From positions 186,001-250,000 of the forward strand of contig NZ_JAQTUH010000003.1 of assembly GCF_028710345.1 (NCBI RefSeq): DNA of 64,000 nucleotides. Reading direction: 5' to 3'. Below, piece by piece: positions 1-64,000 of the stretch; positions within the stretch are counted from its first letter, which is position 1; each line of letters begins with the position of its first letter. The notes under the pieces were generated by a model that saw only the letters and a list, made by a program, of their open reading frames with translations, did not search any database and was not told where the DNA came from. A program made the translations under genes and the position numbers. This DNA is from Sulfuricurvum sp. GTDB lineage: Bacteria > Campylobacterota > Campylobacteria > Campylobacterales > Sulfurimonadaceae.

Positions 1-1
1 T

Positions 2-262
2 TTGTTTGAAGAGATGAAAGTTGCTCTATTTTTGCACCATTCTCGCGAGCTTCTCCCTCTCGCTCACCAACTCTGGAAAAGTGTCACCACCAACGCAGCA
101 GAAGCATTGCAACTCAATTGTGGTAAAATCGCACCAACTTTCGATGCCGATATTCTTGTGATGCGAATCGATTATCCGATCAACGATCAATTACCGATTC
201 ATCTTATCACGCAACCGCATAGTATTGAATCGATTTATATCCAAGGGGAAAAAATACAATGA
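2..262 (+). CDS. C-terminal end of an amidohydrolase-family protein (aminofutalosine deaminase-like, MqnX), cut by window edge
   Basis: Only the last 86 or so residues are present; the 5' part lies outside the window. The tail has the usual amidohydrolase ending, in which a late strand carries a G-x-I-x-x-x-x-D-A-D-I-L-V pattern that closes the second beta-sandwich. The next gene is sppA, starting in an ATGA overlap; in C. jejuni the gene before the SppA homologue is, from memory, a Cj0067-type aminofutalosine deaminase of the futalosine menaquinone route. The family call is fairly safe. The substrate rests on gene order alone, because the metal-binding HxH motifs are not in view. Confidence 0.6.
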   Translation: MFEEMKVALFLHHSRELLPLAHQLWKSVTTNAAEALQLNCGKIAPTFDADILVMRIDYPINDQLPIHLITQPHSIESIYIQGEKIQ

Positions 263-1131
263 TGGAAATCATCAAAAAAATCGGCTCATGTTTAGCAACA
301 GGGCTCAAATTCATCCAAGCTCATTTCAAAGCAACGGTTTTAGTTGTATTAGTCCTATGGCTTATCCTCCCATCAAGTGAAGAGGGGTTAAAATCCCATA
401 ATCTCCAAAAAATAGCCCTTACGGGTCCTATTATGGATGCTACCTCTATCGTTGAACAGCTTGATGAAGCACGTGAAAACAAAGAGGTTAAAGGGGTACT
501 TTTTAGTATCGACTCTCCCGGCGGCGCGGTTGCTCCATCAGTCGAAATTGCTTATGCCCTCAAACGGCTCTCTGATACCAAACCGACCGTTGTTTACGCG
601 GCAGGGATTATGGCGAGCGGAGGGTATTATTCAGGGATTTGGGGGAAAGAGATTATCGCCAATCCCGGTAGTATGATCGGCTCTATCGGTGTCATTATGG
701 AGGGTGCCGACATCTCAGGACTTATGGAAAAAGTGGGGGTAAAAACCCAAGTGGTTCATGCCGGAACTTACAAACAAGTGGGGACGTTTGATCGCCCATG
801 GAGCGCAGTGGAGCGTGCCGAACTCGACAAAGTAATCGGCGGGACTTATAATCTCTTCGTCGGAGACGTAGCCCGGGCCCGTAAACTCGACATTAATCGT
901 AGCAGTGAGTACGCCGATGCCCATATCTTTACCGCTGAACAAGCTAAAAAAGTGGGGCTTATCGACAGTATCGGAGTAGAATTCGATGCCAAAAAACGGG
1001 TAGAGGTGTTAACAAAAGTCCAAGACCCCGAATGGAACAAAGAAGATCCTATGGATAAATTTTTCAAACGGTTCGCAGCAGAGGGAGCCAGTTTGGCTCA
1101 CATGTACTTTCCACCCGTTACGCTGAAGTAA
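259..1131 (+). CDS. sppA: Signal peptide peptidase SppA, short single-domain form
   Basis: Membrane-bound serine protease of the S49 family that clears cleaved signal peptides. One N-terminal transmembrane segment (about residues 24-38) anchors a 290-residue protein. The S49 core has the SPGG substrate-site turn near residue 87, the nucleophile in MASGG (Ser120) and the general-base lysine in the TYKQVG motif (Lys172). This is the half-length bacterial/archaeal type, not the duplicated 600-residue E. coli enzyme. The start overlaps the previous stop as ATGA, with AAGGGGAA upstream, so the two genes are probably translationally coupled. It converges on xseA with overlapping 3' ends. Confidence 0.93.
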   Translation: MMEIIKKIGSCLATGLKFIQAHFKATVLVVLVLWLILPSSEEGLKSHNLQKIALTGPIMDATSIVEQLDEARENKEVKGVLFSIDSPGGAVAPSVEIAYALKRLSDTKPTVVYAAGIMASGGYYSGIWGKEIIANPGSMIGSIGVIMEGADISGLMEKVGVKTQVVHAGTYKQVGTFDRPWSAVERAELDKVIGGTYNLFVGDVARARKLDINRSSEYADAHIFTAEQAKKVGLIDSIGVEFDAKKRVEVLTKVQDPEWNKEDPMDKFFKRFAAEGASLAHMYFPPVTLK

Positions 1132-2371
1132 TTTCTACCACTTCAGCTCTCACAACCCGCTTATCATTCATAGCCTCAAACTGATCCCCGACACTGAGAA
1201 CATCCAAATCGATCACTTTCCCCTCACGGGCGATCTGTGCAAATCCGCTTTTGTTTTTATTTTTGGGATGATTGGCATTGAATCCTTGCTCTAACTGTGT
1301 AATCATAAACTGCTTTTGACGGAGTGTCGATTCGATACTCTGCGTTAACCGCTCCATCAACGGGATAATCTCCCGTCTGCTTTGCTCTAAGCGTTGTGTC
1401 ATCTGTCGATTTAACCGCTCTCGTAGTTCTTTGACCAGCTCGCGTTGAACCTCTAAACGATGTTCTACCCCGTGACGTTTAAATGCCTCTTGCATCGAGG
1501 TGAGCTGTTCACGCTTACGCTCTAGTCGTTGTGTAATCATCCCAAACGCACGGGTACGAATCTCATCGATACTTTGGTATAGCTCGTTTTGATCGGGGAG
1601 AAGCATCTGCATCGCCGTGCTCGGTGTCGGAGCGCGCATATCGGCGACATAATCGCTGATAACCCAGTCGATTTCATGTCCCACCGCCGACATTACGGGA
1701 GTGTTCATGGCAAAGATGGCATCGGCAACAATCTCCTCGTTAAACGCCCATAAATCCTCGATACTTCCACCACCCCGTCCCACAACGACCACATCCGCGT
1801 TTAACGTATCAGCATAACGCAGTGCATCGGCTATTTGTCCCGCCGCACTTGAACCTTGTACCAATACATCCAAAACGATGAGTTTGACCAACGGCCATCG
1901 ATGCGATGCGACGCGCTGCATATCCTGTAATGCTGCCCCTGTCGCGGAGGTGACTAAAATGATTGTTTGGGGGAATTTAGGAAAGCTTTTTTTACGTGTC
2001 GGGTCGAAGTACTCTTTTGATTCTAACTTTTGTTTGAGTTGCTCGAACGCAACCGCCAATGCCCCTGCACCATAGGGTTCGGCACTGACACAGTTAATCT
2101 GATATTCACCGCGAGGAGTATAGAGTGATAATGCACCGTGAATAACCACATGAGCACCCTCTTCGAGAGAGAATTTTAACCGCACCGCATTACCGCGAAA
2201 CATAACACATTTTATCGAAGAGTTGGCATCTTTGAGTGTGAAGTAGATGTGTCCGCTACCGTGTTTAGTGACGCGGGAGAGTTCCCCCTCGACACTGACA
2301 AATTCAAACGTTGTTTCGATGAGAGTTTTAATCTGTTCATTAATCCCCGAAACACTGAGCACAGAAGCCAT
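1118..2371 (-). CDS. xseA: Exodeoxyribonuclease VII large subunit
   Basis: Large subunit of ExoVII, which degrades single-stranded DNA to oligonucleotides. The N-terminal OB fold (about residues 1-100) is followed by the catalytic domain with a GGGS turn in VVVGRGGGSIEDLWAFN and the late D-x-R-A-P-T-P-S-T-A-M motif. A long coiled-coil arm then runs from about residue 270 to 370. The ATG at 2371 is preferred over an upstream TTG in the same frame because it lies just 4 bases after the menG stop and gives the normal MASVLSVSG start. The small subunit xseB is not in this window. Confidence 0.93.
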   Translation of the reverse strand: MASVLSVSGINEQIKTLIETTFEFVSVEGELSRVTKHGSGHIYFTLKDANSSIKCVMFRGNAVRLKFSLEEGAHVVIHGALSLYTPRGEYQINCVSAEPYGAGALAVAFEQLKQKLESKEYFDPTRKKSFPKFPQTIILVTSATGAALQDMQRVASHRWPLVKLIVLDVLVQGSSAAGQIADALRYADTLNADVVVVGRGGGSIEDLWAFNEEIVADAIFAMNTPVMSAVGHEIDWVISDYVADMRAPTPSTAMQMLLPDQNELYQSIDEIRTRAFGMITQRLERKREQLTSMQEAFKRHGVEHRLEVQRELVKELRERLNRQMTQRLEQSRREIIPLMERLTQSIESTLRQKQFMITQLEQGFNANHPKNKNKSGFAQIAREGKVIDLDVLSVGDQFEAMNDKRVVRAEVVEITSA

Positions 2372-2375
2372 AAGG

Positions 2376-3086
2376 TTACTTTTTACGGGCAATCATCAAG
2401 GTCGAAATATCCATAGAGAAGCTTTTAGTATAGAGCATCTCAAAACCTGCTTCTTCGAGTTCAGCTCTCATTTTAGCCACGGTCAAAAAACCCTCGATAG
2501 AGTCAGGGAGATAGCGATACGCTTCGTAGTTATTGGAGATTAATCCACCGATGCGGGGAAGGACGTTGTTCATGTACCAATCGCGCACTTTACCAAGCAA
2601 TGAAGGATTTTCATTTTTCATAAATTCGAGGATTACGACCAGTCCTCCACTTTTGAGGACACGGTTAAATTCGCGTAATCCTGCTTGACGTTCAACGACA
2701 TTACGAATACCATACGAGATACTGATGATGTCAGCAGTGGTGTCAGATTCTGGAAGTGCTGTTGCAGGGGCGATATGAAACGTCATTTTCGGAAATTTTT
2801 CACGTCCTACACCCACCATCCCCTCACTAGGATCAACACCGACAATCTCACTTACAGTAATACCCGCTTTGTCTGCACGACGCTTCCAGTATCCCATCAT
2901 ATCACCCGTACCGCACGCGACATCGACAATCGAATCGATATTTTTCGTAGCACAGTAGCCAAACGCTAAATCACATGCCTTACGACGCCAAAAAGTATCG
3001 ACACCCATACTAAGTACCCGATTAGCACGGTCATATGTTGGGGCGATATCGTTGAACATCGAGACGATTTTTTCTTGTTTGGTCAT
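2376..3086 (-). CDS. menG: Demethylmenaquinone methyltransferase (MenG/UbiE)
   Basis: SAM-dependent class I methyltransferase that makes the last C-methylation of menaquinone; 236 residues. Visible motifs are the SAM-binding VDVACGTGDMMGYW loop, the acidic residue of VGVDPSEGM, and the UbiE signature around ISYGIRNVVER. The start is the ATG at 3086, behind an AGGAA ribosome site, which removes 9 residues of upstream read-through. It begins 8 bases after the ribD stop and runs into xseA, so it sits in the same minus-strand operon. Menaquinone is the expected quinone in Campylobacterota. Confidence 0.93.
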   Translation of the reverse strand: MTKQEKIVSMFNDIAPTYDRANRVLSMGVDTFWRRKACDLAFGYCATKNIDSIVDVACGTGDMMGYWKRRADKAGITVSEIVGVDPSEGMVGVGREKFPKMTFHIAPATALPESDTTADIISISYGIRNVVERQAGLREFNRVLKSGGLVVILEFMKNENPSLLGKVRDWYMNNVLPRIGGLISNNYEAYRYLPDSIEGFLTVAKMRAELEEAGFEMLYTKSFSMDISTLMIARKK

Positions 3087-3094
3087 AAAAATTC

Positions 3095-4099
3095 CTACTT
3101 CTTTTTCATCCAAAGGATAATATTATCGGTGATTTTAGCGTGCAGTACCTCAAAATCCTCTGTAATGATTCCAAGAGTTTGCAAACCGCCTCCGATTTTG
3201 GGTGCAATGTAACTGAGATACCAATCACACACCTCACGACTCGCTTCAAACATCCCTACTCCCCCCTCAATCATCACAAGACGATACTCTTTTATCCGTT
3301 CAAAATCAGAAGCGATAAATACTTGGCGGTTCGGGATACTAAAAAGGGGGATTGTGATATCAAAATCGCTTTTCTGTGAGTAAATCAGTACATCGGGAGC
3401 TTTTCCGTTGACCAGTCGTGCATCGAGGCTCGGACGATCATGTCGAACGGTATTTCCCCCAATCACGATTAAGTCGCATTGTTCACGAAGAGCATGGACA
3501 TGCTTACGAGACATTTCAGAGCTGATAATACCGTTATCTATCGTTCCATCAAGGCGTTGAGCCCATTTAAAAAACACAAAAGGGGAATTTTGCCATTTTA
3601 TAAATGGTTCTAACAATTTCTGACCCTCAGACTCCATCACTTCAAAAGTACATTTAATCCCCGCATCTTCGAGGATTTTTCCCCCATTTGCCGCTTGGGG
3701 GTTCGGATCTTTACACGCTATAAAAAGCTCTTTTATCCCTAAGTCACGTATTAGCAAAGCACAAGAGGGGGTTTTACCGCTGTGAGAACACGGCTCCAAC
3801 GTCACCGCCATCGACACAGAGTTAAAAATGTTGTTGTGATGGGTTCGGAGATAATCGTGTATGGTGTGTGCATCATAACACTCGGCTAAAGTGTTATCCC
3901 CGCTGAGGAGTGAGTAAGCATCCCGCAATGCGTAGACTTCGGCGTGAGGTCCACCCGCAACTTTATGCGCCCCGACTGAGAGGATAGCTCCATCTGCTGA
4001 GATACATACTGCACCGACGGCAGGATTAGGAAAGGTAAGGAGTTGATAGTCCCACGCTAGATCGAGCGCGAGTTTCATAGCATGAGCGGTGGTTTTCAT
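3095..4099 (-). CDS. ribD: Bifunctional riboflavin biosynthesis deaminase/reductase RibD
   Basis: Carries out the second and third steps of riboflavin synthesis: deamination of the pyrimidine and NADPH reduction of the ribosyl chain. The N-terminal cytidine-deaminase domain has the zinc site HAE near residue 52 and EPCSHSGKTPSC near 100. The C-terminal reductase domain begins with FFKWAQRLDGTI and contains the IGGNTVRHDRPSLDAR motif. At about 334 residues it is slightly short for the family (about 360). The ATG overlaps the rimP stop by one base (TAATG); a GTG two codons earlier is a less likely start. Confidence 0.92.
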   Translation of the reverse strand: MKTTAHAMKLALDLAWDYQLLTFPNPAVGAVCISADGAILSVGAHKVAGGPHAEVYALRDAYSLLSGDNTLAECYDAHTIHDYLRTHHNNIFNSVSMAVTLEPCSHSGKTPSCALLIRDLGIKELFIACKDPNPQAANGGKILEDAGIKCTFEVMESEGQKLLEPFIKWQNSPFVFFKWAQRLDGTIDNGIISSEMSRKHVHALREQCDLIVIGGNTVRHDRPSLDARLVNGKAPDVLIYSQKSDFDITIPLFSIPNRQVFIASDFERIKEYRLVMIEGGVGMFEASREVCDWYLSYIAPKIGGGLQTLGIITEDFEVLHAKITDNIILWMKKK

Positions 4100-4530
4100 T
4101 ACCACTCGAAGTAGGTTTTAGCCTTGCTAATGGAGCGAAAAGGGATTCTTTGCTCCCCGTTTTCTTTGGTCATTAAAATGATTTCATCGTTTTCGACACC
4201 CATCATTTCTCCCTCAAATTTCTCTTTTGCGATGGTGCTCAAAGCTACTTTTTCACCGACAGATTGAACAAAATGATCCAACGTTTTCAAACGTCTCTCA
4301 ATCCCTGGACTACTCACTTCGAGACGATACTCACCACCTACGGGAGAGGTAACGTCTAAAAGGGGATTGATAAGATGGGTGAGTTCTGCACATTGATTCA
4401 ATGTTACACCGCCCGGAGCTGTTACACTGACACGATAGATGGTATTCTCATTTTCGTGCAGAAGTTGCGTGTCATACAAAGCAAGACCGATGGACTCTGC
4501 CATTTTTTGGATATCACGTTCAAGACTCAT
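4099..4530 (-). CDS. rimP: Ribosome maturation factor RimP
   Basis: Small protein needed for late assembly of the 30S subunit. The predicted 143 residues show the N-terminal alpha/beta domain ending in YRLEVSSPGIERRLK, a very conserved RimP signature, followed by the SH3-like C-terminal domain. The start at 4530 has a good AAGGAGAA ribosome site that lies inside the 3' end of rbfA, so the two overlap by 11 bases. Gene order infB-rbfA-rimP is conserved in Campylobacterota and supports a translation/ribosome-assembly operon. Confidence 0.93.
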   Translation of the reverse strand: MSLERDIQKMAESIGLALYDTQLLHENENTIYRVSVTAPGGVTLNQCAELTHLINPLLDVTSPVGGEYRLEVSSPGIERRLKTLDHFVQSVGEKVALSTIAKEKFEGEMMGVENDEIILMTKENGEQRIPFRSISKAKTYFEW

Positions 4531-4885
4531 CTTTCTTCTCCTTGGCAATTTTGGCAAACAATGCTTCAATATTTCGGCTACGCTCTAACGTATCATCAAA
4601 GACAAATGTTAGACGGGGAGAACGAAACCACCCTTGATCTTTCATACAATGCTCTTCGATAATAGGACGAACTTTTTCCAGCAGTTTTATAAATGCGGCT
4701 TGCTCTTGCGCAGTGTAATCATGGGGATCAAGATAGACTTTTGCATCACTACGACCGCGTGAACATTTAACATCCACAACATCTACTTCGCGTATACGTG
4801 CATCAGCAAGAGCTGAAATCGCTTCAGGAATCAGCTCTTTGAGCATTGACTCCGTACGTTTGATTTTTATTTGTGCCGGTGTCAC
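4520..4885 (-). CDS. rbfA: Ribosome-binding factor A
   Basis: Cold-shock-associated 30S maturation factor that binds near helix 1 of 16S rRNA. The 121-residue protein has the KH-like fold pattern with the late [20 protein letters not shown] motif, matching the family's R-x-P-x-L-x-F-x-x-D-x-S segment. It starts with GTG inside a GTGA overlap with the infB stop, so translation is probably coupled to IF-2. The overlap decides the start, since no ATG fits the expected N-terminus. Confidence 0.92.
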
Positions 4886-7395
4886 AGGGTTACTTTAGTC
4901 TCGATTTTTTTGAAGGTTTCGATTACGTCACCCACTTTAACATCGGTGTATCCGTTGAGGACAACACCACAATCGAACCCTTTGGTAACCTCTTTGACAT
5001 CGTCTTTGAAACGGCGGAGAGAAGTAAGATCACCCTCATGGATAACGACACCCTCACGGATAACACGAACCATTCCACCACGAACCAATTTACCATCAAC
5101 AACCACACATCCTGCAATGGTTCCTGAGCCTTTAGGCATTGGGAAGGTATCACGAACTTCCGCTTGTCCGGTGTTCTCTTCTCTAAATTGCGGTGCCATC
5201 ATACCACCGAGCAACAATTTAACATCGTCAATCAATTGGTAAATGATAGAGTAAGTTTTGATCTCTACACCCATCTGTTTTGCCATCGCGTTAACATTAC
5301 CGGTAGGACGGACATTAAATCCAAGAAGGGCGCAGTTCTCACTGTTATTGACCAAGGCAACATCGTTTTCGGTAATTCCACCGACACCGCTGGAGATAAC
5401 TTCAACTTTAACCTCTTCATTACGTAAATCAGCAAGTGCTGATTTAATCGCTTCCAAAGAACCGTGAACATCGGTTTTAAGAACTACTTTAAGAGCTTTA
5501 ATACGACCTTCGGCAATCAACGACGTCAAGTCATCAAACGATGCTTTAGTACTCAATGAGAGTTCGCGGTGACGATCATAATCAGCACGTTTTTGCGCTA
5601 CTTCACGTGCTTCACGATCACTTTCCATAACCATCATAACTTCACCTGATGGCGGTACATCGCTCAAACCGACGACAACAGCTGTTTGACTCGGTCCGAT
5701 CTCTTTGAGTTGCACTTTACGATCATTAATAAGTGCACGAACACGCCCGTATGCACCACCACAAACGATGTTATCACCGACATGAAGCGTTCCGTTTTGA
5801 ACGATGACGGTAGCAACCGGTCCACGCCCTTTTTCCAATGTAGACTCAACAACGACCGCTTTTGCCATGACATCAGGGTTTGCTGTAAGCTCCATCACTT
5901 CAGATTGAAGTAAGATAGCTTCTAATAGTTCATCGATTCCTGTCATTGCTTTTGCAGAGACACCAACGAACTCTACATCTCCGCCCCACTCTGTAGGATT
6001 AAGTCCAAGTTCTGCCATTTGGGCTTTTACCATATCTGGATTTGCACCCGGTTTATCCATTTTATTGACTGCAACGATAACCGGAACTTTTGCATCTTGT
6101 GCATGTTTTACCGATTCGCGTGTTTGTGGCTTAACTCCATCATCCGCCGCTACGACGATAACGATAATATCGGTAAGCTGAGCCCCGCGTGAACGCATAG
6201 CACTAAACGCTTCATGCCCCGGAGTATCGAGGAATGTAATCAATTTACCTTTTTGCTCTACTGAGTATGCACCGATATGTTGAGTAATGCCACCCGCTTC
6301 GCCGTGTGCAACTTTTGCATTACGGATTGCATCCAAAAGTGATGTTTTACCGTGGTCAACGTGCCCCATAATCGTAATAACAGGAGGACGCTCAACTGAA
6401 CCTTCACTGTCTTCGTGCTCTTCATCGTAAGCTGTTTCGAGATTAAAGGCATCTTTTGGATCGATAGTCGTTACTTCAACCCCAAACTCACTTGCCAAAA
6501 TTTCGATTTCATCTTTTCCGAGGAAGTCATTTTTAGTTACCATCATCCCTAAATCAAAAAGGACTTTGATAACCGCAGAGATAGTTTGTCCTACTTTTTC
6601 GGCAAATTCATAAACACGAACATCTTCAGCGATTTCTACGTGAGTAATAACTTCATCTTCTTTAATATCTTTAGAATATTTTTTACGTGCTTCACGAGAA
6701 ACTTGACGCGGTTTACCACGATTTGCACCCTGTTTTTTACCTGAATTTCGTCCGAGTGGTTTTTTCTCTTTTGGTTTTTGCTCTTCTTCCGGAGGGATAT
6801 TGGTATGGAGATCACTGAAATCAAGAAGTACTACTTGTTCATCTTCATAATCCATAGAGACATCAGAAATATCACCGCCAAAAATATCAAGACGTACCCC
6901 TTGCTCTTTTTTGCTGACAGGGGCATTACTTTGATTTTTCTTCGCTTTTTTGGCTTCAAGCTCACGCTGTACTTCTGCACTTACCTTACCATATTGAGAA
7001 ATATTTACACTCTCATTTTTTACCGGTGCAGTGACAACTTCAACAGGGCGTGCTTTTTTGACAATTTTAAGCCCAGAACGTTTTGGAGCTTCTTCTTCCA
7101 CTACCTCAATAACAGGAGTTGTCTCAACAACGCTAACAGGCTCAACCGCTTTTGGCTCTTCTACAGCAACAACCGGAGCTTCCTCTACAACCTCTTTAAC
7201 AGCTGCTTTAGGAGCACTTGACTCATGTGCTGCTCCGCTCATGATGTAGTTCATGATTTTTTCAGCTTCTTCCATTGATACAGTACTTGAAGCAGTTTTA
7301 ACATTCAACCCCATAGCGGCTGCTTTATCCACCACCTCTTTAGAATTGATTCCAAGTTCCTTGGCGATTTCATGAACTCTTACTTTATCCATCAT
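4882..7395 (-). CDS. infB: Translation initiation factor IF-2
   Basis: GTPase that places initiator tRNA on the 30S subunit. The order is an N-terminal IF2-N helical domain, a low-complexity linker rich in E, V, A, P and K, a second IF2-N motif, then the G domain with [15 protein letters not shown] (G1), DTPGHEAF (G3) and NKMDKPGA (G4). Domains II, III and IV follow. Length 837 residues is typical. Two adjacent ATG codons follow an AAAGGAG site. It overlaps ylxR upstream and rbfA downstream. The variable linker differs in composition from the rest, as is usual for this protein. Confidence 0.97.
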
Positions 7396-7639
7396 TAACG
7401 ACGATCTCCTTTAAACGATTCATCAGCGCTGCTGGGGTGTTGCTCTTACAGTAGCGGGCTAGCTGCCCCGAAGTTTTTTTATGATCGGTACACGTGTTGC
7501 ACAGATAAAAACTTCGCCCCATTCCCATGTAGGGTTCTAAATGTCCTTCTTTGCATTGAAGTCGCACGAGAGACGATTGTGTAAATCTCTCCCTACAAAC
7601 AATGCACATACGTACAGGCTGATTTATATTTCGCGCCAT
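7385..7639 (-). CDS. ylxR: YlxR/DUF448 family protein
   Basis: An 84-residue basic protein with the DUF448 pattern [10 protein letters not shown] near the N-terminus, then [12 protein letters not shown]. The two CxxC pairs could bind a metal. Members sit next to nusA/infB in many bacteria; a nucleic-acid-binding or RNase P-modulating role has been proposed for some, but nothing here tests it. It overlaps the start of infB, so the two are co-translated. Confidence 0.85.
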
Positions 7640-7660
7640 TATACCTAAATCTTTCTTTAG

Positions 7661-8542
7661 TTATCGTTCGACAACGAGTCCATCGTTGTCAAAGTTTAAG
7701 ATTTTGACATCAAAATCTGGAAATGCACTCACAAATTTATCGGCCATCATCGCAGCATCTTGGTCATAGACCATATTAAAGAAGGTTGAACCACTACCTG
7801 AGAGGGTTGACATCAAGGCACCATTTTCATACGCAATCCGTTGAATATCAAAGAGTTCCGGAAGCATTTTCATCCGTAACCGTTGATGGAAACGATCTTG
7901 GGTAGCAAGACGAAGCATCTCCCAATCTTCGTTATAAAACGCCCCAACCGTCACTGCTGTGTGAGAGAGATTAAAAACAGCATTCTCTTTACTGTATGAC
8001 TTTGGGAGTGTTGTGCGTGATTTTGCAGTCGAAATCGGTTTATTAGGGATCACCACCACCGCTCGGAGGTAATCAGGCATATGTTTTTGCTGAGAAAAAA
8101 CTTTTTGCTTCTCTACCATACTTGAGTTAAATCCCCCCATAACCGCAGGAGTGATATTATCCGGATGGGTCTCATAGACTAATGCATAATTGAGGATACG
8201 GCGTTTAGAGACTTTTACCCCTGCTGCTTCATGAGCACAACTGATAGCGCTCACGATTACGGCTGATGAACTTCCAAGCCCGCGAGACATAGGGATTTGA
8301 TTATAAAACGTAAATTTAAAATTTTGACGCTTTTGGGTAAGACGACGGTAATGTTCGTTAAAAATAGAGACAAAAAGGTTGTTCCCTTTGAGACGAGGGT
8401 TATTTTCACCCTCCCCTTTGATCGAAACGGCAAAAAAACGGGACGGAACAAGCTCTACACGATTACGTAAATCGACAGCAAGTCCCAGTGAATCAAATCC
8501 TGGTCCTAAGTTGGCACTGGTTGCGGGTACGCTTACAAACAC
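7661..8542 (-). CDS. thrB: Homoserine kinase (GHMP family)
   Basis: Phosphorylates homoserine in threonine synthesis. The 293-residue GHMP fold shows [18 protein letters not shown] at the N-terminus, the phosphate-binding loop in [14 protein letters not shown] near residue 90, and the late glycine-rich [11 protein letters not shown] motif. The start is a GTG 6 bases after AAGGA; the ATG choices downstream would cut off the first conserved motif. It lies between tsaB-like and ylxR, the same order as I recall in C. jejuni. Confidence 0.93.
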
Positions 8543-8597
8543 TCTATTTCCTTCATAACTATGTTAAACACTTTACAAGCAAAGCGCGCAAAGTAGC

Positions 8598-8651
8598 AGG
8601 GACTAACGTCCCTACAACCCCCTAAAGCTTCCCATATCTTTCGGATATGGG
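8598..8651. terminator. Two intergenic stem-loops between tsaB-like gene and thrB
   Basis: Two short hairpins sit in the 125-base gap. The first has 6-bp arms AGGGAC/GTCCCT around TAAC (8598-8613); the second has 8-bp arms CCCATATC/GATATGGG around TTTCG (8631-8651). Neither has a clear T-run, so they may be attenuators, RNA-processing sites or weak terminators. They could partly separate thrB expression from lpxC. Confidence 0.35.
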
Positions 8652-8667
8652 AGAAATGGACACATCC

Positions 8668-9120
8668 CTAAAGTGCATCAATTCCATAAGAAGGGGCATT
8701 CTCGGTATTAAAATTTTCCGTACATATCCTCCGTGGAAGTTCAAAGCCACTCAAAACAGCCTCTTCCAACGGTTGCAACGAAATCGTATTGCTATTTTTA
8801 ACGAAATAGAGCTTTCCAACTGCTTTGATGGGGTGATTTTGGTTAAAAAAGAATCCATCTATCGCCAATAATGGGATTTTTTTGACGATGCTGAGTGTTT
8901 GCAAAAAGAGATAGGTCACTTTTATCCCCATAAAACTCCCCGGACCATTCGCATAAATAAGATGGGCGAAAGTGTAACGATTCAGTAAATCTTCAAAAAT
9001 TTTAGGAAGGGCATCGGAACCCATTTCCAAAGAGATAATCTCTTCGACAATATCACCGTTTTGATCATACACACCGACACACAATGGTGAGCCCAGAGCA
9101 ATCACCACTGCATCATGCAT
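8668..9120 (-). CDS. tsaB: TsaB-like protein (t6A tRNA modification), short Campylobacterota form
   Basis: Partner of the TsaD protein in making N6-threonylcarbamoyladenosine in tRNA. The ASKHA N-terminal lobe and the [12 protein letters not shown] motif, matching G-P-G-S-F-T-G-L-R of TsaB, are visible. At 150 residues it is well below the usual 220-230, and the second lobe is much reduced. I recall the C. jejuni protein in this position also being short, so this looks like a lineage form and not a broken gene. Its start overlaps the lpxC stop by 8 bases. Confidence 0.75.
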
Positions 9121-10000
9121 ACGCTTTTGCCAACTCTTTGGACTCTTCGCTAGAGAGTTCTAAAATTTCATAATTTGCGGGATCTTTGAGAAGTTCCAAT
9201 GTGAGTTTGTGGTTAAGATCATGACTTCCCGCAAACGCTTCATAATTACCAATAAAATTCATCCCTATCAAGGACATATCACCGATGGCATCGAGGATTT
9301 TATGGCGAACAAATTCATCGCCGAATCGTAACCCTTCCGGATTGAGCACTTTTTTATCGTCCAATACTACCGCGTTTTCCAAACTTCCGCCAAGGGCAAG
9401 CCCTTTTGAACGGAGATATTGTACTTCATGTACAAAGCCGAACGTCCGTGCGCGGGCAATCTCTTTTTTATAGTTTTCTTTATTAAATTTCAGAACATAG
9501 CTTTGTTTATCGATTACGGGATGGGAAAATTTAATCGTAAAATCGTAATTCATATCATTGGAAGGGATTAATTTGACATATTTGTCCCCCTCTTGAACAA
9601 TAACCTCTTTTTTAATCCGCATTATTTTTTTCGGAGCATCCAACTCAACAACACCCGCTTCATCTAATAACATGCAAAAACTCATCGAGGAACCGTCCAT
9701 TACCGGAACTTCATCTGCATCGACAATAACACGGAGATTATCAATCCCATAAGCATAAATCGCTGAAAGCATGTGTTCTATCGTGGAGATAAAAACCCCG
9801 TCTTTTCCGATAACGGTAGCCATTTTAGTATCAACGACATTCCCAGGAAGCAGTGGGATAGAAACACCGGCATCGCTTCGAAAAAAAACAATTCCGCTGT
9901 TACTATCAAGCGGTTCAAGTCGTAAATGAACCGGCACCCCTTTGTGTAAACCGATCCCTACGAGTTCAACACTTTTACCGATTGTGGTTTGTTTTTTCAT
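9113..10000 (-). CDS. lpxC: UDP-3-O-acyl-N-acetylglucosamine deacetylase LpxC
   Basis: Zinc enzyme for the committed step of lipid A synthesis, at the cytoplasmic face of the inner membrane. Zinc ligands are visible as His76 in STIEHMLSA and His233/Asp237 in [11 protein letters not shown]; the catalytic His260 is in AGSHDLNHK and Glu75 precedes the first ligand. The length of 295 residues is normal. ATG start. It opens the lpxC/tsaB/thrB run and lies 45 bases downstream of the M23 peptidase gene. Confidence 0.96.
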
Positions 10001-10045
10001 TGCCTTTTATCCTCTTCGGGAATAGTTGTTCTTATTATAGCCGTT

Positions 10046-11416
10046 TTACTTCTGATCAATAAACATTTTCGCCGTATCAATAACACTGGTAATATTATCA
10101 CTAATCCATTTACGATCCATCCACTCTTCCGGACGCACTTCGATCCCTTGGACTAAAATACCAAAATGGAGATGATCACCCATCGCATATCCGCTCAAAC
10201 CGGTTTTAGCGATTTGTTGATTTGCCGTAACACTATCGCCCTCTTTGACCTCAAGCTCTGAACAGTGTCCATAAAGGGTATATAACCCTAATCCGTGATC
10301 AATAATCGGAAGATTTCCATAGATACCGTTGGATTCTGCAAAGACCACTTTTCCACTGTTAGATGACGTAATCGCCCCCATATGGATACTAGCAAGGTCA
10401 AGCCCCATATGGTAAGCATTGGAAAGATCCGTTTTTCCTTTGAAACTGTAAATACGGTGGTCACCAAAATCAGCTACCTTTTGTCCGTTTACCAATGGAT
10501 AAAAAGGGGCTGGTCTAAAATCACTTACCATACCTTTTGAGACTTTTGAGGTGATGGTATGGATGATTTTTTCATTATCGGCACGGACGTTTTCGTTAAT
10601 AACTTTAAACTGCTCTAAGCGATCGTCAATCCCCTCTGTTTGCTTATAGACACTGGCTAATTCCGCGATTTTTCCATCTAAAAAGGCATCGCTCAGTTCC
10701 AGCTTAGAGACTTTATACGCATGGTCTTTCAATCGCAAAGGGACAGAACTTCGGGTTTCATTTCCTGCTTTATCACGTGCGACAACGGTAGCACTGAAAG
10801 TATCGTTTTGTACCGGCCATGCAAGGAGTGAGGCGTAATACCCTTTTTTATAAAACGGTTGAGCAATAAACTTTTTACCAAAAGAGGTCTCGATATTCAA
10901 ACTCTCCATATGGGCATCATCTGCTTTGAAAACAACGATAGCCGATCCCCCTTTTTGGATCTTATACGAGTTAGCAATAATCGAGAGGGTAGGACGGTGC
11001 TGATCGATTACCAGAGTTACCTCTTTTTTGATTGTATTCCCCATAAAAAGTCCCCATAAGCTGTTGTCGGTCGCTTTAATTTTAAGGACAACCGATTCTG
11101 CTTCACTGGTACGCTTTCCCTTTGGTGGGAGAATTTCAAAATGGCGTTTAGTCTCTTTGGATGGGGTAGTCTCATCGACAACAACCCACTCATCATGAGT
11201 CCCTTCAATCGTTGCACTAAAAGATTTTAGACCGCTTATGTCACTCACATCAACTTTAATCGGCTCTTTAAAATTCCAATAAGCATCATGACTTAACGTC
11301 ACAACAGGATCTTCTCGCTCAAAACGGGGTGAAAATGCCATAAAACCAATCATCCCTATCGCTGCTGCACCCAAAACCCATCCTACTATTCCTGCACCGT
11401 TACGATTGCGTCTCAT
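10046..11416 (-). CDS. M23-family peptidoglycan endopeptidase (LytM/Csd-like)
   Basis: A membrane-anchored cell-wall hydrolase: one N-terminal transmembrane helix (about residues 10-28), a long beta-rich periplasmic region, a short coiled coil near residues 250-290, and a C-terminal M23 domain. The domain keeps the zinc/catalytic residues: HMGLD, YGHCS and the closing HLHFG. In Campylobacterota, M23 enzymes trim cross-links and shape the cell; C. jejuni has a homologue directly before lpxC. It overlaps the DHH phosphoesterase gene by 17 bases. Which peptide bond it cuts cannot be told from sequence. Confidence 0.85.
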   Translation of the reverse strand: MRRNRNGAGIVGWVLGAAAIGMIGFMAFSPRFEREDPVVTLSHDAYWNFKEPIKVDVSDISGLKSFSATIEGTHDEWVVVDETTPSKETKRHFEILPPKGKRTSEAESVVLKIKATDNSLWGLFMGNTIKKEVTLVIDQHRPTLSIIANSYKIQKGGSAIVVFKADDAHMESLNIETSFGKKFIAQPFYKKGYYASLLAWPVQNDTFSATVVARDKAGNETRSSVPLRLKDHAYKVSKLELSDAFLDGKIAELASVYKQTEGIDDRLEQFKVINENVRADNEKIIHTITSKVSKGMVSDFRPAPFYPLVNGQKVADFGDHRIYSFKGKTDLSNAYHMGLDLASIHMGAITSSNSGKVVFAESNGIYGNLPIIDHGLGLYTLYGHCSELEVKEGDSVTANQQIAKTGLSGYAMGDHLHFGILVQGIEVRPEEWMDRKWISDNITSVIDTAKMFIDQK

Positions 11417-12344
11417 CTAACTCCCTTGTAATACTGATTAATAATTTTTTAACCGCTTCGACCATTTCGATACCGGCTATCCGAGCCCCTGAGCGGCTAT
11501 AATGTCCCCCACCGCCATATTCCTCAAGAATATGTGCGGTATTAACGCTTCCATCGCTGCGCAATGAGATTTTGACGCCGCCTTGTTTTAATTCTACGAC
11601 CAACAAAGCAACACGAACTGTTTTAATGCTTAATGCCTCATCCAGAGTAGTTTTACAATCACGCAAGAGTGCACCGGTAGAATCCAGCATGGATCGATCC
11701 ACCTCAAAAAGTGCAACTTCTCCATCATGAACTATTTTCATTTTTGAAAGCATTACCCCTCTGAGTCTCATAGAGGCCAAAGAATGGCTGTTAAAAAGCC
11801 ATTTTACACATTGCTCATGATCAGCGCCCAGCCCAATCAAAGCCTGAGCCATCTCAAAAACCACACTAGTACAAAGCGGATCACTAAAACAATCGGTATC
11901 GTCTAATAAGCCTGCATAAAGCGCATTTGCCATTTTACCATTGATTTTGATACCGTTGGCAACAAACCACCCATAAAGAATCTGCGTTGTACTTAATGCG
12001 GTTGCATCAATACAGTTATACGTTCCATACTGTTCGTTACTGATATGGTGATCAAAGTTAATCAGCTCACCACTGTATTCAATCCCCAACCGTTTAAAAT
12101 GACCGCAATCAAAACTGATGACCAAATCGGCATCATCGGGAAAATTATGGCGAATTTTATCAGACCATGGCAAAAATAAAAGATTATGATCGCCAACCGT
12201 TGTGGAACAATAGAGGGTTACTTTTTTTTGGTATCGGAGAACGTGAGAATAAAAAGCACATGCCGATCCCAACGAATCAGCATCAGGATGTTCATGGGCA
12301 ACGAGGACGATGTGATGAGCAGAATCGATAAGGGTTAAAGGCAT
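11400..12344 (-). CDS. DHH/DHHA1 phosphoesterase (NrnA-like)
   Basis: Likely oligoribonuclease or cyclic-dinucleotide phosphodiesterase. The DHH domain shows AHEHPDADSLGSA near residue 16, SFDCGH near 90, NFDHHISN near 115 (the DHH signature) and LLDDTDCFSD near 165. The DHHA1 domain ends in EYGGGGHYSRSGARI, which matches the family GGGH motif. The 314-residue length fits NrnA. NrnA proteins degrade nano-RNA and pAp, while GdpP/Pde2 relatives act on c-di-AMP, so the substrate is open. Confidence 0.82.
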   Translation of the reverse strand: MPLTLIDSAHHIVLVAHEHPDADSLGSACAFYSHVLRYQKKVTLYCSTTVGDHNLLFLPWSDKIRHNFPDDADLVISFDCGHFKRLGIEYSGELINFDHHISNEQYGTYNCIDATALSTTQILYGWFVANGIKINGKMANALYAGLLDDTDCFSDPLCTSVVFEMAQALIGLGADHEQCVKWLFNSHSLASMRLRGVMLSKMKIVHDGEVALFEVDRSMLDSTGALLRDCKTTLDEALSIKTVRVALLVVELKQGGVKISLRSDGSVNTAHILEEYGGGGHYSRSGARIAGIEMVEAVKKLLISITRELDETQS

Positions 12345-12387
12345 TAATACTCTAAAAATAGCCTATCCAGAGGCTGAAATACTAAAA

Positions 12388-14376
12388 TTATAACACTTCT
12401 TTTCCCATTTTTTCTTGATCGAAGTACGTTACCTGATTCCGCCCATTTTGTTTTGAACGGTACATTGCCATATCTGCATAACGGATAAGCATATCAACAT
12501 CTTCACCATCATCAGGATAGAATGCCGCACCGATACTTGCGCCTATAGTAATAGTGATATTATTCACAACAAATGGCTCTTTGAGTGATTTTAATATTCG
12601 TTCCAAAAATGGGTGAACATCCCCTTTATTATAAGCATCACTTAATAATATAACAAATTCATCCCCTCCTACACGGGCAACTGCATCACTTTGTCGCAAT
12701 TGCTCTTTTAGTCTAAGTGCCACTTTTTTTAAAACGTAATCTCCCATTTCGTGTCCGTAGGTATCATTGACCGGTTTAAAACCATCTAAATCCAAAAAGA
12801 CTACCACAGCTTTTGACCCTTGACGTTTTGCAGTACCGAGCATTTGTTGCGCTAATGTCATATATAAATGACGATTTGGGAGGTTAGTTAGCGGATCATA
12901 ATTTGCCATGTGGTGCAACAAATCTTCTTGTTTTTTTTGTTCCGTTATATCGCTGAAAATTCCGATATAATTTTCAATCGCCCCTTGAGGGTTACGGATA
13001 GTGTCAATACGTAAATATTCAGCATACTCTTCACCACTTTTTTTCTTATTCCAAATCTCACCACGCCATGATTTTCCCTGATTAAGGGCTTCATCCATTT
13101 GAAGATAAAAGAACTGCTCATGCCTCCCAGAACGGAGAATTTTAGGCGTTTTTCCTAACACCTCTTCGCTACTGTAGCCAGTTAAAAAGGAAAAAGATTC
13201 ATTAACATCTATAATCACTTTATGCGCATCGGTAATAACAATCCCCTCACCTGAGTTATGAAAAACATTAGCTGCCCGTTTAAGATATTTTTCACCCTCT
13301 TTCCGAATACGAATTTGTTCTTCCAACTCATCCGATTCACGTTTGAGTTTTCGCGTCATATTACCCATTTTGAATACAAAAAAAGTTAGAAGGAGGACGG
13401 TCAAACTCATACTAAGAATAATCATAAAAGCATATTTTTGGATAATGTCATTTAAAGTAAAATTAGGAGCTTCATCAAAAGGGGGGACCCGTAAGTTTTG
13501 CATCATCATCCGAATTCCTTCGTATGACAATGGGATACTCCACCCATAATACCCCGCTGTTTTGGTTATCTCAGAGCCATAGGGCAAGTTTAAGAGTGCG
13601 ACGGCAACTTTATTTGCCAAATAACGATCCGTTTTTTTAGATGAAGCGAATGGCCATTCGGGGTACAGAACTGTTGAAAGAGCTTGCGGAAAATTTCCCA
13701 TTGGGTGGATAATTTTGAAATCGTTTCGATCTATTTTCCCCTGTTTGACCATTTTTTCCAACACACCAGTACGGATAAATCCCACATCGGCTGAACCGTT
13801 TTTGACAAGATTCACAACTTTATCATGGGGCATATCGGTAAATTGAATATCCGAATTTTTTGAGATATAGATACCGTTCTCTTGGAGCAATACCCTTTGA
13901 GCCAAATAGCCTCCCAATGAAAATTTATCAACGGCAGCAATATGCTTATCACGCAAATCGTTTAGGGTTTGAATATCGTGACGATTAGAACGGGCAATAA
14001 TCACCCCACCGAACTGAGTCAGCTCTTTTTCACCGACATTAGCTCGAATTAACGTTGCCATACGACTTGCTTCGTATTTAGAGGAGAGAAAAATATAGTG
14101 TTCTGGATTGGTAAACATAAAGTCAAGCTCATTTAATGCGGCAGCTTTATTGAATTCCGCGTAGGTCAGTGGACGGATAGAAAAATGGTGTGTGGGTATT
14201 TTATTAGATAAATAGATAGCTAAAGGTCCCCATTCTTGAAGTGTTTCGGCTTTAGAACGAAATGCCAAAACACCGATTACTGCCTCTTTCTTCTGAGTGA
14301 TTAGTGCAGAATCAGCCCATAAAGAAACCGAAAAAAATAGTAAAATAATAGATGTACTTAAAAACTTGATTCTCAT
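12388..14376 (-). CDS. Diguanylate cyclase with PhnD-like periplasmic sensor and PAS domain
   Basis: A 662-residue inner-membrane signalling protein. A signal peptide leads into a PhnD-type solute-binding domain (about 30-295: IGVLAF, FMFTNPEHY, DLRDKHIAAVD), then a transmembrane helix near 315-335, a PAS domain (about 365-485) and a GGDEF domain. The active site is intact (RVGGDEFVILL), and RQSD five residues upstream forms the RxxD inhibitory site, so it should make c-di-GMP under product feedback. The PhnD-like domain suggests it senses a phosphonate-, phosphite- or other oxyanion-type ligand. No EAL domain. Confidence 0.88.
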   Translation of the reverse strand: MRIKFLSTSIILLFFSVSLWADSALITQKKEAVIGVLAFRSKAETLQEWGPLAIYLSNKIPTHHFSIRPLTYAEFNKAAALNELDFMFTNPEHYIFLSSKYEASRMATLIRANVGEKELTQFGGVIIARSNRHDIQTLNDLRDKHIAAVDKFSLGGYLAQRVLLQENGIYISKNSDIQFTDMPHDKVVNLVKNGSADVGFIRTGVLEKMVKQGKIDRNDFKIIHPMGNFPQALSTVLYPEWPFASSKKTDRYLANKVAVALLNLPYGSEITKTAGYYGWSIPLSYEGIRMMMQNLRVPPFDEAPNFTLNDIIQKYAFMIILSMSLTVLLLTFFVFKMGNMTRKLKRESDELEEQIRIRKEGEKYLKRAANVFHNSGEGIVITDAHKVIIDVNESFSFLTGYSSEEVLGKTPKILRSGRHEQFFYLQMDEALNQGKSWRGEIWNKKKSGEEYAEYLRIDTIRNPQGAIENYIGIFSDITEQKKQEDLLHHMANYDPLTNLPNRHLYMTLAQQMLGTAKRQGSKAVVVFLDLDGFKPVNDTYGHEMGDYVLKKVALRLKEQLRQSDAVARVGGDEFVILLSDAYNKGDVHPFLERILKSLKEPFVVNNITITIGASIGAAFYPDDGEDVDMLIRYADMAMYRSKQNGRNQVTYFDQEKMGKEVL

Positions 14377-14400
14377 TTTATACCTTTAATTAGAATCAAG

Positions 14401-14431
14401 TATAAAACGAAAAGCTTAATTTATAATTAAG
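14401..14431 (-). terminator. AT-rich terminator after the sox-linked operon
   Basis: A 7-bp hairpin CTTAATT/AATTAAG with a 3-base loop (14415-14431) lies just downstream of the DUF302 gene on the minus strand, followed in that direction by T-rich sequence. The stem is AT-only and therefore weak. It is placed where the sox-porin-SoxH transcript would end, before the diguanylate cyclase gene. Confidence 0.4.
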
Positions 14432-14440
14432 AAGTACTTT

Positions 14441-15349
14441 TTATTCAACAGTATTTTGTAAAACCGCTTCAAAATCTTTTTGTGCCTGTACTAAAACAGC
14501 TTTTGCTTCACTGTCACTCACGCGAGCACTGCTCATCCAGTTATAAACCCCCGGAAAGCCCATCACGATTTCATTAGCATCTTTCTTTTTATATACCATC
14601 AATGTACACGGTGCAAAAGCAGCTGCTTCGGGACGTGTTTTGGCTACCGTATAGATAACTTTGAGTTTGCAAATCGAATAGGTATCGTAAAAATCAAACG
14701 GGCTCGCTACACTGCTCTCATTGAGGGCAAAGTTATAATCGGTAAAGTTGGACAAAACAAATCCGGCAGGTTTTAATCCCTCTTCAATCATCATCTCTGT
14801 ACTATCTTTGTCACTTTTCCAACTATCACTACTACTTGCTTTAACATAACGGCTGAGTAATGTACCCTCGGCAGGGAGGGAGGTTTCGCTCATAGTGATT
14901 TTCGCATTCGGTAACGCTTTTTTAAGTGTTGAGAGTGCCTCTTTTTCGATTAGACCAAACTCTTTTGCTTTAAATCCTGCTATTTTTGCCATAGCTTCGG
15001 CAGTGAGAATAGAGACATGGAGATTTTTATCTCCGTTACGTTGATAAATCCCAAATCCCATCGGAACAAATATTCCGGCATCCGGATGAGATCTAACCAG
15101 TGAATCCGCTAATTTTTTATGATACGCGGTCAAAAGGTTAAACTGAGCAAAATCGCTTTGACCGAACTGTTTTGTAAACGGACCGTTCATTTCGCTGTCT
15201 GCCGCGATTACAAAACCGTTAGCCTCTAACGCTTTTTCAATCACCGACGCGTTAAGCTTACCATCCGCATTTGGGACACTAATGAGATGCAAATCTCCGC
15301 CAAAAAGGGAGAGAACTCCCACCAGTAGTATTAGAACAATTTTTTTCAT
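14441..15349 (-). CDS. Exported protein with two DUF302 domains
   Basis: Signal peptide (about 1-17), then two copies of a DUF302-type fold: about residues 35-130, and 190-290, where DFYDTYSICKLKVIYTV is followed by PEAAAFAPCTLMVYKK. Single DUF302 proteins are common in sulfur oxidisers; two fused copies are less usual. Several positions align between halves (F-x-x-F-[DN] start, later P-[DE]-A-[GA]-x-F-x-P-[MC]). Function is unknown; periplasmic location and position at the end of a sox-linked run suggest a sulfur-compound role. SD AGGAG precedes the ATG. Confidence 0.75.
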   Translation of the reverse strand: MKKIVLILLVGVLSLFGGDLHLISVPNADGKLNASVIEKALEANGFVIAADSEMNGPFTKQFGQSDFAQFNLLTAYHKKLADSLVRSHPDAGIFVPMGFGIYQRNGDKNLHVSILTAEAMAKIAGFKAKEFGLIEKEALSTLKKALPNAKITMSETSLPAEGTLLSRYVKASSSDSWKSDKDSTEMMIEEGLKPAGFVLSNFTDYNFALNESSVASPFDFYDTYSICKLKVIYTVAKTRPEAAAFAPCTLMVYKKKDANEIVMGFPGVYNWMSSARVSDSEAKAVLVQAQKDFEAVLQNTVE

Positions 15350-15357
15350 GTTGACTC

Positions 15358-15792
15358 CTATGGTTGAATGTAAAATGCGCCTTCAGTGGCACGTTCGATC
15401 ACTTCGGCAATCCCCGCACTGACAATTTCGACATCATCATCGAGCTGATCGGGAGAAATCTTTTTGGTCTCCATCGTATTGCCGCATGCTACGAATTCGA
15501 CACCGTACTGTTGCAACGCACGTACCCGCACCGCAATCTCTTTTTCGCTTTTAAGGAGCGTACGGATTCCGTGGTAATAAGCGACGATCCGTAAATGAAC
15601 CTTTTCAGGTCCGTAAAATTTGAGAACATTATTCGCGGTACTCAGCCCGTGATGGATCGCTTCATCATCCCCGTGACTGATCCCCATCACCACTTCGCGC
15701 GGTTTTTCCATCGTCGGAATGGGATTGGCAAGGCGAATATCCCCGAAAGCAAGTGTTGAGAAGAGTGACGATAAAATTATGAACCGTTTCAT
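15358..15792 (-). CDS. Exported DsrE-family protein
   Basis: A short signal peptide precedes a DsrE/DsrF-like alpha/beta domain: VVMGISHGDDEAIHHGL at the start, a middle VHLRIVAYYHGI strand, and VRALQQYGVEFVACGNTM, which holds the one Cys (about position 103) where sulfur-carrier relatives have their reactive Cys. It starts in a TAATG overlap with the SoxH-like gene. DsrE-like proteins move sulfane sulfur; the pairing with SoxH and sox genes makes periplasmic sulfur handling plausible but unproven. Confidence 0.78.
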   Translation of the reverse strand: MKRFIILSSLFSTLAFGDIRLANPIPTMEKPREVVMGISHGDDEAIHHGLSTANNVLKFYGPEKVHLRIVAYYHGIRTLLKSEKEIAVRVRALQQYGVEFVACGNTMETKKISPDQLDDDVEIVSAGIAEVIERATEGAFYIQP

Positions 15793-16706
15793 TATTGTTG
15801 CTCCCATTCTAGTGTACGATAAGAGGTTTCAACATTTTGGCGATGCGTCCCCTCATACAGCTTATACTTTTTATACGTATCCATACTCACCTTTTTAACC
15901 GTCTCATCGATCCCTAGCCCATCGGCAATCGCTGCGCGTATTTCCGCTCTCATCTGCATAAAATACTCTCTCGTCATCTGCGCGGCATTCTTATCGGTTC
16001 TGTATCCGTGCCCACCGACAACATGTTCGGCTCCCAGTTTATCCAAATCATCCAAAGTAGAGAGCCAACCGTTGATGTCACCTCCCCGAACGGAGGGGAG
16101 GCGATCGTTAAACACCAAATCGGCAGCGATTAGTACTTTTGATTTTGGCACATAAACGACCATATCTTTCAGTGTATGGGCTTTTTGTTTTGCAAAGATG
16201 AGATGCAACGTTTGATTTCCAATGCTCAGATTGGTATCGGTAGAAATAAAATCTGTTGGCATCGTCGGAACGCTCTGTGCGTATGCATTAGGAGAGATAT
16301 AGGTTTGCATTCGGGCAGGGGTGCTCATATCGGCACTCACTTTGAAATCATCCGAACCCAAAACTCTAACTCCCATTTGCGTATAAAAATTATTACCAAG
16401 CCAATGATCATCATGGATATGGGTATTGATCACAAGTTTTACTGGTAGAGGTTTAATACGTTGCATCGCTTTGTACGCCGATGCGGCATAGGCGTATGAG
16501 GGGCCGGTATCGACTACCACATATCCATCGCCTGCATCGATATAACAGTTGTTGGTGATGTTGCCGTTGTTGGTTGTATTCATCACCTCCGGTAGACCTA
16601 TAAAACAGGTCACATCCGAGGTAATACGTACCGGTTTGAGTGCGTAATCATACGCACTCAAACTTGTGACGATAAAGAATAGTGTTCCCAATAATCGGCG
16701 CATCAT
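15792..16706 (-). CDS. Periplasmic metallo-beta-lactamase-fold hydrolase, SoxH-like
   Basis: Signal peptide (about 1-18) followed by an MBL fold of about 285 residues. Metal-binding motifs are intact: THIHDDHWLG, H at AHTLKDM, D in AADLVFNDR and the later VGGHGYRTD. SoxH proteins of this type accompany sox clusters in many bacteria but are dispensable for thiosulfate oxidation in those tested; related forms are called quinoprotein-relay hydrolases. It lies 7 bases after the porin gene, so is probably co-transcribed with soxB and the porin. Confidence 0.8.
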   Translation of the reverse strand: MMRRLLGTLFFIVTSLSAYDYALKPVRITSDVTCFIGLPEVMNTTNNGNITNNCYIDAGDGYVVVDTGPSYAYAASAYKAMQRIKPLPVKLVINTHIHDDHWLGNNFYTQMGVRVLGSDDFKVSADMSTPARMQTYISPNAYAQSVPTMPTDFISTDTNLSIGNQTLHLIFAKQKAHTLKDMVVYVPKSKVLIAADLVFNDRLPSVRGGDINGWLSTLDDLDKLGAEHVVGGHGYRTDKNAAQMTREYFMQMRAEIRAAIADGLGIDETVKKVSMDTYKKYKLYEGTHRQNVETSYRTLEWEQQ

Positions 16707-16713
16707 TTAGCCT

Positions 16714-18228
16714 TTAGAAAAGGTAGTTAATTTCAAAACGGTATTCATTATATGAAGCATAATCTGTTGTAACAGGCGTAGCTGTTGTTGTTACAGGATC
16801 AGCATTCACCGTTGCAAAACGGAATTTAAACTCTGTATTCGGTATAGCTTTAAATGTTTGCCATGCATCTACGTGGAAAATAGTACGATCTGAAAATACA
16901 CTAGAACCCGCTAACATTTTAGCATCATCGAAGTTCATGTTTTCATAATCCGCTGCGACAAGCAATCCCGGTACAAGACCCGCTTTTCCAAAATCATATA
17001 CCGCTTTTACAGCCCAGTTTTTAGTATTAGCTACCCAATCGACTTGTGCCATTGAACGGGTATAACCACCTGTCGGGAAACCACGCCATGGAGCTATAAT
17101 ATCCGCTTTATCGGCAACTTTAGAATATCCGGCAGATAGTTCCAATGGACCACTTGCCGCTACTAAACGTCCCATAATAATACTACCGTCAACACTTGTC
17201 GGGTTACTGTATCCTTTTGCTGAAGCAGCGGTAACGTTTCCATTCAATGCTGCTCCCCCTATTTTACCTGCACCGTCATCCATTTGTTTCAAATAGCGAA
17301 CACCTGGAGTTAATGTCCATGAATCGCCTAATTTGATTTGATAGTTTGCTTCCGCGATAGCGGTACTAAAAAACCCACTTATACCTACATATTCACCATC
17401 AAGCTTTAGATTTGACACCGATTTATTCGAAGCAGTAACCAAAATCATTTCAGGATTGACATCTTCACCAGCTGCATTAATTTTTGCAACACTCAACCCT
17501 TTGTGTGCTCCCGAATCATCATTTTCATTTACTTTAGATGTCGAGTCGTATGCCAAAATACTGTGAAATGATTGGTGATCTCGAAGTTTTTGAGACATTA
17601 CATAACCTGCGCGTAACGTCGTATCTTTGATGTCTTTATTTTCAACTAGTGCTGCTGTAAATGTATTAGGGATCATTTTAGTGTCATTGGTCGCCAACAT
17701 AATGCTGTCGATACCTTGACGCCCCACTTTTGCATCAGTTTTTCCAATCTTGTATTCCAAATAACCTTCCGCAAGATTAGCCATTCCCCCCTCAGTACCA
17801 TCAGCACGGGTATGGTAAGTATCTTTACCCATTTTACCAAAGTTTGCAGTATTTCCAGGAACAGTATTTTCATCGTGCATTGGAACAGTTCCATAGAACC
17901 CTGCTGTCGCACCGAAACCGTACAAGAATCCTGTTTTATAGATTAAACTTCCCCCAAGCCCCCACATATTATTATCACGTGTTTTGGCTGTAGCATTAGT
18001 CGCGCCTTGTTCATTGTCCCATACATTCCAGAACATATTAGAACGTAAACGCCCATAGAGTTCACCTTCTGTAAACATTTCAGTCACTGAGTTTACAGCA
18101 CCCGGTGCTTTTATGTACTCTACTTGATAGTTACCTTTAAGGTTACGATCTTCTGTTTTAAGGGCATACGCCGACGTTGCTAACAAACATGTAGCGGCTG
18201 CTACGATACTGAGATTGACTAATTTCAT
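16714..18228 (-). CDS. Outer-membrane porin of the Campylobacterota OprD-like family
   Basis: A 504-residue beta-barrel: signal peptide ending in AYA, then many alternating amphipathic strands and a C-terminal YNEYRFEINYLF ending with the aromatic outer-membrane insertion residue. It lies 41 bases after soxB on the same strand with a strong AAGGAG site. The position argues for uptake or release of a sulfur compound or its counter-ion. The porin at 51994 has a similar end and layout and may be a distant paralogue. Substrate unknown. Confidence 0.82.
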   Translation of the reverse strand: MKLVNLSIVAAATCLLATSAYALKTEDRNLKGNYQVEYIKAPGAVNSVTEMFTEGELYGRLRSNMFWNVWDNEQGATNATAKTRDNNMWGLGGSLIYKTGFLYGFGATAGFYGTVPMHDENTVPGNTANFGKMGKDTYHTRADGTEGGMANLAEGYLEYKIGKTDAKVGRQGIDSIMLATNDTKMIPNTFTAALVENKDIKDTTLRAGYVMSQKLRDHQSFHSILAYDSTSKVNENDDSGAHKGLSVAKINAAGEDVNPEMILVTASNKSVSNLKLDGEYVGISGFFSTAIAEANYQIKLGDSWTLTPGVRYLKQMDDGAGKIGGAALNGNVTAASAKGYSNPTSVDGSIIMGRLVAASGPLELSAGYSKVADKADIIAPWRGFPTGGYTRSMAQVDWVANTKNWAVKAVYDFGKAGLVPGLLVAADYENMNFDDAKMLAGSSVFSDRTIFHVDAWQTFKAIPNTEFKFRFATVNADPVTTTATPVTTDYASYNEYRFEINYLF

Positions 18229-18269
18229 TTCTAACTCCTTAAGCTTTATTAACTAACAAGAGGTGGGGA

Positions 18270-20036
18270 CTAGCACCCTCTTGAACCTTTTTTCGGACAT
18301 CCGCAGTCATAATCCATAATACGGACATTACTATTGCCGCTGATGTTCACATTTTTCTGACGGCGAATATACGCCGATGTAACATCATATACCGGACGAG
18401 TGAGCTGTTCTTTTAGATTGCTACCCGCATTTTGTAAATTTCCACCCCATGAGGAGACTTTGTACACTTTTGAATCACTCAGAGGTTTACCCCCGATCAT
18501 GATGTTGGTAATACGTTTACCGCTAGGCGCACCAATACGAATCTCATAGGTCACTCCGCCAAGACGGCTCATATCGCCCCCTTGTTGATAGAGAGGATTC
18601 GCATTAAAGACATTATCAGCAATATCTTCCAACAATGTACGAATATGCAATCCGGTTAACTCAAACGTATAAACATTCGGATAGGTTATCGCCGTCATAT
18701 CATAGACGTGATCCATCGTAATCGAATCACCCTCTAACACCGTCGTTCCCCAACGATACCCAGGAGTAAACGAAATATCCGAATCCATCGCATCGATAAT
18801 AGAATCATTGATCAATTGATCGAATGTTGAGTGAAACGTATCGCGTTTGAACAACGTATTTTTCGTAATCCCCAACACTTCGGAGAGTTCTGAATCGTAC
18901 GGTGAGTACAACTCTTTTACCAATTTTTCACCCTCAGGATCAGCCGGAATCAGATTTGATGCCACCGGAATGAGTTTGTACTCGTACCCTTTAACCTTAT
19001 GGTTTTGGATATCGATATCCAAACGTCCTACGTATTTACCGTGACTTCCGGCAATGATAATCACCGTACCGTTGATAACTGTCGGTTGTGGTGATGGATC
19101 ATGGGTGTGACCGCTGAGGATGAAATCGATCCCTTTGACTTGACGGGCAACCTCTTGGTCAACACTGAAACCATCATGAGACAACACGACGACACAGTCC
19201 ACTTTTTCCTCTTTACGGAGTTTATCAACATACGTTTGGAGTGTATCTAAACGTAAACCGAAACTCCACCCCTGCGTAAACTCTTTCGGATTTGCCGTCG
19301 AGGTAAACGGAAACGATTGACCGATAATACCGATTTTCGCACCACCCCGTTCCATAATCGTATACGGTTCAAAAATCAACTCTTCAAAATCATCGGCAAA
19401 CGAATCATCACCAACGATATTTTGAGAAATGAATTTCGCATTGAGCATCTCGATCAGCTCTTTAACCCGTTTTTTACCGTAAGTAAACTCCCAGTGTCCG
19501 ACCATAACGTCCACACCGAGATAGTTTTGCGCTTTGACGATCGCTTCACCACCCGTTTTGAGGGCAACGCCCGTCCCTTGCCATGTATCCCCAGAATCGA
19601 GAAGGAGAACATTGTCAGCACCACGCTCTTTTTTGACATGGTTGATGAGGGTTTTCATGTGTGAAATCCCCCCCATTTTACCAAATTTATGCGCCAATGC
19701 ATCAAAGTTCATAAAGGTATCAAAATAGGCATCCAAGGTTTTACCTTGCATTCCGTAATGTTTCAAAAATGACTCTCCGCACAAAAATCCCGGTGTTCCC
19801 GTCAAATTCGGAGCCGAAATCAACGTCGATGGTTCACGCCAGTAGAGCGGTTTGAGGTGGGCATGCATGTCACAGATATGTAACAATGTCACATTTCCGC
19901 GAGCATTGAAGCCGTAAATATCTTTCAATCCCACTTCATCGACACGCTTTGCACTGCTTCCAGCAGTTGCCAATGAAGGCAACCCGATACCTAAAGCTGC
20001 TGCGATATGAAAAAAATCTCTTCGTGATAAATCCAT
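18270..20036 (-). CDS. soxB: Thiosulfohydrolase SoxB
   Basis: Periplasmic di-manganese enzyme that releases sulfate from S-thiosulfonate bound to SoxY. A twin-arginine signal (SRRDFF) starts the 588-residue protein, so it is exported folded. Metallophosphatase motifs: CDMHAHLKP, LLDSGDTWQGTG, a VGHWEFTYG metal-site loop, LSHDGF and LSGHTHDPSP. The 5'-nucleotidase C-terminal domain follows. The tail CGCPKKGSRGC is cysteine-rich. It is the last canonical gene of soxXYZAB here, and the porin follows. Confidence 0.96.
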   Translation of the reverse strand: MDLSRRDFFHIAAALGIGLPSLATAGSSAKRVDEVGLKDIYGFNARGNVTLLHICDMHAHLKPLYWREPSTLISAPNLTGTPGFLCGESFLKHYGMQGKTLDAYFDTFMNFDALAHKFGKMGGISHMKTLINHVKKERGADNVLLLDSGDTWQGTGVALKTGGEAIVKAQNYLGVDVMVGHWEFTYGKKRVKELIEMLNAKFISQNIVGDDSFADDFEELIFEPYTIMERGGAKIGIIGQSFPFTSTANPKEFTQGWSFGLRLDTLQTYVDKLRKEEKVDCVVVLSHDGFSVDQEVARQVKGIDFILSGHTHDPSPQPTVINGTVIIIAGSHGKYVGRLDIDIQNHKVKGYEYKLIPVASNLIPADPEGEKLVKELYSPYDSELSEVLGITKNTLFKRDTFHSTFDQLINDSIIDAMDSDISFTPGYRWGTTVLEGDSITMDHVYDMTAITYPNVYTFELTGLHIRTLLEDIADNVFNANPLYQQGGDMSRLGGVTYEIRIGAPSGKRITNIMIGGKPLSDSKVYKVSSWGGNLQNAGSNLKEQLTRPVYDVTSAYIRRQKNVNISGNSNVRIMDYDCGCPKKGSRGC

Positions 20037-20046
20037 TCTCTCCCCC

Positions 20047-20820
20047 TTAGCGTTTCAAACCGGGGATTTGTATCGCATTGCCTTTGGTTTTGTTCGTGAC
20101 ATACACTTCCAATGCAACGATTTCACGTGATCCGAGTGGAATTTTTGCCAAAAGGGCATTTTCCATACATTGTTGCATACGTTTGTCCAACGTTACCATT
20201 TGCCCCTGTGTCATACGATACGCCGGCCATGTTCCCGCAGCAGCTGTTACAGCAGCACCCAAATCAGGAAGAGCCTGCATACGAAGACGTTGTCCGACGA
20301 TGTCGGCACTGTGACAGTTGTTGCACGAAAGTCCACGACCACCGCGACGCTCTTCAAACACTTGTTGCCCAAGAGCCATCATCTCTTTCATTTGCGGATT
20401 CGCTTTGACATCGATATTGGTTTTTTGTCCGTTTGCCAATGATTTGACATACGCGCTCATTTTAACGATTTCAGGACTTTCCAATTTGGAAACCTCTTTA
20501 CCTTGATCCGCCAACGCCATTTGAAGCGATTGAGACAAAGTAACTACTTTACCAGCCGCTTTAACAACACGAGGGAATCCCGCGATCGTTTTTGGCAAAT
20601 CTTTCTCTTTAACACCTAACATTTTGGCATAGGCAGATGAGCCGATAAGGGAATTAAACAGTTGTTCACCCTCACTCACTTCCATCTCAGCCGGATTATT
20701 TTCGAGAAGCTCCGCATACATTGCTTTATCGGCTTCACTCATGCTGAGTTTATCTTCCGCATTGAGTGAACTCAAAAGTGCCAAACACACCAATGCCGCA
20801 CTGATTGATAAAGTTCGCAT
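20047..20820 (-). CDS. soxA: SoxA, cytochrome c subunit of SoxAX
   Basis: With SoxX joins thiosulfate oxidatively to the SoxY cysteine in the periplasm. Signal peptide, then one haem-binding CNNCH (about Cys166-His170) and a lone Cys (about 218, in RMQQCMENA) that in the family is the haem-ligating/catalytic cysteine. It lacks a first CxxCH, so it is the mono-haem form. The ATG at 20820 is 6 bases after AAAGGA and overlaps nothing; a GTG one codon earlier is possible. Confidence 0.94.
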   Translation of the reverse strand: MRTLSISAALVCLALLSSLNAEDKLSMSEADKAMYAELLENNPAEMEVSEGEQLFNSLIGSSAYAKMLGVKEKDLPKTIAGFPRVVKAAGKVVTLSQSLQMALADQGKEVSKLESPEIVKMSAYVKSLANGQKTNIDVKANPQMKEMMALGQQVFEERRGGRGLSCNNCHSADIVGQRLRMQALPDLGAAVTAAAGTWPAYRMTQGQMVTLDKRMQQCMENALLAKIPLGSREIVALEVYVTNKTKGNAIQIPGLKR

Positions 20821-20823
20821 CAC

Positions 20824-21159
20824 TTATCCTTTAGGGGTAATTTGCGTCGTACTCTCTACGCTTTGCCCTTTGTTGTCTTTTGCAACAACTTTGAGCGTTC
20901 CGGCACCCGGTACTTTAAAACTGATAGACATCAACGGATTAACCGAAAGTGACTCCCAAATCACCATTTTGGTAATCAATGTATCGTTGAAAGAAAATTT
21001 CACCTCATCGATATAATTTGCCGGAATAATCTCTCCCGTATCTTTGTTTTTACGCATACCGGTTTCCATCGGATGCATCGCCATAAAGTCGATTTTTACA
21101 ATATCGCCCGCTTTATAATCTTTCGGTTTGATTTTAATCAATGTTTTCATCTCTGCCAT
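20824..21159 (-). CDS. soxZ: SoxZ, sulfur-carrier partner of SoxY
   Basis: A 111-residue beta-sandwich protein with no signal peptide, consistent with export in a folded complex with the Tat-dependent SoxY. It shows KVPGAGTLKVVAKDNKGQ near the C-terminus, typical of SoxZ, and the MAHPMET-like MHPMETGMRK stretch near residue 30. SD AAAGGA precedes the ATG. It sits between soxY and soxA in the normal order. Confidence 0.94.
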   Translation of the reverse strand: MAEMKTLIKIKPKDYKAGDIVKIDFMAMHPMETGMRKNKDTGEIIPANYIDEVKFSFNDTLITKMVIWESLSVNPLMSISFKVPGAGTLKVVAKDNKGQSVESTTQITPKG

Positions 21160-21206
21160 AATAAATCCTTTGGTTATATTTTTTTAATTGAGATAGTTGA
21201 TTATTA

Positions 21207-21677
21207 TCAACCACATCCACCGATGGTTACTTTTACGTTTTGTTTTGCAGTGAGGAATGTTCCATCACTCATTTCAGCAATCGCCACAACATCTTGAGTT
21301 CCTCCGAGTTTGACACGAGTGCCAAAATACGCTTCACCGTTTGAAGGGCTCAAATAGATATTTGCACAACGGACGTTTCCATTTTTAGAGGCCAATACAT
21401 GGATTGCTTTGACGTAATCTTTTGCGCTCATCGGGCTATCAACTGTGATTTTTACCGGAACAACTGCACCGTTTTCAGCGATTTCAGGAGCTTCCATTTT
21501 TACTTTTGGTGATGGAACCAACGCTTTACCACCGGTAATCGCCGATACAGCTGTCTCATAATTCATCTCATTCGGACCACCCGACTTTTTTTCTTCCGCC
21601 GCACTTGCGATTTGTGGCAATGCCATTGCACATGCCGCTGCTGCACCAAAACCTTTTAAAAATGATCTTCTTTCCAT
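21207..21677 (-). CDS. soxY: SoxY, covalent sulfur carrier
   Basis: Carries sulfur intermediates on the cysteine of its C-terminal GGCG arm; here the last residues are TIGGCG with the carrier Cys at 155 of 156. A Tat signal with ERRSFLKGF and an AxA cleavage site leads the protein. The body is the beta-sandwich seen with SoxZ. One copy of soxYZ is in this window; a soxCD-linked second copy, common in Campylobacterota, would lie elsewhere if present. Confidence 0.95.
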   Translation of the reverse strand: MERRSFLKGFGAAAACAMALPQIASAAEEKKSGGPNEMNYETAVSAITGGKALVPSPKVKMEAPEIAENGAVVPVKITVDSPMSAKDYVKAIHVLASKNGNVRCANIYLSPSNGEAYFGTRVKLGGTQDVVAIAEMSDGTFLTAKQNVKVTIGGCG

Positions 21678-21692
21678 AATATTCTCCTTGAA

Positions 21693-22214
21693 TTACTTTT
21701 TAACCGCTGCGATATAGGATACTAAATCGCACACTTCGCGTTCACTAAACAAACCGTTTGCCAAATTAACCGTCATATGAGTTTGTGCGTTGTCCACACG
21801 TGGATCGGCAATTTTTTGATACATGAACTGAGGATTGCGAGCGCCGCTATCCATAAAAAGTTCTTTGTATTTACTCAAATCGGGTCCGATATTACCGTAC
21901 CCTTTTGCCCCTTCGATATTATGACAAGCAACACAGTTTCCGAACTGTTTGTCTTTCCCATCCGCTAATTTACGGCTGATACCCTCCGGCGGATTCTCTT
22001 TGGCATCTTTTCCATTGAGATTATGAAAAAGGTACTGACCGCGAGCAATGGCCGCTTTGTCATCGCTAACACACCCCTCAGGCATAGTATACATTTTTGC
22101 TAGAGGAAGGGCATCTTTTTTCAAAATTGCCGTCGCATCCGGACTCTCAATCACCTGCGATAAATCGGCTGCACTTAAAAAAGTAGCGAGACCGAGCATA
22201 ATCACTTTTCGCAT
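21693..22214 (-). CDS. soxX: SoxX, cytochrome c subunit of SoxAX
   Basis: Mono-haem cytochrome c of 173 residues that takes electrons from SoxA-linked thiosulfate conjugation. Signal peptide, then CVACH (Cys94, Cys97, His98), GPDLSKYK after the haem, and a C-terminal Met-rich segment that can give the axial ligand. It is the first sox gene; SD AAGGAG in front. A putative regulator-dependent promoter lies immediately upstream. Confidence 0.94.
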   Translation of the reverse strand: MRKVIMLGLATFLSAADLSQVIESPDATAILKKDALPLAKMYTMPEGCVSDDKAAIARGQYLFHNLNGKDAKENPPEGISRKLADGKDKQFGNCVACHNIEGAKGYGNIGPDLSKYKELFMDSGARNPQFMYQKIADPRVDNAQTHMTVNLANGLFSEREVCDLVSYIAAVKK

Positions 22215-22245
22215 TGGCTCTCCTTGAATTCTTATTTCGAGGAGT

Positions 22246-22278
22246 ATTGTAGAACAGGAGTGTAAAATTAATGTAAAA
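22246..22278 (-). promoter_or_regulatory. Putative OmpR-type regulator site and -10 box of the sox operon
   Basis: Between the kinase stop and soxX the minus strand has two exact TTTTACA heptamers (22278-22272 and 22267-22261), 11 bp apart, then 9 bp later TACAAT (22251-22246) as a -10. There is no good -35. Direct repeats at one-turn spacing that take the place of the -35 are typical of promoters activated by OmpR/PhoB-family regulators, and an OmpR-family regulator is encoded two genes upstream. Confidence 0.5.
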
Positions 22279-22289
22279 AAGAAAAAGTT

Positions 22290-23456
22290 TTATGCAGAAA
22301 TATAAATCGGCGGAGTAAACGTATACGAAAAGGTACTCCCCTCGCCGTATACGGAGTCGATTTGAAGCTCAATCCCCGCTTTATCGATAATCGATTTGAC
22401 GATATTCAACCCGATACCGAACCCCCCCTTATCCTGATTTTCACGATAATAGCGTTCAAAGATTCGATTGACGTCTTCGATCCCGACACCGTCATCTCGG
22501 AATCGTAACACACACCCCTCAAGATTGCGTTCCAATATCACTTCGATTTTTCCCTCTTCATTCGAATACTTAATCGCATTGGAGAGGTTATTATCGATAA
22601 TACGCTGTAACTGCGTCGGATTAAATACAATCTCAATCTTCTCCTCGATACTCGGATCAATCACAATGTTTTTCAACGCCGCCACTTCGTGAAAATAGTC
22701 ACACCGTTCTCTCAGAAATCGGCTCAAATCGATTGTTTCATATTCAAAAGAGAGGCGCTCGTTTTTGATGAGATAATCCATATCGTTATAAAGAGTCGAG
22801 AGGGTTTTGGTCGCCGCTTTAATCCGTTGGAGATATTTATTCACCGGATTAGAGCGGTGATAGAGATCGATATTGACGTTTATAATGGAAAGTGGCGTAT
22901 TAATCTCATGCATCGAGTCTTTGATAAACTGATCCAACCGTTTATTAAGACGCTGAAACGGTAGAGCAAAGCGATCGAGAAAAAAGAGTGACAACACAAA
23001 AAATAAAGCGGCCGTAGCCAACAAAATCATCACCACATCTTGATATATACGAGCATACGAGATTTCTCCGCCGACCACCAGATACGACGCATCAAAATAA
23101 CGCCCATCAGGAAGTGCAATCACTTGATAGGCATATCCGTTTTGAATATGATATCCCACTTTTTGCTCCTCCAATGGAGCTTTTATCAACGTAAAAATCG
23201 GGTTAAAATGGATGTCATACAATCCCGATTGAAAAGAACGAAATCTTGGGTACTCAAAATTTTGCTTCTCTTTAGGATCAAACTCTTCCATTGAACGGAT
23301 TATGAGATGCGATTGCCGTTTGAGCTTAAATTCGTATTGTATCTCGGTAACATATTTCATATAGGTGACATAGAGATAGGTGGGGACGAGCAGTAATGCT
23401 GCAACCAACATCGTATAGATAAACGCATTTTTAAGGGCGTAAAAATTATCGTTCAA
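22290..23456 (-). CDS. Sensor histidine kinase next to sox operon
   Basis: 388 residues: two transmembrane helices (about 14-33 and 140-160) enclose a small periplasmic loop, with no evident HAMP. HisKA follows with His183 in SMHEINTPLS, then the ATPase boxes NNLSNAIKYS (N), DDGVGIED (G1) and GGFGIGLNIV (G2). Translation appears to start at TTG 23456, 7 bases after AGGA inside the end of the regulator gene. Partner of the upstream response regulator; together with the Cache protein it probably senses a signal for sox expression. Confidence 0.9.
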   Translation of the reverse strand: MNDNFYALKNAFIYTMLVAALLLVPTYLYVTYMKYVTEIQYEFKLKRQSHLIIRSMEEFDPKEKQNFEYPRFRSFQSGLYDIHFNPIFTLIKAPLEEQKVGYHIQNGYAYQVIALPDGRYFDASYLVVGGEISYARIYQDVVMILLATAALFFVLSLFFLDRFALPFQRLNKRLDQFIKDSMHEINTPLSIINVNIDLYHRSNPVNKYLQRIKAATKTLSTLYNDMDYLIKNERLSFEYETIDLSRFLRERCDYFHEVAALKNIVIDPSIEEKIEIVFNPTQLQRIIDNNLSNAIKYSNEEGKIEVILERNLEGCVLRFRDDGVGIEDVNRIFERYYRENQDKGGFGIGLNIVKSIIDKAGIELQIDSVYGEGSTFSYTFTPPIYISA

Positions 23457-24099
23457 TGATGTATCCTAACCCGCGTCGATTTTGGATGATCTCAATGGGG
23501 AGTTTTTTACGCAGATTATTGATCTGAACACGGATATTAGCAGGATCGACGTATTCGCCCCAAATCTCATCTTGGAACATCTCTACTGATACTACTTGGT
23601 TCGTATGTTTAAGTAACACTGTAAAAATCTCTTTTTCAGTTTTAGAGAGAGCAATACTCTCCCCCTCATGAGTCAATGTAAAATGTTCCGTGTCATAGAT
23701 CAAATTTGAACCAAAATCGATTTTATTTTCCCCATCATGATAAAAACTTTTCAATGCATGCATAATCCGTATCTGTAACTCAGTGAGATCGAACGGTTTG
23801 CGGATATAATCACAACACCCCGATTTATACCCCTCTTGCAAATCGGATACATTGACCATCGACGTGAGAAATATAGCGGGAGTTTTATTCCCCTCTTTTC
23901 GTAAGGTACGTAATAACTCAAATCCATTCATCCCTGGAACGTTGACATCGAGGAGAAACAAATCAAAATGGGTCTCATAAATGGCATCAAATGCCTTCTC
24001 ACCGTTTGAAAATCCGATAACTTCCAACCCTAACTCTTCTAAAAATTCAGTGATGCTTACACGGAGCATGTATTCATCTTCGAGCAACAGCACTTTCAT
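23446..24099 (-). CDS. OmpR-family response regulator next to sox operon
   Basis: Receiver domain with the acidic pair E7/D8, phospho-acceptor Asp51 (LFLLDVNVPG) and the conserved Lys in YIRKPFD; then a winged-helix DNA-binding domain ending RRGLGYIIE. 217 residues. It starts in an ATGA overlap with the Cache-protein gene and overlaps the kinase gene at its end, so the three are co-translated. Likely binds the 11-bp direct repeats before soxX. Confidence 0.92.
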   Translation of the reverse strand: MKVLLLEDEYMLRVSITEFLEELGLEVIGFSNGEKAFDAIYETHFDLFLLDVNVPGMNGFELLRTLRKEGNKTPAIFLTSMVNVSDLQEGYKSGCCDYIRKPFDLTELQIRIMHALKSFYHDGENKIDFGSNLIYDTEHFTLTHEGESIALSKTEKEIFTVLLKHTNQVVSVEMFQDEIWGEYVDPANIRVQINNLRKKLPIEIIQNRRGLGYIIER

Positions 24100-25226
24100 C
24101 GGATTTCCCCTTTTATCTCTTTGGTCACTTTATAATCCAACAGTATCCCAATCAGTTCTTCTTTAGAATACGCGTTGAGCCGATCATGCGCTTCTTGGAG
24201 ATATATCTCCCGATCTTCAGAAGCAACCGTATCTTTGAGATAAAGAAGATCTTTATCGTAGATACTTTGAAACTGCCCTTTACCTGACGTTTTTTTTGCC
24301 ATAACATCATACAGTTCATTACGGGAGAGATGGATTAAAAACGAAATATCCTCTTCATCAGAGTGGGCATAGGTACTGATCTGTTTCGGCGAAAGGGAAA
24401 AAATAAACGCCCCTATCGTCTCCCCTTCACCGTTTTTCATCGGCTCATAAAAGAGATATTGCCCTCCGCTGAAAATAACACGGGAGGCTTTTAGTGTTTT
24501 AAAATTAACTCCGTTTAAAAGTTTTAAATCGCTTTGGGTATATTTGGGATTTGCTAGAATATACTCTTTCCCGATAGCAGGATTTTCTTGCATAAAAACG
24601 GCTGTTTCATAAAACCGTGAGTCCATCAGAACATACATCTTTATCCCTAAACGGTCAAAATACTCTTGCGTCGTTTCAAAAAAAGAGACCACTTCGACAA
24701 AACCGAGCATATTTTTCTCTTGATACACCGGAACCGTCGCTTTTACCCCCAGTTTTCGTCCCACTTCGATAGCGGAACGGGGGTTTTTATGGGTTTGAAA
24801 ATAGAGCAAATCGGGGCGATGATAATCGAGCGGCATCCCTGCATACGAGTTATCCCAGCTACGAGCAAAAATGACATAGTCCGACGTGATAATTTGAGAC
24901 CGAATCAAGATATCGGTATGAAGTTTAATCGACTCCATCACTTCTGAGAGAATTTTAAACCCTTTATCCTCATCTTCTTGCTCCAATGCATCACTCAGTG
25001 CCGTATTTTGCGAAAGGATCAATGCATAACGCAATGCGGTAGAGCGCTCTTTTTCGAGCTGATTGTTCAGGGCTAATGAGAGCTGATCGCTTAAACGCTC
25101 CAGTGTTTGAGAGGTGACTTTTTGCTCCAAATAGAGCAACACCCCTCCTAAAATCAACGCAATAAAGAGAAAAAACCCAGCAATCGTCTTTTTATCGGCT
25201 AAAAAGCGGTACCAATGATTCATCAC
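24096..25226 (-). CDS. Membrane-anchored Cache-type sensor protein without output domain
   Basis: A 376-residue protein: N-terminal transmembrane helix (about 15-33), coiled stretch (40-80), then a large periplasmic domain with the layout of a double-Cache sensor (for example YVIFARSWDNSYAG, VKATVPVYQEKNMLGFVEV and later FYEPMKNGEGETIGAFIFSL). There is no kinase, GGDEF or MCP part. It is wedged by overlaps between flhB and a response regulator, so I infer it gives the ligand signal to the kinase two genes downstream. A GTG 6 bases after AAGGA, or the next ATG, is the start. Confidence 0.7.
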   Translation of the reverse strand: MMNHWYRFLADKKTIAGFFLFIALILGGVLLYLEQKVTSQTLERLSDQLSLALNNQLEKERSTALRYALILSQNTALSDALEQEDEDKGFKILSEVMESIKLHTDILIRSQIITSDYVIFARSWDNSYAGMPLDYHRPDLLYFQTHKNPRSAIEVGRKLGVKATVPVYQEKNMLGFVEVVSFFETTQEYFDRLGIKMYVLMDSRFYETAVFMQENPAIGKEYILANPKYTQSDLKLLNGVNFKTLKASRVIFSGGQYLFYEPMKNGEGETIGAFIFSLSPKQISTYAHSDEEDISFLIHLSRNELYDVMAKKTSGKGQFQSIYDKDLLYLKDTVASEDREIYLQEAHDRLNAYSKEELIGILLDYKVTKEIKGEIR

Positions 25227-26290
25227 ACATTTTCCTTTTTCTTTTTACCCATTTTATAAACATACGCCAACACTTCCGCCACTGCAGCAAACATTAACTC
25301 AGGAATCGGATGGTCAATCTCCACCTCTTTATAGAGTGAACGTGCGAGTGGAGGATTTTGAACGACATGAACACCGTTTTCACGTGCAATCTTTTTAATC
25401 TGTATCGCAATGTTATCAACCCCTTTGGCTACCACCACGGGAGCAAAATGTTTCGTCTCATCGTATTTGATGGCAACCGCATAGTGGGTCGGATTGGTAA
25501 TAACCACATCGGCAGTGGGAATAGCCGACATCATCCGCTTTCGTGCCGCTTGCATCTGTATTTGACGGATTTTAGCCTTAACGTGCGGATCCCCTTCCAT
25601 GTTTTTCATCTCATCTTTAATCTCTTGTAACGACATTTTGAGTTTGTCAAAATAGTGTTTTCGGGTCAGAAAGAGATCTATCATCGCAAATAAAAAAAGG
25701 ACGATTAACATCACCGATGCCAAAACAATCGCCTTCTCTTTAAACCATGCCATCTGATCCCACAGCCCGAACAATGCAACCGTCGGAAGCTCTTTCATGT
25801 ACGCCCAAAAAAATAAAAATCCGACCCCCATTGCGGCAAACGATTTAAAAGTGATTTTGAGGGCTTCGAGCACTTTTTGCATACTGAGCATATTTTTTAA
25901 TCCCGCAATCGGATCGAGTTTCGAGAAATTGGGAGAGAGGGGCTTGGTAGTAAAATTAAACCCTATCTGAGCAACCGTCCCCGCAACCCCAGCAACCGCG
26001 ATGATAATCGTTATCGGTAACACCATAATTAAAAACTCTTTGAATGTCACAAACGCGATATCGACCAAATTGACCTCTTCCAAAGGCTTATTCATCAACG
26101 AAAAATAGTATCGAACCAACGCTAAAAGGTGCTCAGAAATAAAAGGGAGAAGCATTAAGAGTGCTAAAATCGCCACAAAAAGGACAATAACCCCCGCCGT
26201 ATCTTGACTCCGAGGGACATTCCCCTCCTCTCTGGCGTCTTCGAGCTTCTTGGCGGTGGGTTCCTCGGTCTTTTCTTGATCGTCAGCCAC
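25223..26290 (-). CDS. flhB: Flagellar export switch protein FlhB
   Basis: Inner-membrane component of the flagellar type III export gate that switches substrate class. Four hydrophobic segments (about 33-50, 85-105, 150-168, 188-206) are followed by the cytoplasmic domain with the self-cleaving NPTH motif (Asn266-His269). Length 355 residues is normal. Starts with GTG 3 bases after the nadC stop. It shows the organism is probably flagellated; no other flagellar gene is in view. Confidence 0.95.
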   Translation of the reverse strand: MADDQEKTEEPTAKKLEDAREEGNVPRSQDTAGVIVLFVAILALLMLLPFISEHLLALVRYYFSLMNKPLEEVNLVDIAFVTFKEFLIMVLPITIIIAVAGVAGTVAQIGFNFTTKPLSPNFSKLDPIAGLKNMLSMQKVLEALKITFKSFAAMGVGFLFFWAYMKELPTVALFGLWDQMAWFKEKAIVLASVMLIVLFLFAMIDLFLTRKHYFDKLKMSLQEIKDEMKNMEGDPHVKAKIRQIQMQAARKRMMSAIPTADVVITNPTHYAVAIKYDETKHFAPVVVAKGVDNIAIQIKKIARENGVHVVQNPPLARSLYKEVEIDHPIPELMFAAVAEVLAYVYKMGKKKKENV

Positions 26291-26293
26291 TTA

Positions 26294-27109
26294 TTAGTCC
26301 ATTTTCATAGAAATATCAATCCAATTGGCTTGATGAACCATCGAACCCGTACTAATCGCGTCCACCCCTGTTTGTGCGTAGCTCTCAATCGTCTCTAATG
26401 TTATGTTTCCACTCGCTTCAAGCAACACACCGCTGTGGTGTTCCCATTTGTACTCCACCACCTCTCGCAACTGCTCCACACTCATATTGTCGCACATTAC
26501 GATATCCGCCCCCACTTCCATCGCTTTTTTCGCCATCTCGATGGTTTCAGCCTCTATCTCTATTTTCGACGTAAACGGTATTTTCGCACGCGCCTCTTCC
26601 ATAAAAAGTTCGAGATTGGTGATTGTTTTGAGATGAGTATCTTTGAGCATCAATGCATCATCCAACCCCATCCGATGGTTCGTCGCTCCACCGATACGGG
26701 TAGCGTATTTCTCGAAATTTCGTAACAACGGACGGGTCTTTCGAGTATCGAGGAGTTTTGTCCCATACGGTGCGACGAGATCGACGTATTGAGAGGTCAA
26801 TGTCGCGATAGAACTCGCATGGAGCAACATATTGAGCAACGTTCTCTCGATACGTAACAATGTATGAGAATCCCCGCTAAGCCCTAAAAGCACCTCCCCT
26901 TTGAGAAACCGTTCACCATCACGTTTGTGCCAAAAAATCTCAAACCGCTCCATCTGCGCCAACACGCGCAAGTACTCTTCCCCCGCGAAAACACCATCAC
27001 TTTTCGCGATAATCTTTGCACTCGCAGGAACTGCTTCGGATACCCGCGCATACAAATCCCCACGCCCCACATCTTCGGCTAACACTTCACGGATAAATTG
27101 CTCAATCAT
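26294..27109 (-). CDS. nadC: Nicotinate-nucleotide pyrophosphorylase (quinolinate phosphoribosyltransferase)
   Basis: Third step of de novo NAD synthesis, from quinolinate and PRPP. Motifs: an early EDVGRGDLYAR, then LLDTRKTRPLLR near residue 117, GGATNHRMGLDDALMLKDTH near 138, and IEIEAET near 180. Length 271. ATG behind AAAAAGG. nadA is encoded 2.6 kb away on the same strand, so two NAD genes share the neighbourhood but not one operon. ModD relatives are similar; the tight NadC motifs and nearby nadA favour NadC. Confidence 0.93.
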   Translation of the reverse strand: MIEQFIREVLAEDVGRGDLYARVSEAVPASAKIIAKSDGVFAGEEYLRVLAQMERFEIFWHKRDGERFLKGEVLLGLSGDSHTLLRIERTLLNMLLHASSIATLTSQYVDLVAPYGTKLLDTRKTRPLLRNFEKYATRIGGATNHRMGLDDALMLKDTHLKTITNLELFMEEARAKIPFTSKIEIEAETIEMAKKAMEVGADIVMCDNMSVEQLREVVEYKWEHHSGVLLEASGNITLETIESYAQTGVDAISTGSMVHQANWIDISMKMD

Positions 27110-27216
27110 GCGATTACCTTTTTAACTATTATCAAAATACTAAATATGACTAATTATTACTCTTATTGTAACATATTGGCGGTTTGTTAGGTGCCAAGGA
27201 TTGATGATTCATAGCT

Positions 27217-28431
27217 TTATAGTGACTTCACCAAGATATGTTTATTCATCATTTCGGTTACAACACCAATATTATATTTATGGACATGTTGGGCAATCGT
27301 GCTCCCTTTGGGATTCTCTTCTTGCTCACTCATCCAGTTTTTCGGACTATATGAGGCGATACCATCGAAAATCTTTAAAATCATTTCCTTATCGAGCGGC
27401 ACTTTGGGATTATCCGTGATACGACCCAGATTATCCCCCTCGTTAAAGCAAAGCAACTCCAGCAATAACACTCTATCTTTTTTAAATTGCTCAAAAAACG
27501 TCGCTATTTTACTCGCCCGCATCTGCTGAAGTTTCGAAACTTTCCCATGATTATCGATGATAAAGAGCATACGACTCTTGATTTTGACCGGAATCTGAAT
27601 ATCGATTAACGGCTCCACCCGATTTTTATCCTCATGACCTGAACCGTTACCGTATTCGCGGTAGCACTGCGGTTTTGCGATATCATGATAAATCGCACAC
27701 AGTTTTAAGAGAGGTGACTCATTTCGTAACTCCCGAAGCACCATCATCGCATGGACAAAAAGAGATGATTCGTGGTGATGCTTCGTCCCCTCTTTGAGCG
27801 TTGTTAGGTTATAAATAGAGGGGAATACATACCCCAAAACCCCCAGTTCAAACAACGTCTCAAAAAAAAGATGGGAATCTTCCAGCATCAGTACCTTTTC
27901 GATCTCCTTCCAAACCCGATCACCTTGTAGGTGTTTTAGCTCCTCTCGCATACGGTACACTAACACTTTCGTAGAGGGGTGGATACTCCATTCATAGCCA
28001 AACGTCGCCCGAAATCTCGCCAAACGGAGCACCCGCAGAGGGTCTTCGACAAAAGCATCGGAAGTGTGGCGTAACATCTTTTTTTCTATATCATCTCTCC
28101 CATTAAAAGGGTCGATATAGCACCCATTCTCTTCATCATAGGCTATCGCATTGATGCTCAAATCCCGTCGCATCAAATCTTCGTGCAAGGTTACATCGGC
28201 AGTATCGGTTTCAAAACCGTTGTACCCCACCCCTATTTTACGCTCAACCCTTGCCAGTGCCAATTCTGAGCCATCCTCTCTGAGAAAAACAGGAAAATCT
28301 TTCCCCACTTGTCTGAGATGCGAAAACTCATCCACACCATAACCGACCGCAACATAGTCTTTGTCTTTTATCTCCCGCCCAAGCAAAGCATCACGAACCG
28401 CCCCACCGACAAGATAAATTTGTTTTTTCAT
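27217..28431 (-). CDS. cca: CCA tRNA nucleotidyltransferase / poly(A) polymerase family with HD domain
   Basis: Adds or repairs the CCA end of tRNA. The nucleotidyltransferase head starts with IYLVGGAVRDALLG and has KDKDYVAVG where the metal-binding D-x-D lies. RRDLSINAIAYDE and DPLRVLRLARFRA motifs follow. A C-terminal HD domain (HHHESSLFVHAMMV, IYHDIAKP) gives phosphohydrolase potential, as in class-II gammaproteobacterial Cca. I chose ATG 28431, which gives the family's short start; the reading frame extends 19 codons upstream without homology and into the DUF2442 gene. 404 residues. Confidence 0.88.
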   Translation of the reverse strand: MKKQIYLVGGAVRDALLGREIKDKDYVAVGYGVDEFSHLRQVGKDFPVFLREDGSELALARVERKIGVGYNGFETDTADVTLHEDLMRRDLSINAIAYDEENGCYIDPFNGRDDIEKKMLRHTSDAFVEDPLRVLRLARFRATFGYEWSIHPSTKVLVYRMREELKHLQGDRVWKEIEKVLMLEDSHLFFETLFELGVLGYVFPSIYNLTTLKEGTKHHHESSLFVHAMMVLRELRNESPLLKLCAIYHDIAKPQCYREYGNGSGHEDKNRVEPLIDIQIPVKIKSRMLFIIDNHGKVSKLQQMRASKIATFFEQFKKDRVLLLELLCFNEGDNLGRITDNPKVPLDKEMILKIFDGIASYSPKNWMSEQEENPKGSTIAQHVHKYNIGVVTEMMNKHILVKSL

Positions 28432-28441
28432 ACCTTGCCAG

Positions 28442-28687
28442 TCACCCAGCCATCTCATACAGTCGTTCAGGTGCAATATCAGCACCATTTACCCACACAA
28501 TCGTGTCTAAATCACTATCAAAATGAACCGTTTGAAAAACGTCTAACTCTTTTAATGGAGCAAAAACGGTCTCGTCGTTTTTTGATTTGATATAATTTTC
28601 TAAATCAATTTCTGATTCTTTACCGTCATTAAAACGGACGAATACTCGATAATCACCACGATATACGGCATCAACTAACCAAATCAT
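28442..28687 (-). CDS. DUF2442 protein
   Basis: An 81-residue acidic protein with the DUF2442 layout: a short strand pair (VDAVYRGDYRVFVRF-D-G-K), an ID-L-E segment, and a final W-x-N-G-A-D-I-A-P-E-R-L-Y motif. Strong GGAGGTAGG ribosome site. DUF2442 and DUF4160 genes very often sit side by side, as here, and have been suggested to be toxin-antitoxin-like; no activity is established that I know of. Confidence 0.8.
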   Translation of the reverse strand: MIWLVDAVYRGDYRVFVRFNDGKESEIDLENYIKSKNDETVFAPLKELDVFQTVHFDSDLDTIVWVNGADIAPERLYEMAG

Positions 28688-28697
28688 TACCTACCTC

Positions 28698-28958
28698 CTA
28701 TACCAAAGGTTCTATTTTTTGTGGTTCTTTACCTGCTCGGGCAAGTTCCCAATCCGCAAGCAATTCATCACGATGATCATAAGCCCATTCAAGAACCAAA
28801 GAAACAACTTTTTTGGGTAAATTTCCTTCTTGAATTTTTAACTCATGGATGAGGAAACTTGCTCGATATTCATTGTATTTTACATGAAAATGAGGAGGGT
28901 TGTGTTCATCATAGTAAAATGAGATGATGATCCCTAAAAAACGGCTCACTTCTGGCAT
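28698..28958 (-). CDS. DUF4160 protein
   Basis: 86 residues with the DUF4160 core: F-L-G-I-I-I-S-F-Y-Y-D-E-H-N-P-P-H-F-H-V-K-Y (the H-x-P-P-H-F-H-V signature), then an ASF strand and a helix with W-A-x-x-H-R-D-E-L-L-A-D-W. It begins 10 bases ahead of the DUF2442 gene with GGGGAGGG upstream. The pair forms a compact two-gene unit of unknown role. Confidence 0.82.
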   Translation of the reverse strand: MPEVSRFLGIIISFYYDEHNPPHFHVKYNEYRASFLIHELKIQEGNLPKKVVSLVLEWAYDHRDELLADWELARAGKEPQKIEPLV

Positions 28959-29008
28959 CTATCCCTCCCCTTCGTAATTGGATAAATTATATCCCAAAAC
29001 TGATAGTT

Positions 29009-29605
29009 TTATATTTTTTTTGTCTTTAGATATTGCAAAATATTATTCCAATCATCTTTATAATAATTTTTTATAAAAGTTTTAATACTTTTTATCTCTC
29101 TCATTTTCCGTTTTTCTAGCGCAATCATACGACTGTCGTCATCTAACATTTCTGTCAATTTTTGAAGATTGTGTTCATCCTCTACAGTTCGATTAGAAAT
29201 ACTTTTTAACCAACGTTCTTCATCTATTGCTTGCGCTATCAGATCCAAATAATCCTTAGGTAAGTCATCGTGAGAATAATAGACCACATTACCACTCTTT
29301 TGGATATATATCTCATTCAATATTACACAATCTGAGTTAAGATCTTTTATAAGTTGATTGTGAATAGTTATATCTATTTTTTGACCTTCATAACTATTCC
29401 AATTATGTGGAGCATATATATTATTATGTTCGATAAGACCAAAATGAATATCTATATCAATATGATAATATCGATGCAAATAATATTTTAGTATGAATGG
29501 TATCCGGTTACAAGCACCTTTAATATTATCTTCTTCAATTTTATCTGCTATTAAAGTACTGATCTTTTTAATTATTTCTTGGGCAGATAAGGGGTTTTTA
29601 TTCAT
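29009..29605 (-). CDS. AT-rich orphan protein, possible Cys-His-Asp transferase/peptidase fold
   Basis: A 198-residue protein I do not recognise as a whole. The order Cys32 (GACNRIP at the head of a helix), His67 in APHNWNS and Asp78 in KIDITIHN, with a strand between the last two, is the order seen in transglutaminase-like and papain-like enzymes, so a thiol enzyme is possible. The C-terminal half is helical and charged. No signal peptide or membrane segment. Base composition is much more AT-rich than nadA upstream, and a large palindromic repeat lies between them, suggesting later arrival. Confidence 0.5.
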   Translation of the reverse strand: MNKNPLSAQEIIKKISTLIADKIEEDNIKGACNRIPFILKYYLHRYYHIDIDIHFGLIEHNNIYAPHNWNSYEGQKIDITIHNQLIKDLNSDCVILNEIYIQKSGNVVYYSHDDLPKDYLDLIAQAIDEERWLKSISNRTVEDEHNLQKLTEMLDDDSRMIALEKRKMREIKSIKTFIKNYYKDDWNNILQYLKTKKI

Positions 29606-29637
29606 AGTAAGTCATCTTCTTTTTTATAACTAGATTC

Positions 29638-29702
29638 CCGTTCGCCCTGAGCCTGTCGAAGGGTGAGAAAAGTTCATGGTTCGACTAGCTCAGGGCGAAC
29701 GG
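29638..29702. repeat. Family B dispersed palindromic repeat (full copy)
   Basis: Two 23-base arms at 29638-29660 and 29680-29702, inverted, matching at 21 of 23 positions around a 19-base spacer; the outer 15 bases are perfect. The core reads CGTTCGCCCTGAGC. One half-copy is repeated near 46367-46392. Very similar strings occur, from memory, in many unrelated bacteria. It sits between nadA and the AT-rich orphan. Confidence 0.85.
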
Positions 29703-29709
29703 AAATTTA

Positions 29710-30708
29710 CTATAACGCCATCATTCTCTCTAATGCGATTTTCGCCCAATATGCCGTATCTTCATCGACAAAAATCTCATTAATCGGTTCACCGTCCTCA
29801 ATCGCTTTGAGCGTATTGTACAAATCTTCCAATGTCGTCTCGTTCATCGTCGGACATTCGGGCTTGGTCGAGGAGAGGATATACGTATTGGATGGGCGGA
29901 GGCGGTTGACCATGTTAAACTCCGTCCCTACCGCCACTTTTTGCTCTGCGGGGAGTTCGGTGATGTATTTGATAAGTTGCGAAGTCGATCCGACGAAATC
30001 GGCACGGTCACAAATAGCAGGATCACATTCAGGGTGGACAGCGATCAAAATTCCGGGATATTTGTTGCGGTAAAACTCGATGTCATCGACGCTAAAGAGC
30101 TGATGGACGGAGCAAAATCCGTCGTAGCAAATGATATCGGCTTCTTTGGGATCGGTTCCATCACCGAGTACGCACGATTTGAGTCCCATCATATTGGCGA
30201 TATTTTGTCCTAAACAGCGATCAGGGACGAAAAGGATTTTTTTACCTTCTGCGAGTGCATTGGTAATAATCGTTTTGGCATTGGAGCTGGTGCACACCAT
30301 TCCACCCATTTTTCCGACGCGAGCTTTTACCGCCGCATCAGAGTTGATATAGGTGATCGGGAGGATGTTTTCCGCTTTGATCCCTGCATCTTCGAGTTTT
30401 TGAATCGATTGGTCATAATACAATCCATCAATCATTTTTGCCATCGCGCAACAGGCGATTTTCGGCATTACAACCCGTTTGTGGGGGCTGAGGATTTTGA
30501 CACTTTGTCCCATAAATCCGACACCGCAAAACACGACAAACTCTTTATCATCCGCCATCGTCCGTTTCGCCAGTTCTAACGAATCACCCGTAATATCCCC
30601 CATCTCAAACACTTCATCACGTTGATAAAAGTGCGCCACTACAGTGACACTGAGACGATTTTTTAAATCCATAATTTTTTGTTTATATTCTTCTGCGGTA
30701 GTTTTCAA
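29710..30708 (-). CDS. nadA: Quinolinate synthase A
   Basis: Fe-S enzyme that condenses iminoaspartate with dihydroxyacetone phosphate, first committed step of NAD synthesis after NadB. The three cluster cysteines fall in FCGVGFMGQS, MVCTSSNA and HPECDPAICD; VVAHFYQRDEV near the start matches the conserved substrate motif. 332 residues. Start is a TTG 7 bases after AAGGA. Upstream, a 109-base divergent region with a hairpin separates it from plsY. Confidence 0.94.
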   Translation of the reverse strand: MKTTAEEYKQKIMDLKNRLSVTVVAHFYQRDEVFEMGDITGDSLELAKRTMADDKEFVVFCGVGFMGQSVKILSPHKRVVMPKIACCAMAKMIDGLYYDQSIQKLEDAGIKAENILPITYINSDAAVKARVGKMGGMVCTSSNAKTIITNALAEGKKILFVPDRCLGQNIANMMGLKSCVLGDGTDPKEADIICYDGFCSVHQLFSVDDIEFYRNKYPGILIAVHPECDPAICDRADFVGSTSQLIKYITELPAEQKVAVGTEFNMVNRLRPSNTYILSSTKPECPTMNETTLEDLYNTLKAIEDGEPINEIFVDEDTAYWAKIALERMMAL

Positions 30709-30740
30709 AACCGTTCCTTCATATTCGTTAAAACGATATT

Positions 30741-30757
30741 ATAGCTTTTTTAGCTAT
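30741..30757. promoter_or_regulatory. Small inverted repeat in nadA/plsY divergent promoter region
   Basis: ATAGCT and AGCTAT are arranged as an inverted repeat around TTTTT in the 109-base gap between nadA (minus) and plsY (plus). It could be an operator for either gene or part of a terminator-like structure; no regulator can be named from sequence. Confidence 0.3.
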
Positions 30758-30817
30758 CTGTTACGATTATTCAATTATAATTGCCGAACAAATTTATATA
30801 TTAAAGAGTCATGACTT

Positions 30818-31432
30818 ATGGATTTATTCTTCAACCACAACGTACAAATGTATCTCGTAGCGTATCTTTTAGGGGGAATCCCCTTTGGTCTTCTGTTGGC
30901 AAAAATGTTTGCAGGTGTCAATATCAAAGAATCGGGTTCAGGGAGTATCGGAGCAACCAATGTTTTACGTGTTGTCAAAGAGACTAACCCCTCTCTCGCC
31001 AAAAAATTGGGAGCCGCAACCTTAGCACTCGATGCTCTCAAAGGAATTTTGGTAGTTCTCGCCGCTAAATATTTTGGATTCGATGAGAGTGTCCAATGGC
31101 TCGTTGCGGTTCTCGCCGTTTTAGGTCACTGCTTTAGCCCTTATATGTGGTTTGAAGGGGGTAAAGGGGTGGCAACAGGTATGGGCGTTATGGCGGTTAT
31201 GCTCCCCATCCAGACAGCAATCGCCTTGGTTGTATGGGCAATTGCGGCAAAAACTATCCGCATTTCATCATTGTCGTCGATGCTCGGTCTTCTTGCACTT
31301 ATCATCGCCTCATTCGTAATGCAACCTGAACTGTTTCACGCTCCAGTTCTTTTTATCTCTTTTATTATCTTTTACAAACACATTCCCAATTTCGTCCGCT
31401 TATTTAAAGGGGAAGAGAAACGGGTAGCATGA
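30818..31432 (+). CDS. plsY: Glycerol-3-phosphate acyltransferase PlsY
   Basis: Uses acyl-phosphate to make lysophosphatidate at the inner membrane. Multi-pass protein of 204 residues with the family's three motifs: IPFGLLLAKMFAGVNIKESGSGSIGATNVLR, HCFSPYMWFEGGKGVATGMG, and the later KHIPNFVRLFKGEE. ATG at 30818; ribosome site weak (AAAGAG). folB starts in an ATGA overlap. Confidence 0.93.
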   Translation: MDLFFNHNVQMYLVAYLLGGIPFGLLLAKMFAGVNIKESGSGSIGATNVLRVVKETNPSLAKKLGAATLALDALKGILVVLAAKYFGFDESVQWLVAVLAVLGHCFSPYMWFEGGKGVATGMGVMAVMLPIQTAIALVVWAIAAKTIRISSLSSMLGLLALIIASFVMQPELFHAPVLFISFIIFYKHIPNFVRLFKGEEKRVA

Positions 31433-31773
31433 AAATTTTAATCGAGAATCTCACCTTTGAGTCAATTATCGGGATTCTTGATCATGAACGTACAACCCCT
31501 CAAACCGTACAGGTTGATTGTACAATCGATTACCATTACTCTTTGAACTACTTTATCAACTATGCCGATGTTGTACACCTCATTCAAACCACTATGGATA
31601 AAGAAAAATTTGAGTTGATCGAAGAGGCATTGGAATCTCTCTCCAAAATCCTCAAAGATGCTTTTCCCCGTATTCATACACTCGAATTAACCATTCGTAA
31701 ACCCAATATTCTTCCAAATTGCACGGTAGGCGTTTCCTATAGTAAACAATTTATTCACAATAATCCATTATAA
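31429..31773 (+). CDS. folB: Dihydroneopterin aldolase family protein (FolB-like)
   Basis: A 114-residue tunnelling-fold protein: an opening I-E-N-L-T-F-E-S-I-I-G-I-L-D-H-E-R-x-x-P-Q strand matches FolB, with a later YADVVHLI and FELIEEALESLSK-I helix containing the conserved Glu. Expected to cleave 7,8-dihydroneopterin in folate synthesis. The equivalent gene lies next to hsrA in C. jejuni (Cj0356c, from memory). Translation is coupled to plsY. Confidence 0.85.
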   Translation: MKILIENLTFESIIGILDHERTTPQTVQVDCTIDYHYSLNYFINYADVVHLIQTTMDKEKFELIEEALESLSKILKDAFPRIHTLELTIRKPNILPNCTVGVSYSKQFIHNNPL

Positions 31774-31798
31774 TTTCAAAAAAACAAGGATTTTCACT

Positions 31799-32431
31799 AT
31801 GAAACGAACTTCAATATCTCTCCTCATGGCAGGCTTTTTATTCATCGGATGCGCTGAAAGCGGTCTTACCAAAGCGCAAACAGGTGCCCTCATTGGAGGC
31901 TTAGCAGGTGCTGTAGCAGGTAAAAGTACTAGCAACCATAGCAATAAGCGCGCCGTTATCGGTGGAGCAGTCGGTGCACTTGCTGGATACGGCATTGGTG
32001 CCTATATGGACAAACAACAAGCTGATTTAAATCAAGAGCTTAAAGGGAGTGGTGTCCAAGTAGACCGTCAAGGAAATAACATTAATCTCAATATGCCTGG
32101 TGGAATTACATTTGATACGGCACAAGCAAATATCAAACCTAACTTCACATCGGTTTTAGATGATATTGCTAATATCATGAGCAAATATCCGGAAACTAAG
32201 ATTGAAGTTCAAGGGCATACCGATAATGTAGGAAGTGATACAAACAACCTTACTCTCTCTCAATTACGTGCACAAAGTGTTGCTACCTACCTCACCTCAC
32301 ACGGCGTAGACTCTTCCCGTATTAAATCGGTCGGATATGGTGAGAGTATGCCAAAAGCGTCTAACGATACACCAGCAGGTCGTGAATCTAACCGACGTGT
32401 TGAAATTAAAATCGTTCCAAATCCTGCATAA
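31799..32431 (+). CDS. OmpA-family lipoprotein with glycine-zipper domain
   Basis: A lipobox (LFIGCAES) makes Cys18 the likely lipid-anchor residue. A glycine-zipper stretch (about 30-70; G-A-L-I-G-G-L-A-G repeats) is followed by a peptidoglycan-binding OmpA domain: VQGHTDNVGSDTNNLTLSQLRAQSV, then YGESMPKASNDTPAGRESNRRVEI. It is Pal/YiaD-like, 210 residues, likely an envelope stabiliser linking outer membrane and wall. Independent short transcript between folB and hsrA. Confidence 0.88.
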   Translation: MKRTSISLLMAGFLFIGCAESGLTKAQTGALIGGLAGAVAGKSTSNHSNKRAVIGGAVGALAGYGIGAYMDKQQADLNQELKGSGVQVDRQGNNINLNMPGGITFDTAQANIKPNFTSVLDDIANIMSKYPETKIEVQGHTDNVGSDTNNLTLSQLRAQSVATYLTSHGVDSSRIKSVGYGESMPKASNDTPAGRESNRRVEIKIVPNPA

Positions 32432-32444
32432 GAGTTTTTACCTC

Positions 32445-32482
32445 CCTTAAAATGGGGTGTAAAAACCCCAAAAAATACACCA
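32445..32482 (+). terminator. Weak stem-loop after the OmpA lipoprotein gene
   Basis: GGGG and CCCC arms around TGTAAAAA (near 32455-32470), with A-runs on the downstream side in plus orientation. Only four strong pairs, so a weak or bidirectional terminator at best. It lies 15-40 bases after the stop and ahead of the hsrA promoter repeats. Confidence 0.3.
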
Positions 32483-32506
32483 ACTCTGTTCAAAATCATT
32501 TCATTT

Positions 32507-32557
32507 TTTAAAAATTATTTAAAAATAGTTTAAAAATTTCTAAAACTATGGTATGAT
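32507..32557 (+). promoter_or_regulatory. hsrA promoter with three 11-bp-period TTTAAAAAT boxes
   Basis: Exact nonamers TTTAAAAAT start at 32507, 32518 and 32529, each 11 bases apart. Fourteen bases after the last comes an extended -10, TGG-TATGAT (-10 at 32552-32557), and hsrA starts at 32588 behind AGAGGAA. HP1043/HsrA of H. pylori is reported, from memory, to bind tandem TTTAAG-like hexamers with the same 11-bp period and to regulate itself, so this is most likely an autoregulatory site. Confidence 0.6.
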
Positions 32558-32587
32558 TTCGGGAAAATTTCACCTAGAGGAATGTGA

Positions 32588-33262
32588 ATGCGTATTCTGA
32601 TCATTGAAGATGAAGTAACCCTCAATAAAACCCTAGCAGAAGGGCTAAAAGAGTTCGGCTACCAAAGCGATGTCGTTGAGACACTAAAAGACGGTGAGTA
32701 TTATCTCGATATCCGTAACTATGACCTAATTTTAATGGATTGGATGCTTCCTGATGGTAACAGCGTCGATATCATCCCTGATATCAAACACAACACTCCT
32801 AAAACAGTCGTTGTTGTACTTTCTGCACGTGATGATAATGAAAGTGAGATCGAAGCACTCCGTGCCGGTGCGGATGATTATATCCGTAAACCGTTCGATT
32901 TTGACGTATTGATCGCCCGTATCGAAGCACGTTTACGTTTTGGTGGTAGTAATATCATCGAAATTGATGATTTGACGATTAATCCTGAAGAGGAAAAAAT
33001 CATCTATAAAGAAAAAGAGATTGAACTTAAAGGGAAACCTTTCGAAGTATTGACCCACCTTGCTCGTCACCGTGATCAAATCGTCTCTAAAGAACAACTT
33101 CTTGATGCTATCTGGGAAGAACCTGAATTGGTTACACCAAACGTTATTGAGGTTGCTATCAACCAAATCCGTCAAAAAATGGATAAACCACTCGGTATTA
33201 CTACGATTGAAACCGTTCGTCGTCGCGGATACCGTTTTTGCTTCCCTAAAGAAGTAAATTAA
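32588..33262 (+). CDS. hsrA: HsrA-type (HP1043/Cj0355c) OmpR-family response regulator
   Basis: 224 residues. The DNA-binding half is close to H. pylori HP1043 as I remember it (GKPFEVLTHLARHRDQIVSK, TPNVIEVAINQIRQKMDKPL, ETVRRRGYRFC). HP1043 is an essential orphan regulator whose receiver has lost the phosphorylation site. Here the receiver is normal: E7/D8, Asp51 in LILMDWMLPDG, Ser79 and Lys in YIRKPFD. A kinase gene follows directly, so in this organism it can be part of a true two-component system. Promoter has three tandem boxes. Confidence 0.92.
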   Translation: MRILIIEDEVTLNKTLAEGLKEFGYQSDVVETLKDGEYYLDIRNYDLILMDWMLPDGNSVDIIPDIKHNTPKTVVVVLSARDDNESEIEALRAGADDYIRKPFDFDVLIARIEARLRFGGSNIIEIDDLTINPEEEKIIYKEKEIELKGKPFEVLTHLARHRDQIVSKEQLLDAIWEEPELVTPNVIEVAINQIRQKMDKPLGITTIETVRRRGYRFCFPKEVN

Positions 33263-33289
33263 CTTTTGCTATCATAAAAGGGACGGATT

Positions 33290-34591
33290 ATGTTTTCAAA
33301 ACGGAGCATAAGACGTCGTTTTTTACTTCAACTCATTGTCGCATCTGCGGCACTGGTTTTACTTTTTTCTTCATCACTCTATCTCTTTATCAAACAATCC
33401 ATTTATGACGAAAAACAAGCTGATTTGGTTCGTACCGCGCAAAATATTTGTACCTCAAAATCGCTTATCTCTTCACAACAAAACAATCCTGAACTTTTAT
33501 TAGGACTTAACGTAGAGCTTATAACTCTCCATAAAGAGGAGAACTTACTCGAGTTTTATGAAACACCAAAAGAGAATAAAAGAACCGATCTTACCCTTGT
33601 CTATCCTTTTGATTTTGAACACTCAACCTACCTCAAAGTGAGTCGCGATATTACCTCAACCAAACTATTACTCAAAAAAATTCTCCGCTCTATTTTTTTG
33701 ATTAATGCTTTTGGGTTTATCGTTATTATCCTCTACGCTATCGCTTTTTCTAAAATGCTTATTGCCCCTGTCAGTGCCCTCAGCCGCCGTCTTGCCAACA
33801 TGAATGAGCACTTACTGCGTCCTATTGCCGTAGAACACCTCCCAGAGGAGTTTGAACCGTTGGGGGAAACACTTAACCGCCTGATGGGACGGATTCAGAA
33901 TTTTGTCAAATATCAAAAGGAGCTTTTTATCGGAGCTGCCCATGAGCTTAAAACCCCTCTTGCCGTTATCAAACTCAAAAATCAAGTAACACTCATCAAA
34001 AAACGCTCTCCTGAAGAGTACATCGAAGCGATAAGAATCACCAACCAAAGTGTCGATGAGATGAATAAGATTGTCGCCAATATCCTCAACATCGGTCGCC
34101 AAGAGGGGGCTCAACTGGAAATGCCTTCCGAAGCCGATATTATCAAAGTACTCAAAAAGTGGGAGGGGGATTTTACCCTTTTAGCAAACAGTGAAAATAA
34201 ACATCTCCAAACCCATTTTGAACCGGAGAGTTTTAGTGCCGTATTGCAAGTGACGCTACTGAATCAAATACTCCAAAACTTTTTACAAAATGCCCTTAAA
34301 TTTACCCCTGAGGGGAGAACTATCATCTTCCAAAGTTCCCTTGATGGTAACAATATTATTATCGAAGTGATTGACGAGGGGTGCGGAATCGATGACACTG
34401 TTGATCTTTTTGCCCCTTTTATGCGTCAGGGGAGCAAATCGGGGGTTGGATTGGGACTGTTTTTGGCTAAAAGTGCGGCAGAAGCAATCGGAGCACAAAT
34501 TACCCTTACTAATCGTAATGACGGCTTTGAGGGAACCATTGCCAAGCTTATCCTCCCATCAAAACTCTATTGTTTGCTTCCTACAAGATAG
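33290..34591 (+). CDS. Sensor histidine kinase paired with HsrA
   Basis: 433 residues: transmembrane helices at about 12-33 and 132-153 around a small (about 100-residue) periplasmic domain, HAMP-like linker (about 155-205), HisKA with His218 in GAAHELKTPLAV, and ATPase boxes N (NQILQNFLQNALKF), G1 (DEGCGIDD) and G2 (SGVGLGLFLAKS). It lies 27 bases after hsrA. In C. jejuni fdxB follows the hsrA homologue with no kinase, so this gene has apparently been lost there, or gained here. Confidence 0.9.
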   Translation: MFSKRSIRRRFLLQLIVASAALVLLFSSSLYLFIKQSIYDEKQADLVRTAQNICTSKSLISSQQNNPELLLGLNVELITLHKEENLLEFYETPKENKRTDLTLVYPFDFEHSTYLKVSRDITSTKLLLKKILRSIFLINAFGFIVIILYAIAFSKMLIAPVSALSRRLANMNEHLLRPIAVEHLPEEFEPLGETLNRLMGRIQNFVKYQKELFIGAAHELKTPLAVIKLKNQVTLIKKRSPEEYIEAIRITNQSVDEMNKIVANILNIGRQEGAQLEMPSEADIIKVLKKWEGDFTLLANSENKHLQTHFEPESFSAVLQVTLLNQILQNFLQNALKFTPEGRTIIFQSSLDGNNIIIEVIDEGCGIDDTVDLFAPFMRQGSKSGVGLGLFLAKSAAEAIGAQITLTNRNDGFEGTIAKLILPSKLYCLLPTR

Positions 34592-34648
34592 AGTTAAGCT
34601 ACCTTTTGTTATAAATCGCGCACTATACTTTACACTAAGGTTTACTAT

Positions 34649-34906
34649 ATGCCATTAATTATCGTCGATGAATGTATCGCATGTGATGCATGCCGTGAAG
34701 AGTGTCCTATGGATGCGATCGAAGAGGGCGATCCGATTTATGTGATTGATCCGGATCGTTGTACAGAGTGCGTAGGAACGTATGATGAGCCTGCATGTAT
34801 TGCAGTATGTCCTGTTGATTGTATTATTCCCGATAAAGACAACGTAGAGACTATGCAAGAGCTCTTGTATAAACATAAACAACTCACTGAAGAAGATACA
34901 GAATAG
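34649..34906 (+). CDS. fdxB: 2[4Fe-4S] ferredoxin FdxB (YfhL type)
   Basis: 85-residue electron carrier. Cluster motif I is CxxCxxCxxxCP at Cys9-12-15-19; motif II has Cys38, Cys41, then an eight-residue gap before Cys50 and Cys54-Pro, the Alvin type with an inserted loop (CTECVGTYDEPACIAVCP). Together these ligate two 4Fe-4S clusters. C. jejuni Cj0354c in the same spot is fdxB. ppx starts at the next base after its stop. Confidence 0.92.
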   Translation: MPLIIVDECIACDACREECPMDAIEEGDPIYVIDPDRCTECVGTYDEPACIAVCPVDCIIPDKDNVETMQELLYKHKQLTEEDTE

Positions 34907-36367
34907 ATGGCACAATGTACCGCCGTCATTGACATTGGGTCAAACTCAATGCGTATGGCGGTATTTCAAAAAACCAGCCGTTTCGCGTTTCATATTATTC
35001 ATGAAGTTAAAAGTTCTGTCCGTTTAGCAGAGCATGCCTATAATAACGGCGGTTTTCTACAACAAGAGGCGATGGATAGAGCATCGAATGCGCTGGGTGA
35101 ATTTTTACTCATAGCCCACTCGTTTAAAGCACGTAAAATTTTATGCGTTGCCACCTCTGCACTTCGTGATGCCCCCAATAAAGCTGATTTTATCCGACGT
35201 ATTCAAAATGAACACTCCCTATCGATCAAAGTAATTGATGGAGATAAAGAGGCATATTTCGGAGGGATCGCCTGTGCAAATCTCCTCCCAAAGATTAATG
35301 CTATTGCGGTGGATGTTGGGGGAGGTTCCAGTGAGTTTGCCCTACTCCATGAGGGGAAAGTAACTCAAACCATCTCATTAAATATTGGTACGGTTCGACT
35401 CAAAGAGCTTTTTATGGATCAAGAAGATTTTGCCGGAGCGATTTCTTACATCGATCAAGCACTAAATGAGCTTCCATTTGAGGTATGTGAGACACTGATC
35501 GGCATCGGCGGAACATTTCGTGCCATGACGCATGCCCTAATGAAAAAAGAGGATTATCCCCTCAAAAAAATGCATGGTTACTCTGTTAATGATAAATCCT
35601 TTGAAAATCTCTGTAACGCCATCCTCGATGCAACGCCTAAAAAGCTTAAAGCCCTTAACATCAAAGCTGAACGGTTTGATACAATCAAATCAGGGGCATT
35701 AATTTTTGCACGTATTCTTAAACGGCTCAATGCAAAAACACTATTATGTAGCGGTGCTGGGATTCGTGAAGGGGTCTTTTTAAGCGATCTTTTACGCCAC
35801 TCTTCCCATAAGTTCCCTGCCAATTACAATCCAAGCGTCCGTTATCTGCTCGATACCTACGCAACGCACTCCCATCATGGAGTGGAGTGTTCAACATTGG
35901 TTAAACGACTCTTTGATATCACATACGATTATCTCGGTTTAGACCCTAAATGGAGAAGTACCCTCGTGATAGCGGCAAAACTTCTCCCTATAGGGATAGG
36001 GATTCGCTACTATGCCTATCAAAAACATAGCCATTTCTTAGCCCTCAGTGCACTCGACTATGGATTTTGGCACACAGACATAGCCCTAATATCACATCTG
36101 CTTCTCTTTAAAAAAGGGGTGGAATCTGCCGATCTCATCCCTAAAAACAGTTACGAATCACTTCTCCCTGATGATAAAACTCTTAATTCGCTTCATGCAT
36201 TGCTATGGCTTTCCCATATTTTATTAGCGGGTCGATACAGTGCTCAGAGTTTTGAGTTGTCCTTAGAAAACTCTCTCCTTACAATACAAGCACCCCATCT
36301 CTATCTCGCACAAGAACAACTCAAAAATATTGTTCTCCCAAAAAATCTAACGGTGGTAGTTGCTTAA
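34907..36367 (+). CDS. ppx: Exopolyphosphatase / guanosine pentaphosphatase family (Ppx/GppA)
   Basis: ASKHA-fold phosphatase of 486 residues. The N-terminal domain has VIDIGSNSMRMAVF, CVATSALRDAPN, VDVGGGSSEFAL and LIGIGGTFRA; the C-terminal half is the HD-like helical extension. Acts on polyphosphate or pppGpp. Begins immediately after the fdxB stop. In C. jejuni a Ppx gene follows fdxB, so the order is conserved. It converges on bamA across a palindrome. Confidence 0.9.
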   Translation: MAQCTAVIDIGSNSMRMAVFQKTSRFAFHIIHEVKSSVRLAEHAYNNGGFLQQEAMDRASNALGEFLLIAHSFKARKILCVATSALRDAPNKADFIRRIQNEHSLSIKVIDGDKEAYFGGIACANLLPKINAIAVDVGGGSSEFALLHEGKVTQTISLNIGTVRLKELFMDQEDFAGAISYIDQALNELPFEVCETLIGIGGTFRAMTHALMKKEDYPLKKMHGYSVNDKSFENLCNAILDATPKKLKALNIKAERFDTIKSGALIFARILKRLNAKTLLCSGAGIREGVFLSDLLRHSSHKFPANYNPSVRYLLDTYATHSHHGVECSTLVKRLFDITYDYLGLDPKWRSTLVIAAKLLPIGIGIRYYAYQKHSHFLALSALDYGFWHTDIALISHLLLFKKGVESADLIPKNSYESLLPDDKTLNSLHALLWLSHILLAGRYSAQSFELSLENSLLTIQAPHLYLAQEQLKNIVLPKNLTVVVA

Positions 36368-36409
36368 ATTAGGAATTAGAGAGTTGTGGAGTAATTTGTC
36401 TCTGCAACT

Positions 36410-36433
36410 CTAAAACGGATATATCCGTTTTAG
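36410..36433. terminator. Perfect 24-bp palindrome between converging ppx and bamA
   Basis: The sequence at 36410-36433 is its own reverse complement for all 24 bases, with A4 on one side and T4 on the other inside the arms (AAAACGG ... CCGTTTT). It lies 43 bases after ppx and 14 bases after the bamA stop, a fitting bidirectional terminator. Confidence 0.6.
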
Positions 36434-36446
36434 TGCATAACATCAA

Positions 36447-38702
36447 TTAGAATCTCTGTCCAATCGTAAATTCGAAGTGGTTTATATCATCACCCGGCTT
36501 ACTGCCGATAGCATTGGCAAAAACCAGTTGTAACGGTCCTACAGGGCTAAACCACTCTAATGATATCCCATAGCCCCCCCGTTTAATCTCATTTAAACTA
36601 CTTTCACCGATCATCCCATAATCGACAAATGCCGTTGCCCGCATTTTGGCTTCCGGAACGAGAGGGACACTTAACTCAAAGCTGTTAGAGAAGGTTTGAG
36701 TTCCCCCTATTAGATCCAATTTGCCATTATTATCCGAATCCGCTCCACTGTTCGGTGATAAAGAATACGATTGGTAACCGCGTACCGAGCCGATCCCCCC
36801 CATATAAAACTTTTCACCCAGCTTCATCCCCTCAGAATCCAAGCATTTGGCATATTTATAACGGGATTTATAACGGAGAATCAAATCAAAATCGGTCCAT
36901 TTTTGGAGCCCTTGATAGACATTAAAGCTGGTTTGGCTTTTCCAAAAACTGGTATCTCCCCCCAACCCGGCAACTTCAAAACCTTGGGAAAGTGCTATCC
37001 CCTCACGCGGAGTATAATAATCATCAGTATTATCGTAGGTAGCAGAGAGGCTTATCGAGCTTTTGGCGTAGCTTTGATAAAGATAGGAATTGACCATCGA
37101 AGTATTCATATCGCTGTATCGATTTTGAGAGTAGTTATATCCGATGTACCCATTGGTATAACGGTTAAATTTATGCCCTGCCCCGACACTGATCCCATCA
37201 GATTTAATGGTATAACTATCGTATTCGGTCGATGTTTTGGATACAGAGAAATTACCGCTAAAATCACTATCGTTGAGACGTGGATTGGTGATATTAAATG
37301 AATAGTTACGGGTACGTTGAGATTTTTCTAAATTTAACCCCATAGTGATACCTGAACCAAAAATATTGCGATCACTTATCGCGACACTAAGTAAGATTCC
37401 CCCATAGCTACCGTATCCGCCGCCGAGCTGAATATTCCCCGTAGGAGCCTCTTTGACTTGGACGATCAAATCCATCGTCTCATCATCAATGCGCTTCTCT
37501 TCGATGGTACTGCTCTCAAAATACCCCGTACGTCCCAATGTATTACGAGAGTCTTTAAGATTGGTAAGACTGTACAAATCTCCCGGTGCAAGGAAAAGTT
37601 CACGACGCACTATCCGATCAAGTGTACGATTATTTCCGGCAACAATCACATTATTAATGTGTACTTTTTTACCCGGGACAATACGATAGACAACGTCTAC
37701 CGATTTTCCCTCTTTATCTTTTTTTAGATCGGGTTGAACTTGAACAAACGCATATCCCAAATCGGCAATCTTCGTTTTAATACGCTCTGCATCATCACGA
37801 AACGTTTTGATATTAAACGGTTTATTTTTCTCCAGTTTGATGATCTTCAACAATTCTGCATCATCAATGACCGATTCATCTTGAAAAACCAAAATGTCGC
37901 TCACCCGATAAATATCCCCTTCAAACACGTTGTAATCCATTTTGGCTTCATAATGATTAAAATCGACAGAGACAAACGGTTGATCCACTTTGGCATCCAA
38001 ATAACCGTTTTGCATATAGTAATCACGAATACGCATCGGATCATACTGCAACTCGGCAAGTTTCATTTTACCGTCATTACGTCCCCACATCCACCCCATA
38101 AATTGTTTCTCTTTATTGGCAGTCATTTTTTCGAAATCATGAGGATCTAACTCATTTACACCATAATACTTAAGCTCTTTAATGATGATTTCTTCACCCT
38201 CATTGGCTAAAAAAGTAACTTGCATACTCCCATTATCAAGCTTTTTTGTCTCTACTTCCACCATAGAATCAATCTTACCGTCTTGGTTTAGTGCCTCAAT
38301 AATACGCTTACGGGTATTTTCGATACGTCGAACATCATACAATGACCCTTTTTCAATTTGCAAAAGTGTTTTTTTTGCCTCTTCGTCGTTATCTTTATAC
38401 CCTTTGAGTTCTATTTTGGAGATAACCGGCTTCTCTTTAAAATGAAACGTTACCGTCCCATTCTCTTCATCAGCCCAAATATCTTCAAAATATCCCTGAT
38501 CAAAAAAAGCTTTGACCGTTTTATCTACCTCTATCGGGTCTAACGGTTCCCCTATTTTGACACTGTTAAACCGCTTGGCAACAGAATCTGAGATATGAAT
38601 CATCCCATCGTATTTAATCGCTTCAACTTTTTGTGTCGATGCGTGGAGAAGAACTGAACAAAGTAGCATTGAGAGGGTGATTTTTTTCAAATGTAAATCC
38701 AT
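36447..38702 (-). CDS. bamA: Outer-membrane protein assembly factor BamA
   Basis: Omp85 insertase. Signal peptide, then five POTRA domains (about residues 25-425), then a 16-strand barrel whose lid motif VRGYQSYSLSP and closing strand FEFTIGQRF are clear. 751 residues is normal. In C. jejuni, bamA (Cj0129c) stands divergently beside tyrA (Cj0130), as here. The 99-base divergent gap carries both promoters. Confidence 0.95.
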   Translation of the reverse strand: MDLHLKKITLSMLLCSVLLHASTQKVEAIKYDGMIHISDSVAKRFNSVKIGEPLDPIEVDKTVKAFFDQGYFEDIWADEENGTVTFHFKEKPVISKIELKGYKDNDEEAKKTLLQIEKGSLYDVRRIENTRKRIIEALNQDGKIDSMVEVETKKLDNGSMQVTFLANEGEEIIIKELKYYGVNELDPHDFEKMTANKEKQFMGWMWGRNDGKMKLAELQYDPMRIRDYYMQNGYLDAKVDQPFVSVDFNHYEAKMDYNVFEGDIYRVSDILVFQDESVIDDAELLKIIKLEKNKPFNIKTFRDDAERIKTKIADLGYAFVQVQPDLKKDKEGKSVDVVYRIVPGKKVHINNVIVAGNNRTLDRIVRRELFLAPGDLYSLTNLKDSRNTLGRTGYFESSTIEEKRIDDETMDLIVQVKEAPTGNIQLGGGYGSYGGILLSVAISDRNIFGSGITMGLNLEKSQRTRNYSFNITNPRLNDSDFSGNFSVSKTSTEYDSYTIKSDGISVGAGHKFNRYTNGYIGYNYSQNRYSDMNTSMVNSYLYQSYAKSSISLSATYDNTDDYYTPREGIALSQGFEVAGLGGDTSFWKSQTSFNVYQGLQKWTDFDLILRYKSRYKYAKCLDSEGMKLGEKFYMGGIGSVRGYQSYSLSPNSGADSDNNGKLDLIGGTQTFSNSFELSVPLVPEAKMRATAFVDYGMIGESSLNEIKRGGYGISLEWFSPVGPLQLVFANAIGSKPGDDINHFEFTIGQRF

Positions 38703-38801
38703 TTTAGGTGTATATTTAAATTTATTTTACCACCCTATTGGTTAATATTCCGTAAATCTGCTAGAATACGCACAAACAAGAATATATTGAAGGGTTATCG
38801 G

Positions 38802-39638
38802 ATGGAGATTGGAATTGTAGGATTGGGACTTATGGGAGGATCGTTAGCACTTTCACTTAAGAAACTCCCCTTCGTCACCTCCGTCGTTGGAAGCGATCAC
38901 AATCTTGAGCATCAACACACTGCTTTGGAATTGGGTCTTGTCCATGCAATTCTCCCTTTTGAAGAGCTCAAACAACGGTGCGATGTCATTTTCTTCGCCG
39001 TCCCTGTCGATGGGGTTATTGCCCTACTCAATCAGTCGGTCGATTTAGCCGGAAGCGATAAAACACTCATCGATTTAGGAAGTACGAAAGCCCTTATCAT
39101 CGATGCCATCCCCCCTGAAATTCGTCAAAATGTCGTCGCAGCTCATCCGATGACAGGGACAGAACAGTTCGGTCCAAAAGCGGCATTTGAGGGGCTTTAT
39201 ACCGATAAAGTTGTCGTATTGTGCGATTTGGAACACAGTGGTTCGATTCAACGTGATATTGCCCTCAAACTGTTCCGCTCTATCGGGATGCAGATTCATA
39301 CTATGGGAGCCGCGCAACACGACCGTCATGCCGCGTTTATCAGCCATATGCCCCACGTCATCTCCTACGCTCTCGCCAACACTGTACTGGCACAAGAGGA
39401 GAAAGAGAACATCCTCGCCCTCGCCGCAGGGGGATTTCGTTCGATGAGCCGTTTGGCAAAAAGCTCACCCACTATGTGGGAAGATATTTTTCGTCAAAAC
39501 CGTCAAAATGTCCTCGAAGCGGTTGAACTTTTTGAAGAGGAGCTAAAAACCCTCAAAGAGGCACTCCAAGAGAAAGATTACACAACACTTCACAAAGAGA
39601 TGAAAGGGGCAAATAAGCTCTATGAGATTTTTAGTTAG
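38802..39638 (+). CDS. tyrA: Prephenate dehydrogenase
   Basis: Oxidative decarboxylation of prephenate for tyrosine synthesis. The Rossmann GIVGLGLMGGSLA starts the protein; AAHPMTGTEQFGPKAA holds the catalytic His of the HPMAG-type motif, and GAAQHDRHAAFISHMPHVISYALA the second conserved segment. 278 residues from the ATG at 38802; a TTG five codons upstream is in frame but the ATG is preferred for position. No chorismate mutase or ACT part. Confidence 0.93.
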   Translation: MEIGIVGLGLMGGSLALSLKKLPFVTSVVGSDHNLEHQHTALELGLVHAILPFEELKQRCDVIFFAVPVDGVIALLNQSVDLAGSDKTLIDLGSTKALIIDAIPPEIRQNVVAAHPMTGTEQFGPKAAFEGLYTDKVVVLCDLEHSGSIQRDIALKLFRSIGMQIHTMGAAQHDRHAAFISHMPHVISYALANTVLAQEEKENILALAAGGFRSMSRLAKSSPTMWEDIFRQNRQNVLEAVELFEEELKTLKEALQEKDYTTLHKEMKGANKLYEIFS

Positions 39639-39653
39639 CGGTAGATTTATTTC

Positions 39654-39729
39654 CCGTCATCCTCGGGCTTGACCCGGGGATCCATCCCCATCAAACAAAG
39701 CTGGATTCCCGCCTTCGCGGGAATGACGG
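39654..39729. repeat. Family A dispersed hairpin repeat, copy 1
   Basis: A 76-base element with CCGTCAT at one end and ATGACGG at the other. It contains a perfect ATTCCCGC/GCGGGAAT hairpin with loop CTTC (39705-39724) and a GACCCGGGGATCCATC segment. Lies between the converging tyrA and Bat-like gene. The ATTCCCGC hairpin string is widespread in bacteria. Confidence 0.85.
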
Positions 39730-39780
39730 AAGCAAAATAGACCTCTCAAGAGCTTCTTTTAATAAAATACGTAACATCAG

Positions 39781-40848
39781 TTAATACCTAAAAAGAGGGG
39801 TTTTTCCTTCCCCTATTACCACTTTGTTCTCTTCTATTTTTTTACTTTCAACTCTTTTAGCCTCTTGTTTAACGGACATCTCCGACTCAATCGTTGTTTT
39901 CGGCAAACGTTCAAGATTGTATTGTACCCAAGAGCGTAGTTGCGGATTAGTCGTATACACACGCTCATACCAATAACGTGCCCTCTCATAGCGGTGCATC
40001 TTAAAGAGAGCATTGGCTCGGTTATACCGTATTTGCGGACTATCATGCATCTCTTGATAGCGGGCAAATAATACCTCGCTCGTACGATAATCCCCTTTTG
40101 CATACGCGCTGTAAGCACCGTCTAATAATCTAAAATCGAGTACCCCCGCATCCACATTTCGAGGGGATAGACATATCATCAATCCAATCGCTATCGAAAC
40201 ACTCTGCCGTTTGCTCATCGACGACAGGGCGAATACTATTACCATCATCGCAAGTGCCAGTGGATAATAAAAAAGGGGGATTTTTTCATACATTTCTCCC
40301 TTTTTTTGACCATTCTTAACCCTCTTCTCAGCCCCTTTCAAAATGACAGTTTCCCCCTCTAAACGCGTTAATAATTCTTCATCACTTATCAAAGATTGAG
40401 TATCTCTCAAATGGTGCACAAACTCTTTTAAAAGCCCCTTATCATCGCTACTGGGAGCTATCCGATAGAGATGCTCATCATACGCTAAAAGTTCGATATT
40501 CCCCTCAGCGCTATCAATCTCTATAAGAGCGTTTTTTTTCATCGCTTCAAACTCTGTATTGGGTTGTTGAGCAATATTTAAGACAATTTTTTTCTCTTCT
40601 GCACTCTGTTTTACCTTTTCTCCTTGGGCAATTGGGTCACTGAGTGCTAAAATCATCAACCATGCCGCAATAAAAAAAAGGATATTTCTCTCTTTTAAAC
40701 TCCATGTGTTATCGTTAACCCGCAATTTATCGAGGATATTATCACTAAAATCGTGTTCATGAAGCGGTTTTTGAGACATCCATAAATAAAATAAAATCGA
40801 GATAGGAATCCCCATCCAAAAGAAAAATTCGCTATGTTCAAAACTCAT
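39781..40848 (-). CDS. BatB/BatC-like membrane protein with degenerate VWA domain and TPR
   Basis: 355 residues: two N-terminal helices (about 8-24, 55-72), a VWA-like region (about 85-170), a helix near 195-215, then a signal-like AGVLDFRLLDG start to a TPR segment (SAYAKGDYRTSEVLFARYQ, RYNRANALFKMHRYERA). It parallels the 49050 gene domain by domain, but where that has DMSYSM this has IAQQPN, so no metal-binding MIDAS. ATGA overlap with the upstream gene. Likely a structural partner in a Bat-type complex. Confidence 0.7.
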   Translation of the reverse strand: MSFEHSEFFFWMGIPISILFYLWMSQKPLHEHDFSDNILDKLRVNDNTWSLKERNILFFIAAWLMILALSDPIAQGEKVKQSAEEKKIVLNIAQQPNTEFEAMKKNALIEIDSAEGNIELLAYDEHLYRIAPSSDDKGLLKEFVHHLRDTQSLISDEELLTRLEGETVILKGAEKRVKNGQKKGEMYEKIPLFYYPLALAMMVIVFALSSMSKRQSVSIAIGLMICLSPRNVDAGVLDFRLLDGAYSAYAKGDYRTSEVLFARYQEMHDSPQIRYNRANALFKMHRYERARYWYERVYTTNPQLRSWVQYNLERLPKTTIESEMSVKQEAKRVESKKIEENKVVIGEGKTPLFRY

Positions 40849-41573
40849 AGCAACCCTTTTTGATTTCGTCCATAGAGGTAAACAATCATCGCCATCAACC
40901 CTAAAAAGAGAGGATATGCATAAAAATGTTGTGACATGGGATGGGAGGGTTCAATCAAAAGCGGTTTGTGAATAGCGCTTTCTTGTTTCATCCATTCTCG
41001 CCAATTATCTTGCGGTACCATAGAGTTTTCAATGTCATGGGGGAGAGAGTGGATAACATATTTGGGGTTATCGGAAAAAACCACAATCCAGTTCCGCTCA
41101 TTGGTAGGAAAAAAAGATTGAATCGTATAAGTGATAGAGGTGCTTTGTGTGGTGTAGGGGATTTGTCGTATCATCGATAACATTGCCTCATGATCGTAAC
41201 TCAGAGGAAGTTTGATAGCGGGTGGAAGATAGAACGCGATTTTATCATACGGACGAAGGGCACACCATTGCTCTAATTGCTCAATTTTTTGCGGCGTTAA
41301 AGAATCACACACTATCAGTGTCGAATACCCCTCGAACTTGATTGGTTGTTCAATATCCTTGATCGGTGACATACCAGCAACAACCAACGATGCAATCATC
41401 ACCCATTTGGATATCCACATCCACGCAGGTTTTTTCACCCCTACGTTTTGAAAACGCTCCAGATGGGGAAAATAGAGGGCCGAAGCGCGCAAAGGGCAAA
41501 GATTATCACACGCAAAAAAAACAAACAGCAAAAAACTCAGTTTCGGAAATTCGAAATAAATCCCCTCAAACAT
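40845..41573 (-). CDS. BatA-like membrane protein with degenerate VWA domain
   Basis: 242 residues; N-terminal helices, a LYFPHLERFQ segment that matches RYFPHLKFF in the true BatA at 50573, a helix near 55-70, then a VWA-like fold starting STLIVCDSLTP, where the DxSxS of the MIDAS is lost, and a C-terminal helix near 215-235 before a short Arg/Lys tail. It overlaps DUF4381 by 8 bases and the next gene by ATGA. The call rests on alignment by eye with the intact paralogue. Confidence 0.68.
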   Translation of the reverse strand: MFEGIYFEFPKLSFLLFVFFACDNLCPLRASALYFPHLERFQNVGVKKPAWMWISKWVMIASLVVAGMSPIKDIEQPIKFEGYSTLIVCDSLTPQKIEQLEQWCALRPYDKIAFYLPPAIKLPLSYDHEAMLSMIRQIPYTTQSTSITYTIQSFFPTNERNWIVVFSDNPKYVIHSLPHDIENSMVPQDNWREWMKQESAIHKPLLIEPSHPMSQHFYAYPLFLGLMAMIVYLYGRNQKGLL

Positions 41574-41964
41574 CAACAATACCTAAATAGAGATGGTAAT
41601 ATCCTAACGTCTCCTCATCAATCATCTCTACTTTTGGAGCATATTTATAGGGCTCTAACCGCTCAAAGAGATTATGAAATGCTTTTTCGGTTCGCTCATT
41701 ATCATGTGCAAATACTCTCCCAAGCTCACTCATCGCATACGCCGCCCGTTTCGGTTCACCCAAATCAATCGTAGAGAGTTGCTCATATGCAAGACGCCGA
41801 ACCGATTTTTGACGATGCCGAAGATACTTTAACCCCACAATGAGGGCGGTAATAATCACGACAATAACGACCAAAATAAGTGCAATAAAATAATAGAACG
41901 AATAATCGTGTATCTCCGCCAATGGTGCGATATCATTCACAGGGATATTAACCATCTGACTCAT
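41566..41964 (-). CDS. DUF4381 membrane protein of Bat operon
   Basis: 132 residues: I-A-P-L-A-E-I-H-D-Y-S-F-Y-Y near the start, one transmembrane helix (about 26-48) and a basic then helical cytoplasmic tail (RRLAYEQLSTIDLGEPKRAAYAMSEL). This is the DUF4381 layout found between DUF58 and VWA genes in MoxR operons. ATGA overlap with the DUF58 gene. Confidence 0.75.
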   Translation of the reverse strand: MSQMVNIPVNDIAPLAEIHDYSFYYFIALILVVIVVIITALIVGLKYLRHRQKSVRRLAYEQLSTIDLGEPKRAAYAMSELGRVFAHDNERTEKAFHNLFERLEPYKYAPKVEMIDEETLGYYHLYLGIVDV

Positions 41965-42794
41965 ACACGCCCCTCAAACAGTCGTCTCAAAGTGACGATA
42001 GCATTGCCGTTGGTATAGAGTTTCGTCGCTCTCACCCCTGCTTTGCGAAACGACTCAAAGAGTTCGATATCATGCCCTCTTACCCGCTCCCGATACCGCT
42101 TGACACTGTGTCCGTTAAAATCCCCCTCCAATACCGCACCGCTCTCAGGATCGATAAGTGTGGTGTAGCCCATCGGGCTCGGATTCTCTTCGACCAAATC
42201 ACGGACGACGAGTGCAACCACCTCATGTTTACGTGCCAAAAGACGCAAATCGGGTATCTCGAAAAAATCGCCGATTAACACAATCAAAGAACGGCGAGCA
42301 GTTCGACGATAAAGCTCTTTTACCGTATGGTTCAAATCGACACGGTGATGCAGTATCTCAGCATCCAGAACGCTTTGCGTCGCCTGCTGAACCGAAAAAC
42401 GTTTTTTGGCGGGACGAATCTCGTTTCGCAATGTTTCCGAATAATTGGCATGAGCGAAAACATCCCCGTTTGCTACTGCCGAATAACCTATCAACGCTAC
42501 CGCTTCGGCAACAGACTCGATTTTAAACTTCTCGGAACCAAAATGAAGCCCCCCACCGAGCAGTGCCACCGTGAGGACATTAAGCTCGCGCTCTTCGCGA
42601 AACACTTTGACGTAAGGTTTTCCCATTTTTGCCGTAACGTTCCAGTCGATATGACGGGTATCATCACCGCTCATATATTCACGCAATTCGATGAAGTCAA
42701 ACCCCTCCCCTCGAAACATCGAAGGGTTGTTACCGATACGATCTCCGATAATCTGGCGACGGGCTTTTATTAAAATCTGACGAGAGTTCTGCAT
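41961..42794 (-). CDS. DUF58 protein of MoxR/Bat operon
   Basis: 277 residues with the signature of DUF58: GEGFDFIELREYMSGDDTRHIDWNVTAKMGKPYVKVFREERE, followed by a VWA-like half (VTVALLGGG, LIVLIGDFFE). Usually works with the MoxR ATPase. The open frame extends 29 codons further upstream, but that stretch is a dispersed repeat, so the start is ATG 42794, with GGGGAG about 9 bases in front, partly inside the repeat's end. Confidence 0.88.
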   Translation of the reverse strand: MQNSRQILIKARRQIIGDRIGNNPSMFRGEGFDFIELREYMSGDDTRHIDWNVTAKMGKPYVKVFREERELNVLTVALLGGGLHFGSEKFKIESVAEAVALIGYSAVANGDVFAHANYSETLRNEIRPAKKRFSVQQATQSVLDAEILHHRVDLNHTVKELYRRTARRSLIVLIGDFFEIPDLRLLARKHEVVALVVRDLVEENPSPMGYTTLIDPESGAVLEGDFNGHSVKRYRERVRGHDIELFESFRKAGVRATKLYTNGNAIVTLRRLFEGRV

Positions 42795-42807
42795 TATTTT
42801 ACACTCC

Positions 42808-42911
42808 CCGTCATACCCGAAGGGCACAAGAACCTCTGAGAGGTCCTCGGGCTCGACCCGGGGATCCATCCCAAAAAGCAAAGCTGGATTCCCGCCTTCG
42901 CGGGAATGACG
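42808..42911. repeat. Family A dispersed hairpin repeat, copy 2
   Basis: A 104-base element filling most of the moxR-DUF58 gap: starts CCGTCAT, holds a GACCCGGGGATCCATCCC segment shared with copy 1, and ends with the same ATTCCCGC/GCGGGAAT hairpin and ATGACG. It splits two genes that are normally tightly linked, and puts a hairpin in their shared transcript. Confidence 0.85.
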
Positions 42912-42926
42912 AATATAGATTTCTCA

Positions 42927-43874
42927 TTACGGTATCGGTACCGCTTTAACGATCTTCTCAATCAACTCGTCCACGTTTATCCCCTCTGCTTCCGCTTCAT
43001 AGGAGAGAACCAGACGGTGACGCATCAGCTCTTTGATAACCTGCGCAATATCACTCGGACTTACAAACTCTTTCCCACGTAAAAACGCCACCGCACGAGT
43101 TGCTTTAAACATATCGATACTCACACGCGGTGATGCTCCAAATTGCAAATACCCTTTTATCTCACCGAGTCCATACGCTTCGGGTTCACGGGTTGCGGTG
43201 ACAAGACTAATCATGTATCTCTCCACCTCTTCATCGATGTGGATTGCTTTGACTCTCTCTTTGAGTGCATTTAACGTCGCCGTATCGATGATGGGCTTGA
43301 TTGCCTCTCCTAGACCCGATCCGACACGCCGTGCGATGGAGAGTTCTTCTTCGGGAGTGTTGTAGCCGACATTGATTTTGAGCATAAAACGATCAAGTTG
43401 TGCTTCAGGGAGTGGATAAACACCTTCGTTCTCGATGGGATTTTGGGTCGCCATAACGAGAAACGGAGGGGAGAGTTTAAAACTCTCATCCCCCAGTGTC
43501 ACCTGTCGCTCCGCCATCACTTCCAGCAGTGCCGATTGCACTTTGGCCGGGGCGCGGTTGATCTCATCGGCGAGAAGGAGATTGGTAAAAATCGGCCCTT
43601 TTTTGATTTTGAATCCATTGTTTTGCGGATCATAGACCTCAGCACCCAAAATGTCACTCGGGAGCAAATCAGGGGTAAACTGCACCCGTTTAAATCCCAG
43701 TCCCAATGCCGCAGAGAGGGCATTAACGGTCGTTGTTTTCGCTAATCCCGGAACCCCCTCTATCAGGATATGCCCATCACACAGCAACCCGATCAACAAC
43801 CCGTCGATCATTTTTTCCTGCCCGACGACGACTTTGGCTACTTCGGAGCGTATTTGGTTAATTACATTTATCAT
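42927..43874 (-). CDS. MoxR-family AAA ATPase
   Basis: 315-residue AAA+ ATPase. Walker A GVPGLAKTT (40-48), Walker B LLLADEINRAP near 102, sensor I MATQNPIENEGVYPLPEAQLDRF near 150, and the late ASPRVSIDM sensor II segment. MoxR proteins act as chaperone-like partners for VWA proteins. ATG behind AAAAGGTG. It heads the run MoxR-DUF58-DUF4381-VWA-like-VWA-like. Confidence 0.92.
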   Translation of the reverse strand: MINVINQIRSEVAKVVVGQEKMIDGLLIGLLCDGHILIEGVPGLAKTTTVNALSAALGLGFKRVQFTPDLLPSDILGAEVYDPQNNGFKIKKGPIFTNLLLADEINRAPAKVQSALLEVMAERQVTLGDESFKLSPPFLVMATQNPIENEGVYPLPEAQLDRFMLKINVGYNTPEEELSIARRVGSGLGEAIKPIIDTATLNALKERVKAIHIDEEVERYMISLVTATREPEAYGLGEIKGYLQFGASPRVSIDMFKATRAVAFLRGKEFVSPSDIAQVIKELMRHRLVLSYEAEAEGINVDELIEKIVKAVPIP

Positions 43875-43945
43875 AGTGTCACCTTTTTATCTGTTGTGAG
43901 TTTACCTTGTTTCTTTTTAGGTTTCTCTTTCCATAGCAATCTGCA

Positions 43946-43976
43946 CCGTCATCCCGTACTAGATACGGGATCCATC
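43946..43976. repeat. Family A-like dispersed hairpin, copy 3 (short)
   Basis: ACCGTCATCCCGTACTAG begins here; ATCCCGTA and TACGGGAT pair as 8-bp arms (43951-43971) around CTAGA, then CCATC as in the longer copies. It lies 20-50 bases beyond the 3' end of the HNH gene and marks one edge of the AT-rich module. Confidence 0.75.
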
Positions 43977-43998
43977 TTCGGCATTTAATATCATTCTT

Positions 43999-45102
43999 CT
44001 ATACCAATCCCAGCTCTTCGCTAATGTCTTTGATGAGTTTGCTTAGTGGGCGTTTATGGAGGTCTTCATCTTTTTGATAATTGCACAGTAAGTATCGATA
44101 TATTTCATCGTCTGTAAATTTAAAATTTTCTTTTAATTCTCTAATATATGATTTAGTATAAATAGTTTTTTTAACAAGTAAGTCAATCACTATATCCGTA
44201 TGTTGTTCATACAGCTTATCTAATTTGAAATATTCATTATTTTTATCAACTCCATTTCCAGTTTTCAATTGTATTTCAATATCGTTCTCTTTAATTTTTT
44301 GTCTTTTTAATTGATAATAATTTATATTTTTTGGTATATATTTGAACCCAAAGTCTATCAATGTAATTTCATAAGGACTTTTCAAATTATCTTGAAAGGC
44401 ATCTTTGTCTTTTTTTGTATGATTACAAATTTGGCAACTTGGGATTAAATTGTAAAAACTCATAGCCAAAAATGGATAGATAGACTTAGGATAAAAGTGA
44501 TCTATTTCTGGTCTTAATTTTTTTTTGTCACTATCGACTACAAAAATATAATTTCTATTGCAATATGGGCACGTTTTTATGCCATGTTCTTTTACAAAAG
44601 CATATCTTGTATAGTCTGTAATCTTGTCCCATTCTTTTTCGTAAAAATTTATAAATATTTCATTTAAATGGTCAAAAGAATATTCTCTATATTGTTGAAT
44701 TAAAATTTCATCTACATTAACAATACTACTTTTATGTTTCAGAATAAATTTTTGTATATCTTTCTTTTTAGATACGTTACACGCTAAATTATTGTCCTTA
44801 CAAGTTTTTTTTAATATTCTAACATATAATTTTTTATAATCATAATCTTCTGTTTTTAAAAGTGGAAAAGTTTTAAGAAGAGCATGAAACTCAATAATCA
44901 ATTCTTTTAATCTATGAATCTCTCCAACTAATAGATCATCTAAATTGTTATAAATCCAATCAAGTATTTGATATTCAATAGATGTATGGTTATGAAATGA
45001 ATTTCGTTTTGTGAGTACTAAGTTATCCAAACCTGTTTTAATTTTTGAAAAATGCAAGTCTCTTAATACTTTATTTTTTGAATCAATAAGAATTTTAAGC
45101 AT
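43999..45102 (-). CDS. HNH nuclease, PtuB-like partner of the ABC-type ATPase (putative defence)
   Basis: 367 residues. A zinc/HNH core in the middle: Cys178-xx-Cys181 (CPYCNRNY), Asp201-His202 (EIDHFYPKS), Asn218 in FYNLIPS, Cys223-xx-Cys226 and His228. The spacing matches HNH nucleases of Septu (PtuB) and retron-type systems. The long N- and C-terminal parts are helical and unrecognised; known PtuB proteins are shorter, from memory. It overlaps the ATPase gene by 8 bases, same order as ptuA-ptuB. Strongly AT-rich. Confidence 0.72.
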   Translation of the reverse strand: MLKILIDSKNKVLRDLHFSKIKTGLDNLVLTKRNSFHNHTSIEYQILDWIYNNLDDLLVGEIHRLKELIIEFHALLKTFPLLKTEDYDYKKLYVRILKKTCKDNNLACNVSKKKDIQKFILKHKSSIVNVDEILIQQYREYSFDHLNEIFINFYEKEWDKITDYTRYAFVKEHGIKTCPYCNRNYIFVVDSDKKKLRPEIDHFYPKSIYPFLAMSFYNLIPSCQICNHTKKDKDAFQDNLKSPYEITLIDFGFKYIPKNINYYQLKRQKIKENDIEIQLKTGNGVDKNNEYFKLDKLYEQHTDIVIDLLVKKTIYTKSYIRELKENFKFTDDEIYRYLLCNYQKDEDLHKRPLSKLIKDISEELGLV

Positions 45103-46288
45103 TACTTTTTTCTTTCAACAATGCTTCAAGCTCAGATATTCTCTTTAAATATTTATCTTCTTTTGTTTCAATCTGATAAAATTTATTATATAAATTTTCT
45201 AATTTATTTTGCAATAGTTCTTCTCCTACGGCATCAATTGTAAACTTTATTTCTTCTTGTGTTAAATCAATAGTAGGTAAATCTACTATCAAATATTTTA
45301 AAATTTTACTGAGCCTATCTTTCGCAAACTCTCCCATCAAACCATCTTCCATAAAAAATCCGTGAGAAAGAAGGGTGTGGATGTTGGCTCCAAAAGTTTG
45401 TTCATTATCTTTAAATGGATGTTTTTGTATACCATTTTCTAAAAATATTACATTTTCTTTGGGGATGTCGGAGAGGATAAAGGGGGAATGAGAAGCAAAA
45501 ATGATATGTAAATTTTTATCTAATTTATTTACCAATGATTGAATAAAAATTTGAATAACTTTTTTTTGCCAATTTGGATGCATAAAAAGTTCTATTTCAT
45601 CAATACACACTATTAAGCTTTGATTTTGTACTTTTTCTAAAAGTAAATAGATACAACTAAGATAATAAATCATAGCTTTTTCACCACTACTATTGATTTT
45701 ATTAGAGGATTGATTTTGAAGGAATGGTAGTTTTTCGATTTCTTTTTTAACTTGTTGATATAATGGATCTGTATTATTAAGTTCTGTTTTTGCTTTACCA
45801 ATATAGTTATCAAAATTTGTTGCTGTGAAGCCGTCATCTCCCATCAAGCCAAAGTAGTGATTAATCTTTATATTAATTGTATTTTCATGTGCTGAGATAT
45901 TAATATATCCAAATAACTTATCATCTATATTAATCGATTCCAAAGCACACTCAATTTGTTTAGTTGAAGTATATATTATTTTATTATTTGTTTTATTCTG
46001 AAATACACATACATAATTTATTTCTTTTTTTGAAAGTTCATTTATTAAAAATTCAAATATACTACTTTTCCCACTTCCATTTTCTCCCACAATCGCTGTG
46101 ATATTGATATTTTTACCAAAAAAGTTTTCAATATGTTCTTTTGGTTTAATATCTAATACGCAATCATTTTCTAAAGTACAATCATCATTATATTTGTCAT
46201 GAAATGTACACTCAAACCGAGGACTAAAATTAAACCCTTGCTTATCTATATTTTTATACTTTTCAACCCATAAATAGACTAATTCCAT
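45095..46288 (-). CDS. ABC/SMC-type AAA ATPase, PtuA-like (putative defence)
   Basis: 397 residues. Walker A GENGSGKSS (68-76), ABC signature NSSGEKAM (199-206), Walker B LIVCIDEIELFMHP (225-238) and switch histidine FASHSPF (His267) are intact. The family (OLD/RecF-like) uses ATP to gate a partner nuclease. A short C-terminal coiled coil (about 360-395) could bind the HNH protein encoded next. No TOPRIM domain is seen, so the nuclease must be in trans. AT-rich compared with the flanking Bat genes. Confidence 0.78.
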   Translation of the reverse strand: MELVYLWVEKYKNIDKQGFNFSPRFECTFHDKYNDDCTLENDCVLDIKPKEHIENFFGKNINITAIVGENGSGKSSIFEFLINELSKKEINYVCVFQNKTNNKIIYTSTKQIECALESINIDDKLFGYINISAHENTINIKINHYFGLMGDDGFTATNFDNYIGKAKTELNNTDPLYQQVKKEIEKLPFLQNQSSNKINSSGEKAMIYYLSCIYLLLEKVQNQSLIVCIDEIELFMHPNWQKKVIQIFIQSLVNKLDKNLHIIFASHSPFILSDIPKENVIFLENGIQKHPFKDNEQTFGANIHTLLSHGFFMEDGLMGEFAKDRLSKILKYLIVDLPTIDLTQEEIKFTIDAVGEELLQNKLENLYNKFYQIETKEDKYLKRISELEALLKEKSNA

Positions 46289-46318
46289 CCAAATTCCTAA
46301 TTTTGTTTTTCTTTTTTT

Positions 46319-46392
46319 GGGATGGATCCCCGGGTCAAGCCCGAGGATGACAAACCGTCCGTTTTACCCTTCGACTAGCTCAGGGCGAACGA
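46319..46392. repeat. Abutting partial copies of repeat families A and B
   Basis: 46319-46351 carries the family A half GGATGGATCCCCGGGTCAAG plus CCCGAGGATGAC, in the opposite orientation to copy 1. Sixteen bases on, 46367-46392 carries a family B half (CCCTTCGACTAGCTCAGGGC). They lie just upstream of the ATPase gene and mark the other edge of the module. The remaining 146 bases to the hipA stop show no further gene, only a short GAAATA/TATTTC pairing. Confidence 0.8.
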
Positions 46393-46538
46393 CAAAATTT
46401 ATATGTGTTTTAATGGTATCTTTTATGCCCTTAATTCATCGAAATTCTATTTTGCACCTCTAGGGAAGCGTTAAAACAAGATTTGCTCTCGTGAAATACG
46501 CTATATTTCGGACGGCATCATTTAAAAAAATTTTCATA

Positions 46539-47687
46539 TCAAAAGCTCTCCCTCCAACATCCTCTCAGTTTATCTAAAAATTGCAAAACACTAGCGTCAT
46601 TGGTTTCAAATGCATCCATCTCATCTTTGGTTTTTCTGAGTGCTTCTGCACACTCTAGCAAAATAGTTTCATACTCTTTGTTGGACAAACCGCAACTGAG
46701 TTTTGCAAAATTTTTATATGTTTTTTCTTTCCACCACAGTTTTGCATCACTCATTTTTAGAGCAGGTATATCGTTTTGGATGTAAACGGTTGTAGTAATG
46801 ACATCATAAATAGGGGCTAGAAAACTATCGGTAAAGTCGTTTTCATACAATATTCCATAATTTTTTAAATGACCATCCCCATTTTGAAGAAAGTGATTCA
46901 TAACCAGTGCTTTAAAAAATACCCTTAGTGACTCTTTCAACTTTTGGGGAGCTATAACATCTTTGATGATTCGGGCACACTCTTCGTAACTTCCCTCGTA
47001 TTTTTGCTCCGTTCCTCTGCCACTGAGTACACACATATCCTCGAATCCAAGATAGGTTCCCTCTTCTTTGACATCAAATCGTTTCATGATAAACATCGAG
47101 TAATCGTCACTGAGATAAAACTCTGGCGTTGGCAGATGTGCATTTTGAATCGCTCTCATGCAAAAATATTCATTAAGCGCGAGATTTGGATACTCTTTTT
47201 CCCATGATTTCACGATGTAATGCTCGAACTTCATGGTTGTTTTGTTGTGTGCGCCTAGGAGCAATTTAGGTTGTACCCCTGAGACACCAGAACGAATAGC
47301 AAACTTCTCCATCAGCTCATTAAAAAGGTTTTGTTTAGAGGAGTGAACGATCTCTTCGAGTTCTAAAACATCCGTGTCACTGATGATTTTTTCAAATTTT
47401 ACACGACCCAACATATAAGGACCGATAAGTTTCAGGAGGTTTATCTCATCCATGGTCACTATTTTTGCAAAGTGATTTTTTATCACATCTTTGAGGGCAC
47501 CCTCGGGCATATTCATCTGAAAAATGGGATGAAGCGATTTACTCACCCAACTCTCAGCTCGAATCGGCATAGTGAGACTGACTAACTCTTGTGAATCGCT
47601 CAAATAATTAAAAATATAGTTGCCATCTTCTTTTGAAAGTTCACCGCTGAGTGTTTTGTTGGTATAGACTTTGAGTTTATCTGCCAT
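46539..47687 (-). CDS. hipA: HipA-family serine/threonine kinase toxin
   Basis: 382 residues. N-subdomain with MPEGALKDV, G-loop SGVQPKLLL (136-144), ATP-lysine Lys160 (YIVKSW), catalytic Asp271 in QNGDGHLKNYG, and metal Asp295 in APIYDVIT. HipA kinases phosphorylate tRNA synthetases (GltX in E. coli) to cause growth arrest and persistence. Overlaps the 3' end of hipB by 11 bases. All kinase residues are in place, so it is likely active. Confidence 0.9.
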   Translation of the reverse strand: MADKLKVYTNKTLSGELSKEDGNYIFNYLSDSQELVSLTMPIRAESWVSKSLHPIFQMNMPEGALKDVIKNHFAKIVTMDEINLLKLIGPYMLGRVKFEKIISDTDVLELEEIVHSSKQNLFNELMEKFAIRSGVSGVQPKLLLGAHNKTTMKFEHYIVKSWEKEYPNLALNEYFCMRAIQNAHLPTPEFYLSDDYSMFIMKRFDVKEEGTYLGFEDMCVLSGRGTEQKYEGSYEECARIIKDVIAPQKLKESLRVFFKALVMNHFLQNGDGHLKNYGILYENDFTDSFLAPIYDVITTTVYIQNDIPALKMSDAKLWWKEKTYKNFAKLSCGLSNKEYETILLECAEALRKTKDEMDAFETNDASVLQFLDKLRGCWRESF

Positions 47688-47919
47688 CTTGTAACTCTTC
47701 TAATGTTCTTGGGCGATCTTTTGGACGGAGGGCAAACTCAACACCCAACAAGGTCAAAAGTATTTCTACTTTTTTAATCCCCACTTCATCGATAAAACCA
47801 TTTTCGATTTTAGAAAGAGTCCGTTTTGTGATACCTGAATACGCTTCTAAATCACTTTGTGACCACTTCTTTTGTTTGCGTAAACGTTGTATCTCTTTAC
47901 CAAGTTCTTCTAAAGTCAA
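47677..47919 (-). CDS. hipB: HipB-like XRE-family antitoxin
   Basis: About 80 residues with a helix-turn-helix of the Cro/XRE type: LGKEIQRLRKQKKWSQSDLEAYSGI then RTLSKIENG. The start is probably TTG 47919, because AGGAG ends 5 bases in front; a GTG two codons earlier touches the ribosome site. Downstream tail RPKDRPRTLEELQDG may reach the HipA pocket. A perfect 14-bp palindrome lies directly upstream as its likely operator. Confidence 0.88.
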   Translation of the reverse strand: MTLEELGKEIQRLRKQKKWSQSDLEAYSGITKRTLSKIENGFIDEVGIKKVEILLTLLGVEFALRPKDRPRTLEELQDGR

Positions 47920-47933
47920 AATCACTCCTAATA

Positions 47934-47947
47934 AGAAATATATTTCT
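47934..47947. promoter_or_regulatory. Putative HipB operator
   Basis: AGAAATATATTTCT is a perfect 14-bp inverted repeat 14 bases upstream of the proposed hipB start. HipB-type antitoxins bind such palindromes to repress their own operon. Confidence 0.55.
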
Positions 47948-47977
47948 CATAATAGGCTTTTAAAGCTTAAATAGGAA

Positions 47978-49069
47978 TTATACTTCTCTTAATCTCTTCT
48001 TCGCTTCACGTAAATCCAGTGTTCCCGCTTCGAGTTCGGCTATAACCTCATCAAAGCGTTTCTCTCCTGAGAGAGCGAGGAGCATTATCAGCTCTTTTGT
48101 ATTTTTAGTTCCATCCCAAAACTCTTTTTTTCGGCGTCTCGGACGTATTTTCCATAATCGTTTCCCAGCTTCACCCAATACAATTCCCAACACCACTAAT
48201 CCCCCATAAAGGGTATAGCGCATCCAGCCGCTCCAATCACGTAAAGCGGGAGGATCGAGGAGGTTGGAGCGCTCAAACCCTTGTGCCACTTCGATTGCTA
48301 CCGCCTCACTCTCTAAGCGTTTAATCTTTTGACTTTGGGTATCGAACACCTCGATAGAGATTTTCGGAATCACAAAACTTTGTTCACTCACGAGGGCGAA
48401 TTCCTGACGTATCTCCCCCCTATAACCGTTGACATCGGGAGTAATATTTTTTTGGGGAGCTTCCGCAAATACATGGACACCGCTGATATTAAGCTCATAA
48501 GGGATGTAGCGCTCAAGATTCCCCGTCCCCCGTAGATAAAGGCTCAGATGTAGCGGTTCGTGCGCTATGACACTGCGCTTATCGACACTCACTTCCAATG
48601 AAATATCCCCAATCAACGTCGCTCTGTTCTCCCCTACGCGAATACTCACGTCGGGCAAAAGAGCCTCCTCTTCCAAAATATCCTCTTTGCTGAGATTATC
48701 ACGTCCCAAAACAGTGTTTTCAACTGCTCCTGATGGGGTATAGCGAACCAATGCTTTTAGCGCGACACTCACTGTTCCCGTATTTGTCGGAGTCACGAGT
48801 AAATCGATTGTATCGCTCCGCTTCCCTTGTAGTACTTGGCTTTTTTCAGAGAGAATAGAGGTGGTATACGAGGGGTTATCCGCCAATTTCAATTTCGCCG
48901 AATACTCCGCTGCACTGCTATCAAACGTACACACATACCGTATCACACCGCTTTGCCCGACCCGAAGCGTTTGCGGGGATTCTACTACACGCCATTGGTA
49001 CTTCATCCCCCATGCCATAGTGTTGAGGATTAAAATCGCACCAATAATCCTACCAAGGCTTCGTTTCAT
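47978..49069 (-). CDS. BatD-like membrane protein
   Basis: 363 residues: signal peptide (about 1-20), two beta-rich Ig-like regions (about 25-125 and 145-255), one transmembrane helix near 280-298, and a basic cytoplasmic tail (KIRPRRRKKEFW) with a helical end. This matches BatD in layout though it is shorter than many. ATG 49069 follows AAAGGAG by 6 bases. Overlaps the VWA/TPR gene by 20 bases. Last gene of the intact BatA-BatB/C-BatD run. Confidence 0.78.
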   Translation of the reverse strand: MKRSLGRIIGAILILNTMAWGMKYQWRVVESPQTLRVGQSGVIRYVCTFDSSAAEYSAKLKLADNPSYTTSILSEKSQVLQGKRSDTIDLLVTPTNTGTVSVALKALVRYTPSGAVENTVLGRDNLSKEDILEEEALLPDVSIRVGENRATLIGDISLEVSVDKRSVIAHEPLHLSLYLRGTGNLERYIPYELNISGVHVFAEAPQKNITPDVNGYRGEIRQEFALVSEQSFVIPKISIEVFDTQSQKIKRLESEAVAIEVAQGFERSNLLDPPALRDWSGWMRYTLYGGLVVLGIVLGEAGKRLWKIRPRRRKKEFWDGTKNTKELIMLLALSGEKRFDEVIAELEAGTLDLREAKKRLREV

Positions 49070-50576
49070 GGACACTCCTTTGATTGATGAGTTCGTATTG
49101 ATGCGAACTCAGGGCGGCTTTCCCCTGTGAGAGGGAGAAACGTGGGTCTGCTTGAACTTTTTTTCCCGCATCTCCCGCACCCGAGGAGGCAATATCACTT
49201 TGCATATTCGATCCGCCCCCCTCTTTGGTTTTTTTCCCCTCACCCGCGGGTTTGTTCTCGTCTGATGAGAATTTATCTTTTTTCTCTTTACGGACATTGA
49301 GCGATTTTTGCTCTTGCTCTATGGCAATCGCTTTTAGATTCTGGTCGGCTTGATGGCTATAATGCAGAGTGAGCGATTTGAGCAGAGCATTACGAGCGTT
49401 TTCAAACTCATTTAATCGGATATAGCAGTTACCCATATTGTAATAAACATAGGATTTAAACATCGGATTATCGGAGCGGATTGAGCGATACACTGCTAAT
49501 GCTTCAGGATATTTTCCCCCTTTATACAGAGAAGCTGCACGGTTAAATTTCCCCTCTGCTGAGTCCAAATACCCGAACCATTTGGCAGAGTGTTCGTATT
49601 TCCCCTGAGAATATGCCATCTCTCCCGCAATCTGATAAGGGTAATCGAGAACCCCTGCGTGGAGGCTGATTCCGATGAGGGTTAGGAGGGGTATTATTTT
49701 TTTAACCACCCTCTCCCCTAATGTCGTGTATGCCAACACAAAAGCAATCATCCCCAAAATCAGTGGAATGTAAAAAAGCTCTTTATAGCGGGTCACGGTC
49801 GTTGATCCGGCAAAATCTTCGCCCCTCTCCCGCTCAATCCACTCTAAAACACTTTTACTATCTGCCCCTTCGATTACTTTTCCTCCGCTCATCGAGGAAA
49901 TTTGGTTAATCGCCTCATTTCGAGAACTCACTACGATATGCCCACCCTCATCTTTGAGCAATCCCTCATCGCTTTGGAGTGTGCTCCCCTGAGCTGAAGC
50001 TAACATCACGACACACACCTTCAGTCCATGCTCTTGCGCGTATGCCGACTCTTTTTCATAACTCAGTTCATCCCCTCCATCGGTGAACAAAACGACAAGG
50101 GGATGCTGCGCATGGGACATTTTGCGTGAAAGCTCTAATGCGCCCATCACCTCTGTCCCTTTGGTAATAATCTGCGATTCATCGAGCGAGCTAAAGAGGT
50201 GTTTGAGAAGCTCACTATCTTTGGTGAGAGGAGAGAGAACGATAGCGCTCGTCGTATGGGCAAGTACCCCAAAGCGATCACGGCTATCAGACTCTACCAC
50301 CTCTCTCAAAACCCTCTTTGCCGCCCCCAAACGGCTCGGAGTTATATCCGTAGCCCTCATCGAATACGACATATCGAGCGCTAAAATAACATCACTCCCC
50401 GCCTCTTCGACACTAATCGGTTTTTCATTCACTACCGGACGTCCAAGCGAGAGGATTAAACACGCCAAAGAGAGTAAGAGCCACCCTTGAAAATGCCATT
50501 TATACCGACGTACACCCAAAAGATAAAGGGGTATGAACCAAAGGGCAAAAAGCCAAAGCGGTGAGAGGAAACTCAT
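49050..50576 (-). CDS. BatB/BatC fusion: VWA domain plus TPR membrane protein
   Basis: 508 residues: two N-terminal helices, then a VWA domain with an intact MIDAS (LALDMSYSM, later FTDGGDELS), a helix near 280-305, a second signal-like stretch (AGVLDYPYQIAG), three TPR units (EMAYSQGKYEHSAKWFGYL, FNRAASLYKGGKYPEALAVY, YNMGNCYIRLNEFENARNAL) and a low-complexity G/K/E/D-rich tail. Such BatB-BatC fusions occur in Bat (Bacteroides aerotolerance) operons. Start in ATGA overlap with batA. Confidence 0.87.
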   Translation of the reverse strand: MSFLSPLWLFALWFIPLYLLGVRRYKWHFQGWLLLSLACLILSLGRPVVNEKPISVEEAGSDVILALDMSYSMRATDITPSRLGAAKRVLREVVESDSRDRFGVLAHTTSAIVLSPLTKDSELLKHLFSSLDESQIITKGTEVMGALELSRKMSHAQHPLVVLFTDGGDELSYEKESAYAQEHGLKVCVVMLASAQGSTLQSDEGLLKDEGGHIVVSSRNEAINQISSMSGGKVIEGADSKSVLEWIERERGEDFAGSTTVTRYKELFYIPLILGMIAFVLAYTTLGERVVKKIIPLLTLIGISLHAGVLDYPYQIAGEMAYSQGKYEHSAKWFGYLDSAEGKFNRAASLYKGGKYPEALAVYRSIRSDNPMFKSYVYYNMGNCYIRLNEFENARNALLKSLTLHYSHQADQNLKAIAIEQEQKSLNVRKEKKDKFSSDENKPAGEGKKTKEGGGSNMQSDIASSGAGDAGKKVQADPRFSLSQGKAALSSHQYELINQRSVHETKPW

Positions 50577-51484
50577 GCATGACCCCTTCGTCGCCACATT
50601 AACCACACTATCATCAATAATGCCCCTGCAAGTGGATACTGAAAATAGTGTTCAAAGAAGGTATGTTCAGCACTCTTGATACGCGATTTCTCCAATGTAT
50701 CAATTTGATTATAGACCTCTTTGAGCTCTTTTTCGTTGAGAGCACTAAAATACTCCCCCCCGCCCTCATGCGCCATTTGTTCTAAAAGCTTACTATCAAA
50801 CTCCCCTTTTGTCCCTATCCCTATGGTGTAGAGTTTTATCCCCGCTTTACGAACCATCTCAACAGCCTCTTTGGGAGAAATAGCCCCACTGTTGTGCTCC
50901 CCGTCGGTGAGGAGGATAATGATTTTACTTTTTGCTTTTGAATCTTGTAATGCACGAACCCCCTGAGCCACCCCTTCGCCGATAGCGGTATTTTGCCCTG
51001 CCATCCCAAAATTGAGATACCCTATCATCTCGGCTATAATCTCTTTTTCATAGGTCACAGGGGTCGCGATAAAAGCGAAATCTCCGAATAACACCACCCC
51101 GACGTTATCTTCTCGCCGTTTCATCACAAAATCTTGTGCGATTTTTTGAACAATCTCAAAACGGGTAGATCGGCTATCATCGACTGAAAATCCCGACGCA
51201 TTCATCGACCCGCTCCCATCCAAACTCAAAACGATATCAATCCCGTTACGATTTCGCGGATCGGAAAAATCGACCACCACAGGAGTTGCCAACGCACCTA
51301 TCATCAAAAGGAGTGTCACTACGGTGAGAATCCATTCGAGACTGCGCCATTTTTGAGGATTAGCGAAGAACTTTAAATGGGGGAAATAACGCTTTTGAGG
51401 GATTATTTTACAACGATAGAGACAATACAGAATCGGCGGAAGAGCCAAAAAAGCCCATACAAAATCAAATGACCAAAACGTCAT
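50573..51484 (-). CDS. BatA-like VWA membrane protein
   Basis: 303 residues with helices near 8-22, 55-72 and 280-297, and a periplasm-facing VWA domain. The metal site is complete: DIVLSLDGSGSM, the Thr in GQNTAIGEG, and LLTDGEHN. RYFPHLKFF before the second helix matches the BatA family. It is the functional counterpart of the degenerate protein at 40845. Gap of 1 base to the DUF3147 gene upstream. Confidence 0.88.
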   Translation of the reverse strand: MTFWSFDFVWAFLALPPILYCLYRCKIIPQKRYFPHLKFFANPQKWRSLEWILTVVTLLLMIGALATPVVVDFSDPRNRNGIDIVLSLDGSGSMNASGFSVDDSRSTRFEIVQKIAQDFVMKRREDNVGVVLFGDFAFIATPVTYEKEIIAEMIGYLNFGMAGQNTAIGEGVAQGVRALQDSKAKSKIIILLTDGEHNSGAISPKEAVEMVRKAGIKLYTIGIGTKGEFDSKLLEQMAHEGGGEYFSALNEKELKEVYNQIDTLEKSRIKSAEHTFFEHYFQYPLAGALLMIVWLMWRRRGHA

Positions 51485-51485
51485 A

Positions 51486-51836
51486 TCACCACAACTCTAT
51501 TCCAAACTGACGAACAACAAGCGAAAAAGCGATAAAACATACCACTGTAATCATCACCGATGTCCCCATCGCCCACCAAAATCCGATTTTCTCCAACAGT
51601 ATCGGAAATGCCAAGAACATCGGCAATGTCGGAACAACGTACCAAAACGTATACCACGCATGATTAGCGATCTTTTCCGTACTCTGATTTTCAAGATAGA
51701 GCCATATCAACGCTAAAAAGGTCACGATCGGCAATGCTGCTACCAGTCCTCCAAGCTTATCACTCCGTTTTGCCATCTCGGAGACGAGTACCACAACCCC
51801 TGCGGTCAGTAAATATTTTATGATTAGCCATGTCAT
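51486..51836 (-). CDS. DUF3147 small membrane protein
   Basis: 116 residues, four hydrophobic helices (about 4-20, 30-46, 62-80, 86-108). SEMAKRSDKLGGLVAALP after the first helix is the conserved DUF3147 segment. Function unknown; often found as a stand-alone inner-membrane protein. Same strand as, and 1 base before, batA, so may share its promoter; the 157-base gap upstream separates it from the divergent porin. Confidence 0.72.
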   Translation of the reverse strand: MTWLIIKYLLTAGVVVLVSEMAKRSDKLGGLVAALPIVTFLALIWLYLENQSTEKIANHAWYTFWYVVPTLPMFLAFPILLEKIGFWWAMGTSVMITVVCFIAFSLVVRQFGIELW

Positions 51837-51993
51837 AGTTCTGCCTCAAAATAAATAACTATTAATATATAACCCGATTATACCTTTTCGTCTCTTTGCC
51901 GTTGTTTTTATATGAATGTTTTTAAATAATCATTTGGGAACTTGAAAAAAATTAGATACACTCTATTCAAAAAGATTGGATTCATAATTATTC

Positions 51994-53244
51994 ATGCTTC
52001 AACGCCCTTTAATGTTCACACTTTTGAGCTTCATCATCACTACTCATAGCTCTGCTCAAAATCTTGAAGATATTTTCACCGAAGGAAAAGTGAGCGGTAA
52101 TCTCCGCGTTTTTTGGTACGACGGCGACCGTGAACTTCGTATTGACCGTACCGCCCTCACCGTAGGGGGAATTTTGAGTTATAAAACAGCCCCCTACGAG
52201 GGATTCAGCGGCGGCGTTTCGCTCTTTTCGAGCAATGGGATCACATCGCTTACTAAAATGCCCGAATCGGGACAAACCCATAACCTCAATCTTGACGGTA
52301 GCTCCATCAACACCCTCGGCGAAGCGTACCTCCAATACAGCGGATATGATACCGTTGTGAAATACGGACGACAGCGTCTTGATCTGCCCCTCTCAAACGA
52401 CTACTACAACCGAATGCTCCCCAACAGTTTCGAAGCGCTCAGTTGTGAGAATCGTTCCATCGACCATGTCACCCTCAAAGGTGCTTATATCACGGGGTGG
52501 AAATACAAAGGTTCCGATACCTTCGTCTCACCCACATACTCGCTCGGGATCAATCGTGACATCGCCGTCCTCGGGGCAATCTATTCTCCTGCTGCTGCAT
52601 GGAAAATCGAACTCTACGACACCTATGTGCGCGATGTGATGAATGCCCCCTATCTGCAAATCATTGACAATGCTATTTGGAAATCTTCTGAGGGGACGAC
52701 CTTTTCAGGAGCATTGCAATATCTGAACGAAGAGAGTGTCGGAGATAGTGCCGCAGGAGAAGTCGATACCTCTCTTTTAGGGCTACGAGGGACTCTAACG
52801 AAGGGTGAGTGGAGTCTGAGCGCTCTATACACCCGTATCGGCGCTCAAAGCTTACTAGGTACGGGGGGACGATACGAGAAGATGGGTTGGGGAGCGTTTA
52901 TCACCTATACCGATCTGCAAATCGACGGAGAGAGTGAAAACGCCGGTGCGGAAGCCTACGGCGGAACCCTCACCTATCGTCCGTCATCCACTTTTGAGAT
53001 TTCTGCCAAGTACGTTCATATCGATCAAAATGATGCACGCCAATCCAACCCCTCATCGCTCACCCAAAATCCTCGCCCCGATTCCGACGAAGTCAACATT
53101 GATGCAACGTATCAGCCTTACAAAGAATTTCGGTTGAGAACCCGTTTAGCCACCATCGATTATGAGAGCGGAAGCACTTCTCTTTACAAAAACAAAGCGT
53201 ATGATGAGACCAATGTGAGGATTATCGCCGATTATTTGTTTTAA
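51994..53244 (+). CDS. Outer-membrane porin-like protein
   Basis: 416 residues, signal peptide ending SSAQ, then a beta-barrel pattern and a NVRIIADYLF end with terminal Phe. KYGRQRLDLPLSND near residue 125 resembles the KVGRQGIDSIMLATND segment of the porin at 16714, so both belong to the Campylobacterota OprD-like group. Substrate unknown. Its stop overlaps the stop of the convergent pentapeptide gene in a TTAA. Confidence 0.8.
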   Translation: MLQRPLMFTLLSFIITTHSSAQNLEDIFTEGKVSGNLRVFWYDGDRELRIDRTALTVGGILSYKTAPYEGFSGGVSLFSSNGITSLTKMPESGQTHNLNLDGSSINTLGEAYLQYSGYDTVVKYGRQRLDLPLSNDYYNRMLPNSFEALSCENRSIDHVTLKGAYITGWKYKGSDTFVSPTYSLGINRDIAVLGAIYSPAAAWKIELYDTYVRDVMNAPYLQIIDNAIWKSSEGTTFSGALQYLNEESVGDSAAGEVDTSLLGLRGTLTKGEWSLSALYTRIGAQSLLGTGGRYEKMGWGAFITYTDLQIDGESENAGAEAYGGTLTYRPSSTFEISAKYVHIDQNDARQSNPSSLTQNPRPDSDEVNIDATYQPYKEFRLRTRLATIDYESGSTSLYKNKAYDETNVRIIADYLF

Positions 53245-53837
53245 CGGCACGTCACGTTTGCGTCAAAAATAGCCTCTTCTTTTTGGGCGTGAGCGCATTG
53301 AACTTTACTCATTACAACATTGGCAAATGTCGTTTCCCACAAAAGTGTATTTTTCATCTTCACAGAGCGCAAATCATTATGGATGAATTTCGATCCTCCG
53401 ATCTCTGAACCGCGCAGATCGGTTTTATTCAAAATGGCATCGGTAAAATCGGCTTTCCAAACTTTTGCATTGCGTATATCGGCAAAACTCAAATCACTCC
53501 CTTTGAGATGGGTCCCTTTGAAATTTGCCCCCTTGGCACTTATCTTTCGCAAATCAGCACGCTCCATCGTTGATTTCCAAAACACCGTCCCCTCAGCACG
53601 TGCTCTGCTGAGATTAGCTTCATTGAAATCCCCCATCTCAAACACACTACCGCGCAGGTCGGCACCACTGAGATTACTACCGTGAAAGTCTCCACCGCTA
53701 AAATCCATTTTTGATAAATTAGCACCCCTCAAATCACATCCGATACACTCTTTTGTTTCCAACGCTTGTTTCAGATGCGCCGCATCGTAAGCACCCACAG
53801 AGGCTCCCATCAACAGAGCTAACAATAGTGCTCTCAT
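53241..53837 (-). CDS. Exported pentapeptide-repeat protein
   Basis: Signal peptide (about 1-18), then around 28 A-[DN]-L-x-x type five-residue repeats (for example LRGANLSKMDFSGGDFHGSNL) making a right-handed quadrilateral helix of about 150 residues. Cys pairs occur near the start (CIGC) and at the end (CAHA, TCR). Periplasmic; function unknown. Starts in ATGA overlap with the thioredoxin-like gene, so the two may act together. Confidence 0.82.
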   Translation of the reverse strand: MRALLLALLMGASVGAYDAAHLKQALETKECIGCDLRGANLSKMDFSGGDFHGSNLSGADLRGSVFEMGDFNEANLSRARAEGTVFWKSTMERADLRKISAKGANFKGTHLKGSDLSFADIRNAKVWKADFTDAILNKTDLRGSEIGGSKFIHNDLRSVKMKNTLLWETTFANVVMSKVQCAHAQKEEAIFDANVTCR

Positions 53838-54223
53838 TTCATCCCTCGAATACGCTTTAGCTCACTCAAAAAGAGTTGTGGTCGTTTACTCCCGACAATC
53901 GTCTCTTTTTTATTCCCCGCTTTGTCGATAAAAAACATCGTCGGAATCCCAAAATAATCAAATCCATCAGGAAGCTTGCTTTTGTGTATATTTTTCTCAA
54001 TCACGACAAAATTTTGACTCAAATACGTTTCCACTGTTGTATCATGAAACACTTTTTTCTTCATATAGGCACATTCAGGACAATCATCCGTACTGTAAAT
54101 CATCAACACAATCTTATTCTCTTTTCCCATCTCACCAAGCGCACCCTTAAACTGCTCATCATTGTGAATCGTTCCACCCCATAAACTCCAGACAAACATC
54201 CACATTAAAACCATATATTTCAT
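53834..54223 (-). CDS. Periplasmic thioredoxin-like protein (SoxW/Thioredoxin_7 type)
   Basis: 129 residues: signal peptide, thioredoxin fold with active site CPEC (Cys48, Cys51) after IVLMIYSTDD, and the cis-proline loop in FGIPTMFFID. Probably reduces or isomerises periplasmic disulfides or thiols, perhaps those of the Cys-containing pentapeptide protein encoded next. A SoxW-like role is possible but it is not in the sox cluster. Confidence 0.82.
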   Translation of the reverse strand: MKYMVLMWMFVWSLWGGTIHNDEQFKGALGEMGKENKIVLMIYSTDDCPECAYMKKKVFHDTTVETYLSQNFVVIEKNIHKSKLPDGFDYFGIPTMFFIDKAGNKKETIVGSKRPQLFLSELKRIRGMK

Positions 54224-54304
54224 TTACTATCCCCTATCCTTGATTGCATACTGGACAAATTATACCATTTCCACTGCGATCTTGGTAATTTCACGTGTAA
54301 AGCA

Positions 54305-54333
54305 TTGACATAAAAGCAGATAACCGCTATAAT
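54305..54333 (+). promoter_or_regulatory. Perfect-consensus sigma-70 promoter of the tRNA pair
   Basis: TTGACA (54305-54310), exactly 17 bases, then TATAAT (54328-54333). Both hexamers are perfect consensus, ending 42 bases before tRNA-Lys. Campylobacterota promoters usually lack a strong -35, so this is a notably strong stable-RNA promoter. Confidence 0.85.
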
Positions 54334-54375
54334 TCCCGTCCACAAATTGTACTGAGACAGTTTAGTGTTTTGTGT

Positions 54376-54451
54376 GTCCCGTTAGCTCAGTCGGTAGAGC
54401 ATTTCACTTTTAATGAAGGGGTCGATGGTTCGAGTCCATCACGGGACACCA
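54376..54451 (+). tRNA. tRNA-Lys (anticodon TTT)
   Basis: 76-base cloverleaf with encoded CCA. Acceptor GTCCCGT/ACGGGAC pairs fully; D arm GCTC/GAGC; anticodon stem TTTCA/TGAAG with loop CTTTTAA giving TTT (Lys); T arm GATGG TTCGAGT CCATC. Seven-base T loop contains TTCGA. First gene of a two-tRNA unit. Confidence 0.97.
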
Positions 54452-54467
54452 TATTTTTTTTACGCGT

Positions 54468-54542
54468 GGCTCCATCATCTAATGGTTAGGATCTCAGATT
54501 TTCATTCTGGTCATAGGGGTTCAAATCCCCTTGGAGTCACCA
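54468..54542 (+). tRNA. tRNA-Glu (anticodon TTC)
   Basis: 75 bases with encoded CCA. Acceptor GGCTCCA pairs with TGGAGTC (one G-T). Anticodon stem TCAGA/TCTGG with loop TTTTCAT gives TTC (Glu). T arm AGGGG TTCAAAT CCCCT. Sixteen bases after tRNA-Lys, in the same transcript. The 174 bases that follow hold no further tRNA. Confidence 0.96.
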
Positions 54543-54716
54543 ACTCAAACCCCTTAAAACACACACTTTTAAACGCTTCAAACATTTTTCACCGACCCAC
54601 TGATTTTCCGCATTTCATTTAATATCTTTTTTATCCAAACCGCTCTATTATTTCGCTACTTAATAAAATAACTGCAAGGATTTCCCACGCAAACACAAGA
54701 CGTCAAAATTGTTTTT

Positions 54717-56015
54717 ATGAGCTTTGTTATCCTCATTGGAGTGGGGGCAATGATGCTGATGCTTCCATTTGCCCATCGAGGTGAACTTACCATCATTGAT
54801 GCACTCTTCACCTCCACCTCAGCGGTCTGCGTTACAGGACTGATTGTCAAAGATACCCCCGTCGATTTCACTACCTTCGGTCATGTGATTATCCTCTCCC
54901 TCATCCAAATCGGAGGGTTAGGATATATGACGGCGGTCACCTTCTTAGCCATTATGCGTCGTAAACGACTCACTTACCGAGATCGTTTGATTCTCAAAGA
55001 GTCTTTAAACCATCCGGGTATGGCAGGAATTTACCGCTTTTTAAAAATCGTTTTTGCCAGTATCATCATTATCGAAGTGATCGGTGCACTCATTTTAACC
55101 CTCCGATTTTGGGCTGATATGCCGTTTACTCATGCCCTTTGGTTTGGATTTTTCCACTCTGTTTCTGCTTTTAACAATGCCGGATTTTCTCTCTTTAGCG
55201 ATAATCTGATGCGCTATCAAGGGGATTTTATTATTAATCTAACCATTCCCGTATTGGTTATTTTAGGGGGGTTAGGATATTTAGTCCTTTTAGAACTCTA
55301 TAATTTTCGACGCAAATCGATTACCCGCCTCTCCACCCATACCAAAATCGTTTTGTGGGCATCAGGGATCATGATAATCGCGGGTATGGCAATCATCCTT
55401 TCTCTAGAGTGGAATAATCCTACATCCTTTGGTAACATGGATATAATGCATAAAATAACAGCGGCATGGTTCGCATCGGTCAACTACCGAACAGCTGGAT
55501 TCAACACCATCGATTTTTCGACATTTAACGATTCCGATCTCTTTTTTGGAACCGTCTTTATGATTACCGGAGGTAGCCCGGGTGGGACAGCCGGAGGGAT
55601 TAAAACTACCGTTTTAGCCCTCTCGATCATCGGAGTATGGTTTACCCTACGCGGTCAAAACAATCCCCATATTTTTCACCGTAGTCTAGTACCGTATCAA
55701 ATCAACAAAGCTTACGCCGTTATTTTTGTTGCATCATTTTATATTTTACTCTCGACCGTTATTTTGAACGAAAGTGAACATCTCCATTTTGTTCGGACTC
55801 TCTTTGAGACCTGTTCAGCTTTCGGTACGGTAGGGGTTTCTACCGGTAACGGAGGGGTGCTTAGCTACAGTGCCCTTTTTAGTGATGTGGGTAAACTCAA
55901 TATCATCTTTTTGATGTTGATGGGGCGTGTCGGTGTCTTTGCGTTCACTATCGTCATCGTTGGAAAAGCGGCTCAAACCCGTATTAAATACGCAGAAGGA
56001 AGGGTAATTATATGA
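54717..56015 (+). CDS. Potassium-uptake channel subunit, TrkH/KtrB family
   Basis: 432 residues, multi-pass. Four selectivity-filter turns are visible, each with a Gly: TSTSAVCVTGL, HSVSAFNNAGFS, ASVNYRTAGFNT and TCSAFGTVGVST, matching the four-fold TrkH layout. The first ATG leaves it slightly short, and the coding frame looks protein-like for 15 codons upstream (…TQDVKIVF) back to a TAA, with CTG or other rare starts only; the true start is unclear. Partner TrkA/KtrA starts in an ATGA overlap. Confidence 0.9.
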   Translation: MSFVILIGVGAMMLMLPFAHRGELTIIDALFTSTSAVCVTGLIVKDTPVDFTTFGHVIILSLIQIGGLGYMTAVTFLAIMRRKRLTYRDRLILKESLNHPGMAGIYRFLKIVFASIIIIEVIGALILTLRFWADMPFTHALWFGFFHSVSAFNNAGFSLFSDNLMRYQGDFIINLTIPVLVILGGLGYLVLLELYNFRRKSITRLSTHTKIVLWASGIMIIAGMAIILSLEWNNPTSFGNMDIMHKITAAWFASVNYRTAGFNTIDFSTFNDSDLFFGTVFMITGGSPGGTAGGIKTTVLALSIIGVWFTLRGQNNPHIFHRSLVPYQINKAYAVIFVASFYILLSTVILNESEHLHFVRTLFETCSAFGTVGVSTGNGGVLSYSALFSDVGKLNIIFLMLMGRVGVFAFTIVIVGKAAQTRIKYAEGRVII

Positions 56016-56659
56016 CATACGTCGTCATTGGATTAGGTAAATTTGGACACAATGTAGCCAAAGGGTTAGCACAACAAGGAGAGGCAGTAATCGCCATTGA
56101 CCATAGCGAAGAGAAAGTTCGTGATGTCAGCGATATGGTTCAAGACGCCATTACCCTCGATTCAACCGATTTACGAGCACTTCAAGAAGCGGGAATCTCC
56201 GATGCTGATGTCGCTATCGTGAGTATCGGTGAAAATATTGAGGCAAGTATCCTCACCGTTATGGCACTCAAAGAGCTGGGGATAGAGACCGTTGTCGCTA
56301 AAGCCATTACCCAAGTACACGGGCAGATCCTCTCCAAACTGGGAGCGGCCAAAGTGATCTATCCTGAGATGGAATCGGCCAAAAAATTGGTCAAAAAACT
56401 GGTTAAAAATATGCATTACGAAACCATCGACCTCTCAATCACCATGAAACTTGCTAAAATGACTTTACCCGAATTTTGGATCGGGACTTCCATCCTCTCC
56501 CCAACGTTTGAAGTCGATTATGAGGTAAAACCAGTCGCTTACAAGCACCAAGGGGAGTGGCACACCTCATTTGAAAAAGATGATATTCTCGAAAAAGGGG
56601 ATATTCTCGTTGTACTCGGAAACAGCAACAATATCGAAGCCCTCAGTAAAAAAGTATAA
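56012..56659 (+). CDS. TrkA/KtrA-family potassium-channel regulatory protein
   Basis: 215 residues: RCK_N domain with VVIGLGKFGHNVAKGL (Rossmann G-x-G-x-x-G) and the acidic end of strand 2 in VIAIDHSEE, then an RCK_C domain. Binds NAD(H)/ATP to gate the channel encoded just upstream. Same operon by ATGA overlap. Confidence 0.93.
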   Translation: MTYVVIGLGKFGHNVAKGLAQQGEAVIAIDHSEEKVRDVSDMVQDAITLDSTDLRALQEAGISDADVAIVSIGENIEASILTVMALKELGIETVVAKAITQVHGQILSKLGAAKVIYPEMESAKKLVKKLVKNMHYETIDLSITMKLAKMTLPEFWIGTSILSPTFEVDYEVKPVAYKHQGEWHTSFEKDDILEKGDILVVLGNSNNIEALSKKV

Positions 56660-56757
56660 AAATCTTTTCTGCTATTACTAGCGGTTAATATTCATTTCAC
56701 ATCTTTTGCTACAATAACGGACACAAAAATATTTGTTATTGTAGAAAGGATTATCCT

Positions 56758-56913
56758 GTGAAAGCTTCCCTATTTTTATCCCTAACACTCCTTATCCTTT
56801 CTGGTTGCTCGGCAACATGGAGCGGAATTAAAGAAGATACCCATTCACTAAGCGATTGGACAAAAAAACAGGTTAATGAGAGTGCTACTTACGTCCAAGA
56901 AAAAACAAAGTGA
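56758..56913 (+). CDS. Small lipoprotein (51 residues, entericidin-like)
   Basis: Starts with GTG 7 bases after AAAGGA. The signal ends in LSGCSA, a lipobox, so Cys17 would be the lipidated residue; mature protein is 35 residues, charged and helical (THSLSDWTKKQVNESATYV). Entericidin-type small lipoproteins look alike, but the match is only in style. Its TGA overlaps the GTG start of the next gene (GTGA), so both are translated together. Confidence 0.72.
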   Translation: MKASLFLSLTLLILSGCSATWSGIKEDTHSLSDWTKKQVNESATYVQEKTK

Positions 56914-57659
56914 AATTCTTTAGCATTTTACTCTTTAGCGCATGTGTCCTATGGAGTGATACCTCCTCCATTCTCCCTACTCAATGGGGTGAAAATGTTA
57001 CCGGTGTCGTCACCACGTTTCATACCTCTAAAAAAGAGATAGCCCTCACCTTCGATGCGTGCGGAGGGAGTTTTCGCAGTTCTGGATATGATGCGGGACT
57101 GATCGACTACTTAAACGACAATCATATTCCTGCCACCCTCTTTATCAACTCCCGTTGGATACACAGCAATCCTGAAATATTTATCCGATTAGCCTCTAAC
57201 CCATTGTTCGAAATTGCCAACCACGGTACGGCACACCGTCCTCTCTCAGTGAATGGCAAAAGTGTCTACAACATAGCAGGCACAACGTCACCCGAAGAGG
57301 TTTCCCAAGAAATCAACGGTAATGGTGATTTGATTGAAAAACTTACCGGCAAACGTCCCCGTTTTTTCCGCTCCGGTACCGCCTATTATGACGAGCTAGC
57401 CGTTGCACTTGCACATTATAACGGCGTTGAAATAGCAGGATTCAGTGTACTTGGGGATGCGGGGGCAACGTTTAGCGCCCCGAAAGTCGCTCAGCAGTTA
57501 GAGAGTGCGCACAGCGGTGATATTGTTATTTTTCATATGAACCACCCTGAGAGCGGAACACGCGAGGGGATAATGGAAGGGATTGCCAAACTCAAAGCGC
57601 AAGGGTACAGTTTTGTCCGTCTCAGCGATGTCAAAGAGCACCTCAACCGTCTCCCTTAA
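56910..57659 (+). CDS. Exported polysaccharide deacetylase (NodB homology)
   Basis: 249 residues with signal peptide. NodB-fold motifs: TFDACGG (catalytic Asp49), NHGTAHRP (metal His105, His109), FFRSGTAYYDE (motif 3) and later HMNHPE. Acts on an N-acetylated glycan such as peptidoglycan or a surface polysaccharide. GTG start in a GTGA overlap with the lipoprotein gene. Substrate not determinable. Confidence 0.88.
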   Translation: MKFFSILLFSACVLWSDTSSILPTQWGENVTGVVTTFHTSKKEIALTFDACGGSFRSSGYDAGLIDYLNDNHIPATLFINSRWIHSNPEIFIRLASNPLFEIANHGTAHRPLSVNGKSVYNIAGTTSPEEVSQEINGNGDLIEKLTGKRPRFFRSGTAYYDELAVALAHYNGVEIAGFSVLGDAGATFSAPKVAQQLESAHSGDIVIFHMNHPESGTREGIMEGIAKLKAQGYSFVRLSDVKEHLNRLP

Positions 57660-58022
57660 TCACCATCCATCACTAGCATGATTATCGTGTTTGGATTTTT
57701 TGTAGCGACGGGCATTGACCCGTTTTTCAAGCTGATTTTGTGTGTAAAAAAGCTCTTCTTTAATCGTTTCAATATCGGTATCACTAGCACGAAGATCGAG
57801 AATTTTTTGTCCTAATGCTTCGAGTTCCATATATTCATCTTTATACAGCTTCACCGCTTCATTTTTCTCTAAAAAACGGAAGTTCATGTCCACTTTTTGG
57901 TCATACTGCTCTTTAGTAGGGTTTTCAGCTTTTCCTAGCCATGCAATAATCCCACTAATAAAGCGTCCTAATAGCCGAATATACCTAAGCCGCTTTGAAT
58001 TTTCCTCTTTTGATGATCCCAT
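57660..58022 (-). CDS. Unrecognised 120-residue protein
   Basis: A soluble, charged protein I cannot assign. An N-terminal amphipathic stretch (LGRFISGIIAWLG, residues 18-30) may touch membrane; the rest is predicted helical with a coil-like LEALGQKILDLRASDTDIET region and a basic tail ending in HDNHASDGW. It directly abuts the deacetylase stop, on the opposite strand. Confidence 0.6.
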   Translation of the reverse strand: MGSSKEENSKRLRYIRLLGRFISGIIAWLGKAENPTKEQYDQKVDMNFRFLEKNEAVKLYKDEYMELEALGQKILDLRASDTDIETIKEELFYTQNQLEKRVNARRYKKSKHDNHASDGW

Positions 58023-58087
58023 ATATCCTCAGTTAAACATTATCAGATACAATTATATCTATATATTTTATAGGTAAAGGTTTTTTC

Positions 58088-58483
58088 ATGAAACAATGGC
58101 TACTTCTTTTGACATTACTAACTTCCTCATTGATGGCAGAGTATACCGCACAACCGATTGATCAAAAAATACTCGATTCAAAAATCAAAATCATCGATAT
58201 CCGCACCCCGGGAGAGTGGAAAACAACCGGTTTAGTCAAAGGCTCTATTCCCATCATGTTTTTTGATGAAAAAGGGAATTATGATTTAAATGCTTTTATT
58301 ACCCAACTCAACAAAACGATCAAAAAAGGGGAACACTTCGCCCTTATCTGTAACAGCGGAAACCGTTCTCGAACACTAGGGGAGCATCTAGGGAATAAAA
58401 TGGGGTATAGCGTCCTCGATTTACAAGGGGGGATTCAATACGCTATCAGTAAAAAAATTCCAATAGAACCGTATCGACCATAA
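58088..58483 (+). CDS. Periplasmic rhodanese-domain protein
   Basis: 131 residues, signal peptide (about 1-18) and one rhodanese domain. The active-site loop is CNSGNRSR with Cys88; IIDIRTPGEWKTTGLVKGS is the conserved N-terminal motif. Likely a periplasmic sulfurtransferase, suitable for a sulfur oxidiser, although away from the sox cluster. Monocistronic with its own SD-like GGTAAAGG. Confidence 0.88.
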   Translation: MKQWLLLLTLLTSSLMAEYTAQPIDQKILDSKIKIIDIRTPGEWKTTGLVKGSIPIMFFDEKGNYDLNAFITQLNKTIKKGEHFALICNSGNRSRTLGEHLGNKMGYSVLDLQGGIQYAISKKIPIEPYRP

Positions 58484-58521
58484 AATCTTAATAGGTCGAT
58501 TTCTGTGGGTTATATTGGCTA

Positions 58522-58836
58522 TTAACCTAAAAATTCTAATAGCTCAATATACTCTTTTTCAATCACACTCAAACTCTCCAACATCCTCATCTCATCGATA
58601 CCGGGATTTTCACTCAAAAATTCTCTTCGCCATTGGATATTGTCTTGCAACTCTTTGAGTCCTGTACTCAAATACTCGATCATTTGATCGATTTCACCCC
58701 CGCGAATTACCCCTTCAGTATCCGCTTTATAAAATAAAAGGGGATAATCTCCCATCTCTCCGGAAAAACGAAAATCTTCTGCAATATTGTGAATGATTGT
58801 CTTTATCCGTTCACCCTTAATGACCCGTTTGGACAT
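58522..58836 (-). CDS. Unrecognised 104-residue helical protein
   Basis: Acidic, helical, no signal peptide and no membrane segment. The sequence FRFSGEMGDYPLLFYKADTEGVI in the first half, then a long helix pair (IDQMIEYLSTGLKELQDNI; MLESLSVIEKEYIELLEFL). No domain recognised. Sits alone between the rhodanese (converging) and the diguanylate cyclase (diverging). Confidence 0.55.
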   Translation of the reverse strand: MSKRVIKGERIKTIIHNIAEDFRFSGEMGDYPLLFYKADTEGVIRGGEIDQMIEYLSTGLKELQDNIQWRREFLSENPGIDEMRMLESLSVIEKEYIELLEFLG

Positions 58837-58933
58837 CTTTGCCTCCCCGATTTTTTATCCACTATTTTAGTCCCTTTTGGTATAGGAGTTGCTTAGAATA
58901 ACCATCTACTACCGCAAAGGTATATCTGAGCTT

Positions 58934-60145
58934 ATGAAATCCCTACAGCTTAAAACCAAATTGCTCTATCTCCTCATCAGCGTAGCAATCGGTCTCGTAG
59001 TGATTGGCTTAGTAGGCTATTTTAACCTCTTAATAATGAAAAAAAATGTGGATACTCTCTATTTTGGTTCTCTCCTTCCGCTGACCGAACTCAGTTCCAT
59101 CAATACCGCATATCATCATGAACTTGAATCGAGTGTCTACCGCTGGAAAGAGGGGCTTATTGATGATAATACCCTTGCAACGAACATCACACTCGGACTA
59201 CAGCACGTCGATCAAATGTGGGGAAGCTATCTCTCCCATCATAAACGCCCCGAAGAGCTCCCCTATCTCCGTTACACTGAAAATCAAATGGAAATAATGG
59301 GGCGTTATTTTGAAGAGATACGTTCTCTTGTCGGTGAACATACCAGTAAATCTGCTATCTCGATTGTCAGGCTTTCCGATAATACCACCTCAATCCATAC
59401 AACAATCTCAAGACTCATCTCGTACGAGATCTCTTCCGCCAAATATGAACGTTCTATTCTACTTACCCATCATGAAAACTCTTTAAAACAATTAGCTGTT
59501 ATTCTAGGAATTATTTTAACGGGTGTTTTGGGATTTGCATGGCGTATTTTTACCCAAATCGAAATACAGCAACAACAACTTGTCGAATCCACCAACGCGC
59601 TCAAACATGTCAATATAAAACTTGAACAGGCCTCTTACACCGATTCACTTACCGGAATTTTTAATCGCCGCTATTTTAATCTCGTCTATGAAAGAGAGTT
59701 CAAACGTGCCGTTCGAGGTGGTAAATCAATCACTTTTATGATGGTGGATATCGATTTTTTCAAACAATACAATGACACCTACGGTCATCTCCAAGGAGAT
59801 ATTGCTCTCAAAAATGTTGCCCATGTTCTCAAAACATCACTACTGCGACCGGGAGATTTTGTCTTTCGCTTAGGAGGAGAAGAGTTTGGGATACTCATCA
59901 CCGATACCGACTGCCCTAATGCTCGGCAAATGGCAGAGAGGATTCGATTTAACGTGGAATCATTAGGGATGGAACACAAAGCGAATAAACTCACCGCCAC
60001 CGTCACTATCTCTATCGGAGCAATATGTGCTATACCGACAGAAAGCATGAACAATGAAGCACTCCTGCACAGTGCCGACACCAATCTCTACGCGGCAAAA
60101 GAGCGGGGTCGAAATAAAGTAATATTTACTTCTACCTTACAGTAG
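58934..60145 (+). CDS. Membrane diguanylate cyclase with four-helix sensor
   Basis: About 403 residues: helix near 12-33, a periplasmic helical bundle of the MCP type (about 40-185), helix near 190-210, short coil and a GGDEF domain. The active site reads RLGGEEFGIL; RPGD five residues ahead forms the RxxD inhibitory site, so c-di-GMP production with feedback is expected. ATG 58934 is taken; an in-frame TTG 15 codons earlier has GGAG too close to it. Second c-di-GMP maker in the window. Confidence 0.88.
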   Translation: MKSLQLKTKLLYLLISVAIGLVVIGLVGYFNLLIMKKNVDTLYFGSLLPLTELSSINTAYHHELESSVYRWKEGLIDDNTLATNITLGLQHVDQMWGSYLSHHKRPEELPYLRYTENQMEIMGRYFEEIRSLVGEHTSKSAISIVRLSDNTTSIHTTISRLISYEISSAKYERSILLTHHENSLKQLAVILGIILTGVLGFAWRIFTQIEIQQQQLVESTNALKHVNIKLEQASYTDSLTGIFNRRYFNLVYEREFKRAVRGGKSITFMMVDIDFFKQYNDTYGHLQGDIALKNVAHVLKTSLLRPGDFVFRLGGEEFGILITDTDCPNARQMAERIRFNVESLGMEHKANKLTATVTISIGAICAIPTESMNNEALLHSADTNLYAAKERGRNKVIFTSTLQ

Positions 60146-60186
60146 TTATTTCAGATTTTTAACATATCATAAAAGTTTCATATCTG

Positions 60187-60966
60187 TTAAAATATACCAA
60201 AGCGTATCCGTGAAATCGGATCACGCCACAATGTGCGTTTGGCAGTCGGACTTAGATGATTTGTTTGCGTGTGAGCTTGTTTGTCAGTATAGAGTGCCCA
60301 AAAAGGGAATCGATTATCAAGCCCATTGGCAGAACGTGCCCCATGAGATGAATCAAGTGGAAACCGTATGAGATCAAAAACAAAATAGTTGTGTAAACGA
60401 TATGGGTATAATCGCTGTAATACCATAACTACCGTTTTAGCCTCGTTAAATCGGAGAAAACGATTAGGCATATTGATGAGATGTTCCATACTCACGTATC
60501 GATACCCGTTTTTTTGTGATAACAAGAGTAAAACACCTCCCATGTTTGCTGCCAAACCGTTACCGTGAGAACTAAGATCGATAATGTAATCACTCTTCCC
60601 ATCTCCGTTTAAATCCAACATACTCACACAATCGACAAAATCGGCAGGAAACTCGGGTTCACGGATCATTGTCGATAGCGTCTGCTGTTGTGCGCGTATT
60701 AATTGAATTCGTACATGAGTGGTTGTTTTCTCATCAGCACTTTTATCTCTCCGCTCTATTCCGGTGATAGTGAGTTCATCTTTGCCACAGTGTGCTCTAA
60801 TGACTTCATCAGTATTTAGCACAAAAGCGGTTTCAGCCTTTAGAGTGCAAGGTGTCGGGGTCAATACCTGTATATCTTTTGACTCAAATCGAGGTCCGAA
60901 ATCAAACTCCGATGTTGCCCATGTTACTGTGTAAAAGAGGGCACAAGCAATCAAAATCAGTTGCAA
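60187..60966 (-). CDS. Exported protein with FG-GAP/EF-hand-like loop
   Basis: 259 residues; N-terminal signal sequence (about 1-17). A calcium-loop motif DLNGDGKSDYI near residue 137, of the FG-GAP/VCBS kind, sits before a GNGLAANMGGVLLLL strand. The rest is not recognised. Starts with TTG 8 bases after AAAAGG. It lies last in the minus-strand cluster of repeat proteins and 15 bases after the TPR gene. Confidence 0.6.
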   Translation of the reverse strand: MQLILIACALFYTVTWATSEFDFGPRFESKDIQVLTPTPCTLKAETAFVLNTDEVIRAHCGKDELTITGIERRDKSADEKTTTHVRIQLIRAQQQTLSTMIREPEFPADFVDCVSMLDLNGDGKSDYIIDLSSHGNGLAANMGGVLLLLSQKNGYRYVSMEHLINMPNRFLRFNEAKTVVMVLQRLYPYRLHNYFVFDLIRFPLDSSHGARSANGLDNRFPFWALYTDKQAHTQTNHLSPTAKRTLWRDPISRIRFGIF

Positions 60967-60981
60967 ATACTGACCTTTTTA

Positions 60982-61860
60982 CTATCGATTAACACAATTA
61001 GCACCTGAACAATTATTTTGAAGACGATAATCTGCATTTCTTCGAGCAGCATCGCCCTCTTGCATCGCTTTCAAATTATTCCCCAAAGTTTCTGCGTTAC
61101 GATCCCAAAAGCTGGGTTGAGAGTCATTTGCTCTCTGCTGTTCTAAATATTTGTCGTATCTTTCTGCATCTTCTCTGTACTTAGCACGAACATAGTTCCG
61201 ATTTTCAAGATAACTCTGATTATTTGGTTCGAGTGCAACTGCTTTTTCAGCATCCTTAACACTATATGAGTTATACATATTTTTTGAGCGCGCAGCATAA
61301 TAGGCTGCTACATTTGGATTTATATCAATCGCCTTAGTTAAATCATCATATTGCTCTCTATAATCATCCAAGTTGTATCTAGCATCTGCACGTTGTCTGT
61401 ATGCTTCATCATATTTTGGATTCAATTCGATCGCGCGGTTATAGTCCTCTATTGCCCCTCGATTATCTATTCTAAATAACCAATCCGTCATGCACACCCT
61501 AAGGTTCCCTCTTGCAACATAATAATCCGCGTTATTAGGATTTAGTTTGATCGCCATGTCTAGATCAGCCCTTCTCTCATCTTTATCTTTATAAAAATTT
61601 ATCCAACTTTTTGAATTTGCTCTTAAATAATAAGCTTGCGCGAATTCAGGCCACAATTCAATCGCACGGGTAAAGTCAGCTATCGCCCCATCATAATCTT
61701 TAGCATTATATTTTTTAACTCCGCTCTGCTCAAAACGATAGGCTTCGGGATAGCTTTTCTCTGCTTTTGTTACAGATTCATCTATGGAAGCATCCGCGTA
61801 TATGCTCGGTATTATTGCTAATGATATTAGCAGAACTATTTTTGAAAAGAAACGTGACAT
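60982..61860 (-). CDS. Exported TPR-repeat protein with novel C-terminal tail
   Basis: 292 residues. Signal peptide (about 1-23), then five to six TPR units, clearest in KYNAKDYDGAIADFTRAIEL and RGAIEDYNRAIELNPKYDEA. The C-terminal 60 residues hold a tail motif (QPSFWDRN, MQEGD, RRNADY) that recurs in the ankyrin protein at 63269, then a Cys-containing end (NNCSGANCVNR). Probably a periplasmic or surface protein-binding scaffold. Downstream of the CAP gene on the same strand. Confidence 0.82.
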   Translation of the reverse strand: MSRFFSKIVLLISLAIIPSIYADASIDESVTKAEKSYPEAYRFEQSGVKKYNAKDYDGAIADFTRAIELWPEFAQAYYLRANSKSWINFYKDKDERRADLDMAIKLNPNNADYYVARGNLRVCMTDWLFRIDNRGAIEDYNRAIELNPKYDEAYRQRADARYNLDDYREQYDDLTKAIDINPNVAAYYAARSKNMYNSYSVKDAEKAVALEPNNQSYLENRNYVRAKYREDAERYDKYLEQQRANDSQPSFWDRNAETLGNNLKAMQEGDAARRNADYRLQNNCSGANCVNR

Positions 61861-61884
61861 TGTTATACTCCTCTGTGGTTATTT

Positions 61885-62385
61885 TTAGTAAGGCTTTTGC
61901 CCCACCCAGTTACCTGCTGGTGCATATTGACACACCCATACTTGATCGTTGTTGGGACACATTGCCATACCACATCCCACTTGAGTACTGTTTTTCCACA
62001 CCAATTGTGTGTAGTGACCACACACTTTTCCCACAGCACACTCGTTTTTGCCATGATCGTAATCTCTCTTTTCATTTGCCCATGCGCTCACAGGATCAGC
62101 CGAACGAATATCCTGAGCAGGACCGTTTGACCAACCACCTGCCCAAAAGAGATTTTCACCGTTTGAACCGTTAGAATGGGTCATTTTACAATTATTAGTC
62201 GATTTGAGATGATCTGCCCAACTTTGCGCCGAGGCGGCAACTTCTGCGGAATAGGTGATGGACGGGACACCAACTTCTGCACGAACACTATTATGGGTAG
62301 CGACGATCTCAGCAGGGTTCACATCACCGCACCATGCTGAGATAGAAAGCATAAGTGTCAACCAAATACTAAAACTTTTTTTCAC
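61885..62385 (-). CDS. Secreted CAP-domain protein (SCP/PR-1-like)
   Basis: 166 residues, signal peptide about 1-20. CAP signatures: GENLFWAGG, GHYTQLVWKNSTQVGCGMAMC and VWVCQYAPAGNW. The pocket tetrad is His70, Glu77, Glu105, His124. Six cysteines (66, 116, 122, 138, 143, 152) allow three disulfides as in plant PR-1, unlike most bacterial CAP proteins, which have few. Starts with GTG after AGGAG. Roles in the family include lipid/sterol or protein binding and peptidoglycan contact. Confidence 0.9.
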   Translation of the reverse strand: MKKSFSIWLTLMLSISAWCGDVNPAEIVATHNSVRAEVGVPSITYSAEVAASAQSWADHLKSTNNCKMTHSNGSNGENLFWAGGWSNGPAQDIRSADPVSAWANEKRDYDHGKNECAVGKVCGHYTQLVWKNSTQVGCGMAMCPNNDQVWVCQYAPAGNWVGQKPY

Positions 62386-62433
62386 TTTTTCTCCTCACTG
62401 TAAAATAACTTTTAATAATTTTAGTCGATTCAT

Positions 62434-63174
62434 CTAAATTGCTTCTGAAAAGTAGCGTTTTATTGCCTCTTTACCCTGTGCAATAATCTCTAAAGGGGGA
62501 GATTGGATAGGGTTATCCTCGATAATAATTCCCCCGTTGTCATCATCATACAGTTTTATCTCCAGAGACAAATCCATCATTTCTTTTGGAATATGGGTAA
62601 TGCTATTTCCCTCTAAATCCAATGTCGTGAGCTTTTTAAGTGCTGAGAGAGGGGCAATATCGGTGATATGATTCCAATACAGCTCCAACTCTGTGAGATT
62701 AATGAGGTTTGATAAAGGTGCAATATCACACAGTTCATTGTTAAACAAATAGAGTTGAGAGAGCTGTCTAAGAGCGGAGAGTGGGGAGAGATCAGTGATT
62801 TGGTTGTGACCTAATGAAAGCATAGTAAGCTGTGTCAGATCGAATAAAGGCGAAATATCGGCAATATGGTTTTCCTTGAGATTCAATACTCGAAGCTCTT
62901 TAAGTGCTGAGAGCGCTGAAAGATCAGTAATAGAATTATCTTCTAACGAGAGACTATGGAGCTGTGTGAGTTTTGAGAGTGTGGAAATATCGGTGATTTG
63001 AGTGTCATCCAAATAGAGTTCATTCAGCTGCGTAAGCTCTGAAAGGGGTGAAATATCACCCACTATCGTATAGGATAAATCCACTGTAGTGAGCTTTTGG
63101 AGAGAGTCTTTATCGTTCCAATCTACGTGATACTTTTTTTCGATAAGAGCGATAATAATATTGTTCATAGTCAT
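62434..63174 (-). CDS. Leucine-rich-repeat protein with Roco-type cap, no GTPase
   Basis: 246 residues. Seven 22-residue repeats of the LS-x-L-T-Q-L-x-x-L-x-L-x-x-N-x-I-T-D-I internalin-like kind, then NPIQSPPLEIIAQGKEAIKRYF at the end, the linker seen in Roco proteins between LRRs and the ROC GTPase. The protein stops there and no GTPase follows. No signal peptide, so cytoplasmic. ATG at 63174 chosen; a TTG nine codons earlier is in frame. Confidence 0.82.
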   Translation of the reverse strand: MTMNNIIIALIEKKYHVDWNDKDSLQKLTTVDLSYTIVGDISPLSELTQLNELYLDDTQITDISTLSKLTQLHSLSLEDNSITDLSALSALKELRVLNLKENHIADISPLFDLTQLTMLSLGHNQITDLSPLSALRQLSQLYLFNNELCDIAPLSNLINLTELELYWNHITDIAPLSALKKLTTLDLEGNSITHIPKEMMDLSLEIKLYDDDNGGIIIEDNPIQSPPLEIIAQGKEAIKRYFSEAI

Positions 63175-63222
63175 CACATTCTCTATTAACGAATGAGACA
63201 ATTATGAAGATAATGGTGATTA

Positions 63223-63249
63223 CCTGCAACGTGTTGACGATATTGCAGG
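63223..63249 (-). terminator. Weak stem-loop between ankyrin and LRR genes
   Basis: CCTGCAA and TTGCAGG (7-bp arms, 13-base loop) lie 20 bases after the ankyrin gene's stop on the minus strand. No T-run follows, so weak or an RNA structural element. Confidence 0.3.
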
Positions 63250-63268
63250 AGGGTAAATTTCAAATTGG

Positions 63269-64000
63269 TCATTTTCTAAGAAATTCGCTATTTTTATATT
63301 CAGCATTTCTACGTTTTGAATCCGCATTTTGCATATTTTCTAAATCCCTTTTAGCCGCATCAACGTTCATTTGCCAATAACTAGGTTCACGACTTTGAAC
63401 TTCTTGCATTTGCGTTGCCTGATTAACACTCACAAATGTTTCATTGTAGCCGCACCATTGACTTTTATGAATATCATCGCGAGCGAGATTGGTCGCTTCA
63501 CTTTGATCATCAGCAGTCACTTCATAGCGACGTTTATCCTTAGTCGATAAACATTCAAATATCACGATATAATCGTGTAAAAACGATGAGCGACTTTTAT
63601 CTCGTAATAAGTTGATCTTAGATGATGTAAAGTTAGCATGTTCTTCGACTGGCTTAGGATGTGACTCAGCTCGCTGTTTGGCAGAAAGTTCTTCAGTAGC
63701 TCGCACATTATCCCAATAAGCTTTCCAATTCTCTGATGGAGTATAACCTTGCTTATTCTTGATATTCGGATTAGCCCCTTTTGATTCCAATAAACTTTGT
63801 AAACCTGTAAGTGTCGCATAATGGTATGCTGTATTTCCTCCACAGTCAACGGCATTAATATCATATTGGTAATAGTTCAGTATTTGATTATAATAAAGAT
63901 TGCAACTAGTTTGCTGAGCCATTTTCAATAATGGAGTAACACCGCACGCTTCTTTTACAGAGTACGACGCACCATTCGCTTTTAGGAGCTTTGATATCTC
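63269..64000 (-). CDS. Ankyrin-repeat protein with novel C-terminal tail, cut by window edge
   Basis: The frame is open to the last base, so the 5' end lies outside the window. The visible part has ankyrin units (…LLKANGASYSVKEACGVTPL; NAVDCGGNTAYHYATLTGLQSLLESKGANPN), a charged linker, a beta-rich middle segment (YIVIFECLS, RYEVTADDQSEA), and a tail EPSYWQMN, MQNAD, RRNAEY that matches the tail of the TPR protein at 60982. Function unknown; probably a protein-binding scaffold in the same system. Confidence 0.78.
   Translation of the reverse strand, partial: EISKLLKANGASYSVKEACGVTPLLKMAQQTSCNLYYNQILNYYQYDINAVDCGGNTAYHYATLTGLQSLLESKGANPNIKNKQGYTPSENWKAYWDNVRATEELSAKQRAESHPKPVEEHANFTSSKINLLRDKSRSSFLHDYIVIFECLSTKDKRRYEVTADDQSEATNLARDDIHKSQWCGYNETFVSVNQATQMQEVQSREPSYWQMNVDAAKRDLENMQNADSKRRNAEYKNSEFLRK

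Follow-up and report, generated by a model that had tools for sequence, protein, structure and literature searches.

Septu systems pair a PtuA-type ATPase with a PtuB-type HNH nuclease. In known PtuAB systems, the ATPase and HNH sites are both needed and the nucleic acid that is cut is tRNA-Tyr or nicked DNA (PMC13096335, PMC11555353). DefenseFinder also calls the PADLOC candidate PDC-M62 Septu, and in a survey of the Bacillus cereus group 203 of the 244 PADLOC/DefenseFinder Septu duplicates were PDC-M62 (PMC11811056). Our search of the open literature turned up no functional assay of PDC-M62 itself. Here we analysed a 64,000-nucleotide stretch of a Sulfuricurvum sp. genome (the window) and found that one gene pair within it is an already catalogued PDC-M62 candidate of Septu type, in a variant form. 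Comparison of relatives revealed that the centre of the ATPase is swapped between them while the C-terminal part of the ATPase and the nuclease stay together, which suggests that the swapped piece is a plug-in infection sensor.

Family assignment of the pair

The pair consists of a compact PtuA-like ABC ATPase of 397 amino acids (PDC-M62A, 45095..46288; PADLOC, Pfam, Foldseek and length rank) and a PtuB-like HNH nuclease of 367 amino acids (PDC-M62B, 43999..45102; PADLOC, structure model and PtuB alignment). Both reading frames are intact and share 8 bp (ATGCTTAA); these and all other window genes and motifs located below are on the reverse strand. Against PADLOC profiles, the ATPase matches PDC-M62A (E = 2e-96) and the nuclease matches PDC-M62B over residues 3–365 (E = 2e-66), with scores far above those for PtuA/PtuB and PDC-M01. 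The ATPase also matches Pfam AAA_21 (E = 5e-18), and PtuA proteins are the best Foldseek matches of its structure model, which is weak (pLDDT 65). As PDC-M62 is listed in PADLOC and counted as Septu by DefenseFinder, the pair is not the undescribed system that a previous reading of these letters without database searches (the sequence-only reading) had proposed. The Septu-like pairing of an ATPase with an HNH nuclease that it recognized is upheld by profiles, fold matches, gene order and overlap. The profile matches are to defence families rather than to an ordinary non-defence family, and the two genes are paired in 73 of the 80 relatives retrieved, so neither of the objections that reading had foreseen applies. 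In most relatives the genes are adjacent, co-directional and usually overlapping, in A–B order, and some relatives adjoin other defence genes.

Both window proteins match the PDC-M62 models over their full length or nearly so, and gene order and overlap agree. However, the M62A models have 597–746 positions and a centre of at least 200 residues, whereas the window ATPase is matched in two stretches with the centre missing; we regard it as a compact form of the family, as there are two other compact copies. The window nuclease differs from most of the family in a SAP-like insertion. By structure, Septu PtuAB of E. coli (PDB 8eea and 8ee4) likewise combines a PtuA-type ATPase with a PtuB-type HNH nuclease and shares the H–N spacing of the HNH site: H202 and N218 are 16 residues apart, as are the essential H75 and N91 of Septu EcB88 PtuB. 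Identity to the window pair in structural alignments is nevertheless only about 10–18%, and the near-invariant N-terminus and exchangeable centre are features found in the M62 set. Retron and Septu PtuA proteins are the PDB profile matches of the ATPase, and type I-A retron effectors (Ec78/Eco7 and Ec83 PtuAB) are the top matches for both proteins (E = 2e-21 for the ATPase; E = 4e-5, to retron PtuB, for the nuclease). Unlike a retron, the pair has no reverse transcriptase among its identified neighbours (hipBA, bat genes, moxR and DUF58), and its NCBIfam scores of 51 bits (PtuA) and 16 bits (PtuB) are far under the equivalog cut-offs of 500 and 150 bits, respectively.

The ATPase shows the Septu combination of an ABC ATPase fold with Walker A (GENGSGKS, 46064..46087), a signature-like motif (NSSGE with S200, G202 and E203, 45680..45694), Walker B (IVCIDE, 45596..45613) and the switch histidine H267 (45488..45490), followed by the family motif FGANIHTLL (45368..45394), all placed by alignment. 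Walker A from G68 to K74, S200-x-G202-E203, D230-E231 and H267 vary little or not at all among 46 aligned sequences. A Pfam search gave no TOPRIM match, which sets the protein apart from the OLD family and Gabija GajA with their C-terminal TOPRIM. In the nuclease, the HNH core extends from C178 to N227 (44422..44571; Pfam and alignment), and an alignment of 62 nucleases shows conservation of C178/C181/N182, D201/H202, N218 and C223/C226/N227. The C-terminal tail (KRPLSKLIKDISEELGLV, 44002..44055), identified by alignment, is also conserved. The motifs assigned to both proteins from the letters alone, and the lack of a TOPRIM domain, are thus confirmed.

The same reading had taken the nuclease to be unusually long, with large unrecognized helical extensions, and neither point survives. 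Its 64 homologues span 278–381 amino acids and the PADLOC PDC-M62B models 328–401 positions, and its structure model (pLDDT 93) aligns over the full length with four PtuB entries (Z = 10.6–11.3; next unrelated row, 5.5). This match comes from a second structural alignment, as Foldseek alone returned no significant match for the nuclease. Abnormal length is instead a feature of the ATPase, which that reading missed. The only extra part of the nuclease relative to the family is a stretch of around 45 residues (83–128; 44719..44856) that superposes on the SAP-like C-terminal domain of CDNF/MANF (41 residues, 1.4 Å, Z = 5.5). With three segments tried, Pfam SAP matched a 58% identical relative (G241) at E = 6e-4, under the curated cut-off, and did not match the window's own 83–128 segment; we call the insertion SAP-like, not a SAP domain, and it may add nucleic-acid binding. 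It is carried by the window copy, G241, G030 and, more divergently, L151, and is absent from most relatives. We considered whether the insertion compensates for the short ATPase and rejected this idea: G241 and G030 combine the insertion with long ATPases, and L244 and L245 have short ATPases with ordinary nucleases.

Other arrangements were seen in passing. The same genome holds a second M62-like pair of 684 and 326 amino acids (L072, G000:C5:80967-82582) and a weaker third candidate (L003, G000:C9:57504-58462). Two small open reading frames (about 103 and 121 amino acids) lie between M62A and M62B in L051, L060 and L317, an arrangement that recurs in Sulfurovum-like genomes. In Ancylomarina (Bacteroidota; L309, 2818-7916), tandem M62A-like ATPases of 609 and 664 amino acids precede a single nuclease of 414 amino acids. 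A Segatella copri plasmid (L333) carries an M62-like pair near a Qat anti-phage system and a transposase; its annotated ATPase of 410 amino acids is probably truncated at the start.

The insertion site and scars of the ATPase start

The M62 pair and a HipB–HipA pair (46539..47925; Pfam HipA_C, Couple_hipA and HTH_3), which lies between batD and the ATPase gene, interrupt a Bat operon of the Sulfuricurvum sp. host. The host genes batD (47978..49075) and moxR (42927..43874), identified by Pfam and congener comparison, lie upstream and downstream of the insertion site, respectively. The HipB–HipA pair belongs to the same insert but, as far as is known, not to the defence system; L070 likewise has a HipA/HipB pair ahead of M62A. 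Of the 20 congeners inspected, 13 have batD joined directly to moxR, and in the other 7 further genes lie between the two or next to them. An M62 pair is immediately upstream of moxR in three of the congeners inspected (G461, G390 and G303), and other genes occupy the junction in four (G452, G459, G441 and G438). The junction (window positions 43875-47977) is an insertion hotspot.

The joined batD–moxR junction of congeners is better evidence for an accessory block than are repeats or GC content. The sequence-only reading was correct that the block is AT-rich (about 25.6% GC compared with 44% in the flanks), but its argument from composition and flanking repeats to acquisition does not hold, because low GC is typical of the whole family (median of 25% versus 35% in the flanks, n = 86) and the dispersed palindromic repeat upstream of the pair (46311..46351, no strand assigned) has around 20 further copies in the genome. 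For the latter reason, we rejected the flanking repeats as element ends; the repeat is probably of a REP-like dispersed type. No repeat turned up in either of the searched flank stretches.

The start of the ATPase is near-invariant (codons 1–26, 46211..46288; alignment) and is also found alone elsewhere, as a scar: the first 26–40 codons occur by themselves, then stop, at operon sites of the kind that M62 pairs occupy. In one congener (G452, locus L113), 250 nt upstream of moxR match the window at 93% identity, and the similarity breaks off at around codon 27. Other scars lie upstream of a cobQ-like gene (G494 and G571) or a modC-like gene (G186 and G499); the scar loci are L113, L134 and L136 (both G186), L135 (G266), L183, L224, L225, L226, L229 and L133. 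Several of them precede defence-type genes: an NgoPII-type restriction enzyme accompanied by a C5 methyltransferase-like gene, a HEC-02A-matching ATPase and a DUF2971/PDC-S31 gene. A PD-(D/E)XK-like protein and a membrane protein also lie behind scars. The clustering of the breaks is partly search bias, as the query was the leader itself. At least L225, L226 and L183 are relics because they are frameshifted or end in junk, and on this evidence we rejected the idea that the ATPase start is a leader gene of its own with an essential role. A conserved DNA signal was also rejected, with synonymous sites of codons 2–28 at 0.65 compared with 0.59 expected; as these sites barely exceed expectation, conservation of the start is at the protein level.

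A compact ATPase

The window ATPase is the shortest of 95 homologues that contain both Walker A and FGANIHTLL, and the distance between the two motifs is smallest in it (231 residues; median, 381); the next shortest proteins are L244 (417 amino acids) and L245 (439 amino acids). What is missing is sequence between Walker A and the signature motif, where the window protein has 116 amino acids and others have 127–381. The window gene aligns with its relatives up to around nt 240 and again from around nt 685, near Walker B. The segment that is exchanged among relatives, and is unusually short here, runs between Walker A and Walker B (45605..46063; comparison), with Walker A at its left edge, as placed by alignment and DNA boundaries, and Walker B near its right edge.

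Across 89 pairs, the window centre is the shortest and is a singleton without detectable relative, and may therefore be a remnant. The compact centre could represent a minimal sensor; alternatively, the copy may have lost its sensor. If the ATPase centre was deleted and sensing lost with it, the pair would be inactive or purely toxic when released, and M62 relics are indeed common at the same kinds of site. Yet both reading frames and all catalytic motifs are intact and compact forms recur, in L244 and L245, so we consider such degeneration unlikely, although it deserves to be taken seriously. We infer that the window copy is active and would serve in defence.

Exchange of the ATPase centre and its possible role

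We cut 89 pairs into N-part, centre and C-part of the ATPase and N-part and C-part of the nuclease. The centres form 36 sequence families, compared with a single family each for the ATPase N-part, the ATPase C-part and the nuclease C-part, and four for the nuclease N-part. Profile comparison at more than 90% probability related 1 of 55 pairs of centre families, with a sensitivity limited by small alignments, versus 55 of 55 for the C-part. Pfam identified no recurrent named domain in the centres of the ATPase members. Centre identity is uncorrelated with nuclease identity (r = 0.02, Mantel p = 0.11; 89 pairs), while identity of the ATPase C-part follows that of the nuclease (r = 0.54, p = 0.001; 89 pairs), as expected of a binding interface. 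Where nuclease cores are at least 85% identical, the centres are unrelated in 26 of 27 pairs, which come from 25 distinct loci and are not independent. At the insertion site of the window pair, exchange of this kind is also seen between G461 and G390. Nine near-identical E. coli loci showed no exchange, in what is a small within-species sample. We found no description of centre exchange in open papers; preprints and closed papers were outside this search.

The pair is probably a Septu-type two-component anti-phage system of the PDC-M62 subgroup, in which the ATPase would detect infection and the nuclease would cut nucleic acid. By analogy with PtuAB, the PtuA-like ATPase would restrain the PtuB-like HNH nuclease before infection; once the ATPase detected infection, the nuclease would be released and would cut tRNA or nicked or phage DNA, as reported of known PtuAB, and phage replication would stop. 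The exchanged centre would recognize the trigger, and the ATPase C-terminal part together with the nuclease would form the effector unit. We infer this role for the centre, as a trigger-recognition cassette that can be exchanged while the effector stays constant, from its wholesale replacement, which does not depend on the effector. HsdS specificity subunits of type I restriction systems exchange a specificity segment between conserved blocks. The M62 ATPase would work in the same way, with the remainder constant, but it has no homology to HsdS, and its exchanged part is embedded in an ATPase, with the P-loop on one side and Walker B on the other. Rad50 and SMC proteins have a coiled coil between these motifs. 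The idea of a new sensing part, which the sequence-only reading had placed in the ends of the nuclease, is plausible, but the evidence favours the exchanged ATPase centre as its location, and the SAP-like insertion of the nuclease only secondarily.

Exchange by itself does not prove sensing. The centre could instead be a fast-changing surface that evades phage-encoded inhibitors, with the trigger read elsewhere, for example in the ATPase C-part or the nuclease. Swapping unrelated segments would serve evasion equally well, and the window copy is nearly without the segment while its motifs are still intact. Wholly unrelated modules of 200–380 residues at constant boundaries exceed what evasion needs, however, and other exposed parts, such as the nuclease, stay constant; we regard evasion as improbable compared with trigger recognition by the centre.

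It is very unlikely that the centres simply diverged very fast from a common ancestor without exchange. Small alignments limit the detection of remote homology, and a shared fold is possible, but the edges are sharp in DNA that is 85–95% identical, which argues for recombination rather than fast divergence. In 24 of 26 pairs, DNA identity stops at most around 45 nt from the Walker A codons, and it resumes between 50 nt before and 344 nt after the signature. The loci L053 and L056 represent the same site in two species of the Sulfurospirillum group; their nucleases are 95% identical and the flanking genes around 90% identical. These loci are 90% identical over 3,062 nt up to ATPase nt 251 and 85% identical over 4,416 nt from nt 1060; nothing is detectable between nt 251 and 1060, and the centres are at shuffled identity (0.23). 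Conversely, centres are 85% identical despite diverged nucleases in L315/L047 and L269/L047, and in L315 and L047 the centre and C-part share 89% DNA identity. A housekeeping role as a Rad50/SMC-like repair ATPase with a nuclease is scarcely credible, for although the ATPase fold is common to Rad50, SMC and RecF, the pair is patchily distributed (67 of 397 genomes of the phylum), is inserted into a host operon at a variable site and has its profile matches in defence families.

With recognition by the exchanged centre as the preferred reading, we lean, if only slightly, towards PDC-M62 in Campylobacterota being a combinatorial immune receptor, in which unrelated cassettes are recombined at the P-loop and Walker B coding sequences and the effector is left unchanged, so that a lineage could alter what its Septu-type system senses. 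The near-identical nucleases with unrelated ATPase centres are a natural set for domain-swap tests of Septu activation, for which the compact form in the window would offer a natural minimal chassis. Should phage specificity reside in the centre, the system would be a bacterial receptor that diversifies by swapping modules within an ATPase head.
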